DNA from: Paramacrobiotus metropolitanus
Taxonomy: Eukaryota; Tardigrada; Eutardigrada; Parachela; Macrobiotidae
Direction: 5' to 3'
NCBI RefSeq assembly: GCF_019649055.1
Contig: NW_026570246.1
Coordinates: 558,001 to 622,000 of the forward strand
Length of the DNA stretch: 64,000 bases
Shown here: one piece after another, positions 1 to 64,000 of the stretch
How positions within the stretch are numbered: the first letter of the stretch is position 1
How the letters are laid out: each line of letters opens with the position of its first letter
Position numbers and translations under genes: made by a program
Notes under the pieces: generated by a model
Databases searched by the model: none
What the model was told of the DNA's origin: nothing
What the model saw: the letters and a program-made list of their open reading frames with translations, nothing else

Positions 1-245
1 GATTATTCTTAACATAATAACCGGGCACCCGCATTTTATGGAATACATCACAGTTGACATGTTATATCTCAATCCTTGAATATTTTCGTATTTTTTAAAA
101 GCAGGACGCTTATACTTATTGGTGCTTTTTAGTTTTAGTTGCATATAAAAAATCTCTAGAATTGTTGGTTGATAGTTATAATAATTAATCGTAAAAATCT
201 TATCGCGTGTAAAAATGCCAGCTAAAGTACTTTCGTATCGTACAG

Positions 246-1619
246 GTGGACGGCCTCGTTACTACAGCCGGTGGGATAGAAGAAGATTTTATGAAGTGTT
301 TTTTACCGACATACGTCGGCCGGTTTGATATATCCGGTGCTGAATTAAGGAAAAACCAAATCAACAGAATTGGAAACTTACTGATCCCTACGAAAAATTA
401 TTGCCAGTTAGAAGATTGGATTATGCCGATTTTGGACCAGATGTTAGTCGAACAACAGAAGGAAGTAAGTAAAGTGGATGCTGATTGATTGGAATAAGCA
501 TATTTGTCTTACTTGTTAACTTTTGTTATTGTTGCTTGCATTAAGATTTGTTATTGTTGCTTGCCTAACTGTAAGCCCTGCGGGTTGTCTCGCTAAATGG
601 CACATTAGTACCTTACGGTTTCATATTTACAGTTTTTCTTTTTGCAGGGTATGTTATGGACGCCAAGCAAATTAATACATCGACTTGGAAAAGAAATTAA
701 TAACCCGGATAGCGTTTACTATTGGGCTTGGAAGGTATGGAGTCACTATGGGCAGCAGTATTTCTTTTACGATGTATGATATCTCCCGTGACTGTCAGTG
801 TCGAGTTTCCGTTTTGTGCTTTCGGTCAGTCTTAAACATTAGGCTTTGAAATCTTGAATACTTCATTATTATACTTGCATTCGCTTCGCCTTTTACACAT
901 ACGTTATTTTTTCTTATAGAATGACATTCCTGTTTACAGTCCGGCCATTACGGATGGCGCAATCGGGGATATGCTGTATTTTCATTCGTACAAAAATCCG
1001 GGATTAGTTCTTGACATCATTCAAGGTAAGTTGTTGTTTGTTCACGTAAGATTGATGAACGCCATTGAAATACGAATGTATATTTTTCTTTCGTATGTTG
1101 CTCACCATCAGACGTGCGAAGTTTAAACCTTTTGGCTGTGACTGCGGTTAATTCCGGCATGATTATCCTTGGTGGAGGTCTGATCAAACACCACATTTGC
1201 AACGCGAATCTCATGGTAAGAAAATTCTTTTCTGTTTACAGATTTAAAGCACAGTATGTAATTACCGTTGTTATTGCTGCACAGTAATTGGTGTGTGATT
1301 GCATTTGTTTGGTTTGAAGAGAACATGACAATAATTTTATGAAACTGACGTTTCAGAGAAATGGAGCGGACTTTTCGGTTTTTGTGAATACTGCGCACGA
1401 ATTTGATGGTAGTGATTCCGGTGCTCGACCCGATGAGGCTGTTTCCTGGGGAAAGATAAAGATTGATGCTACGCCTGTGAAGGTTTGTTAGTCATTTTTT
1501 GTTTGCTCCCAAACAACAACGAAAACCTTGTACGAATTTCGTAGGTTTGTGCCGATGCATCAATTATTTTTCCTCTGCTTGTGGCGGAAACATTTGCCAA
1601 AAGTTTTCCAAGAAGTTGA
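246..1619 (+). CDS. DHPS: Deoxyhypusine synthase, 5' exons missing (partial)
   Basis: Uses spermidine and NAD to convert one lysine of eIF5A to deoxyhypusine, the first step of hypusine formation in the cytosol. Six exons are visible: 246-464, 648-734, 920-1025, 1112-1215, 1357-1482 and 1545-1619. All join in phase with GT-AG introns. The first visible residues ([15 protein letters not shown]) match the middle of animal DHPS, so upstream exons lie before base 1. Family motifs follow in order: [78 protein letters not shown] and [10 protein letters not shown]. The lysine of SWGK corresponds to the family's active-site lysine (established for human DHPS). The protein ends a few residues after the last conserved block, slightly shorter than the human tail. 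No frame breaks. Identification is secure; the true start is not in the window. Confidence 0.95.
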
Positions 1620-2300
1620 AGTGCTTTAGAAAAAGTGATAGAATGCTCACAGATCCAGAACGGGTGCAGCTGTCCTTGTGAAGTTTTTAAATTTGGATAA
1701 TATTATATCTGTGTTAGTTAGCACTCTAAATATCTTTCTGGTATTGTTGTTATTTTGAATGCGCTCTTTCGCGTTAGAATTATGACAAATGACCAACAAA
1801 AAAGACGGGAAGTTTAGACTTCACAAGTCAGTTGATTAAAGAAGCGAAAATAATTTTAGCGCTTCAGTGCTGGTACTGGTACAGGCGTGCTTTGACCATG
1901 GGGGAGGATCTCCAGCCGTTAAGAGCGTTCGTTATTGGTTCATTTAAGCTTCTGTGGCCTGTGCAGTACGAGTACCGTACAACGGCGGCCTCCGCTCTCT
2001 GAAGCGTTTGAAATGGATCAGTACTTTAACATCAATGATCAATCATAATCCACCAACGATCTAGATGTCTTTAGAGTTTCATCGGTAACGGTCACAGAAG
2101 TTACAGGTTATTTAATCTATTGAACTCTTCGCGTCAGAATCTCCGTTTCTGTTTTTTTGATTTTATACAGACTTATTATCACTTATATTTATTCACGTAA
2201 GCGTTGCCGTTTCGGTTTGTGTATAGCATCGCTTCCCATTGGACATTGCGAGATTTAAACATAACTTAATAACTACGATCTAAAAATCAACTACTCCAAT
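1620..2300. other. Intergenic, no gene recognised
   Basis: AT-rich spacer between the DHPS stop and the GKAP-domain start. It should hold the DHPS 3' UTR and the next promoter. I see no ORF with coding character, no tRNA and no repeat. Confidence 0.6.
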
Positions 2301-3288
2301 ATGCCACAAGGCAGCGAAAATCTACGGATGGCTGGATTTAAGCCTGATGGAACCAAAGACGAGCAGATCAAGTATTTCCGAGATCTTGTAGCCGAGGAGG
2401 TATCATTTGAAAACAGCCTGGTGGAGCAGTGGCAGAAGAAATTGAAAGAGTCCGGGCCTGGCAGTTCGTCCCCGACCATCACCGAGGATGGTAAGTTGGT
2501 CCGCGTGTGTGTGCGTTGTGCTGATTAGCATGTGTATGATGTGCGCAAACACCGTACTGTCGTTCGCTCGCAGGGGCTGACCAGATCCGCGGGGCAATCG
2601 GACAATCTCGGCTCTTTCTTGACAAGAAAATGCAGCAGTTCGTCGGTCTGATTGATGAGTGCGAGATGGGGAATACAACGACCACCCCGACGGATTTGGC
2701 GGGGTTCTGGGAAATGATCTACATGCAGGTGAAGAACATCCATGATCGCTTCGAACATTTGGACGTGCTGGCTGTCAATGGCTGGATGACGCCTCAGAAG
2801 GCTAAATCTACTGTGGATGGAGCTTCGGCAAATGGAATGAAAAAGGTATGTTGACAGTTGAGACTGAATTCATCTTCAGTTGTTTCCAGTTATCTACTAG
2901 CATGGAAAAATTATTATTTATTTGACCTTGGCTCAGGCTTAGTTCACATCGGAACAACTTAACGCTGGTTAAGTAAGCACAGTCAGTACCAACGCTTATT
3001 GCGTAAAATAGCATTGAACGTTGTACCAGCATCGAAGAAAGCGGAGCACTTTAGGCTTTGATAAAATTCTGGATGTTGTAATTATTGTGTTGAATGACAT
3101 AAGTACCTATCGTAGCTTGTTGATTTTTATTGATTTGGCGTCCATGGGTTTAACAGAATGGAGCAACAAAGAAACCAACCGCGAACGTGCAGGCTTCATC
3201 CAAGATCCGGGAAGCTATTGAAAAAGCTCGAGCTGCTAAGGCCGCCGCGGAGACTAACAAAGAAGCCCAGTCAGTGGATGGAATTTAA
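2301..3288 (+). CDS. Short GKAP/DLGAP-domain protein
   Basis: Three exons (2301-2490, 2574-2845, 3157-3288) join in phase to give 197 residues. The first block, KYFRDLVAEEVSFENSLVEQ (about residues 25-45), and the second, IGQSRLFLDKKMQQFVGLID followed by PTDLAGFWEMIYMQV and FEHLDVLAVNGW, match the C-terminal GKAP domain of disks-large-associated proteins (DLGAP1-5). There it forms a helical bundle ending in a Trp motif. The tail is Lys/Ala-rich (REAIEKARAAKAAAE) and probably helical. Known DLGAPs are scaffolds several hundred residues long, linking PSD-95-type proteins to Shank, or, for DLGAP5, acting on spindle microtubules. This protein is little more than the domain itself, so the upstream PSD-95-binding repeats are absent or coded elsewhere. 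The ATG is the first in frame and precedes the homology closely. Family call is firm; function is inferred. Confidence 0.85.
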
Positions 3289-3742
3289 GTCAGTAAAGAA
3301 TGCCGAGCTATTACTCTGAAAGTACTTTCCTTACATCCCCCTTTACCGTCCTGGTCCCTCTTGATTTCGCCTATGGAATTTCGGAATGGTAGAAAAATGT
3401 ACGGTTGCTTACTTTGGTGGCCAAAGAGTTTTTATTTTTCCTACTTTTGTGTAGTATTAGCGAATTTGGGCAAGCGCCAGCATTGACAGTAGCATTAGCA
3501 ATAGCAGTGCTCACGGCTGTGGCCAAACGCACTGCAGCCCGGTTACTTGGCTGCCCAAACTCCGGCGTTGGAGAAAGCAGTAGCAATACTGGTATCAATA
3601 CTGTGCAGGGCACTGCAGGCCCGTAGCGAGATCCCGGTTGAATTTTCGAAGAACTCCCCCCACACTTTCCATCAGGAATTTTTCTGAATACACCGTTGGA
3701 TTCACCGTAAAATTCTAAACAAAATAGTTGAGGAAGATTTTT

Positions 3743-3924
3743 GAATTTCGCTTTCCCCCTAAAATCAACTGCACGGGCGGTCGGCCATACGACACCTGAG
3801 ATTGTGGGGGATTTCCCCCAAGTCACTCCAATGCCCCAGCGCTCAGGGGGCAATACCCCAAAATCTCGGGTCTCCTAGGTGCGACCGCCCGTGCAGTTGA
3901 TTTTAGGGAAAGAAAGCGAAATTC
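3743..3924. repeat. Long imperfect palindrome, MITE-like hairpin
   Basis: The left arm 3743-3783 and right arm 3882-3924 are near-perfect reverse complements (GAATTTCGCTTTC...GGGCGGTCG), with a two-base indel in the C-rich run. Pairing continues inwards with mismatches (CACCTGAGATTGTGGGG against CACCTAGGAGACCCGAGATTTTGGGG) towards an apex near 3835. The 180-bp fold-back shape is typical of a foldback or miniature inverted-repeat element. No clear target-site duplication is visible. Confidence 0.7.
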
Positions 3925-4598
3925 ACTGTACAAAAGCGAAAACTGCCCAGTGTCTACTTTGTCAACCGAAGAAAAGTCAACTGAAACTTGAAAACCACAA
4001 CTTCAAAACTCTCTGGTTCAAAACTGTGATTTCAGTATTGTTGCAGCTTTATTTTCATCTTAGTCTCGAATCCTTTTGCTTCTCTAACCAACTTTATTAA
4101 ATGCATTCATCACAGCATTAATCTATCTGCACCATGCAAACTGCCAAACTGGAGACACGCGAAACTTCTACGCCAGTCAGGGTCTTTTACTGCTGGATAA
4201 GGATAAGTTATTTTTATTGTTAACAATAAAAATCCTTTCCTTAATGGAGAATAAAAGTGTAGCACGGACTGTAATCTTGCAAATCTATGTCGAAGTTTGT
4301 CGAATTACATAAAAAGCGGGTATTTTGAATTTTGAAATTCGTGCCAGATCGGAAGCGAGGCACGATGCGATTTTTACAGGGAGTTGAGTTGATGCGCTAC
4401 AAATGGAAATTTCATGATCTTCTGATGGTTCGTTTTGAAGTCATTTTAAAATAGAAAACAATTACTGTTAACATTCTTAAACATCCCAGAAAAATCTGCA
4501 TACTTTTTTGAACATTTCTGATTTTGGCTCCCCGTAGGCAGTTGTACTCAGCTGCGAAGGCAGAGGGAGAAAGAGGATGACCGTAGTTTGTCTTTTCT

Positions 4599-4627
4599 AC
4601 GGTCAATGCCAGCTCTGCATTGACCGT
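4599..4627. repeat. Small perfect hairpin
   Basis: Arms ACGGTCAATGC and GCATTGACCGT (11 bp) are separated by a 7-base loop. Several further CTACGGTC or CCGTAG words lie within 100 bases (4580-4715), so this is a local cluster of short inverted repeats. Function unknown. Confidence 0.5.
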
Positions 4628-7206
4628 GCCGTAGCTTTGAAACCGTAGCTAAAGACGATTCGGACCGACAATCGGTCCAAGACCAAAGGATATGGCTATG
4701 GCCAATGCTACGGTCGAAGAGTGCCCAAATTGTCTAATCTGTAGCTTGTCCACCCTCAAGAATAATAAGTCGTACAGGCATCAACATGTGACATATGCAT
4801 ACCAGGTATATCGCTTAAATATTCGAACGTATTAAGTACACGTAACATAAACTTTATGATTATTGGGCTTCCTGTGATAACGTACAAACTATTAATTTAA
4901 CAGTACAGCATAATTACGCACGTCCAAGTTGCAGTAAACTGTAAACTCTAAATTTTATTCTTTTTTATTAATTTTATTATGTCCATTACGCACTAAGTAG
5001 ATCTTCGTGATGTGATGTATTAAAATTTGTTGGCATCGTCTCATTCTTATTCATAGACAAACAGCTTTTAAAGAGCAGACAGCTGAGCGAAATAATAGGT
5101 TTCATTAACACATTGCAATTCTAACAGTACCGTTTGGCAGTGTAATGTATCGTAATTAATAATTTTATTTTTTCGTTAAGGGCTTTCTTGGCGAGCCTGC
5201 GGGAGCAACACACAACAAACCTTTAAACTCGAAAACAACGAAAAAGATGCGTTGTGTGTATATAATTTATTCTATATTATTCTATAATTATTGCAGGTAC
5301 ATAGCAACATACTGTATGATGTATGGATTGTATAAAATAGGTACATTGTTACAGTGTTTGTCATGCAAGCAGCTGTTCCTGTAATACAATCTCTACAGCC
5401 TACACCGGCCGAGATGCATCACTGTGCAGTGGCTGCACGAGTAATTTCCACCCGGCTTACGGTTCAGGAAAGAGGTGGAAAATAGTTCTAATTTTGTCCC
5501 ATATTCCCTGGATAATAGTACGGTGTAGGAAGAGTGCCGGATAAAAATAGCATCACATCAGAGCCAAATCGGTCAATCTATGATGAATTTCCGCTAATGC
5601 GCCAAGAGTACGGCAATGTTCCCAGTAATTGAATTCGGCAGGATGCTGCATTGAGTATCATTTGGATGATCTGATCTGCCGCTTGCCATCTCTCGACTCG
5701 GTTACATCTGTGCAGGTAAGCTGCAAAACAACATTCTTTTGCACATACGAGGTAGACAGAAGTGTCTGATCTGGACGCCATTCGCTTCGGCAGTACATTA
5801 CGCAACTTTATATTATTAATGTATCTTTTATTGACAACGTGCGTGTGTTTTTACCTGCAAGTGGCCTAGATTAAACTGCGTACACACCGTTAACTTAATA
5901 GTTCCAATTGTGTAATACTAGCAGTGGCAGCGACGATCTGTTAACTCAGCGGTAGCGGAGTGAATTATTGTTTACGAAGTTATGATGCCTCGTTTCACGG
6001 GATACCGGGTGTATTTGCCACTGTCTTACACAAGCTGGAAGAGGATCGCTTGCCCGGACCAACTGTAAATACTTGCTATACATAATACAATACTTGTGAT
6101 TAAATAGTGTTTGTTCATGCGGCCACGTCAAATTCCGAAGGACCAGCTCACGTTGTGGCTGCACTGTTATTCCACGGCGTGTTGCTGCACCTGCGTAATA
6201 CAATCCTCCCTATCTACGGCCAAATTTCCCCTACTTGTGCAAACATTTAGAGACTTCCGCCGGTAAGAGGACATACGCATACAGTAGAGAAAGAGGAAGC
6301 GGTTTGAGCGTTTGCATAGCTGCAGGAGAAATTTAGGAAAATAGAGTGCGCTCCTAATTCTGTTGGGTCTAAAATTTAAGAGACCGTACTGTATATGACG
6401 GCTCTACATTCTGTAATTTTCGTGGAACATCAAATATACTGTTAAGGTAAACTGGTAAAGTAAGCATTGTATGGCAAGCTAATCTTTGATTATAAGTACA
6501 ATGATATAGTGCTAGGTTTTTAAATCTTGTGTGTGTAATATAATTGTCATTATGCTTGTTAATCCATCCCTGCGCTGCACATTGTTATCCTTCCATAGTA
6601 TTGTATGTAAATGATTGAATGTTTTAGTGAGAGTTGGTAGACGTTTACGTATAATATGTCTACCCCAATATAGTACCATATACTGTATACTCGTAGATAT
6701 GCCTATGCTCTATGCATCCTGACAGTACTATGCATCCGGCCGCCACCGGGAACAGATATTAGTCCTTATTTTAATGGTTTAAGCTGTCAGCTTGAATGGG
6801 ATCAATAATTAATTACGGTTACTACAATGACAATCTACGGTAGTGATGTCATTTTCAGCAAGGAGTTACATATATGGCAATTCAAACGCCTTGAAAAAAA
6901 TATTTTGTTATAGTTTCAGGCACCATGGAACGTATACGTAATCTGGTCTTCTCCATTTAAAAGGAACGTGGAAAATTATAACTTACCCATCGTCATCAAT
7001 TAAGCTCTTTACAACGGTAACGGCATCCGGCTCGTCAACCGCTGCAAACGACGATAATATTCAGTTAAATTTTCCTTCCGGCGCGTTTTGGATCTTGCCC
7101 CTTAAGAAATTTGTGCACGAGATGGTATAAGTACGCGCCGTGAAGACAGCTTGTGTTTTGATACTGGTTTCCTCCGGCTGAAAGCAATTACTCCCATCAG
7201 CGTTAA

Positions 7207-10734
<3,528 letters not shown>

Positions 10735-12010
10735 TATTTTTTTTTCTGTTAAGCTGGCAAGTTTGTTTTTTCGGATAATTTGTTAGGAATTGTGATGTTT
10801 GAAAGAAATATGCATTTCGGGAATTATTAAATGCAGTCGTGTTATGCAGGTCGTGGCAGTATATATGATATATATATCACACGAGCAATGGGCTTATGTT
10901 AATTCACCGCAAAAAAGCAGAAGATAGTTATCTAACCTTATCTTCTGTTAGTTGTCTATATATAGCAGTAAACTGAACACTGATCGAGACTTTGTAAAGA
11001 TTTTTGTATGAACCCACTAATGCCCTTAAAAAACCGACGATAAGTTTAGTTTGACGAAGCAGTGAAACTGAAATGACATAACTTCGCTTTAATTTTATAA
11101 ATACTTGGACTATTATAAAAGACCAAACTTTATTGATTTAAACGCTTCGGAATCGCTAGTAACTGTTTTGTTTGACTCCAGAATAAATCCGGAAGCGAAA
11201 GTACGCAATAAGGAAATAATGCTAAATAATGACTTGTTCTTTTACGCGGTAGAAACTATCGAACACCACGATATGGCTGCTACTTATAAAATTTAGCTTT
11301 CATCCCATTCCCTGATTTTCATTAGTGATGCGAATGCGAAAACTCAGGGCGTGCTGCTGGCGATAAATGTTTTTGATGCTGCCGGCGGAAATTAAAAATT
11401 CATGACGTCACTGAACGATTGTGATTGGCTAGCCTTTTTCGTCCCGTTTGGAATCATGTCTTGCTCGGCAGCATGGCTCTGGCAAGCAGCTTGTGATGTT
11501 GCCAAAAACTTAAAATTTTGGCAACATCGTTCTGGGGTGTGGGGACGCTGGGGTTGTTGCCGAACATGTCCGAAATTCAGATTGTGTTTGTGTCATTGCT
11601 CACCTACTACCGTCTTGCAATTACGAATATCGCCGTTTGAATTTACAACTACCGTGCAGGTTCCTTTGGATTTTCTCATACCAGTCATACGCACAGGGTT
11701 TTAAGTAGAATTGCCTGCTTCTACAAAATTGAAGCTGCTTTGAAAAAGCTGGGCGTATACTGAATTAACGCTGCAACTTGAAATTTGCACTCAAACGGCA
11801 GCTTGTTTTCGCATTCCCGTCAGTAGTGATTTGGGTCCCATTTCAAAAGGCCAAAGGGCTTTTTGTACTGTATCAGTCTGTATGCATGGCATGGCAACAC
11901 TGCTTTTGCTTTGCAGATTCTAACTTCTAAGATCTAAGTTGTGATTTTCCGTACGAGTAGCAAGCAGTACGGGATCCTAAGGATTCGCTGGTCGATATTA
12001 ATTATCCATC
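10735..12010. other. Intergenic, no gene recognised
   Basis: Holds the xylulokinase 3' UTR and the promoter side of the THAP-PRDM gene. Visible structure includes an AT palindrome near 10860-10880 and a 13-bp hairpin at 11495-11528. The open frame 11402-11704 runs across that hairpin and has no known motif. Confidence 0.5.
11495..11528. repeat. 13-bp perfect hairpin
   Basis: Arms GATGTTGCCAAAA (11495-11507) and TTTTGGCAACATC (11516-11528) surround an 8-base spacer. It could be a transcript hairpin or the remnant of a small inverted-repeat element. Nothing shows which. Confidence 0.5.
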
Positions 12011-15000
12011 ATGGTTCGCTGTTGTATTGTCGGTTGCAACAATAACAGCGATAGAAAGGATTGCACGACTGTGGGACCCCATTCGTTCCACAAATTTCCA
12101 AAAGTAACTCTGCTTCGCGATCGTTGGTTGCGGAGTATCAACAGGCTGGATTTCCAGCCTTCCGTTCATTCTGCCGTTTGTTCTGATCATTTTGAAGCTA
12201 ACTGTTTTAGTGCATCTACTGCCAAAAACAGTTTAAAGCAAGGATGTATTCCTACCCTTTTCGGAGATGCAGTCTCCCGAAAATATGAAAGGAAGGCTGG
12301 TAAGTGGTGAGCTGGTTACTGTAAGGTTTGAGGAACACTCAAACAGCAACTATTTCTATGTTATGCAGTCTGTGTTTTGTGAATTATGATTTGTGTTTTG
12401 AATGACTTAGCGTCAGCAAAAGATAAGGTGGTAGCAAGTAGCAATTAAGTTTTCTTCGAACTGCCAAAAACTGAGATCTGATCAAGAATAAAATTTTTGA
12501 AAATTTTCGTCATAGTCTCTGACGCTTGTCTTTCCACTGAAAATTTTTTAAACAAAATAGAAAAAAAAATCATAGATCATGGTTCAACACAGTAATAACA
12601 ACAAAGAAATAAATTTTCTTTAGGGTGTGTAGTTTGTTTAATGTGGTGTTTTTTCAATGCGCGGATACGGTATTTTGGCTATGATTTGGGAAATATATTA
12701 ATGAGTTGTTTATATTTCCATAGACAGTGTGGCAAGCAACACCGCCACTTCAGCGGAAAATCAGTCTGCACCGACACCGTTCAAAGTTGGTCAGCATCCC
12801 GACTCTGTACTGAAGCTGCGTACGGTATTGGAAGTTAATCCTTTCCAGTATCCCGGATGCACGACAAAACGAGCAGAAGCGTGGAAGCGAGCCGTGGAAC
12901 TGGTGTACAAAAATTCCAACATCGTGTGTCGGGAAGATTCGCTTCGGCAACTGACACGGCGTTGCATTGCGGAGTACGAGTGTAGGCTGAAGGGCAATGT
13001 GCTTTGTTCACCCGACGATTTAATACTGGACGAGGTTGCCCGCGAGTTGTATCTCCTATCACAGAAGCATGCAGACATCAACACTGCGGATGGCAACAGA
13101 AAGCGAAAGAACATCTCATCGGAGGATGACGAGGACTCCATCGGTGCGTTGTCCGACTTCCTGGAGGCATCGGATGGTGAATCGGTAGACGAAGCCGATA
13201 AGACACCGAAATTCGGGCGCAAGCACAAACCGGGCACCCTGGAGAAACTGCGCATCGTGTTGGATGTGAATCCGTTTCAGTTCCCCAGGGGGTCCAAAGA
13301 AACTGGTGCCGCTTGGAAGAAAGCCGCTGAATTAGCGGAAACTGAATACCAGCTGGTCAGCAGTGGGGATGCGATCAAAATTTTAGCCAACCGATGCATT
13401 GCGGAGTACACGATGCTGCTAAAGGCACGGAATGCTGATCTGGAGAATCCTCCACTGACCGCTGATTTCTCTCCCGCCGAAGTAGTTGCACGGCAGCTGT
13501 ATCTGCTGTCGCGCGCGCGCACATCGACTACGGACAACACCGACGGCGGACGGAGGAAGCGAACCGAGCTGTCCACAGACGACGATGCAGATTCAGTTAG
13601 TATTTTGTCGGAGAGCGGGGCAGTGGCTCCTTGTAGCTCTTCAAAGCTTGCAAAAACAGGCGAGGAAGTTATGCAGTGTGGAAACAGCGAGGAGTATGGG
13701 GGCGAGAACGGTCTACCGTCGTCCGACGGAACTACGACGGATTGGCGTTATGGAAAATTTTGTATGTGGAATTGTCTTTCATTAGATGTTTTCCTTTGTA
13801 TCATTTTTGGTGACCGTATAAAGTGGCGTGTTTAATATATTGTTAGAAGCCTGTTGGTACGGGAAGATCTAGGTTTTGTAGTTTAAGAAATTATCTTGCT
13901 TTAGTTTCGCTGCGAGAATTTGCGGATGCTGATTTGACATTTTGTTTGATAGGGTGTTCGGAATGCTTGGTCTTGCTGGATACGCCCTGCTTAATTCACC
14001 GCGTACTGTGTGCAGATGCGCCCTTTATTCCCAGAGCGTATGCTTCTCTACCGCATAATTTACGGTTAGATCTCGGGAAACACGATACAGGTAACTGATA
14101 AAAGCGATTTTGACGTGAAATACAAATTTTCGGTTGCGATGTTGCATGGGAAGTTTCTGTTCGCGCTGTTGCTAACAACAGATGAATTGCATTCCTTTCA
14201 GGGCCAAAACGAATAGTGGCAAAAGGCGATATTGAGCCGCAGTCAATTTTCGGACCACTGTATGCACCGCGGAGGAAGGCAGTACAGAAGGATTTTAAAT
14301 ACGCCACCGTAATGCGTGATGTCAATGGAAATGAAATAATGTGGTACTTCAACCTGGAATGCGATGATACGTCCAACTGGATGAAATTTGTACGAATGGC
14401 TGATACTGTTGCGGAGCAGAATCTAGCAGCATATTGGGCTGATGGGGAAGTGTATTTTGCTGCGATAAGGAAAATACAACCTGGAGAGGAATTGAAAGTA
14501 TGGTACTCGACGAGTTATGCTGCGTTGATTGGCAAAGATATGCTTGGCACTGGAGAGATGCGGTGTCAGAATCGAGCACTGCTGCCGCTAATTAATTCAG
14601 GTAATTATACACATTTCTGAGCAACTTTGATCGTTTTCGTATTCATAAAGACTGTAATAAAAACGTATGGCTTAGTGGGGTTGCAGATCGTGTGCTTGTA
14701 ATTATTCGTATACATTTATTGTTGTATCGATCACAGCGGCGTGACAATGTGAGGTGGAACGACACATACATGCATAGTACACAGCAGTTTCAAATGTAGC
14801 ATCAACTAATTTCCCCATTATCATTACAGATTAATTTTTAGATGATGGTATGGCTGGTTATGAAACTGACGTCGACGAAGCCGAAAACAGCACGGGAATG
14901 TTTGCTGCGAACAGAGTATTCGGATGCGATTTGAGCAAGAATGTTCAGTACGATGATTTTAAATGTGTGGACGTACGCGTAAACGAAGAAACAACCATCT

Positions 15001-16446
15001 CAGTTGTGATGAAGCGTAATGCTGGTATGCCTGGACTATCAGGGAGTATTCCTCCGGCCTTGCTGGCAACTATCCCTAGCGGAAGCAAGAATGCTGAATG
15101 TGTTTCTCCAAAGTCTTTAGCGAATTACAAGAACAGTACAGCTTTGCGTTCCATCGCTCGAAAGAATTTATCAGCTTTCCCGCACGAATGTGAAGTTTGC
15201 CAGGCAAGGTTCCGTACTGCCTATCTTCTGAAGATCCACCAAGTTCGCCATCAACCGGAGGACTTTCCACCGCCGAATATCGCTTTAATTTGTCCAGCTG
15301 GATGCCGTCTGTCTCTTTTGTCATTGGCTCAGCTGGTTGACCATGTGGATCAACATACGGAATATTGGACGTATCGTACCCAGCGCACGGCGCCCACAGA
15401 GTTAAAATACCGCTGTGAAGACTGCAATAAATCTTTTTCCTGCCAGGAAAACTTGGACGTTCATTGTCAATACAGACATTCGGACCTTGGAGGCGATTTT
15501 GAATGTGAATACTGCAAAGAAAGATTCATGACAAAAGCTGGCTGCGTCGTGCATGTGAAGGTATCAGTATTACAGAAGTATAAACATAAGCAGCTTAGCC
15601 TGATTATGAGTTAGAGCCTATAGGGCATGTTTACCAGCAGTTACCTGCATCGCCTTGCCGCTTTGTTAATTTTCAGATTGATACATGTGTACAAATTTTG
15701 AATTTGCTGTTTTTGTTGACTTGTAGGAGATTTTAAGCATTTATTTTACTTGCGACGGCGATTTTGGTCCGATTTCAAGAATGCTACACAATTTCAAGAG
15801 AAATTACAGTAACGTCATTTGATAGTCTTTCTTACAGCACGCCCATTCGGGGATGAATGTCTTCAACTGCCCGGTTTGTTTGGAAACTTTTTCCACGATT
15901 CCGCTTTATAAGGAACACTCCGTAATTCATTGTGTGGATGGAAAATACCCGTGCCGAATATGTTCCAGGGATTATACAACTTTCAAACAGTTGCAGATAC
16001 ATATGCGAACTACACACGTGCCAAAAAAACACATTTGCTCGGTTTGCGGTCAGATGTTCAGAACGGAATGCCAGCTGACCTATCACGGTAGAATTCACAG
16101 CAACGAACTACAATACAAGTGCTCCTTATGTCCAAAAGGATTTCAGACTCCTCACAATCTCCGTACGCATTTAATTGCTCATGATCCGAAGCACGCGGAA
16201 GCGCAGAGACGGGCTAAACAAAAACGTCGACAATCCTTAACCCAGCAGTCACATACTCCGCGAGCAAAGTATATTCCTCCGCGCGACCGGATACGCTATG
16301 AAGATCTTCCATATAAATGCGAGGAGTGTACGCTGGGCTTTATGCGACGCGGCATGCTTCTTATGCACTTTCAAAAGTTTCATCCTGGCAAATCGTTTGA
16401 TAGTATTCCACAGTATGTTGAGCCACCGCCATTGTTTAAGCTGTGA
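12011..16446 (+). CDS. THAP + twin Myb-like + PR/SET + C2H2 zinc-finger protein (PRDM10/15-like)
   Basis: Six exons (12011-12299, 12724-13761, 13953-14090, 14202-14600, 14842-15560, 15838-16446) join in phase to 1063 residues. Residues 1-90 are a THAP zinc-dependent DNA-binding domain: C5/C9 and C57/H60, W39 and the closing IPTLF box. Residues about 125-225 and 270-370 are two copies of one module (KLRTVLEVNPFQYPG and KLRIVLDVNPFQFPR, each with an AWK block, an RCIAEY block and a LYLLS block). I think it is a Myb/SANT-like helical DNA-binding fold, followed by acidic linkers. Then come a PRDM-type Cys motif (FWCSECL) and PR/SET domain (FGPLYAPR, NWMKFVRMAD, EQNLAAYW, GEELKVWY; about 488-605). 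Nine C2H2-type fingers follow, about 738-1050, one atypical. Fingers and PR domain resemble PRDM10/PRDM15, nuclear transcription regulators. The N-terminal THAP and repeat modules are not part of the PRDM proteins I know. A chimaeric gene model is possible but splice phases support one protein. Confidence 0.85.
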
Positions 16447-17012
16447 TTTAAAATGGTCTGGTTTTGCCTACTCGATTGTACTTGCATTTAGTACAAGGCG
16501 GAAGTACTAGTTTATTACGCGTTCTTCCAGAAATGCATTGTTGGATGACTTGTGTGCAGAATTTTAAGTTAACCGGTTTACTGATAAACGTGCTAAGACT
16601 TAGGAACAATGTCGCGTAGTCTAGTTGACCTTTGACTCAATCATACTTTAGCAAAAGTGCAGTACCGTTGGAGCCTTAATTGCGTGTCTATATTCTCGGG
16701 CAGCACAAACCGCAGTATCTACCGCAGATATTATGGTTCTAGGTTCTTTCTACGGTTTTAGAAGAAACGCTGATAACGATTGTTGCACGAAACTATAAAA
16801 ATTGCACCTGCAAGCGTGAGTTCAACAATTTCTGTAGAAACAGTCCGCATTCTGACTGGCGTTATATGTAAAACGTGTAATATCGGTGTAGGTAACAGGC
16901 TGTCAGTTTCAAGGAATGGTAGCGCATTAGTAAGATAAAGTACTTACTAGTTCGGCTCGGTAATACGCTACAGTACTACTCACGATCAGTACCATTCCCA
17001 AAGTTCGGAAAC
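16447..17012. other. Intergenic, no gene recognised
   Basis: Spacer between the zinc-finger stop and the arylsulfatase start. It contains the 3' UTR of the former and the promoter/5' UTR of the latter. No other feature seen. Confidence 0.5.
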
Positions 17013-20000
17013 ATGGCACTACCGGCAATTTTTTGTGCTGTTATCTTCCTTCATGCATTTGCATCTGGTTTCGGGGCAGAAGAGCGACCAAACATAATTT
17101 TTATCGTGGCCGATGATTTGGTAAGGACTTCAACGTGTCTTTAACGCGCAAATGGCATTTGGTGAAATTAAAGTATTGTGTACTGGTCTAAAATAAAATT
17201 CCCATATAGTTTATAATTTTGTACAAATACTAACTATTAAATAATACTAACTATTAAGTACAAATACTAACTGTTAAGTAAATACAAAACTAATAAATAC
17301 AGATCCGGCAAGTGGAAGCAAGCATAATATGCGAGCTTTGTATATCTTAATAAAATCTAATATTTTGGCACTATGATCCGAGTATTTGTGTTTGGTTAAG
17401 CGGAGCGTTCCTTATTCAGCTGTTAACAGCAACATATTCTGTAAAATCAGCATGGCGATGCCTGCAGAGATACGTACTCAAATCAAATAAATTCGACAGG
17501 CAGTAATCACCGGATTCACAAAAAGCAAGCTGGGCCCTACTTCTTAAGAATTAGAGGGTTAAACATTGGAAAAATACAAATGAAAATACCGATTTCTCAC
17601 GTGGCGCATGCTATCTGTGTGTTCACAGGGATGGAATGATGTCAGCTTCCACGGTTACAATGAAATCCCAACACCAAATATTGACCGGTTGGCGCAGAGC
17701 GGGGTCATCCTTAATAGCCATTACGCGCAAGCTCTTTGTGAGGCGGCTGTGAACAAATCTGTTTTACGAATACAGTACTAATAATTCAGTCTGCAAATGT
17801 TGACTTTTTGTGACTTCCATGTTCTGTTTGCAACTTGACGTTGTTATGTAGAACTTGAAAAAATTGGTTAACCTTTTTCTGCTTTAAGGTTCTCCGTCAC
17901 GAGCCTCACTGATGACTGGCAAATATCCGATCCGATTAGGTACTGAACATCGTGAATGCGAGTTTTCTGCACGGATGTTTTGGGCGAAACTTACTGTACA
18001 GGAATGCAAAACGGCGTTCTCACGCCGGGCACCGCACAAAGTTTACCATTGAACGAGAAATTGTTGCCAGAATACTTAAGGGATGCAGGCTATTCTACCC
18101 ACATGTATGGCAAGGTTTGTGTGGTAGGGTACTTTCGTTACTGTTGTCCAGATTTTACGAATAAGCAGGAATCATTGATTAACTAATACATAGAGACTTA
18201 CAAAAATTTTCAGTTGCAGCAAGTCATGTCATATTCATGTTCATGTATTTTAGTGGCATCTTGGCTACGCCGAAAATCGAATGCTTCCCAGTGAGTAGAT
18301 TAAGTACAATGGAATTAACTTTTTGCTACTTTTTAATGTGGGCCAATATTCACGGTGGTTTCAGCTAGCCGAGGATTTGATTCCTTTTTCGGATATCTCA
18401 ATGCCTGGGTGGATTATTACACAAGCAATTTAATATGGGTAAGTTTATATGACATAACAAAAGTTTGTTTCATGAAATGATGAAATGCTCTTTTTGTTGT
18501 GCTTCAGCTTATAAAATAGATCAATGTTAGTAAAAAGAAATAAAAAAAATAAAAAATAAAAACAGAAACAAAATATAAAATAAATAAAAAAAACAGAAAA
18601 AATAGAAAATAAAATAACAAAAAAATATAAAATAGATAAAATATAAAATAAAAAAATTATAAAATAGATCAGGCTTACAAAATAGATCAGGCTTATAAAA
18701 TCTTATGGAAATAGCATTTGTAGTAACGCGGTGTATGGTTACTGTGATTTGTCACTCCAAATTATATATATGCAATTACGTTATCTTTGATAACCTTGTG
18801 AGTAGTGAGTAGTAGTTGTAACTTGTAATTGCTGCTGTAATGTGCTTACTCCGCTAGGATTTTAATCCGGCATACGGCGGTCTAGATTTATGGGATAATT
18901 TGGAATTTGTTGGACGGAATTACACGGGGCAGTATTTGACCGAACTGTTGACAGCGAAAGCAAATGAACGCATAAAAAACCATAATTTCAACCAAAAGGT
19001 ATGTATATGCGTACAACCTGAGCTATGTATATGCGTACCAAAGGTATGTATAAAAACCAAAAATACGAGTATATAATATATAAGAAAATGTATAAGAAAC
19101 ACCAAAATATATAAAAACATGTAAGAAAGAAAAAGGTATGTACAGAGTATATGCGAAGAACAACTGATAAGTGTGCCGGACAATAACTATGTTGCGTTAT
19201 TACATAAGTGATAATGTAAGCATGTGCCGTTTTACCACATCTTATATACGGGTTTGAATAGGTTGAACCTTTTTTGAAAAACCGTAGCACATGTTTTGTT
19301 GGGTTTGGTTTAACCGCAATTTTATTTCCGTAGCCCCTTTTCATGTACATCGCTCACCTAGCTGCCCATTTCGCCAATACCGAAGATCCCATGCAAGCAC
19401 CAGACCGCTACACCAATCGTTTCGACCATATTGCTCATAGCGGTCGGAAAACCACTGCCGGTACGCAGCTGATCCTTAAAGGGATTCACTATCCATCATG
19501 CAGTTTACTGTTAATATCGTAGTGCATATTAAGGAGAATATACGCGGCTGTTCATACGCACTACGTTAATATCCATTGAATTATTGCTTCTTAAAATTTC
19601 TAAAATTAAATTACTAGTTATTTCTATTATAGCGCTCCATGTGCTTATGGTTAGTAACTTAGTACGCGTAAAATACTTAAATCATAAACGCTTATTGGAC
19701 GCAGTTACACTAATAAACTGACATCAGCTATGAATATCGAGCGTATCGTATCGTACTCGTACTTCCTTATTTTTACAGGAATGATTGCGGCTCTGGACGA
19801 TTCACTTGGTCAGATCGTGGATGCTTTGCAGGAGCGCAATGCCCTTCACAATACAATTATCGTTTTTACTGCTGACAACGGTGCAAGTGGTCCAGAAAAA
19901 CTAATCCACACGACGCCGCCTTTTACATACGGCACTAACTGGCCGCTGCGTGGAACCAAAATGACACAGTAATTGCTTTTGTAGGGAAAAACGTTTATTA

Positions 20001-20890
20001 TGCATTTGTAAGCAGTTTATACCGATGCCCTTTTCGACTGTGTTCTCTGATGCAATACAGGTGGGAAGGAGGTGTGCGAACTTCGGCATTCGTCTGGAGC
20101 GATCTCATTAAAGGGCCCGGCCGCGTATCCAACGAAATCTTCCATATCTCCGACTGGCTCCCTACGCTTATCTCCCTTGCAGGAGGACAGGCGCCAGGTG
20201 AAATCGATGGTCACAACATCTGGACATCCATCGCCAATGGGTACCCTTCACCACGACAGGAAGTTTTAATACAAGCTGATAGTGTGAATCAGGAATATGC
20301 CATCCGGTAAATGAATATAATGCTTGTATATTTTGAAACACTAATGGGCGTCCTTGTTTTTTACTTATGAAAACTGCTTCATTATAATGATAGACTGTAA
20401 AACTGTAAATTATTTGTGACTTTATTTTTACACAGGTGGCACCAGTTCAAATTGATTCTAGGCGGTTGGACAGCAACTGGAAGCATTCCAGACGGGTGGT
20501 ACGTAATTATATACACACAGTTATTAATGTCAATATTTTTTAGCCATTTGTTATTATGCACATAGGTAATAACCCTGAACTTTGGGTAACAGGTATCCAC
20601 CGGTGGGCGGAGTTAACGCCTCGTTCGAAAGGGACACACCCAGTAGACTGCACTGCCCGCACAGAGATTCTGACATTCCATGCCATGTCCGCGATAGTCC
20701 CTGCTTGTTTGACGTGGAAACGGATCCTTGCGAACATAATAACATTGTCTCCTATTTTCCGGACATCGAAAAACTGTTGCTGGATAAACTGGCAGTGTAC
20801 AATGCCAGTGCGGTATTGAGTGGACCTTGGCGACCGGATCCACGCGCGGCAACTGCGCTTCACGATGGTATCATGGCACCATGGCTGTAA
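17013..20890 (+). CDS. Arylsulfatase, ARSB/I/J type
   Basis: Hydrolyses sulfate esters, probably of glycosaminoglycans, in lysosome or secretory compartments. Twelve exons close in phase to 518 residues (human ARSB is 533): 17013-17120, 17629-17737, 17889-17939, 18002-18114, 18254-18290, 18365-18438, 18858-18998, 19334-19460, 19779-19968, 20061-20306, 20436-20498, 20593-20890. Residues 1-22 form a signal peptide. Metal-binding VADDL comes next. The formylglycine motif CSPSR starts at residue 73, its Cys codon split by an intron, and is followed by [15 protein letters not shown]. Then [20 protein letters not shown], an AAH catalytic-His region, [34 protein letters not shown] and LFDVETDP. Reading through 17940-18000 destroys the homology; removing that 61-base intron restores it. 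All catalytic signatures are present, so the enzyme is likely active. Exact substrate (ARSB versus I/J) is not decidable here. Confidence 0.93.
18530..18670. repeat. A-rich low-complexity tract in an arylsulfatase intron
   Basis: About 140 bases built from AAATAAA, AAAATATAAAA and AAACAGAAA words, ending in two near copies of AAAATAGATCAGGCTTA. It lies wholly within the intron between 18438 and 18858. Confidence 0.7.
18991..19155 (+). repeat. Repeated copies of an exon-end/splice-donor sequence
   Basis: The true exon end and donor (CCAAAAGGTATGTATATGCG, from about 18992) is echoed within the next 150 intron bases as CTATGTATATGCGTACCAAAGGTATGTATA (near 19021-19050, shown here in pieces) and AAAAAGGTATGTACAGAGTATATGCG (near 19130). 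Local tandem duplication has produced at least two decoy donors downstream of the real one. Confidence 0.5.
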
Positions 20891-21267
20891 TTTGACTAAT
20901 TTCGTTAAATCAAATCGAGAATTTTTTTAACACGAATCTATACTGACTTTTTTAAATTGCAAAATATTTTTTAACATCATTTCTGAAACAATACGGTTGT
21001 GCTCTGCATGTATACGAGTACGAATTCTCGTTGTCAAACAAAACGGCTATAAAATTGCATTTGACATATAAGGTGATTAGCAATAATGCGTGACCGGGAT
21101 TTTCCTATGAAGTATTCCATAGTTCATTTCATATTGCTTTGTTATGGTAAGCAGCGGAAGGAATAAAGCCAGATTTTTACCAGTTTGAGTTGCCGCGTGC
21201 AGTTTAATTTGCAGATTACTGTAATGGCAGTTTAGTGCTATAGAGTCCCTGCTTCCCTGCTTCCTAG

Positions 21268-21341
21268 CAGTTTTGTACCAAAATGCGTCTCTTGAGGAAA
21301 AGTGGAAAACAGCTTTCGGACTTTTCCATGCTGAATCTTTG
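21268..21341 (+). repeat. 74-bp exact direct repeat, upstream copy
   Basis: Identical base for base to 21694-21767, beginning CAGTTTTGTACC and ending CTGAATCTTTG. The word GCTTCCTAGC occurs at its left edge (21259-21268) and again immediately after it (21341-21350). This looks like a target-site duplication around an inserted copy. Confidence 0.85.
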
Positions 21342-21693
21342 CTTCCTAGCTGCTTTGTTTTACGGGATTACATAATTTTTAATTAACTTAAATTTTTCAC
21401 ACAGTTATTGATCGGATAAGGATGCCGATTGTGAGCGCTCTAGTGCGGTTAACGTAGACGCCGCCTGTTACCTATGGCCTGCGTCTGGCAGCAGCATAGC
21501 TTATTACAGATACAGGGCCATAGCCCACAGGCTTACGTGCACGGTGCAGCAGTGCGATCGAGGATCTCAATCCCTGGATGGCATCGTTAATATTCGGGAT
21601 CTTAGCGTGTGCGGACTTCTAACCTACCCGTCACTTATGGGAATGCATTTTGTCTTTCGGATTTCTTCTTTTCCCTCTGCTATTTCTTTAAGA

Positions 21694-21767
21694 CAGTTTT
21701 GTACCAAAATGCGTCTCTTGAGGAAAAGTGGAAAACAGCTTTCGGACTTTTCCATGCTGAATCTTTG
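21694..21767 (+). repeat. 74-bp exact direct repeat, JAK-leader copy
   Basis: Second copy of the repeat at 21268-21341, offset by 426 bases. It lies just before the JAK start codon and is not flanked by the GCTTCCTAGC words. That suggests this is the source and the other the inserted duplicate. Confidence 0.85.
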
Positions 21768-21789
21768 ATCAGTTGAAGTTTGGCAGACC

Positions 21790-24700
21790 ATGGAAGGTGG
21801 TGGTCGTAAGAAGCTGCATTCTACCGATTCTATCTCGTCGCTCATATCTTGGCCGTGGAATTCCCACGAGAATGCGGGCTATGATGCCAGCTCGATGGGA
21901 TCGTCGATCTACCGGAAGAATATCCGTCCGACGATCAGTGCCCAGGCGTCGCTGTCGGACACAGCAGCCTTCAAATTACAGGCCGTCGACGGTAGGCCTC
22001 TCGATGTGGATGCTCGCGATAGGAAAAGCATCTGTGTTGAGCACCTTATCCGGGAGGTGGTACGGGCGCTGAATGTGGAGCCACTGGCGGCGCATTTATT
22101 TGGGATCTACAGTTGCCGTGATGGTATTTGGCTGGCTCCTTGCCGCGAAATCCGTCTGGATAGTCAAAATGATCGCACACTACAGTTACGGATACGGTTC
22201 TTCTGTGATTATAAACTCCTGGCGGAGAGGGATGCCGCGGCGTTTGAATATCTCTTTCTACAGGTACAGTAGAAAACAGAAAACTACGGATTGGATTTTT
22301 GTATTTCTGATGGAAAAGGAATTTAGTAGTCACTTGAGAACTATTTAAAAGTTTTCGTATCGTAGCGCATATGGTAAGTCTCTTTTTAGTCTTTTAGTCT
22401 CAAATTTTTTTAATCTGAGTTTTATCATGATGATAGTTCACTTTCGCTTGAAAATCCAAATTATATCGTGTCAGTTTACTTTAATTCAATTTTTCTGCAG
22501 GTTTCTGGTTTCGGAAAATATTTTTCCATGTGTGATTTGCGTTATGTGTGCTCAGTTGATTTATCGTTAAAATAAAAACTGGTTTACTATACTTGTACGT
22601 AAAGATTCAAGCAGGCATTCCTTGTTACTGCATTAATTGATTAATAGCTTAATTTTTAATGTGTTCAGATTTTTGTAAAGGATTTTTTTTTGGCAGTATC
22701 GTCAGGATTTCATCGACGGACAGATCGAGGATTTCTTCGACCAGAGCGATGTTGACTGCCTGCCCAGAGCGAGAGGTTTAGCTGTGCTCGATATGGTGCG
22801 AGTGATCAAAGAAGAAGGTCTTTCTTCGGAGCAAGTAATCAAAAGCTGGCAGAAGCGATTTATCCCTCAAGATCTGCAGAAGCGGAACGGTGTGCAGCAG
22901 AAGCTGAAAGCATCCTTAGCCTCTAAAATGTCCACGAAACATTTAAAGGATGCTGTTGACAAACTTGCTGACGAATACAAGAACGGCCCAAAGTATTAAT
23001 GGCTTTTTTCATCGAATATTGTGCAGGTTCGTAAAACTTTTGTTTTTGCAGGTCGATTTTTCTGCTGAAGAAGCAGTTTGTTTGGGGTCTGATGGAACAT
23101 TCGGGACATTATGTGTGCGAGCATTTTTCCTGTCAGTTAGGAGTGAATCCCAACCTTCCCGTTAACAAAGTGCGTCTGAATATTTTGGATGAATTGATTA
23201 CTTTGGAGCGTCGGGAAGGAGATAAATGGATACCATATTGTCGCTTAACGGACATCTGTGATATTAATTTAATCCCGGAAAAGATAGCGTGCCATATCAA
23301 TCGTATTTCCGGTCAGCCGCTGTGTTTTCGGTTCTCTAGCACAGCCGCTCTGGAGTCTTTCATTTCCTTGTTGGATGGATACTTCAGATTTACGCATAAA
23401 TTTTATTATGATGTTTGCCGGGCTCTTTGTAATCCCAGTTTACAGGTATGACAGTCATAGTCCCTTACCTATGATTTAAAACAGTTTACAGTCCCTTAAT
23501 TCGATTTACACAATTTTTATTTAATTTTATAAAATATTAACATTGTTATAAACTTAAAATTTGTTTTTCTCGTTTTTTCTTGGTTTTGTTTTGCCATAAT
23601 TTTCAGTTTTGTGCTGGATCACGCTTTTGTGATGTGAGACTGCAGTTTTAAGTACTCTGTATAATTACTATATTTTTATATGGGTAACTTCGCCTGGTTT
23701 ATGTCGAATTCGCAGTCAGAAGGATGCATTGTTTAACTGTTTAACTTTCATTGTGTTTTTTAACGCTTTGTCGGTATTTTGAAGGTCCTAAGAAGCGAAA
23801 AATGCCATGGCCCTATGGAAAAAGATATGATGTATGAGAAATTACATGGAAAGCCCGAAGGAACATTTGCTCTGAGCCAGTCCACGGACATGTACAATAC
23901 GTTTCGAATCGATGTGGCTGGTAATGTGGAACAGCCCTTCCGATCGTTTGTCATTGATACGACTTGCGACGGCCATTATCGAGTCCGCAAGTCCAAAGTG
24001 GAGTTTCGCACATTGTCGGAGTTGTTGACGTATTATAAATCACCCCATGACGGAATTCTACTGAAAGAATGCCTGAGGCCGCACGAAAATGAGCTAATTG
24101 GACTAAAGCTGTTTCCAAGCTCGTGTGATAACGCTAAGGATACCGGGAGGATGTATGACACGGGAAACTTCTCCGTTCCTCTGTGTATTCCGCCGTCCGG
24201 GCTGACTTACCCGTCGCCTTCACATGTGCACGACGGTAACTGCAAAATTAAAAAAAAATTTATTCGGCGCAGACTGCAGAGCATGGTTTTAAACACGTTT
24301 TAGTCGATTGAATGAAGCTGTGGTTTGAAACACAGTGATGTGATTTATTTTAATGTAAGAAGTTCCTTGATACTGTAGAATTGATACAGCACACGATATG
24401 TACTTGCTTAAAACGAAACGCATGGGTGAAATTAGTCACCGGCTGTATTATTGTGTTTGTGTTTATTTCGGTGCCCTAATGAAAATAGCTTAACCGTTAT
24501 TTGGCATTTTTATTCAGTTTTTTTTGTATAGGGGAGCATAGCCAAGTGCGACGAGGCTGCTTAAAGATCTCTGACAGGAAGAGCGTGGACGTTGCAGTGA
24601 AATCCCTTTCAAGTAATGTCTCTATGGAATCCGCACAAAAATGGCTGGCTGGAGTGCAGACATTAATGCACCTGTCCAACTCGGCCATGTTGATCCGCTT

Positions 24701-26736
24701 CTATGGAATCCTGTTGAACCCGCTAAGTTTCGTAACCGAATATTTCCCGCTAGGCAATGTCCTGCAGTTTCTCCAACAGAAGAGAGCCTTGATATCCCTA
24801 CGGAATTTGTTGGACATTGCCACACAAATTGCTAAAACACTGTGGTGGTTGGATGAACAGAAAGCAGGATACGGGCCGATTCGGGCGAAGAATGTTTTCG
24901 TTGCGGATTATCTAGGCGAATCCGTGAAAGTCGTCGTTGGACCAATCGGGTTGGGCAGTGAATCTGTACACTGGGTGGGCTTGGATTCGAAGGGAGATGC
25001 CAATGATGCGTGGGAGACTTTGTCTCATTCGGATCGGGGAAATTGGGGCTACGGGACATTTCTGTGGGAATTGTTTACCTTTGGGCAGGTGCCGTTATTG
25101 GAAATAAGTGACGAAGAAGCCGAATCTTTGTACAGGTTAGAGCAATCTTTGCATATTATTATGACCATTTTGATTTTTTATCCGTTTTCATGGAGTGTCG
25201 TAAAATTTGCCGTCTGATATCGTTGAAATGCTCCGATTGTCCAGTTTGTGAACTTCAGTAACCGTGTTTTCTTCGTATTAGGAATGGATATCGGCTGGAA
25301 AAGCCTTCAATTTGCCCAGAGGATGTCTACCGGCTAATGGAGCGCTGCTGGCACAATGATCCCTTGCAGCGACCGGCTGTCGATGTGATTTTACGTGAAA
25401 TGAATAAAGTACTCCATCTGTTATATGACGAAAGCAAGCCGCTTTACCCCGATGGAACAATCGAAATCGGAATAAAAAAAGAATCCAAGCAGGAGTTTCT
25501 GCTTCGGGTCACCGGAAATTGTCTGAAACACAGAATGCAGACAGCGGATCTAAATTTAAATAATTTCCTGGGAGAAAGAGAAACAAACGGCAGCCCCTAT
25601 GATCCGTGGCTTATAGAAGAAACGGCGTTGAAAGTCGTCGATAGACTTGGAGAAGGACGCTATGGAGAAGTGAATAAGGTGAATGGTAGTAATGATGACA
25701 TAACGTTGAAGTATTTCTCTCCGTTCTGGGAAAATTATTATGTACTGTATTTCTGTTTGTTTACTTCTATCCTCTGAGTTTTATGTAACCATATAGTGTA
25801 CTACTGGTATTGTTCATCCATCTATTTATCGTTAATGTTAATAAGCATGTCGTTTGTTTTAGGCACTGTACACCGATCCCTTGAGCGATGATGAGCCACG
25901 CGTAGTGGCGGTAAAACAGCTGAAACAAATTAAAGGCGATCGAACGTTCAGCCGAATAATGGATGAAATGCGGGATGAGATGAACATTATGAAATCGCTG
26001 CAGCATGAGAATATCGTAGAAACCGTGGGAATGGTGCTCGATCCAGTGCCCTTGCTGGTGATGGAATTCGTTCAGAATGGAGCTCTGAGCTTATATCTGC
26101 GTAATCACCAGGGCGGTTTATCTCCGACCCATCTGCTACAGTTCGCAACGGATGTTGCCAGCGGCATGGCATATCTGCAGGTAATACTGGAAAGGCGGAC
26201 GGCTAATAAAATTGGAGCTCTAGTACATATAAGAATTGCATAGAGAGTTATAAAGTGCCGTTGCTGTTGTTTAATTAATTAATCAAATTTTGCAGAGCAA
26301 AGATATTGTGCATCGAGATCTTGCCGCGCGGAATATTTTGGTTACCGCGGAACTACGTGGGAAAATTAGTGATTTCGGTTTGGCTCGCTTCATGGATACC
26401 GGTGGTTATTATTTAACACAGAATTTTGGCCGGAGTATCCCATTGGCATGGTATGCCCCGGAAGTGATAGATTATCACAAATATTCGTCCAAGAGCGATT
26501 CGTGGTCATTTGGAGTTCTTTGCTGGGAAATGTTCACGTTTGCCGCACCGCCTTACTTTTGTGATTTAGCCAATTTAAGTGAGAAACTGAAGGAGGGCGT
26601 GCGACTCGCTCAACCGGCTTTGTGCCCCGATGAAATCTACGTTATTATGCGGTCATGCTGGGAATATGAGGCAGCCAAGAGGCCGGATTTCGTTATTTTA
26701 TACCGGACATTTTTTGATCTTTTACAACAGGCCTAG
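21790..26736 (+). CDS. JAK: Janus kinase (JAK; hopscotch-type)
   Basis: Receptor-associated tyrosine kinase of the JAK-STAT pathway. Eight exons (21790-22263, 22697-22992, 23052-23445, 23785-24235, 24532-25135, 25282-25678, 25863-26180, 26296-26736) join in phase to 1124 residues, the usual JAK length. Residues about 60-380 are a divergent FERM region (FIDGQIEDFF, KKQFVWGLMEHSGHYVCEHF). Residues 390-480 are the SH2-like domain, with the JAK-typical CHGP start but no Arg in the expected pocket strand (FALSQS). Residues 535-830 are the JH2 pseudokinase: VAVKSL kept, the HRD region read as GPIRAKNVFV and DFG as VGPIGLG. JH1 follows: GEGRYGEV, VAVK (K890), HRDLAARN (984-991), DFGLAR (1004-1009), tandem YY in the activation loop, and WYAPEV. 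All catalytic residues of JH1 are present. The identification is firm because of the four-domain order. Confidence 0.95.
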
Positions 26737-27554
26737 TTTTTATAGCGCTTATTTGACAGCTGCTGTCTCAGGGATTTGATCACAACTTCGCAATGAGTTT
26801 TCAGCATGTTATTGTTTTATTTGCTTTGTTGGACCTTTGAAGATTTTTTAAATTGAAGTTTAATTGATGTAGCTGGCTGTATTATTTAATGGTTTGGTAA
26901 CACTTCGCACTGCTGCGCCAGCTGAAATGAGTGCATTGTTTCTAATTTCTGGAACAAGAATTGTTGTCTAAATAAAAGTTCAGATTGTTTGTTAATTTCA
27001 CTTATTAGTAATGTCCGTTACTCCGACGAGTATTCCGTAGAGAATTGTTCTATGATCAAATTCTAGAATGGCCCTGACTAAGAGTGCCAAGGAAGTACGG
27101 ATATGTACGTTCATAGTAGTCGTTCAGCGGTTTTTCTTTTTCGTCGAGTCGAACTGTAACTTTATTATAAAAATTATTGCAAATGGCTGCTGTTGGCACA
27201 AGGATAGCAAATTTCCGTATGCCGACTGTTATTCCGGAACGCTTTTGTGGTGGGTGGAAGAAACTAGAAAACGAAGCGCAGCGTCACTGCCTCCCAGAGT
27301 GCAGGCTGCAGATAAAGGTTAAGGTTGCGCATAAACGCATCGGAATGTTGATGGCTTAACTAATCTAAACTTTTTTAAATTCTTATTTCTACGATTTGAT
27401 AATTTCAAATAAAACATTTTTTATAGAATACATGTTTAATTTTTTTAATTCTTTTCATAATTGTGATGACAAGTACGCCATAAATCACATACGAAGATGT
27501 CGCGAATAAACCGTTGGGCCAATGCACCACATCGTGTAATCGCAGTAATACGGT
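26737..27554. other. Intergenic, no protein gene supported
   Basis: JAK 3' UTR plus the upstream region of the U2 gene, which should contain its snRNA promoter elements. I could not assign a PSE. A 59-codon ATG frame at 27183-27359 has no known motif and is listed among rejected items. Confidence 0.5.
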
Positions 27555-27742
27555 ATCGCTTCTCGGCCTTTTGGCTAAGATCAAAGTGTAGTATCTGTTC
27601 TCGGTAGTGTGACAACTACCGCGACCCCCATTGGGGGTCCGATTGTCACTGGAATTTTTGGAGCGTGGCGAGGCTCTGGAGCTTGCTCTATCCTTGCCTG
27701 GGTTGGCCCAGTATTGCAGTACTTCTGGGATCGGCCCGTCCC
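27555..27742 (+). ncRNA. U2: U2 spliceosomal snRNA
   Basis: The RNA of the U2 snRNP, which pairs with the intron branch point. The 5' domain is near-canonical: ATCGCTTCTCGGCCTTTTGG (stem I), then TAAGATCAAAGTGTAGTATC with the branch-point-binding GTAGTA at 27588-27593. It carries one extra A compared with the usual GATCAAGTG. Stem IIa is CGGTAG/CTACCG (27602-27607, 27616-27621) and stem IIb GACCCCC/GGGGGTC (27623-27629, 27633-27639). The loop of IIa (GTGACAA, 27609-27615) is complementary to TTGTCAC (27643-27649), the known U2 pseudoknot. An Sm site AATTTTTGG follows at 27653-27661. Then stem III (GGAGCTTGCTC) and stem IV (CCCAGTATTGCAGTACTTCTGGG). Length of about 188 matches metazoan U2; the 3' end is approximate. 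Stem II sequences differ from the canonical ones but all pairing is preserved, so a functional gene is likelier than a pseudogene. Confidence 0.93.
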
Positions 27743-28370
27743 TTCGGGGACATCAATAATCAAAGAAAGGGGAATGGGTATGGGTGTAAGAATGAGCTGC
27801 CTCCGCTCCGCATTATGGAGACCGGAAAGCCGTGTTACTTACCGTTAGGATTGTTGTGGTACTTACCGTTAGTACTCTCAAATTTTATTACTCGTGTCTC
27901 TTCAAAACATCCCGAAGATAATTTTCGGTTGCGTAAATAATAAAAAATTTATGATTTCTTTGAGATACCTATTTTGTGTAAAAGCGAAGCGTTACTTTAA
28001 CTGGATTTGACTTTAATTGGTGGCACGTTTCTTATGACGTCGAAGTAGTCGTGTAGCGTCAATCTCGTTGCAATCTTGGCCTTGAGCTGTCAGCTGATCG
28101 GCGCGCATAAACCGTGCCAAAAGTTTGGCCACTGTTTTTATGTGCTGAACCATGTCTGTAGAAGGCAGACTCTGTACGGCGTCGACAGCGTACCACCGTA
28201 GCGCACCGCGTTATCGAGTTCCCTAATCAACAACCAGCTGGTCGATAATTCATTTTCCTTCGAGCCGGTGATTTTTGGACTATTGTGGCGCCGCAGTGCT
28301 CGTTATCGCTGGAGGCAGTATTGTCAACAATCAGCCGAAATCGATCCTATTCAAGCCACGCAAACAGAAA
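27743..28370. other. Intergenic and PFKFB leader
   Basis: Contains the U2 3' flank and the PFKFB promoter/5' UTR. A 13-base word, TACTTACCGTTAG, is repeated at 27836-27848 and 27860-27872. The frame of PFKFB exon 1 stays open upstream of 28371 but has no earlier ATG after 28275. Confidence 0.5.
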
Positions 28371-31773
<3,403 letters not shown>

Positions 31774-32460
31774 AATAAATACGCGTGTATTTCGAAATCG
31801 CTTTTTTTGCTTATTTATGCATCGTTATTCTAATTTGAATGATTTGATTTACGGAAGATAATTTTGGTTTACAGTGGACGAGATCCAGAAAGCCTGACAT
31901 TATCGCATGATGCATGGCTCGGTGTGATGGTGACGCAAAACTGTGGTTCTGGCATTTACTGGAACCCTGGACATACGTTCCACGCTTACCGCATGGCATA
32001 TTTATTGTATGGAGAACTAGTAATGACACATTATTTCGCAAAGCTTTTTATGTGGAGTATTTTTGCTACTGTTTGTTTTCACATTGTTTTATTGTGGTTT
32101 GTATTAGAAATCTGGAGTAGCAAATTTTAAAATACTGAGTAAAACGCTGAATCTGTGGTTGTGTACAGTATACACACTGTGTTAACACAAAAAAGTGGTT
32201 TGTCTATGGCAGATTAACAAAAGTGGAATTTGCTAAAATTGGCGGAAGAATGTCGTCTTCGACTAGATCAGTTCTTTTCTTGAGCACAACACAGTTGTTT
32301 TCCGGCGATCGTCCAAAATGCAGTAACGAGTTTCCTAAAAATGCAGACAATTTTATGATATTTTTAATATTAGGGAACAGTTCTAAGTTGCAATGGCTAG
32401 CTGGGTAGCGGTATCCTCGCGATGTGCACCGAGAAAAGGTCAAATGATCAGTAAATTTCT
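31774..32460. other. Spacer between convergent genes
   Basis: Lies between the 3' ends of PFKFB (+) and the Knickkopf-like gene (-), so it should be mostly two 3' UTRs. Open frames near 31864-32130 carry no recognisable domain. Confidence 0.5.
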
Positions 32461-35400
32461 TCAATGGGCAGTAGCCACCAAAATAACAATGATTGCAAGC
32501 GCCGGTGCACTACTTGCTAGTTAAAATTTAAACATTACAAAAACAACCAAAATCAATGATCAATTCATTCCATTTTACTAGTATCATAAAAAAGTACAAC
32601 TACCTACTTACTGCAAGCCAGCCGCTTTTTTAAGGCGATTGGTACGAGTACCTGTTGCGTGCACTGAGTGGTAGTCCGGCATTTCCGTTGCTACATTCAT
32701 CGGTCCAATGGACCATACGACATACACGGGTACATCCAGTGGGATGTCCTTTCCGAAGGCATCAGTAGCTGCTCGTGCAAAATAATAATATGACATTGTG
32801 TGCACGTAAAATAGAGAATTCTCATGGATTTTCGGTTTGTAGAACATCGAAGAAAATAAATGTTTTAAGAGTAAAAAAGCACTGTACTTTGTAATGGTCT
32901 CCGATAGCTAAATTTGAACATTCCATCGGCATTTCCACCTCCTCCGACGAGGCGCGATATCTGTTTCCCACCGATCAGATTGCGTGGGCAAACGGCGTCT
33001 GCGCTGGGGTCACTTATATTGCACTAAAATTTACACGTAGATGTTGATGAAAATAGTAAGATTATACCACCGCAGTAAAAATTTATATTCGTGATTGTTA
33101 ATTAATTGCATGTACCACTGCTTTTCCTCCTAAAATAAAATCTCGAAGTTGCAGTCCTTTCGGTCCAACGAAACCCAGCGTAACATCGCTGCCGACCATC
33201 TGCACGGTTTTGCTGGAGCCGCTCAGTCCGAATGCCAAATACGCACTGTCCGCATTGGGTAAGACAGATGACGGCGCGGAAAGCGTCACGGTGATGTAAC
33301 CGTTCTGAACCTTCCACTGCACTTCCAGGAGGTTGTCCAGAATCTCGCAATTCCAGATGTGATTTCTGCTTAGATCATCCAGTACGTTGTCACGGGGCAG
33401 AGGCTCCTTGCCCGCTTTGGGATCATCGGACATCAGCTGTTCACCGGAAGTCGGATCGGATGCCGACAACTGTATCTTTGGTTTTGGTATGCCGTTGCGT
33501 GGAAGTGCTAACGACTGAATTCCATTGTCAATGCTAATTTCATAATGGAGCTGTAAAATTCACAGCACCCTGGTAATCGATAATTTTGCAATATAAACTT
33601 ACGGAAAGGATAATATTTTGGTCAGTGTTCCGTGACCTAAACCATATAAACCTAAACCATATATCGGTATATATGTGATCTAAATTAAACGGTTTTCTGT
33701 TATTGCCGTTATTCGCATCGCTAACACCTGCTGTGTGCGACTGCAAAATTAATCACCTCAAACATTGGTAAAATATACCGTGGTGTAAAAAGTGTGCTTT
33801 CCACGAGAATTTGCGGTAAAGTTTTAAAAAAAGATAGCGCCGTACATCACGCAGCAACGATGCAGCTTTCTCGGACATCCGATGCACGGTAAGGTCATCC
33901 ATAGCTGCCGGCACCTTTCCCCGTAAGACACCTCCATCCAACGGAGCATCACCGAATACTGTTCCGTATGTACGATCGTAGATTGCCACCGATTTCACAT
34001 CGAAAACCGTTAGCGAGTGCACATTTCCGGTTTTACCAGGTCGGTGCGCCCGTCGTAAGTCCAGCAAAGCGTCGTATTTTGTCAGCGGCTCTTTGGGTAG
34101 ACGAGGCAGCGGTTCCGGTGGTGTTCTAAAGAGCATTGGAAATGATCATTGCATAAACGAATAAGGGCTTTTTATATACGCACTCGTCATTATTTGGTGG
34201 GACCATGAAGCCGGCGGGCGTGGGCAGAGAACCGTGATCCACCCAGAAGAACGCATCCGATGCCGAACCATCAAAGGTCACTTGTTCGATGAAAATGCGC
34301 CGGGAGTCCTGCACAATTATCTGTCGGGATGACACTCCACCGGATATGACGGAATGACCCAATCGCGTCGGCATGATGACCGGGCGCGGATATTTGAAAC
34401 CGCTCGGAACCGGTATGGATGCGTACTTCTCCTTGATTGTGGCGTACTACTAAGTTAATTTTACCACACTTTAACACAAAGTGAGATATCCCCTGCTCTC
34501 AGCTGAAATACAATCTAGTTTTTAATTGAAGTTCGCAGAAATTTTCAACTTAATCTGTCGAACTAATTCTGTCGAACGAGGATTTTTAATGGAGAAGTGT
34601 GCGTTATTGTTTACCATTACATCGTTTTTCCTCGTGGCCAAAGCGAATTCGGTTATTGTGTCAAAGGTAATCTGACGCGGAAGAGCGACCAGCACATTTT
34701 CCTCCCAAACAGCTGGTATTGCCGTGCAAGTGGGACCGGTGCTATAAGTTCAAAACAATGTCATCCGCCAAATATTGCACTTCAGATGTTTAATTTCTTA
34801 AAATGCAGAGATGTTTAATTCAACACGGTCGTGCGGTGTGTTAATGATGAACAATTGGTACATCTGTAGATTCGTGGCAGAATGTACACAACTAGGTAAT
34901 TTATTACATTTTCCTGATTAAAACTGCATTGTGCGGATGTTTAAACTACATTATGCTCTTACGGATACATGTAGACGACGTCGACGAAAATATGACTGCT
35001 TACCAATCTTTGGTGAAAGGAATAATGTAGGTGTTTTCCTTTCTTGTTCGCTCTTCGTATGAAATGGCCCATAGAAACATCCCTGCAGTAAACAGTAACG
35101 CTGCAGTAAATAAATCTCTTAATACTGTAGTCATAGTATAATTAGTATTCATAGGTTATTTATAAAACTTCTAAATACCCGGTACCCTACCAAAAAATTT
35201 ACCTTTCTAATATGTATTATCACTTTTATGCATGAAATACTGCGAGCAAATAATAATTAACACATCCTCCAATACATCTATATACCTGGGATTCCCGCAT
35301 CGTATACGAAATCATGGATGTAAAGCAGCTGCTCGTCGACTGCATACAATGTCCCAGATATTCTGAATGCTGGCGCTTGGTTTGGCAGTTCTCCTTTTTT

Positions 35401-35766
35401 AATTTGTTTCAGTTTGCCTATCAAACGGCCCTTGTAAGGACGCTCGGAGTCCGTCGTGTTATTAATTGCTTTGGATTGTAGAGAATGGCAATCTGTAAAT
35501 TACCTTCGTACATGAATCTTGGAATTTTATGAAAACATAAAATATAACTGACGCCGAAAAACAACACCAGTTGTTGTAATGATAACGTTTTCCTGAAATT
35601 CCCGATGTAAAAATGAATCACATATAATGCAGCAATGTATAAAATTTTCTTTAAATGTGCTTTTCAACTGCATATGCTGTTATCATTAAAGCAACTTACA
35701 GTCAAAGATGATTAAGAGGAAGATACAAAATCCACAGGTCATCAAGGTCATGCCAGTCGGGATCAT
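32461..35766 (-). CDS. Knickkopf/Skeletor-like protein: DM13-DM13-DOMON with GPI-type tail
   Basis: Ten minus-strand exons, high to low (35700-35766, 35286-35492, 35004-35082, 34621-34741, 34184-34446, 33846-34125, 33550-33116, 32888-33023, 32612-32768, 32461-32509), close in phase to 597 residues. A signal peptide (GFCIFLLIIFD) opens it. The first DM13 domain (GRLIGKL, SGTLYAVDEQLLYIHDF, MFLWA, ALPRQITFD) ends in IPVPSGFKYPRP. The second starts at LGHSVISGG and has FDGSASDAFFWVD and LTVFDVKSVAIYDR. A DOMON domain follows (NHIWNCEILDNLLEVQWK, YLAFGLSG, CPRNLIGGKQ, FKFSYRRPLQTTD, VYVVWSIGPMN). The final 17-codon exon gives HAPALAIIVILVATAH, a hydrophobic end typical of GPI-anchor signals. Knickkopf is an extracellular GPI-linked protein that organises and protects cuticle chitin. 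Here the plastocyanin-like domain that follows DOMON in insect Knickkopf is missing. The exon-6 donor (33846) is chosen by phase and is the least certain junction. Confidence 0.88.
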
Positions 35767-37069
35767 TTTTATGCCGCGCGATAGGCAGAATTATGGAATT
35801 TGCTTGCCTTTAGGGTAATCCGATTAACGCAAAAGCAAGATTTTACTGAACAGAAAGTACTAGTACTGCTGTGGTTAGCTATTCCGCAAAGACCATTTAT
35901 ACGAAGATATAAATTCCTACATAAATAATGGCTCTCCTTCTACATGCGTTTGCGTGTGTGTGAGCGATACAAGGTACACACGAAAGCCGATATTATCTGA
36001 CCGTTGTACCGTTGTCCAAATCGCATTATAAACCGCAATGCTTTATTCTACTAATTATTTAATGACGTCTTCACATGATCGCATATGTTTGTTAAAACGT
36101 TGTTTACATTTGAAGTTTAGCGGTCGCCGTCTGATTCGTTATGCATCCTGCGGAAGATCGTTTATGTTTGATGCTGGCGGTCGTTCGCGGCGCGCATCGC
36201 TTCTACAGCTGTAGGATCAAGCACTGCAGAAGATGTATTGTGCACTACTTATGCTCCGTTACTCCGAATGGTCCAAATCTTCTGCTGTTTTACTGTACTT
36301 ATTAAAACAGCTAAATTTGTTACAAGACATAAGACATAATATTAAACACCCTACAAACAAAAAAGCGAACGAGGTTTGCGAGATCTTAAACTTTAATTCA
36401 TAAGCAATGAATAAAATTTTATTGAATTACTGACTCGTTGAATTATGAAAATGACAAAATGTATACCTTGAAGCAGAGAAGAGAAAATTCCTTCGCCGTG
36501 ACCATCTTATTTGATAGGGACAATACGTTTACCTTTAGAACCTTTGCATATTTTACATTTTCTTATCGGACTGCGAGATCTATATAGCTCTTTTTCAAAA
36601 ATTATTTGGTAATTTTGGTTTGCGTATTACACAAAACGTAAAAACTTTGTTTTTCATAAACGTAGAGTAAGTAGATATAAATATCACATTCTGTCGAATG
36701 TATATGTCTATCATACTGTACAGGGAGGCGGTTACAAGTTTTGCAGTCCTGGACTGAATATCAGGCTTTCCAAATGGTTTGACAGCACTTTATGGTGTTT
36801 TTAATTTTTAGGGTTTGCTGTTTGCAGGTCAAAATAAATTGCGGGTACTGTATGTAGTCTGTGATTGTAAGTATTTTTTTGCTTCGAGCAGTGTCTGTTA
36901 TCTCAGAATATCATATCTGTACGGTGGTTGGATGACCGCGGGCTGTTGCAGTGTTTGACAGTAGAAATGTTGTAATCGGATCGTGCCCTACTCTGTACCC
37001 AGTTAAAAAGTTATTTGCACTGAGTATACCAACCGATCCTGTGGTTCGTTCACGCTCCACGGTCCCGTC
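35767..37069. other. Divergent intergenic region
   Basis: Lies between the 5' ends of the Knickkopf-like gene (-) and the COX8-like gene (+), so it holds two promoters. No coding or structural feature recognised. Confidence 0.5.
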
Positions 37070-37399
37070 ATGGCGCATCTTGGACGCAGTGCATCGCTAC
37101 TGCGCCTTGCAGGTGGATTTCGCCTATTCCGTCGCGACATCCATCCGCGTTGGGGCCACGTAATACCTTTTCCTCCGAAAGTGCAGATTCCCTTTGTGGA
37201 AAAGATTGCCTTGGGGACATTCATGTGCTGCGGTATGATATCCATTCCCGTGTGGGTCTTCTACAATCTGGAGTACTACAAAACGGGGGGAGTGAAGAAG
37301 GATCCCCAACCGACGGAGCAGGACGATCAGCCCGAAATGCGCGAGGAGACGTTGAAGACGCTGGAGGAGCAGGACGAAGTGGCTCGCGGTGAAAAGTAA
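37070..37399 (+). CDS. Probable cytochrome c oxidase subunit 8-like protein
   Basis: Single-exon frame of 109 residues. The N terminus (MAHLGRSASLLRLAGGFRLF) is rich in Arg and hydrophobics and has no acidic residues, as expected of a mitochondrial presequence. It is followed by PPKVQIPFVEKIALGTFMCC and then ISIPVWVFYNLEYY. Together these form one transmembrane helix, with an upstream PPK, a Glu-Lys entry and a closing N-L-x-x-Y. That is the layout of animal COX8, a one-helix nuclear-encoded subunit of complex IV. The tail from residue 75 is strongly acidic and Gln/Glu-rich and is longer than in known COX8. It could instead be another small inner-membrane protein. Assignment rests on pattern similarity, not on invariant catalytic residues. 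Confidence 0.6.
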   Translation: MAHLGRSASLLRLAGGFRLFRRDIHPRWGHVIPFPPKVQIPFVEKIALGTFMCCGMISIPVWVFYNLEYYKTGGVKKDPQPTEQDDQPEMREETLKTLEEQDEVARGEK

Positions 37400-37830
37400 C
37401 AGGATGCGACCGTGCCATTTTCAAATAAGAATAGTTTATAATAAGCTGTTTTTTAAAACTGGATTTTAATGGTGCCGTTCTTTTATAATTGTTTCTGTTT
37501 CCGCGGTTCATTTCAGATGTGTGATCTTCGGTTTTAGACATTCTTTCACTTTCTGAGATTTATTTTGTTATCTGTACCGACTGTACGTGATACTTTTAGT
37601 TCATACGTAATGTTTTACGAATTGTTTTTATGGGCTTGTTTTATCTTTCTGTGAGTTCACCACAGGGTTTATGTTTTTCGCGAGGACGGGATTAATATAT
37701 TTTCAAATAGCTTTATAATTTTGTCTTGTTACTGCAGTTTGTACGTACGTACTCAGGAGAAGTCCATATGCATAAAAGTTGATGATGCATCCGACCGCGC
37801 TGTGTTTTGTGGAAAGCCATTAATAGTACT
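37400..37830. other. Spacer before the MITE, no gene
   Basis: COX8-like 3' UTR and AT-rich DNA. Nothing else seen. Confidence 0.5.
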
Positions 37831-38507
37831 ACTCGAAACGCACTTTAAATGTGTTCTGTAAGATACAGAGCCGGGAGTTCTGTATAAGTGAATCTACCAA
37901 TGGTACAGCGCTGAATCTTATAGAGCGTTACAGAGCAACGAGACCACGGTTTCTAAAAGCGCCCAGTTACCGTAGTTGAATTGGTCAACGATTTATTCAT
38001 TTTTCACAACAATTTTGTGCTAGTTTCCTTTCTGTTTTTCTGCGATCTGAAGTTTTGCTTAAGTTAAGAAATCAAACGACTGGTGAAAAGAAAGGCCATA
38101 TTACGTAAAGTACGCTGAGGTATTCCTCGCGCTGACGGCTATGGCGAAGTTGCTTGTTGCCACGATACAAATTGAAACATGCACAGTCGGAGGCAGTGAA
38201 CAAAGCAGAACTGGAATCTTGATTCGATAGAAAAAATTAAACTCCCGTTAATTACATCCTCAAAACTTGAAAATTAAAAATAGGACTTACTCCGACTTAG
38301 ACGTACAGCGGACTGTGCATCCACATCAAAAATAAGTTTGGCCTAGCAAGAATGCGAGTTCTGTATCGTAACGGAGCCAGGAGAGTTCCGTTTAGATACA
38401 GAACACTTTAACTCGGCCGTCCAATCAGAGGTAGGGGGGTGTGATCGAAAAATTACAGAACTTCCGGCTCTGTATCGTACAGAACGCATTTAAAGTGCCT
38501 TTCGAGT
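37831..38507. mobile_element. MITE-like element with 54-bp terminal inverted repeats
   Basis: The left end 37831-37884 and right end 38454-38507 are reverse complements over 54 bases with four mismatches. Both open ACTCGAAA and contain CACTTTAAATG, GATACAGAGCCGG and AGTTCTGTA. The 677-bp interior has no long open frame. A further internal pair built on GTTCTGTATC and GATACAGAAC lies near 38359-38405. This is the build of a non-autonomous DNA transposon. I could not define a clear target-site duplication at the edges. Confidence 0.85.
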
Positions 38508-38979
38508 CTAGCTAATATTTAAAATGAAGAATTTGCTTATGATTTGCTAGATACAAATGGCTCAGAATAGTCGGCATTCATTACACATTACACGTCTGGA
38601 CCGTCTGGTGCAAACTCGAACTTTGTTGTAACCACAGGTCCACAATAATCTTATCACGTTTTTGCTGTTAATTGCTAAAACCTGTGAAATTATACTTAAT
38701 CACGCGTCCACGCCGGTACTTATCAGCGATTCAACACCAACCACTTCAAGACACATACAGATCTGTATGTGTATAAAACGATGTTTATACTTTGTATTGA
38801 GTCTAATTGACAGCAGCTGCATCATTTTTGCAACGCGGTGGGCAACATATAAAGCTTGCTTTTCCGGTGACGACTGCCTTTTTGCTACTCGTAGTGAAAA
38901 TGCCTTAATTTATAATTCAGTTGAACTTTTCTGCATTAAGGGTGGTGTACAAAGAGACACGGAAGGGTTAAAAACTAGC
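38508..38979. other. Leader of the first AGMO gene
   Basis: No separate gene. The frame of AGMO exon 1 stays open back to 38662, with an in-frame ATG at 38767. A start there would add about 71 residues with no counterpart in the second copy, so I treat this as 5' UTR. Confidence 0.5.
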
Positions 38980-41816
38980 ATGGCGGAAATGGAGCTGAAT
39001 GTACCGTCAGGACCGGCAAGTGCTATCATAAACGCTACAAATATGAGCGCTCCGATAGATGGTATTCATCCAGTCGGGCCGCTTTTTAATTGGCGCATGA
39101 TGTTCTACTTGGTACATCCCAATGAAGTTCCGGATCTGGATGCGAAAGACCTTGGCCGTGTACCCAACTACTTTGCCCAGGTGCGCCGTCGACAAAAACA
39201 GCATGTTTTTGAATATTTGTAGACTGATCTAGGGTAATTGTGTTTTATGTTTTCGAAGATTGTGTGCGTGAACTGGACACACGTACTTGCATTATGGAAC
39301 GTATAGTTAATATAAGGATTGCACGCGAATACGCAAAGCTGGTCGTTTTTGCTTTTTTCATTCTCTGTGCAATACAAAATCTCTCTAGCCGCGCGCTTAT
39401 TATTTTTTCATTGTTCTGGTTGCAGGCTACCCCCATATTTTACGCGATGCTGTTAATTGAACTGGTCGTAAAATACTGGTATACGGGAAAGGGCTTCCGT
39501 TTGAACGATAGCATCGTACGTACAGATAACTGCGGTCGTGTAAAGCCCGTTATTTGTGCATGGTGGCAAGAAAATTATGACCTTTCCTGTGCTCATACAG
39601 ACTTCCATAACTGCTGGACTGACCATGATGACTACGAAGTAGGTTCACTGTGCGTTAAAAGTTTTCACAAATTGTTCAAGTTGTCAGTGAAGTGTTAAAC
39701 TTAGTGTTCAGAGCAATTGGTACACATTGGTGAGAAAAATAAGACTTTTTAATCCTCCACTAGCATGATCCGTTTGACTTTTTATATACAGATTCCTCGT
39801 GCGGGGAGCGGATTTATTGCTATATGTGTATTTATTTGATAACTGGAGATTGTGGACGATTCCGCTGCGTAGCTGGTCAGGCTGGATTACGGCGGCGCTT
39901 TTGGCGGATTTATCTTTTTATTGGTTGCACAGGATAAGCCATGGTTAGTCGTTAACATCCAGTTGGCTGGGTTTTGTTTTTGATTGCTAGTTTTTGTACA
40001 CGCCTTGCAGAGGTCAGCATTTTGTGGGCCACTCATCAGACGCATCACAGTTCGGAGGTTAGCTGTACTGTACAACATGGATCAACAATCCTTTTGGTGC
40101 CATTAACATTCTACTATTTTACAAAATACTACATTTGTATTTCTACAAAATACTACATTTGTGCATTACCATTAAATGGTGCTTGAGATTTACCTACTCA
40201 ATGCTCTGAAATTTCATGAAAAGGAATAAAGTGCTCAGATTGATATTTTAGAAAAGAATTAGACTGGTTTAGTCAAACTAAAAATAAGACCGCCTGAACA
40301 ATATTATCACCTTTTTCAGAAAAAACGTATTCTCGATGCCAGTAGATCTAGAATTTTAACAGTTAGAGACTCAGAGTTATTAAAATAGTGCAACAAATAT
40401 CGCATCATTAATCATTATGTACTTGTGTAGACCACGGTAGATGCTTGATTTATGCAGGAGTTCAACTTGACAACATCGCAGCGCCAGAGCATCTTTGGTG
40501 GACTGTACGCTTGGATTGCCTACCTTCCGATGGCAGTGTTCGGCTTCACACCTGTTGCGCATATTATCCACTTTCAGATTAACCAGTTGTAAGCATTACA
40601 GCACATTAAAATCTTCCAGTGGAAATCACCTTTGTTTTGTAGGTATCAGTTTTTCATTCATACGACAATGATAAAGTGAGTTCGCTGGAAATACCATAAT
40701 GCACAGTGCGAATTATGTAATGCTAAACATAAACCGGTACTGTATTCTCTAAAGCATTTTGACAAATCTGTCACTTGCTCCTGAATCACAGAAACATGGG
40801 GCCACTGGAGTTATTTCTCAATACTCCCAGTCATCATCGCGTGCATCATGGCAGAAATCGATATTGCATCGATAAAAATTATGCGGGCGCTTTAATCATC
40901 TGGTAAGTTTGTTAAATATGTGAACTTTAAAACACCACAGCTGCAGAAGCCGACTTTTGATGCACTAAATGTAGGGTGCTACTTGTACCGTACGAGACTA
41001 AACATCACCGTTCTGTTTTAAATGCAAAATAATAAGTAAACTGCTCATTACAAAATTATTGTATCGCTGCATAGTGCATAGATACGAAATAAGCTGCAAA
41101 ACTTACAGATGGTGAACAAGTATATCAATTATCATCTTGACAGGGATAAGATGTTTGGGACATTCGAGCCGGAACATCCTAACGAGCAAATCGTCTACGG
41201 TCTCCTGCAGCCGGTGAACACCTTCAACGTCATGTGGATCCAATTCGGCTATGTCGTCGAGTCCATTAGAAAATTGTCCCACTACGACACCATTAGGGAT
41301 AAAATTAGTTCCCTGATTATGGGGCCGGGATGGAAACCAGGAAGTCAGCGTCTGGGAGATCCCGCCAAGTTGCCTGATATCAAAGCACCGATGCCAGTGT
41401 ACGACGTGAAGCTATCTACAGGAAAGAAAATCTACTGTGTCATCCACACCGTGTCAGTGATGTGGTTTTTCAATCATTGTGCCCAGCATTACGAGCAGTG
41501 GAGTATGGCAACGGCGGCATTAGCCTGTTTGTGCGTTTTCGTCACGGTTGGCCATATGGGGTCACTGCTGGATGATCGCTGGTGGATACCGGCTGCGGAG
41601 ATTGTTCGGTGTGGTGCTGGTTTCGGAATTCTTAGAGCGTTCGATGTTTCTCAGGATGTCCGCAACACGGCGATTGTGCTGTATTTTGCTTCGATCGTTT
41701 ACTGGATTACAGTGGTCGTTTCCTTGGGTATGGGCAAAAGGTTATCGACTGCGCTCAGAAAAAAGAAAATGATCGAAAAGGCTGTGAAATCGGTCTCCCC
41801 AGTTAAACACAAATAA
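38980..41816 (+). CDS. AGMO: Alkylglycerol monooxygenase, copy 1
   Basis: Membrane-bound, tetrahydropterin-dependent fatty-acid-hydroxylase-family enzyme that cleaves the ether bond of alkylglycerols in the ER. Nine exons (38980-39180, 39426-39515, 39601-39638, 39792-39943, 40011-40057, 40458-40588, 40643-40675, 40792-40902, 41144-41816) close in phase to 491 residues. The histidine motifs that bind the di-iron centre are intact: [15 protein letters not shown] and [21 protein letters not shown]. Other family blocks are [24 protein letters not shown] (38-base exon), [57 protein letters not shown] and LDDRWW. Several hydrophobic helices are present in the N-terminal half and again near the C terminus. 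A second copy lies 5 kb downstream with identical lengths for all seven internal exons. The start is set by comparison with copy 2. Confidence 0.94.
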
Positions 41817-42634
41817 TGCAGTTGCCTGTATCATGCTGTATGTATCAATCATTTCTGGCTCAGATGATTCATATCGAGTCATATGTTACACTAACAAACA
41901 ATCATTCCATTGTCACTGTTTGTTATTCATTATTAAGAAAATATGAATTACTGTCTCTAGGAGTATCGTAGATGTTTCAGTACTGCGGGCAAACCGGCAA
42001 AGCTCGTTATAAATCCGCTGTATTGCGCGCGTAAGATACGGTATTACACTCACGCAATACAGATAATTGCAATACAGATAATTGCATAAGGTGATTAGTA
42101 CGTCGATGTCGACAAAACAATTAATTTTTTTGTAGTTAACGTTAACTGATAGTCTTTTGTTACTTTTTCCAGTATGAATCGCTAATAAAAATTATGAACA
42201 TTATTAATAAATTGTCGTCCTTTATCTGTCGCCTGGAATTTGGAAAAGTCTTTACTTGTTGTTCCAATCCCACAAATCCAGCGCCATTTTCCAGTGGCAC
42301 TGGAAATTGCTGGATGTGGTCAACAGGTCAATGACCATCCGCTTGCGCAAAAAGTTACTCAAATAGTACTTACTTGTGTTCAAGTACTTATTGTACACAC
42401 TTTAAACAGAGTTTATACTGGTACTGTGGTACAGTTAATCAAGAAAACTTTGAAGGTGATGAAACATCATTATTAATTTTGTGGAAGTACGTGCTTTATA
42501 GACTTGTCGATAAGTTTTGGTTTGCAGTAATGTTTTTATGACAAACGTTGTTTCAAACTTCGGTTTCCGTCAAACGGCCACTAAGCTGCCTTCATTTTGA
42601 CTGCATTAGACAGATTTCGCAGCTGTCACCAACA
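41817..42634. other. Spacer between AGMO copy 1 and CYLD
   Basis: AT-rich, 3' UTR plus CYLD leader. The CYLD frame is open from 42548 but its first ATG is 42635. A short direct repeat, CAATACAGATAATTGCA, occurs near 42056-42087. No gene. Confidence 0.5.
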
Positions 42635-45600
42635 ATGGCATTTAATGAGGCAACCAAGGAAATCCCTCGAAAATTCATTAGTACGGAGAAGAACCATGCC
42701 AGAGTTCTCAGCGATGATGCTACAGTACAGGAAGCCAGGCTAGTTGTTCTCCCCGGAGAACTTTTCCATTTGGTGTGCACTACCGATGACAACCAGCCTG
42801 GACAAGAAGCACTTTTTCTTATGTCACTGGATCGTGCCAGTGTGTTAATGGAAACCGATACGAGATTCGTGCGAGAAATTTCCAATTATATGGCGGAACT
42901 GCTGTTGCCCGTGGATCGGCCGAGACGTCTTGGATTATTGAATGAACATCGTCAAAATCTGCGACTGGAGGAGTTCATGCAGGTGGAACCGGGGACCGGT
43001 GTGACTGTCTCCTTTGACAATATGCCATTTCCTGGCGTCGTTTACTGTCATGGGCTAGTGCCAGAAAAGGGGCCGGGAATATGGTTCGGTGTTTGGTTGA
43101 TTCATCATGCTGGCCAGGGCGATTCTGACGGTTCCGTTAGCGGAAAACGTTATTTCACTTGCAATCCAGATTGTGCGGTGTTTGTAACGGTGGCCGATGT
43201 GGTTCTGCGGAACGAATCAAACAGCAGCTCTGATGGTACTCGTCTCGCGATAGGGGAGCGTTCACCACAGAATCCTTCGCCGCAGTGCAATACCAATGCT
43301 CTCGCCCTCGGTGGAAATTCGCCTGGAAAACGAGGACAGTCTCCCACGGAGTCGAAAAGTATCGTAAACCTGTTGCACGGTGCCGTTAATGTTGCAGCCA
43401 ATGCGATCGGATTCCATAAAGGAAGCCAGTCTCCTCGTTCGGAATTTTCCAGAAGCCAAGTTTTCGTTAATTCTAATCTGGCGCCTAAAGCCTCGACAAG
43501 TATCCCTTCGCCGCCTGTATTCCAGAGTTCCGGAGCGGTGCCTGCGAATCCTTCGGTTGATTGTGTGCCGTTTAAGTTGAATGACCGGGTTTGTTTCCTG
43601 CAGGATAAGGGCGACCCGGAAATTGCCACAGTCAGATGGATCGGCTGGCTTTCAAAAGAACCTGGAAGCGATTTATACGCAGGGATTCAGTTCGTGAGTT
43701 GTCTTAATGTAGCGCACTGGACTTAATGCTTTGCTAAGTTTTATCAATTTTGAGAAAATAAAATTTCAGTACGTATTTGCATCTCCTAGGATAAACCAGT
43801 TGGTAGTGGAACAGGACAATTCAATGGAGATCAGATTTTTGTAACCCCACCGAACCATGCTGCTATTGTTCCTGTAATATCTTTGTTAGCCTATGAGGAA
43901 GCCCAGGAGCGGGCTCACGCACAATCCTGCCCTTTAAGAGTACAGCCGCAGATAGTGAAGAAACCCTCTTACAGTGAATGTGCAAATAGACCACCCCAAA
44001 ATTCTCACGCAGGATTGCCTTCGTTGGAAAATGCGGCCGATGCATCTAAGCGCTCAGTACAGCCCGCTGCAGTTTCTTCTTTATCAAGCCAGGATGTCTC
44101 GAAGCCGTCGTCTGGACCAAATCCTCGATTAAATTCAAAACCATCGCATCCGGTGCCGCAGTTACACCCAGCTTCTTTGCGTCGCATCGATGACCGGATC
44201 TGCAGTGGTAGAGCACGTGGTATCCAAGGCCACAGAAATTCCTGCTATGTGGACGCCACCTTATTCAGTATGTTTGCATTTACTGATGTCTTCGACGAGA
44301 TTTTGCACCGGCCTAGAAGAAAGCGCGACATCCATGGTTATGACGAAGTCCAGGTAAACTATTTTGGCTCACTGAACAGTCAGAACGCTGCAGACGGGTG
44401 TTGCAGAAGGTCCTGTTGCATTGGTATTTTAGCGTCTGTTGTGCATACTTCATAGTGCGCTCTCCGTGAAGGAATTGTCAGTCCACTTCGGAACACCATG
44501 TATGTGCCGTGTGTAGATGTAATGCGACTGCGGGAACTGATGGATGAGTTCGGAAATGTAACCGGATTGACCGATGAAGAGCGTGATCCGGAGGAGTTTT
44601 TGACGTCGTTGTTCCAGCAAATCCTTAAAATTGACCCTTTGTTAAAGTTAACAACGGGCGATTGTAACTGGTACACACTTTTTGTTGAAAAGGACCAGAT
44701 GCACCTCATCCCCACTGTGCAGCAACTATTCGACGGATCTTTGGTGACTTCCAGCGTTCGCTTTAAAGAGGTCTGTCCAGTGTTTTTGTTTGTCTGTTTT
44801 AGTCTTATATTTTATGTTCCACGGTATCACCAGATGCGAAGCGGGGAAACTGGTTTCCTGACGGGGAACGGGGAAACTACTAACTGAAACGGTGCCGGTC
44901 TCATTGTCGTTCTTGCTTACACAGGTGCCTAAATGTCTGCTGCTCCTGGCCCCGCGCTCGGGAACAGAGTACAAAATGTACCGCTACATTTATCCCAGCG
45001 CAGTCTTGGATATCACCGATGCGATTGCCGGCTATCCTCGACAGTGCTCGTTCTGTCAGGAAAAAGAAGCGGAATTCGAATGCAAGGAGTGCTATAACTG
45101 GATGCATTTGGAGGGCGAGACTCGTTCGGCACTGAGCACAATGGCTTTTTGTAAGAAGTGCTCCGCTAAACGCCATCAGCGCTATCCCAAGCACAAGCCT
45201 TATAAGATTCAGACCACTTTGGCACTGCTGCCACAAGAACAAGTGCGCATGGAATTGTTTGCTGTTGTATGCATCAAGGCCAGTAATAATATTTACGTTT
45301 CCTATGCCAAAGATGGCAACAGTTTGTGGTATCTCATGGACTCCATGGCCGATCGAGAGTGCGGGGAAGGTGCTTGTGGCTCTAATATTCCTGAGATTCG
45401 TGCCTGCCCGGACTTTAATGAATACTTGGATCTGGAGTTCGGCCATAAGCGGTTAATGGAATATTTGGAACGCCATCTTCAACCCCCCGAATCTGTGCGG
45501 ACTATATGCGAGGATTGTTATATTTTCATGTATCAGCCTATCGGTCTCGGTAGACTGGATGCGGAAAAGGGACAAGTACGTTACCGTGCCCTTACTGGCC

Positions 45601-45991
45601 CACTTTTTAAGAAATGGTTGACTATGCCTTTAATATTATTTCGTTATTGTTAATATTATTTCCTTTTGTTTCGTTGCAGGCAAGCGATGTAACAAAAATG
45701 CATAATAAGGTACTGGAGTTGGAACGAAAACTGCAAGGTTTGTTGTCTCAAATAATCAATTAATTAATATCACCTACTGAAAATCGCATTTTTTTATTCC
45801 TTCTAGCACTACAGCAAGAGCATCGGCGGGTGTGCGAGGAGCGGCACTGTAAAATTTGCCTGGATAAAAATGTTGACGTGGCCTTTCAGTCATGTGGACA
45901 TTTGAGCTGCAGCAACTGCTCACGAACACTGCATGACTGCCCGGTCTGCCGCAAATCTATTTCGGCCAAAATAAAGTTGTTTTTTAATTAA
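42635..45991 (+). CDS. CYLD: CYLD-type ubiquitin hydrolase fused to a C-terminal RING finger
   Basis: CYLD removes Lys63- and Met1-linked ubiquitin from signalling proteins and restrains NF-kB/IMD-type pathways. Six exons (42635-43693, 43790-44353, 44456-44770, 44925-45575, 45680-45737, 45807-45991) close in phase to 943 residues. CAP-Gly-like regions lie near residues 130-170 (FDNMPFPGVVYCHGL) and 314-384 (VRWIGWLSKEPGSDLYAG, GTGQFNGDQIF). The USP domain starts at about 495, with catalytic Cys505 in GHRNSCYVDATLF, then DPEEFLTSLFQQIL and PTVQQLFDGS. A zinc-binding B-box-like insert follows (CSFC, CKEC, FCKKC, RHQRYPKHK). DSMADRE carries the acidic triad residue. Where family members have a catalytic His before a Tyr-Val/Ser-Tyr run, this protein reads SNNIYVSYAK (Asn768, Ile769). 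Human CYLD ends soon after DCYIFMYQ-equivalent sequence; here a coiled coil (KVLELERKLQALQQ) and a C3HC4 RING (CKIC, SCGHLSCSNC, CPVC; 897-935) follow. Confidence 0.9.
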
Positions 45992-46768
45992 ATACTGTTT
46001 AATCCTCAAGTTTTTCCTTGTAAGAAATAATCTGACATGTTCCTTTCCATTAATAATGACTGATTTATTGAGTCTTTTGATTTTTTCACGCGTGTAGCGG
46101 CATTTGTATTTCCTCATGTATTCCTGAGCTGCGCGGGTAATTTTTTTAGTTTATCTTTGTAAAGCATTCAATTTTTAAGATATGTTCGATTCTCAATATT
46201 AGTGTTCACTTGTATTACATTTATTTGTGTACGGATTCCGGTTTGTATCTTCTTGCTGCAATAATATGATTAGGATGTAGTTTATGCGATATCACGTCGT
46301 CTTTTTTGTCTTAGTGCAGTATCGGCAAAGCTTGTGATACTGCTAGATAACACGCCACGCGATTCATTATGCTCTCATTACGAAAATAATGAAAATATTT
46401 GCAGGTTAAGATATCAAGACAATCTGTCAAATTGTGTATGGACCTTGCTTCTTTGTTATCATTTCGATGGATCATTTGTTAAGTGTAATCATGCCATGCT
46501 GCATACTTTATCCACAAAACCTGTTTCCACCATATGATGTCAATCAGGGTTGCAACCTGCTGCTACTGTGATAAACTAATGTGGCTGGCGTACCGCAACA
46601 GCTGGTAATCTGTTTGCATTTTGGTTTTTGCGTTTTTAATCCAGCGCGAAATAGGCACTGTACTAGCTGCATTTGGCTGTGTGCAATCATTAAATTTCGG
46701 CAGTCAGTTGCTGTGGATAGTGCTTGATCCTCTTACGGGGATAGGATTCTTAATTCAAATATCCAAAT
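45992..46768. other. Spacer between CYLD and AGMO copy 2
   Basis: 3' UTR of CYLD and promoter/leader of the second AGMO gene. No coding or repeat signal recognised. Confidence 0.5.
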
Positions 46769-49481
46769 ATGACTGCAGACGTTCACAATATTGCGAATGC
46801 TACCGGAAATGGGACGGAGATTTTCCCGCTCTTTAACTGGCGGCTAATGTTCTATCTTATTCATCCTAGTGAAATTCCCGATCTTGATCCTAAGGATGTC
46901 GAAAAAATACCAAATTATGCCAATCAGGTAAATCTGATACAACAGGGTAAATTGGTAACTGAACGTTTCTGCGATTGCAAATTAGTTATCCAAATAACAC
47001 TGTCAACAAATGCTAAAAATACTGTATGTGTTTTGGCCAGAAAACCGTATTAAAATTTTTCCGGCCATATAACACTACGCGATGTTACCATGTACAAGTA
47101 ACTACGAGTAGCTGTTTCTAGAGTGACAGTATGTCAGTATATAGATATAATATCTATACACGTAGTTAGGTGCTATACCGTAATCAAATGAGGCTTACGT
47201 TTTGTGGTTTTGATACATCAATACATACCTGTGTACCCATTTTCTTTCAGGTGATCTTCGTATTCATGGGAATGATTTTGATCGAACTGGCTGTGAAGTA
47301 CTACTACACAGGAAAAGGATTTCGCATAAATGACAGCATTGTAAGTCCTGCACTCACTGCAGCTTTGTCTTTGAATACTACTCTATATATTATGGTTAAC
47401 GTTGACCACAGTTGCTTTTGTGAAGTATTAATCTGTTTCTGGTATTTTTTGGTGCAGTAGTGATAATATAGATTATCATGTTTGTACCGCGTACTTATCT
47501 TTTGCTCATTGCAGGTCTCGATGACCGCCGGAATTGTTTCCCAGAGCGTCAAGTAAGATGGGAAAAAACGATAGCATATTCATCAGCACGTCTATCGGCT
47601 GTGCGTGTGTGTTTTTGTTTTACCTACTCTATTAATCGTAAGTATATATACAATTCGTTTGCCTCTGATATTGATTTTTTGGCAAACTATTTATTAGGTG
47701 ATTTTTATTGTGTAGTTGTACAAGTGCAGCTTGCTTAAAGCCGGTTAAAATTTGTCAAGGTTTCTTCTTCGTGGAGTGGACCTGATCGTTTACGTATACA
47801 TCTTCGACAATTGGAGATTATGGACGATCCCGCTGAAAAGTTGGACCGGTTGGATTCTAGCGGCTTTGGCAGCCGATTTGGCTTATTACTGGCTACACAG
47901 ATTGAACCACGGTATTTTGTTTAGCTTTAGTTTTACTAATAACACCTGATGTGTATTTAATCAACATAGTTTGAGCTTATTTAATTATAACTCTAGAGTT
48001 CCCTTAAAAGGTGCAACATTTTTGCAGAGGTTAGCATCCTTTGGGCAAGTCACCAGACTCACCACAGCTCTGAGGTATGGACATCCTAATGAAAATTTAT
48101 TGATACATAACACGCCTGCTCTACGTATTAATACATAATTAGCACGACTGCAGTATCAGAAAATATCGTAGTCCTTGATCATCTAATAATCAGTTTAAAG
48201 AATGCGTTTGGCATCTAAAAAAGAGTGCGTTTTGCATAAACAGGAGTACAATCTCACGACAGCCTTACGACAAAGCGCGTTCGGAGCAATATACGCATGG
48301 ATTGTGTATCTTCCCATGGCATTCTTTGGTTTCACACCTGTTGCTCATCTGATTCACATCCAAGTTAACACATTGTATCTGGCAGCTATTCCTCAGCTGT
48401 CGCTATGGTTTTTATAAACCGTATTTCATTCTCAGGTATCAATTCTACATCCACACAACTGTAATCAAGTAAGTTGGACATCATAGCTACGTTGCGCCTG
48501 CTGACGAAAAAATTATGCGCCGGTGCATTTGTACTTACGTTTTCACTTTTCACAGGAGCATGGGTCCACTGGAACTGATTCTCAACACACCCAGCCATCA
48601 TCGTGTCCACCATGGGCGGAACCGCTACTGCATCGACAAGAACTATGCCGGAGCTTTAATTATCTGGTGCGTCTAAGAAATTATACAAATACAAATAATA
48701 TGAAAAAATTAGCATAATTTCTTGCGCGAAAGGTAATTAAGTGTTTGTTTAACGCGACACTATTACATGACTAATAACGCGAAAAGAACTAAATACCTTT
48801 CTCAGGGATAAAATGTTTGGCACCTTCGAGCCGGAACATCCCGATGAGCCGGTCGTGTATGGCATTCTGACGCCGATCGCCAACTTCAACGGCATGTGGG
48901 TGCAGATTAACTACTACACCGAAAACATCATGAAATGCATGAACTACAAGACACTGAAGCACAAAATGATGTCACTGTTCATGGGTCCGGGATGGATGCC
49001 GGGTACGCCGCGTCTCGGTGACCCCGCTACACTGCCCGACATCAAGCATCCGGCCATGGTGTACGATGTGAAGATCTCCAAATGGAAGAGCGCCTACTGT
49101 GTTGTCCACACGCTGGCGCTGCTGTATTTCTTCGACCACTGCGCCCAGAATTACGAGCAGTGGGATATTCCTACGGTGTGGATTGCCTGTGCGTGTATCT
49201 TTGTGACGGCCGGCAATCTGGGCTCGCTGCTGGATGATCGCTGGTGGATACCGGTGGCGGAAATTGCACGCTGCGGTATCTGTTGGGTACTAGCGCGGAA
49301 GGATTTCGGCTTCTCGGAGCGGGCGGTCACCGTGGGAGAAGTACTGTACGCACTGTCCGGATGGTTCTGGGTGGCGGCGCTGATTTTTGCCGCCAAAAAT
49401 AAGAAAGAAATCCCAATGGAGAAAAGGCGATCGCTGGCCGAACCGGCAGTTGCGGTTCTGAAAACGGAAAAAAGCGATTAA
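46769..49481 (+). CDS. AGMO: Alkylglycerol monooxygenase, copy 2
   Basis: Paralogue of the gene at 38980-41816, same family and expected reaction. Nine exons: 46769-46927, 47251-47340, 47515-47552, 47760-47911, 48028-48074, 48244-48374, 48436-48468, 48556-48666, 48806-49481, in phase, 478 residues. Exons 2-8 have exactly the same lengths as in copy 1 (90, 38, 152, 47, 131, 33, 111). The di-iron histidine motifs are kept: [15 protein letters not shown] and [14 protein letters not shown]. The N terminus is 14 residues shorter ([20 protein letters not shown] matches copy 1 FNWRMMFY). The last exon ends in a different Lys-rich tail. Both copies look active. This is a tandem duplication interrupted by CYLD on the same strand. 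Which copy is the older is not visible from the sequence. Confidence 0.94.
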
Positions 49482-50593
49482 GACGCATTAGTTTTCCAGG
49501 TTTACTGGCAATGAGAAACTTGTCAGGTGTCCTTTCGTTTACTTAATGCAATTGTGATTTCGAATCAGTATTGAATAGTGATGTTCGGTACTGTGCGGGA
49601 GATTGTGTATGCAGAGTTCGCGGTTTTCCTTATTGGAATTCTTCCCCGCGAAAGCTGGATACGTACATCGTTCTTGCATCTCCGATTATGGCTTATAAAA
49701 GTATTAAGAAGATGTTATTTGGGTTCAGTATTTTTATAATATTATTGAAGGCAGTTCCGTTACATAATTCCGCACCAGTTTTAAAAGTTAGGATAATGTA
49801 TTGTACATTAATTAATTCGTTTGTTAGCCGTTAATTAATTCGTCTGAGTTACTGTAACTAGTCAGTTTAAATTGCAAGTGTAAACAAAGTGCGAACTGGA
49901 TTGTGCTGCACCTGTCAAGGTAATTGCTATTATTTATAAAATACTTTTTATATGTTGCTTTGTTGTTTCAGTGCTATTTCAATGTGGTAACTCGATAAAA
50001 CAAAATTAACTACCTTGAAATATCTTTCAAGTGTGAAGCCATCAAGAAAATTTGGCAGTGAATTCAGGATTAGGTAGTAGCTTTAGTAAACTATTTTCTG
50101 TGCCTAATTAAGAGATTAGAAGTATTTCGAAATGTTAAGATGTACAGATTTTTAGTATTAACGCCATCGTAGGCACAAAGATGCATTAAGCACAAATACT
50201 CAAGGTACTGTATTTCCAAATGGCACCAATCGGACCATAAATAAACCGCGCACGAGTCAGCTATCTGATAAGATACTCGTACAAATGCTATCGGGCTCTG
50301 CTATACTTCTCTGAAGCTTTCTATGCAATATCCTTATCTTATAATTGCGCATCATATCATCAACAGCGCTGCTGATAACGGCACACTGCGGTAGTCTTAT
50401 CAGGATCAAACCCCATAAGAACGTTTGGAAATGATATTTTGATTTAAAGCTGCATTGAAGGGCTTCTTTTGTGTGGTTATGCAATCAACTCGGACAACGT
50501 CGTGGTTACAGAAATCTGCAAGGGCGCAAGTGTCAAATTGCCATTATTGCTTCCTTTTAATTTTTTAAACCCTTTGTTACAATCGTACCAATA
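49482..50593. other. Intergenic, no gene recognised
   Basis: Downstream of AGMO copy 2 and upstream of PNP. The open frames at 49571-49834 and 50257-50484 (-) have no motifs or splice support. Confidence 0.5.
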
Positions 50594-53270
50594 ATGGCTC
50601 AAAAGATGGAGGATTTGTCACCCGACTCGTAAGTGGTTCTCAATATATACATAATACATATCTGTCTTTTTAAACTTTTTCGGTGTTAAGAGCCATAATG
50701 CATGCACGACCTGTAAAATGCAAAGTAAATTTTATAAATTAATAACAATCAGTAGCATTTAATAACGAATCAAAAAGAAAATTTGGAATGCTGATATCCT
50801 ACAAAATCTAAATACTGCTTAATATTGCTGTAAACAAAAATTTTACTTTGCTACCGGCTATATGTCTACTATAATATGTCTACTATAATATATATGTCTA
50901 CTATATATGTCTACTATACATATGTCTACTACTATATATATGTCTACTATATATGTCTACTATAATACTTATTGTATTGTGCACTACACCCAAAGATATG
51001 CTATATATCTGTACACAATAGTGTATTCACTGTATTGCACCGTACTTTGTACAACGCGGGTAAGTACAACAGGTTGGTGCAACACAACATAATATATTTT
51101 TGTTTATTATTAAAAAATATTCTTTTCAATCCTGCAATGAAAATCACAATCAGATATGAATAGAGACTGGTTAGCAGGTTCAAAGACATCTTCGAAGAAT
51201 ACGAGACCATTGCCAACTCCTTGCGGGAGAAGACACGACATCGTCCGAGGATTGCTATCATCTGCGGCTCAGGATTGGGTGGCCTGGGCGACCTGATTGA
51301 AGAAAGGGATGTGGTGGAATACGAAAATATTCCCTACTTTCCTGTTAGTACCGGTAAGGATAAATAACAACCCCCGACGAAACTGATAAAGTGTACATAC
51401 AGTAAATCAGAAGGTCACAGCAATGCTCTCTTCGTAGTCCCGGGACATGTGGGAAGACTAATTTTCGGCAAATTAAGCGGAGTTGCGGTTGTGTGCATGC
51501 AAGGCAGATTTCATTTCTACGAAGGGTGGAAGATGAGAGAGGTGAGAAAGTTTTACTTTAGTGATTTGACAATGAGAACTATGCCAATATACTGATAAGG
51601 AATTTGTAGCGATCTTATTGTATTGCAAGACTAATCCTGTTGACCACTGGTTGCAGGTGACAATGCCGGTTAGAGTATTTAAACTCCTTGGCGTGCACAC
51701 TCTGATTGTCACAAATGCTGCCGGGTAAATTGCAATTCTCAACCATGTTAAAAAAACCAACTTTAAATTTCATGAATCGTGTCTAGATTACTGGGATTTT
51801 TATGTTACAGAAGTGTTAACCCGAGCTACAAAGTGGGAGATTTGATGATAATAAAAGATCACATAAATTTTCCGGGACTTTCTGGTAACAATGCTTTGAT
51901 GGGGCCGAACGACGAAAGGTGAGCCAAAAAAGCACTCGGCGAAAACCCTGAGAATAAAGAAAATTGACGGAAAAATGACAGTAATTATCTGCATGCGTGC
52001 TAATGATGATTTATCATATTTACTCTAAAAAGCATTAGACGTCCAACCGCAGCGTTATATTGAATACTTTCTGAGCTGCTTAATTACATGCCTTTAAAAG
52101 GTTTTGCCAAATCCTTTTTCAGTTCTTTAGTTGTAATGATAAATAATACTACAATATTTATGATTCAACATTTAACTTGTACCACTATATTTTTTGTGTT
52201 TTGTCTTACAGATGGGGAGCAAGATTTCAGGTATGGACAGATATTTGTATAACGTGGTCATTAAGACTCTATATAGAGAAAAAAAGAGTATAACCACGCA
52301 ACGAGAAAGATTGATAGCGGTTTTAATTATTTCAGCCACTGAATACCGCATACGACACTAAACTCAGAAAGGTCGTGAAAGAAATCGCTTCGAATATCGG
52401 ATTACGAGACCACACTCATCAAGGTGTATATGCAATGCTGAGCGGTCCAACCTTCGAGACTCCGGCTGAAGTAAGTATCCAGATAACAAACAGTACACTT
52501 GTTGCTGCGGTCAGTTTATATAGCAAAATTATGCAAACGTTCTGCTGGACTTTTATCGCGGCGCCCGTCGGCTCAAATATTTGCGTTCGAAGTTCAACTT
52601 CAAATTTGTCCTACATATATTGTTCTTTTTAATACAGGCACGTGCGATGCGGGTTCTCGGAGCCGATTGCTGTGGTAAATAAAAAAAAACATCTTAATTT
52701 TCAACTGCAAGGATACTAACACCTGTTACCGAAAACTGTAACCAAGTTTCTAAGTTTCACTTGGTTTTGTATCATGAGTAGCATCTGATATAGCTTTTTG
52801 TCAACATCACAATAAATACTGATGTCCAGATATGTTTCTTAATTTGACAATATAAAGTAATGTTACTATCTTTTCCGGCAAAGATGTGCGATTAACACTA
52901 TGTAATCTGCGGCGGTTAATTAGCATCTGATTAGGCAAAACAGTCTAATTAACATAATCTGCTATTTTTGAGAATAGGAATGTCAACCGCCCCGGAAACA
53001 ATTGTCGCCAGGCACTGTGGACTGCGCGTTCTGGGCATAAGTCTGATAACGAATTTGATAGTCGTGGAAGATGACACCGAATTCGGACCCAACCACGAGG
53101 AAGTACTTCAGGTCGGTAAGCGACGAGCGGCGCATTTGCAACAGTTGGTCGGCGAAGTGGTGACGTGGATCCAGCAAGAGGAGCAAACGGAACCGCAAAG
53201 GTCACCGGAAGTTGCTGCTGTGTTAGTGAACCATGCTCCGCCGAAATCATGTCCCCATTCCATACCGTAA
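50594..53270 (+). CDS. PNP: Purine nucleoside phosphorylase
   Basis: Cleaves inosine and guanosine with phosphate to the free base and ribose 1-phosphate, in purine salvage. Nine exons (50594-50628, 51178-51353, 51411-51541, 51657-51724, 51811-51918, 52212-52230, 52336-52470, 52638-52674, 52978-53270) close in phase to 333 residues. Exon 6 is a 19-base microexon coding RWGARFQ across its joins. Motifs of the trimeric PNP family: [84 protein letters not shown] (phosphate/base-site Glu), [20 protein letters not shown] and SLITN. The Asn of SLITN fits specificity for 6-oxopurines. A tail of about 40 residues, Gln/Glu/Pro-rich, extends beyond the human C terminus. The start exon codes only 11 residues before the first intron, as is common in this family. 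Confidence 0.95.
50861..50965. repeat. Minisatellite in PNP intron 1
   Basis: About seven copies of TATGTCTACTA separated by variable TA spacers (ATA, TATA, CA). Lies wholly in the first PNP intron. Confidence 0.85.
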
Positions 53271-53969
53271 ACTCATTACATGACTAGTACTCAACTTATT
53301 TTAACTGTTTTCACCGTTAACAAGATGAAAGCCACAGCAAAACCGAGTAGAAAATGAGTGATGAATACGCAACAGCGCTTATAAATATTTCGGCTTTTAT
53401 TGTGTAACAATTTTATAAGCTGTGATCGCAGCTGATTGTAAGCAACAATAAAATCTTTAATTATAGTAATATCAATATTCTGTTTTGCTACCAATGCCGC
53501 ACCAGTGGGACAAAATCTAGTCTAGATTCACTTATTCAGCCAAGTTGCAATACGGGCTGCTTCGCATGATCACGTTTATATAAGTACTTATACAGTATTA
53601 ACGTAAAAAAAATTGCCCCCATGGTATAAATTACAGTATTATCATTCCAGTGTCACCGTTACAGCACATGCAGTGCTTACCATTAAATTTTCTTGCACAG
53701 GAATAATGTGAAAAAAGCGCTTTGCTCTTCGGAAATCGGCCGAATTGCTGGGTTTTTTAACAAGCTGATTAACAATCACCCCATTGAAACTGTCAAAGAT
53801 TGTCAAAAAAATTAAAACTGTTGACAAAATTAATACAAAGGCCGAAGTAGAAAATGACTAGGTCGTTCAACAATGCTTCTTCTTTCCTCTATGACATATA
53901 ATACTCTCTTAAAAACCTTCAGTTAAATACATAACTACTTTGTTGCGTCTTTTGGTATATAAACAGATG
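53271..53969. other. Spacer between convergent PNP and receptor genes
   Basis: Should be mainly the two 3' UTRs. No gene recognised on either strand. Confidence 0.5.
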
Positions 53970-56786
53970 TCAATACAGCATAACCAGCGATATAACAGCG
54001 TACATGACGAACGTCACACGGTTCAGTAATTTGGCTAAAATCGACCATTCCTGTCGGTTCTTATCGGATAGTATCGAGGCACTGGCATCTTCCAGTTCAA
54101 AATGGTCCACTTCCTGTTCACTAGTGGACACGTGAACGGTCGGCGGTTTAGTGTAGCCGCTAAGAGGCACTAAGCAGCAGGCACGGCCCATTCCTTCCAG
54201 GAGGAAGGTGCGCAGTGACGAGGGCATGCGCGACTTCAAACGGGATATCCACTGTAGCAGTAGTTGCAGAAATATCGCCGTCAGAATGAGGACCATCGTA
54301 TTCAAGGTCAGCGTCGCTGCAAAACGGATGCAGTATTTCATGAAGTAGAAAAATAAAACAGCCGGCATAACTAACCATAACTATCAATGCATTAGCTGCA
54401 GTTATGCGTTTAAGAAGAACATGTTGCTGATAAATAGCTAAAATGACGCTGGGGCGGAAAGTGAGCAATCAGTCAGAAAAATCATATAGATTTATTCATT
54501 TGATGTGTATTAGTTTAAGCGGTACTTGTTCATACACATACTGTATTACAAATTTATAACAGTCATACCAGTTTCGCTCGTGTACGGTAATATCTGTATT
54601 ACCAAACTATTCGATTATAATTAAAGCGATACATGCTGCACATGCGCACTCCACCGTATCCACAGGCATCCACAAATATTATATTTTTGCATAGTGCTAC
54701 GTATACAATATAAGTGGAGATATAACACATTATTTGATATTTACCGATATATGGAACTTGATTGATGGATGGCGGCAAGATATGCTTTAGAAATATGGCA
54801 AACACACCCACAAAAACCAGCTGCAGACCGCCAAAAATAAATTTTCCAGAATTTTCAAAAGGCAGCAGGAACAGGATCCAGGAAGCTATTAACATGGTTA
54901 TCAGAGGTCCAAGCAGCAGCGTGCCATACAAATTCTCTTTCCGTTGCAGTGTGATGCTGAAGTACACACTGTGAAATGCCTGAAAATCACAAACAACAGC
55001 CTTAATCAATCCTTAATCAAAATTCAAACCAGATTCGAAGCAAGATACAGTGAAATTTACAGGCGGTGGTGCTTTGCAAAATAATTTTTATTCTCATTGT
55101 ACTAACTTACCCCCTGACAGCATTCGTAGGATTTAATCTGTTTGTCCGCTCGGACCGCCACAATGCGCCATTCATTGCAAGAGGAGAAATTGGACACCTG
55201 GATAGCTCGATCATCTCCACCCATCGTTTGCAGATCCACAATTGTGCCGTCATTGGTGAAGGATTCAAATTCTATTACGCACATTTGTTCGTCATACGGC
55301 CACTTGCCGAAATCCATTCCACAGTAGATTTTGAATGCAGATGGCGATGACAGCATCACTTGTCCATCGTAGTATATATGCGCCAAGACGTGCTCGAAAT
55401 TTTTCGATCCAAATGCATCAGCTCTATAAAAAATTATTATAAATAATAAAAATGCTCTTATAATTATATGATACGCAACAACTAAACTTGTAGCAGTCAT
55501 GGAACGCAGATCGCTACTTCAAGAATAATGCGCACGAGTTTTACAATAAGGATTAATTATTATTTATCTTTGTCATAATTAATGAATACATTGCCACATT
55601 TAATAAAGCACGACAACATAATCCAGTTGAACATATTACACTTCTTATGACATGATCGGCTGAAGTCTGCATTATTTTATGCTTTGTTTGCCAAACATAC
55701 TCATTATTTAGTTGTATATCAGGAATCCAGAGCGCAAACGATGAATAAGCGACATTTTGGACTTGGTCAAATTTTGCCGGTTCCCACGTCAAGCGGGGAT
55801 CCTTCCAGCGCATACGAGTTGTGGCATGAAACAAAAGTGTCTGCCGCTTTTCGTCCTATGAAAACAATATTCTCCAGTAAACATAAAAAAGTCAACAATG
55901 GAAATTACAATCACTTGGCAAACTGAGTATCCACATATAGGCGCAAGACACTAATCGTAAACCACCGGAAGTGTGCTTATAAGGGTCACTTCAAACGTTT
56001 AACTGAACGACTTTAACCTGCAACCGCTGATACACTCAATAAATATACAGCGAACACGAAAACTAAGCGGATTAATTATCCATACGGTTGATGAGATGGA
56101 CAAGAGGTCAACTTACCAGATATTCAATGCGTCTGATGGTCATTCCAAGCTCGACTTTTAACGATTCCGTCGTATTGTAATTGGCGCGAATATTTTTGTT
56201 GTACTCTTGAAACAAACTCCGGAACAGAGATTCTTCATTCGAAAGAGATCGCTTTGGCAACTGAGATTCGGCCATCCATGACCCAGAAAAGGATTCCACT
56301 GTTGGCGCTCGTTTGTCATCTGTTTAAAAAAAGCATTGAAGGTCACAAATAATCTTAAGTAAACACTGTTTATTAGTTAAACGAAGGCAAGAAAGATAGT
56401 GGAGAAATTAAAATATGTATATCAAGATATGGAAAGGTCTGGATACTCGATCGGTAATAAAACAATACTTGCAGTTATCGATTTCCAACATTTTATATAT
56501 TTCTTTAGATATTCATCGTTGTTGGTTTACAAGTACAGATACGAGCAGATATCAGAGATTTGTTACTTATACTTCCCTTGATAATGGTGTTTTTGTTATG
56601 GCACCTGCTTCTCAAAGCGTGCGTTAAGCGAACGAGACAACTACAAATTTTGACTTTCACACAGAGTACATTCGGTTTGCGGTTACCACGCCTGAACGAT
56701 AAGTAAATTTCTACCAAGAGCAAACCGGTTTGCAGTAAAAGATGCTTACTGTAGTGGAGCGGGCACAGCATTGCGCCGAACTTCAT
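53970..56786 (-). CDS. Cys-loop receptor subunit, nicotinic-acetylcholine-receptor-like
   Basis: Seven exons, high to low (56687-56786, 56117-56319, 55701-55855, 55111-55423, 54745-54979, 54372-54437, 53970-54316), in phase, 472 residues. Residues 1-33 look like a signal peptide (HLLLQTGLLLVEIYLSF), though this exon is the least certain. The extracellular domain has SLFQEYNKNIRA, RMRWKDPRLTWEP, FALWIPDIQLNNE and the Cys loop C187-x13-C201 (CGMDFGKWPYDEQMC). Adjacent cysteines C254-C255 (SYECCQG) mark alpha-type nicotinic subunits. TM1 spans about 275-297, TM2 304-322, then TM3 (VLLKRITAANALIV plus TLTLNTMVLILTAIFLQLLL), a short loop of about 70 residues and TM4 (VTFVMYAVISLVMLY). The donor of exon 6 was chosen by phase (ATGGTTA|GTTATG); the nearby GTTAGT breaks the frame. 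The pore lining is unusual and discussed in the findings. Partners are unknown. Confidence 0.83.
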
Positions 56787-59768
56787 ATTTACGAACTAAA
56801 TCTTATTATAACATTATATAAAATATACTAATGGTAAGTCTTAGGGAAGTCTCAGGGTGTCACAAGTCGCTCTTTTACTGATTGATTTCCTGACCACCGA
56901 TCAAAGCGATCATAAATGCAGTGTCTAACATTTTCTTGCTTATCTTATCAGACCATAATTTCATGCATTTTGTTAAAATACAAATGAAAATTACCGACGA
57001 CGAGAAAAATGTTATAAAACAGATCTGTTTAATATTCTCTGTTAATTTTGCTGAGTTGGGTGCCTTCCGAATTGTACAGATGTCTACACTGTACAGCCTA
57101 CAACGCAGTGTTCCGTTCTCATAGTCAAGTCTTGCTGTGCTGCACAGTTGTCAAAATATTTTTGTTCAGCTCATCAATTTTACCATATTTTTAACCAAAA
57201 CATAAATTTAATTACACATGTCATAGAAACTATACGTAGGCGAACGGGAATCGATAACAAGACTGAGCTTCGGCACTGCTGTGACCAGCTAGTGCACGGT
57301 ATCGCCGGAAAGAGAAGAGCACCGTAAGTACTGTATGCAGTACATGGGATCCCTGATCAAACAAATATTACACCAAATTTCCTGTGTTGACAAAAGCCCG
57401 AGGAACATAATAACCAGAAATGTCCGGAAAATTTTGAATAGACACATGATCGATTTAGTGTGAAAGAAGCACTTGAATCGCGCCATTCAAGTACGGGGTG
57501 CGAAACTGAAACTCCTATCGACCAACTTCCGCCTGTCGCCGGCTCAAGCGTCTCAGCGCTCCCGTTACTTCGCCAATTTCAGATAAGAATAATGGCGCAA
57601 TCACGTAAAGTAAGGAGATTTAACGAAAGCCGCTTCCCGCTGGCTGCTCTCCGGATTATCATGCCATAGTCAGGATTCTACTACGAGTAGACATCTTGTC
57701 TAGAAATAATTACAAATGTGTTTTCTCTTGGCCTGTACGTTTCTAAATCTTATATTCACTTCAAAACTGATATCTTTGTAATTTGCGTTATGGATCATAA
57801 TTTGTTTCTTGTGGGATTACATATATCCTACTTACTTTATGCTAATTTTGCATAGTTTCTAGATTCGGCGAAACCTACAACATCATGATATTAATTTTCT
57901 CACGCAGTAAATGACGCTGGCATACGCATGAAGCGTCACCGCAGTTACAGTACAAAACATCTTACGTTAACACCGTCGAAGGCTGTCTACCGTAAAATGA
58001 TTTTCGTTCCCATTTTTTTCAAGGTAAAACTCAGCACAGTAGTAATATTTTAACTAAATTTTACCGGCTTATTCAACAACGTGAATCGTGGGTGTATTAA
58101 AAACAACTAAAGTACATATGTGAACGAATTATTAAAATAAAATCGCGAATTCATGGTGAATTAAACCATCGATATTTTTCTGCTTCGTTTCCGAGTACAT
58201 GCAGCCACCCACAGAACCCACCTGAATTTGGTATGAGAGCATATCCGAACGGAAGCCAACCGATTACAGCCAAAACTGAGCAGAGCGGCCACTGCATTGT
58301 CCAAAACATTATTGTTTCGTACAAATTCCGCAGACAATTCTAAAGAGATCTACACCAGCATCTTTGGCAAAAAAATGGAATACTGCACTATCGAACGCGA
58401 TATCGGATTAACGAAGCGAAGATCCAGACGTTCATAGCATTTCTGTCGTAATGAATCACCCACGTTGATAGATGTATCGTATACAAACGCAGCCAGGAGA
58501 ATCCATCAACGCACAAAGCGGTTAAAACTGCACACGTACCTATGTATCGGTCAGTGGCGTACCTGAACGGGTTTGCCACAAGTACAGCTACCGGCGCACG
58601 TACGAGCCAAATCAGGTTTGGCAAAGCACAGCACTGATACGACCCGAGAAAGATATGGATACCTAATACAACGTAGACGCTAAGCAAATTGTGCGTATAT
58701 TTATATATCTGCGTAAAGTAATGTATAACTGGCGAAGTAATTCATCTATGAAAATACAACTCTATCATGGCGACAACATGTTGGTAGCGGCAGTGTGGTG
58801 TAAACTGGCGATGGTGATGTCAAGTGGGACCGCGGAGGGGATTGATAGATCGATTACTGCACCACCCAGAACATGGCAGTCCCACACGCCAGGTACACTA
58901 ACCAGCCGCTATTGACTATTTCCGATGAGCAGCACTACCCACCGGCTTTATCCGGGAAATCGTTTATGCAGTCACTGTACTATGCAATATCTATGAACCA
59001 TTAATGTTGCATTGCGTGCCGGTTCGGCCGTTAATTACACACAATCTAACATTTTGACTTACTATTAGGAAAAAATCGACGTTTTGGGTTCCGCCAAAAT
59101 AATATTAACATGTTTTAAACTGAACGCATTTATTAATTTGCAGCCTTTATGATATCGACGCATGTCTGTTCGAAAAATTCATGAGAATGCTTCCATTCCT
59201 ACCATGAGTCCACAATGTAAAATTTAATCATTTTTCGTATAATCTGGCAGAGTAGCGACACACAGACAACAATGAAATTCAAATTTTAAGTAAACTTCGC
59301 AATTTTATGTATCGGTTTTCCTATTCCGTTATTCCCGGTGTGCAGCCTTTGCATACAAAGTGTTCCGAATAATATATTAAGCAAACAATGCATCGTTTAT
59401 ATCTGGCAAATAAAGCAACCTAAAGGTTTAACCAAAGTTTATTTGCCACGAGTAGTATACTTTGTACTGCGGCGCACCTTTTTGTACAGCATTGTGTATG
59501 CTCATACCGCAACAAGAACATTAACAAACACTACAGTAATAAAATACACGGTTCCAACGTTTATCAAAACGAAGAAAATTATGAGATTCAATGACAAATA
59601 TGATAACTGATAAAACAGCCACAATTAAAACAGCCATCAAATGTCATGATTACAAAAGAAAAATAAATAACCCTTCACTGGGTCCAAAACGGTTTTAAAA
59701 CGTTCTCAGTAGACAACAATAAACAAAAGTATACTTCAAGTCAATCTCGCATCCGGTAAGGTACAGTA
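56787..59768. other. 3-kb spacer, no gene recognised
   Basis: AT-rich. The minus-strand frame 58388-58687 starts with a hydrophobic run but has no ATG at its head and no known domain. A small perfect hairpin (ACTTGAAT/ATTCAAGT) lies at 57471-57492. Upstream parts of either flanking minus-strand gene are not seen here. The region should include the TRPM 3' UTR and the receptor promoter. Confidence 0.5.
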
Positions 59769-62700
59769 TCAAGCCGAACTTCCCGGCGAGATGTATGAGG
59801 CATTTTGAAATTTGCCAACAATTGCTTCTAAATCGCCGAGTCGCTCTTTCATCTGTTTAAGATCACCGGCATGTGCGTGCAGCGCTTCGTAAATCTGCAC
59901 GACCCTGCAAAGGTTTTGAAATTATTAAAAAATGACAGCTTTTGCTGTAAGTGAAAGTAGCAAAACAAAACAGTGGGAAACTGCCTGCATACTTATCAAG
60001 TGTCCGTTGTGGTGCTGCGGCTTCCCGCTTATTTCTCTCTTCCTCCCGGAAGTATTCTCTAACCAGACCCTTCCAGTAATGAAAATCGTCATGGCGAACG
60101 GCTCTTCGAGCTTTCATTTGCACGGATTTCATTCTCTTAATATGCACAAAAAGCAAATGAACACGCTGTGATAATGCCAGCCAACCATTATTTCACAACT
60201 GCCACTGGAGGACGGTTGTACCTTTGGTGAATCGCTTCTGACACATTTCTGCCTTATGAACCGAATCAGTCTCCGAACAGCGTAGAAGATGTAGTACAGG
60301 ATGCTAAAGGGTGGCGATACAGCTGGACGTGTTGCAAATTCCATTACGACACTGTAGCGTTCAAATTTCCATATGGCATCGGCCTCCGATTCATACCGCA
60401 GCTGTGTAGCACTACGGGAATACAGCAACTAAGCGAAATGCCCCAGACAGAATTTTAAAATTTCTTTTTCTCAACTCTAGAAAAAGCAAACACACATACG
60501 TACGTAAAAAGAGCATAAAGAAGAGTGGCCAAGACCAGTTTTAAGATGACCATGTAGTGGATGACGGTCATATATCCCCAGAATCCCACCGTAGCACACG
60601 CGGGATCTTTATAATCACCGGCATGACAATAAGCCGCTTCATTTCGGTTTAACCTTTTGGCTTCGCAAGTTTCGGTACTATCAAGACAACAAAATTAAGA
60701 ATTATCGAGCAAAAACCAAAACAAAAAAATAGATCCTTACAAAGCAAGTTCAGAAATCGGTTGGATCATGAACTGACTAAAGAAAGCACGATGAAAAGTT
60801 ATCCGAAAGACTTCTCGTGATAAGGGCATATCCGGAAAAAGAATCGCTTGACAAGTAACTCCTAAAATTCCAGAAAATGTACTGCGTGTTTACAGTATTA
60901 ATACTGAACAACTATAGCGAAATGACGCAAAAAATTGTTTCTCTAAATATCTGACAACTGAGGGACAACTCACCTCCTGCGATTAGAAAAGGTGCAATTA
61001 ATTTCATATAATCCACAAAATCCGTCCCAATCATAAATTTAATCCGCACTAACATTGGGCCAAGGGTATCCGAGATCGGGAAGAAAATCCCAATCAATCG
61101 ATAAGAAAAATATATTAGACCTGCAAGTGATCAAACAACGTAAGTAAGCAAACTGTGCAGCAAAATTCCCGTCCAGTCCATGTTCGTCTCTTACCGACGC
61201 ACATCAATAAACGAGCAGCAAATGCTGTAACCAATTTGGGCTGCTGTCCAATGACCCGCACCGTAAAGTAAGCAACCAGGAACGTGACCATGAAGATCAT
61301 TTCCATGATTTTGGTCATAAAATGGAAAAAATGACGGGTGCTCATTAATCGATAATTGCGATAGAACGTTTCCGCGGTGATCAGCGCCGTCCAACACCAT
61401 AACACCACATCAATAAACGACACTGTCGGTGAGTCTTCCATCTCACGCTCCAAATATTCTGGATCCAGTGAAATGTTGGTCGGGTTTTTAGGAGCGACAA
61501 AAAGACGTTTAACTTCATGTGAACAAACAGGCATCAGAGTCACAACGCTAAATAATCCCAGGTACAACCAGTAAAAAAACTGCAAAAACCACAACATTTA
61601 ACAGTAGTCCGTTTCAAAACCGATAGCATTTTTCAATCGGATAAAGCGGAATCAAATTCTTTCATATAATGTTAGATATTACAAAAAATTCAAGTAAGTT
61701 GAAGAATGCAAGAAAAATCTCAAACAGTTATAAATGGCCCTCGGTAACTGACCTGAAAGGTCCAAAATTTGGTTATAGGCGCTGTCCACAGCAGATATAT
61801 GCGTTCCACGAGGGAAAACTGGTCGGAGCTGCCGGTTAAATTCCCAAAAAACAATCGCCTCAAGAATTTGCGTCGTGTTTCGCCTCTCACTGCTCTCTCT
61901 TGATCATCTTGTAACGTCATCAACCACGTGCGACGGTCATCTTGGCTGCGGCCCATAGCCGTGTTCGAGCCCATATTGGACGCGGACTCTGTACAACCTG
62001 GCATTATTCGCGGACAATGTGCACAAACCGATCACATACCTAATCCTTCTAGCTGGCTACCAGAAGAAGAGAGAGTAAGCAGTCTATTTTCTTCTTCCCA
62101 GGAAATTCTGATCTTATGGTCCTGTGTTCTGGAATGCTTCCGTTTCTTCTGCGCATCAACCGAGTCAATGGACGGAAAGTGGATCCAAAAAAACATTGGA
62201 AATATCAAAAAAGCAGACAGGAGTATTTTAACGAAATTGGGAATTTGAGGAGAACCAGGATGAGGAGAAGCAATCTGAATGTGGCCCATGTAGAGTCGAT
62301 TAATCCATTTTTGACAACATGGATGGGCCAGAAACCACCTACAACCAAAGGTCACAACTTAAACTCTTTCCGTGTACAAAGGCTTTCTCTTATAGCAGGG
62401 TATGCAGCAAAGCGAAATACAAGCCTTATTAGCATCACCACAAAGCGAAAAAATAGCACAGATCGTATACGATGTGAGCACGCTCATTTCTAGCACTATC
62501 AAAACCTAAAATATCGTTTAATCAAACTCGTATCCCACCTATTCCGCGCATCGTATGCCAGCTGAACAGGAGTACGCCGACCAAAATCCGGAAATTCTCG
62601 ATCCAGCAGTTGAAAGGTGCGATCCAGAGATTCCTTGTAGGCCATTCCCAAAACACCCATGCCCATGACGCCAAAATCACGTCCCCTGAAAAGCGATTGA

Positions 62701-64000
62701 TTTCACACATGACACGATTCTTGGCTGACAAATATAAAAGGAAACTTCAATCATACCACGTACGAACTTGGTTTTCCAGCTCAGGCTCCCGACAAAAAGA
62801 GGCCAGGCCATGCCACATGGCGCTCACAAAGATAGCCATCGGAATCGGATCTTCGACATATTTCCAAAAAACTCGAGTCAGCTCTTGCCGGCCCATTAAA
62901 ATCGACCACACAATCAGAGCGTTGAGAGCCTACAATACCGCAACCACAATAATGCCCGGTCAGGAGAAATGCCAGAATAAATTTACTTTTCTTTCTGCAA
63001 CACTCGGCTCGGTACTGTAAATCCCACACGAGTTGGTGGAAAGTTCGTACGAGTTCACAAATCCTTCCACTCGCGTGAATGTGGCAACAATCCAGTTCAG
63101 ATCTTCCAATAAAAACCTTTCCCCTATCATAGCGCCTACAAAAGCGTGACGTGAACATTCTGTAGCATACTTGTGCTAAAAAATTTAAACAAAACTTTTA
63201 ACGTGGATGGACTGTAACATTTCCCAATGTGCTCAGGTGGCACACATTGAGATTTTCCCATTATCTGCCCCGCTTCAAAATCACTTACCCGCCGGATAGC
63301 CCAAAAGGTTCTCCAGAACATTCACGGAAAAGAATTGTGTGTCTTCGGCATACCGGAACAGATCAATCAACACTTTATGTGACAGAAACTTGTGCGTTTT
63401 GAAACCTTGATGCAAGATTAGATCAACAAAATCTTCACGATTCTTCAAGTATAACGAAAGCTGGAATACGTCCTTATCGATCTAAAAAGGAACGGAATAT
63501 TATGAAACAGCGATAAAATGAAAACACAGTATCGAGCATCGACGCACTTTCATTTTAACAAGACGCTGCATTATTTCATCCCGAGCAAAATCAGGCCGAT
63601 TCCACTGCAGGCATAACAGTAAATCATGCTTGATCTGCTCTTTCCAGTCCATCTCTAGAAAAGGTAATAAGCATTGTTACAATAAGAGACAAGCATGATT
63701 AAAACGTAAATAATGTGCTGCAACTAATTCTTCACAAATTGCGATGCTATTAGGAAGCTGTATATAGATACAAGTGTACATACCTCGTGCTTGCTGACTA
63801 GAGAAAATAGCTCGCAGTATGTACAAGTCAATGTCCGCCAAATCCGACGACGAACGGGATAAATCCAGGATGGTAACGTAGCTAAGATCATCCTGATATG
63901 CCATCCTCATACAATCAATCATTTTATTGCAACATTCCGTTTTCTCGTCTTGTTCCCATTGTTTCCCCCTGGGAAAAAGTACTTCCAAACGCTTCAAAAC
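59769..64000 (-). CDS. TRPM: TRPM-type cation channel, 5' end outside window; one frame break
   Basis: Transient-receptor-potential melastatin channel of the plasma membrane. Sixteen exons, high to low: 63784-64000 (partial), 63548-63655, 63289-63481, 62987-63135, 62760-62929, 62528-62685, 62471-62495 (25-base microexon), 62040-62338, 61753-61997, 61195-61579, 60974-61120, 60741-60861, 60504-60677, 60222-60411, 59993-60135, 59769-59904. N-terminal melastatin homology includes NRPDFARDEIMQRL and ALNALIVWSILMGRQELTR. The pre-S1 FLAHPCCQKWINRLYMGHIQ is followed by APITKFWTFQ. S1 is FYWLYLGLFSVVTLMP, S2 FIDVVLWCWTALITAETFYR, S3 IFMVTFLVAYFTV, S4 GLIYFSYRLIGIFF with LGPMLVRIKFMI, and S5 ends GGVTCQAILFP. 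The pore helix region is FHRAFFSQFMI, and S6 is VIHYMVILKLVLATLLYALF. The TRP box region is SEADAIWKFERYSVVMEF. The protein ends in a coiled coil (LKQMKERLGDLEAIVGKFQ), with no kinase or Nudix domain. All junctions fit in phase except exon 2, which has one base too many. Confidence 0.9.

Follow-up and report, generated by a model that had tools for sequence, protein, structure and literature searches.

The window analysed here is a 64,000-nucleotide stretch of a Paramacrobiotus metropolitanus contig (C26:558001-622000), and the searched genome comprises 169.8 Mb in 533 contigs. The published assembly of Paramacrobiotus sp. TYO is described as built from Nanopore and Illumina reads at 45x and 62x (PMC8277472). 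On the forward strand of the window, at 42635-45991, lies a six-exon gene, here called CYLD-A, whose exons join in phases 0, 0, 0, 0 and 1 into 943 codons free of internal stops. Exon 1 (42635-43693) carries the ATG, the N-terminal region, the first CAP-Gly domain (residues 132-188) and the beginning of a second CAP-Gly region, which is completed in exon 2 (43790-44353), where a linker and the start of the USP domain follow, with catalytic Cys505 at 44243-44245. The USP domain continues through exon 3 (44456-44770) and exon 4 (44925-45575); the latter includes B-box-like cysteines and ends in the residues ...MYQPIGLGRLDAEKGQ. Two further exons extend the reading frame, namely a 58-nt exon 5 (45680-45737) encoding a heptad helix and exon 6 (45807-45991), which encodes the end of the helix, a C3HC4 RING (first Cys, residue 897, at 45848), a linchpin Arg931, a tail Phe941 and the stop.

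Domain searches of the joined protein against Pfam returned CAP_GLY in two stretches (1.3e-23), UCH at 5e-5 (23.5 bits, slightly below the 23.9 cut-off) and zf-C3HC4_3 at residues 894-935 (8.7e-11). The top solved-structure match is human CYLD (2vhf; E 1.4e-78 over residues 490-851), and the B-box Cys pairs in the USP domain, putative zinc ligands, align with those of the human protein. CYLD-A shares with human CYLD its CAP-Gly domains, a USP domain with B-box cysteines and the MYQ end; it differs in the replacement of a catalytic His, in the additional helix and RING, and in having two Pfam CAP-Gly stretches against the three CAP-Gly domains reported for human CYLD (PMC8511506).

Elsewhere in the window, matches to the Alkylglycerol monooxygenase C-terminal domain flank CYLD-A at 41082-41813 and 48771-49478 (forward strand; 31.9 and 28.5 bits, cut-off 28.3), and upstream exons similar by eye suggest that they are tandem copies. 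A full-length U2 spliceosomal RNA lies at 27555-27744 (forward strand; 155.5 bits). In the scan of seven open frames in the window, two gave no match; those at 8632-9414, 14835-16443, 24489-25214 and 30081-30701 (forward strand) match, as a set, FGGY carbohydrate kinase, C2H2 zinc fingers, tyrosine-type kinase and 6-phosphofructo-2-kinase/phosphatase.

Splicing across the CYLD-RING boundary

An earlier note on this DNA had described a complete RING in the last exon and proposed that it belongs to one polypeptide with the CYLD catalytic domain, citing exact phase continuity, two short introns and the lack of a start codon context ahead of the coiled coil. The first two points and the complete RING were borne out. 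The frame runs without a stop from the end of the catalytic domain through the 58-base exon into the RING exon; intron 4 (45576-45679, 104 nt; donor CAA/GTACGT, acceptor TTGCAG) and intron 5 (45738-45806, 69 nt; donor AAG/GTTTGT, acceptor TTCTAG) have the proposed lengths and GT/AG ends; and the RING has all eight zinc ligands. The point on the start codon fell, as an in-frame ATG sits within exon 5 at 45698-45700.

That ATG could serve as the start of a separate small helix-RING protein, in which case CYLD-A would end within intron 4, where retention of the intron adds 25 codons and then a stop at 45651-45653. We regard such a pair of adjoining genes as rather unlikely. Both introns have canonical ends and pyrimidine-rich acceptors, and exon 5 converts phase 0 into precisely the phase 1 required by the RING exon; its length of 58 nt is needed because skipping it throws the RING out of frame. 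Intron 4 contains neither AATAAA nor ATTAAA; between 45576 and 46600 such signals occur just twice, in the final part of the RING exon (45970 and 45987). A promoter for a second gene would have to fit into approximately 120 nt or lie within the USP exon. Moreover, a hand-read heptad pattern (M-V-L-L-L-H-V at a/d spacing) continues over the junction of exons 5 and 6, and its strength in the first 28 tail residues exceeds that expected from permutation (p = 3.6e-4). The chance that a RING-family candidate lies on the correct strand no more than 500 nt from where CYLD ends is ~3e-4, given 219 first-look RING candidates (150 scored) spread evenly over 169.8 Mb and leaving the phase match uncounted. 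The best reading of the DNA is a single protein, presumably translated from a single transcript, in which a CYLD body carries its own RING.

Relatives of the RING exon

The closest solved matches of the CYLD-A RING are BIRC7, BIRC3, BIRC2 and XIAP (5.5e-15 to 1.7e-12). In addition to the zinc ligands, it retains the linchpin Arg931 and the tail Phe941, corresponding to R606 and F616 of cIAP1, both reported as required for cIAP1 activity (PMC6349121); the Phe was placed by hand-counting from the linchpin Arg, and the same count puts a Lys at the site of cIAP1 R614. The cIAP1 dimer is described as formed by the RING, the RING tail and the preceding helix (PMC6349121), an arrangement that the helix encoded by exons 5 and 6 of CYLD-A fits. 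By these residues, the RING bears the marks of an IAP-type dimeric RING E3, and dimerisation is predicted. The likeness to IAP RING E3s (cIAP1/2, XIAP and BIRC7) comprises the C-terminal C3HC4 RING, the helix before it, the linchpin Arg and the tail Phe; unlike them, CYLD-A bears its RING on a CYLD body and has no BIR among the six Pfam families reported for the joined protein at E-values up to 10.

Gene structure adds a second line of comparison. The CYLD-A RING exon begins in phase 1, 14 residues ahead of the first Cys. The same phase and distance are found in a RING exon on the minus strand at C5:2757486-2757668, which is preceded by a 62-nt exon. Two BIR matches lie further upstream in the same orientation (2758367-2758882); from their closeness, we infer that these BIR and RING exons form one IAP-like gene. 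In a second IAP-like gene (L006), the RING exon also begins in phase 1, 18 residues out, and follows an 80-nt exon. The phase-1 agreement was established from splicing worked out for L005 and L006; for L035 and L036 it was judged by eye. In several other IAP copies (e.g. L009, L011 and L015) the RING lies within one long open frame and the intron is absent, so these copies are uninformative on this point. No UBA domain reached the cut-off in the two IAP-like tails. The shared phase and distance point to capture of the RING exon from an IAP-type gene.

The donor cannot be named from the tree of RING sequences, in which CYLD-A, L005 and other loci share an open fork, and the nearest genomic RING is only 48% identical to it. 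A query with exon 6 gave 119 matches in the genome, with the exon itself as the sole one on C26 and no second copy of it among them. Of the 119, 51 RING loci besides CYLD-A were taken (11 and 40). Nine of these were excluded because the pattern used detected no RING (33 of 42 loci were positive), and L008, L010, L012, L013, L020, L021, L025, L034, L039, L044, L045, L055 and L056 were left off as near-duplicate or dissimilar. The 33 rows of the tree consist of the remaining 29 loci, CYLD-A and three human sequences, with 65 of 73 columns kept.

The BIR/IAP family is very large in this genome. Searches for it gave 491 first-look candidates, and all 150 that were scored exceeded the cut-off; many share identical scores across different contigs, as if recently multiplied. 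Twelve places in the RING family profile search share a score of 56.6 bits (e.g. C148:145596, C172:7137 and C1:365141), with open frames of 76-128 aa, and are perhaps carried by a repeat. Genome-wide searches for these and other families, including RING, BIR and Rel-homology, gave matches in none of 14 control genomes.

A second CYLD locus and the missing catalytic His

A USP-region query detected two CYLD loci in the whole genome (four matches, two per locus). The second, CYLD-B, lies at C26:629264-632893 (L016 1765-5394), begins ~25 kb downstream of the end of CYLD-A and encodes 1064 aa with an intact Cys/His/Asp triad. The two copies are identical at 675 of 855 aligned residues and have introns 1-3 at shared positions. 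They differ in exon 2 (1134 nt in CYLD-B against 564 nt in CYLD-A, reflecting a longer linker in CYLD-B) and at the end of exon 4: CYLD-B stops 22 residues past MYQPI, with a tail unlike that of CYLD-A, and its last exon closes with a donor-like GAG/GTATGA. Accordingly, the 3' end of one copy or the other must have been altered.

These features of the CYLD-B end would also suit a history in which the RING was ancestral to both copies and was later lost by CYLD-B, a question of history that leaves the proposed mechanism unaffected. We consider this order of events unlikely: a tail query over a 9.9-kb N-free stretch reaching 4.5 kb beyond CYLD-B revealed no convincing RING or remnant of one (best E 0.28), and human CYLD is not known to have a RING. 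Gain of the RING by CYLD-A is the order that we prefer.

The earlier note, which could see neither CYLD-B nor that the RING exon probably came from an IAP-type gene, also missed a change in the protease itself. At the catalytic His site, CYLD-A reads KASNNIYVSY, against KTSHYVTF in CYLD-B and ETSHYVAF in human CYLD; the CYLD-A sequence has two additional codons and Asn-Asn-Ile (residues 767-769, codons at 45285-45293) in place of the His, which is H871 in the human protein. Cys505 and Asp785 (codon at 45339-45341) are kept and align with the catalytic residues C601 and D889 of human CYLD. The Cys-His-Asp triad is thus broken in CYLD-A and whole in CYLD-B. In human CYLD, H871N is reported as catalytically inactive and co-purified with ubiquitinated RIP in an optineurin-dependent manner, while the wild-type protein brought down very little or no ubiquitinated RIP (PMC3049778). 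The CYLD-A USP domain is accordingly predicted to be without deubiquitinase activity. Counting against this prediction, some deubiquitinases initially called inactive are reported to have been reconsidered (PMC10919355).

This prediction bears on the proposal that CYLD-A is a self-contained ubiquitin editor following the logic of A20. A20/TNFAIP3 combines an OTU protease with zinc finger 4 as an E3 module in one protein, and CYLD-A resembles it in joining a ubiquitin-removing fold to an E3 module, although the parts differ and the CYLD-A protease is predicted to be dead. The polypeptide bearing both modules is favoured by the DNA; the editing function ascribed to it is unsupported, because the catalytic His is missing. 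If A20-like editing is taken to mean an active protease and an active E3 in one chain, CYLD-A, with its broken triad, would fall outside it. An editor with both halves working would draw on the retained Cys505 and Asp785, the conserved USP sequence and the whole set of RING ligands. It is nevertheless improbable, given a site that has both lost its His and gained two codons where CYLD-B and human CYLD retain the His, and given that H871N serves as the inactive form of human CYLD (PMC3049778).

Substitution patterns between the copies indicate constraint. Pairwise dN/dS is 0.185 overall and 0.096 in the USP domain; exon 4, whose synonymous sites are close to saturation, gives 0.071. By region the ratio ranges from 0.07 to 0.40. 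Only 64 of 362 USP residues differ, counting both lineages together, against roughly 160-234 changes expected in CYLD-A alone if unconstrained (dS 0.56-1.02). A USP dN/dS of ~0.10 argues against CYLD-A being an old pseudogene; as dN/dS averages all the time since duplication, a recent loss of the His would be hidden, and the ratio does not date that loss. With human CYLD as the outgroup (345 columns), CYLD-A departs at 15 sites and CYLD-B at 6 (p = 0.08). This somewhat faster change, together with the lost His, would fit a decaying CYLD-A, with the His loss and the tail as by-products and no functional protein made. Such decay is very improbable for a gene with 943 stop-free codons, the regional dN/dS values given above and an unbroken set of RING ligands. 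Differences at fourfold sites climb from 33/140 in exon 1 to 26/57 in exon 4 (p = 0.003), a 5'-to-3' gradient that suggests gene conversion at the 5' end.

A probable pseudo-deubiquitinase with a putative ligase module

Our preferred reading, which we consider probable, is that CYLD was duplicated, that copy A lost its catalytic His and gained IAP-type exons to become a pseudo-deubiquitinase acting as an E3, and that copy B stayed intact and RING-less. The duplication would have occurred in this tardigrade lineage; copy A would have taken over the terminal exons of an IAP-type gene, a short helical one followed by the one for the RING, and its USP domain would have lost the catalytic His, with copy B remaining a whole CYLD. 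The CAP-Gly domains and dead USP domain of CYLD-A may then hold ubiquitin chains or CYLD partners uncut, while the heptad helix and RING would pair as in cIAP1 and activate E2~ubiquitin with the help in trans of the C-terminal Phe. CYLD-A would thereby add ubiquitin at sites where CYLD-B would remove it. The fusion is known from one species and one genome, where it was read from DNA alone.

Several reports on human CYLD touch on these steps. CAP-Gly2 and CAP-Gly3 are reported to bind ubiquitin and the B-box to induce dimerisation (PMC8511506), an adapter role is described as possible for catalytically inactive CYLD (PMC10919355), and the B-box is reported to have no E3 activity in vitro with 16 E2s (PMC13061254). 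A literature search of titles and abstract openings, with subscription papers mostly outside its coverage, found no CYLD-RING protein. Among pattern stretches in prokaryote genome contigs (98) and viral contigs (56), no relatives of the fusion were found; both are poor places to look for an animal gene and are silent on other tardigrades.

Genome-wide, Rel-homology gave one partial match over the cut-off (C124:21443-21652, 39.6 bits), which may represent NFAT or a remaining NF-kB gene; a missing match would not show absence.

More tentatively, and at somewhat less than an even chance, the locus may represent a natural reversal of function, in which a His-less deubiquitinase paralogue took up an IAP RING by exon shuffling and became an E3, its dead protease domain directing it to the K63/Met1 chains handled by the active CYLD-B and to that protein's partners. 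This would have arisen in tardigrades, a group reported, in a study that perhaps did not include this species, to be without Relish and most of the Imd pathway (PMC7056985). If the proposed mechanism is correct, CYLD-A would clearly exemplify the rebuilding of a pseudo-deubiquitinase into a ligase, and the sister gene close by, which is probably active, would provide a built-in control. CYLD-A would also allow a direct test of whether an E3 can be aimed by a protease domain that is itself dead, and would show a possible reuse of CYLD in animals for which Relish and most Imd genes are reported missing (PMC7056985).
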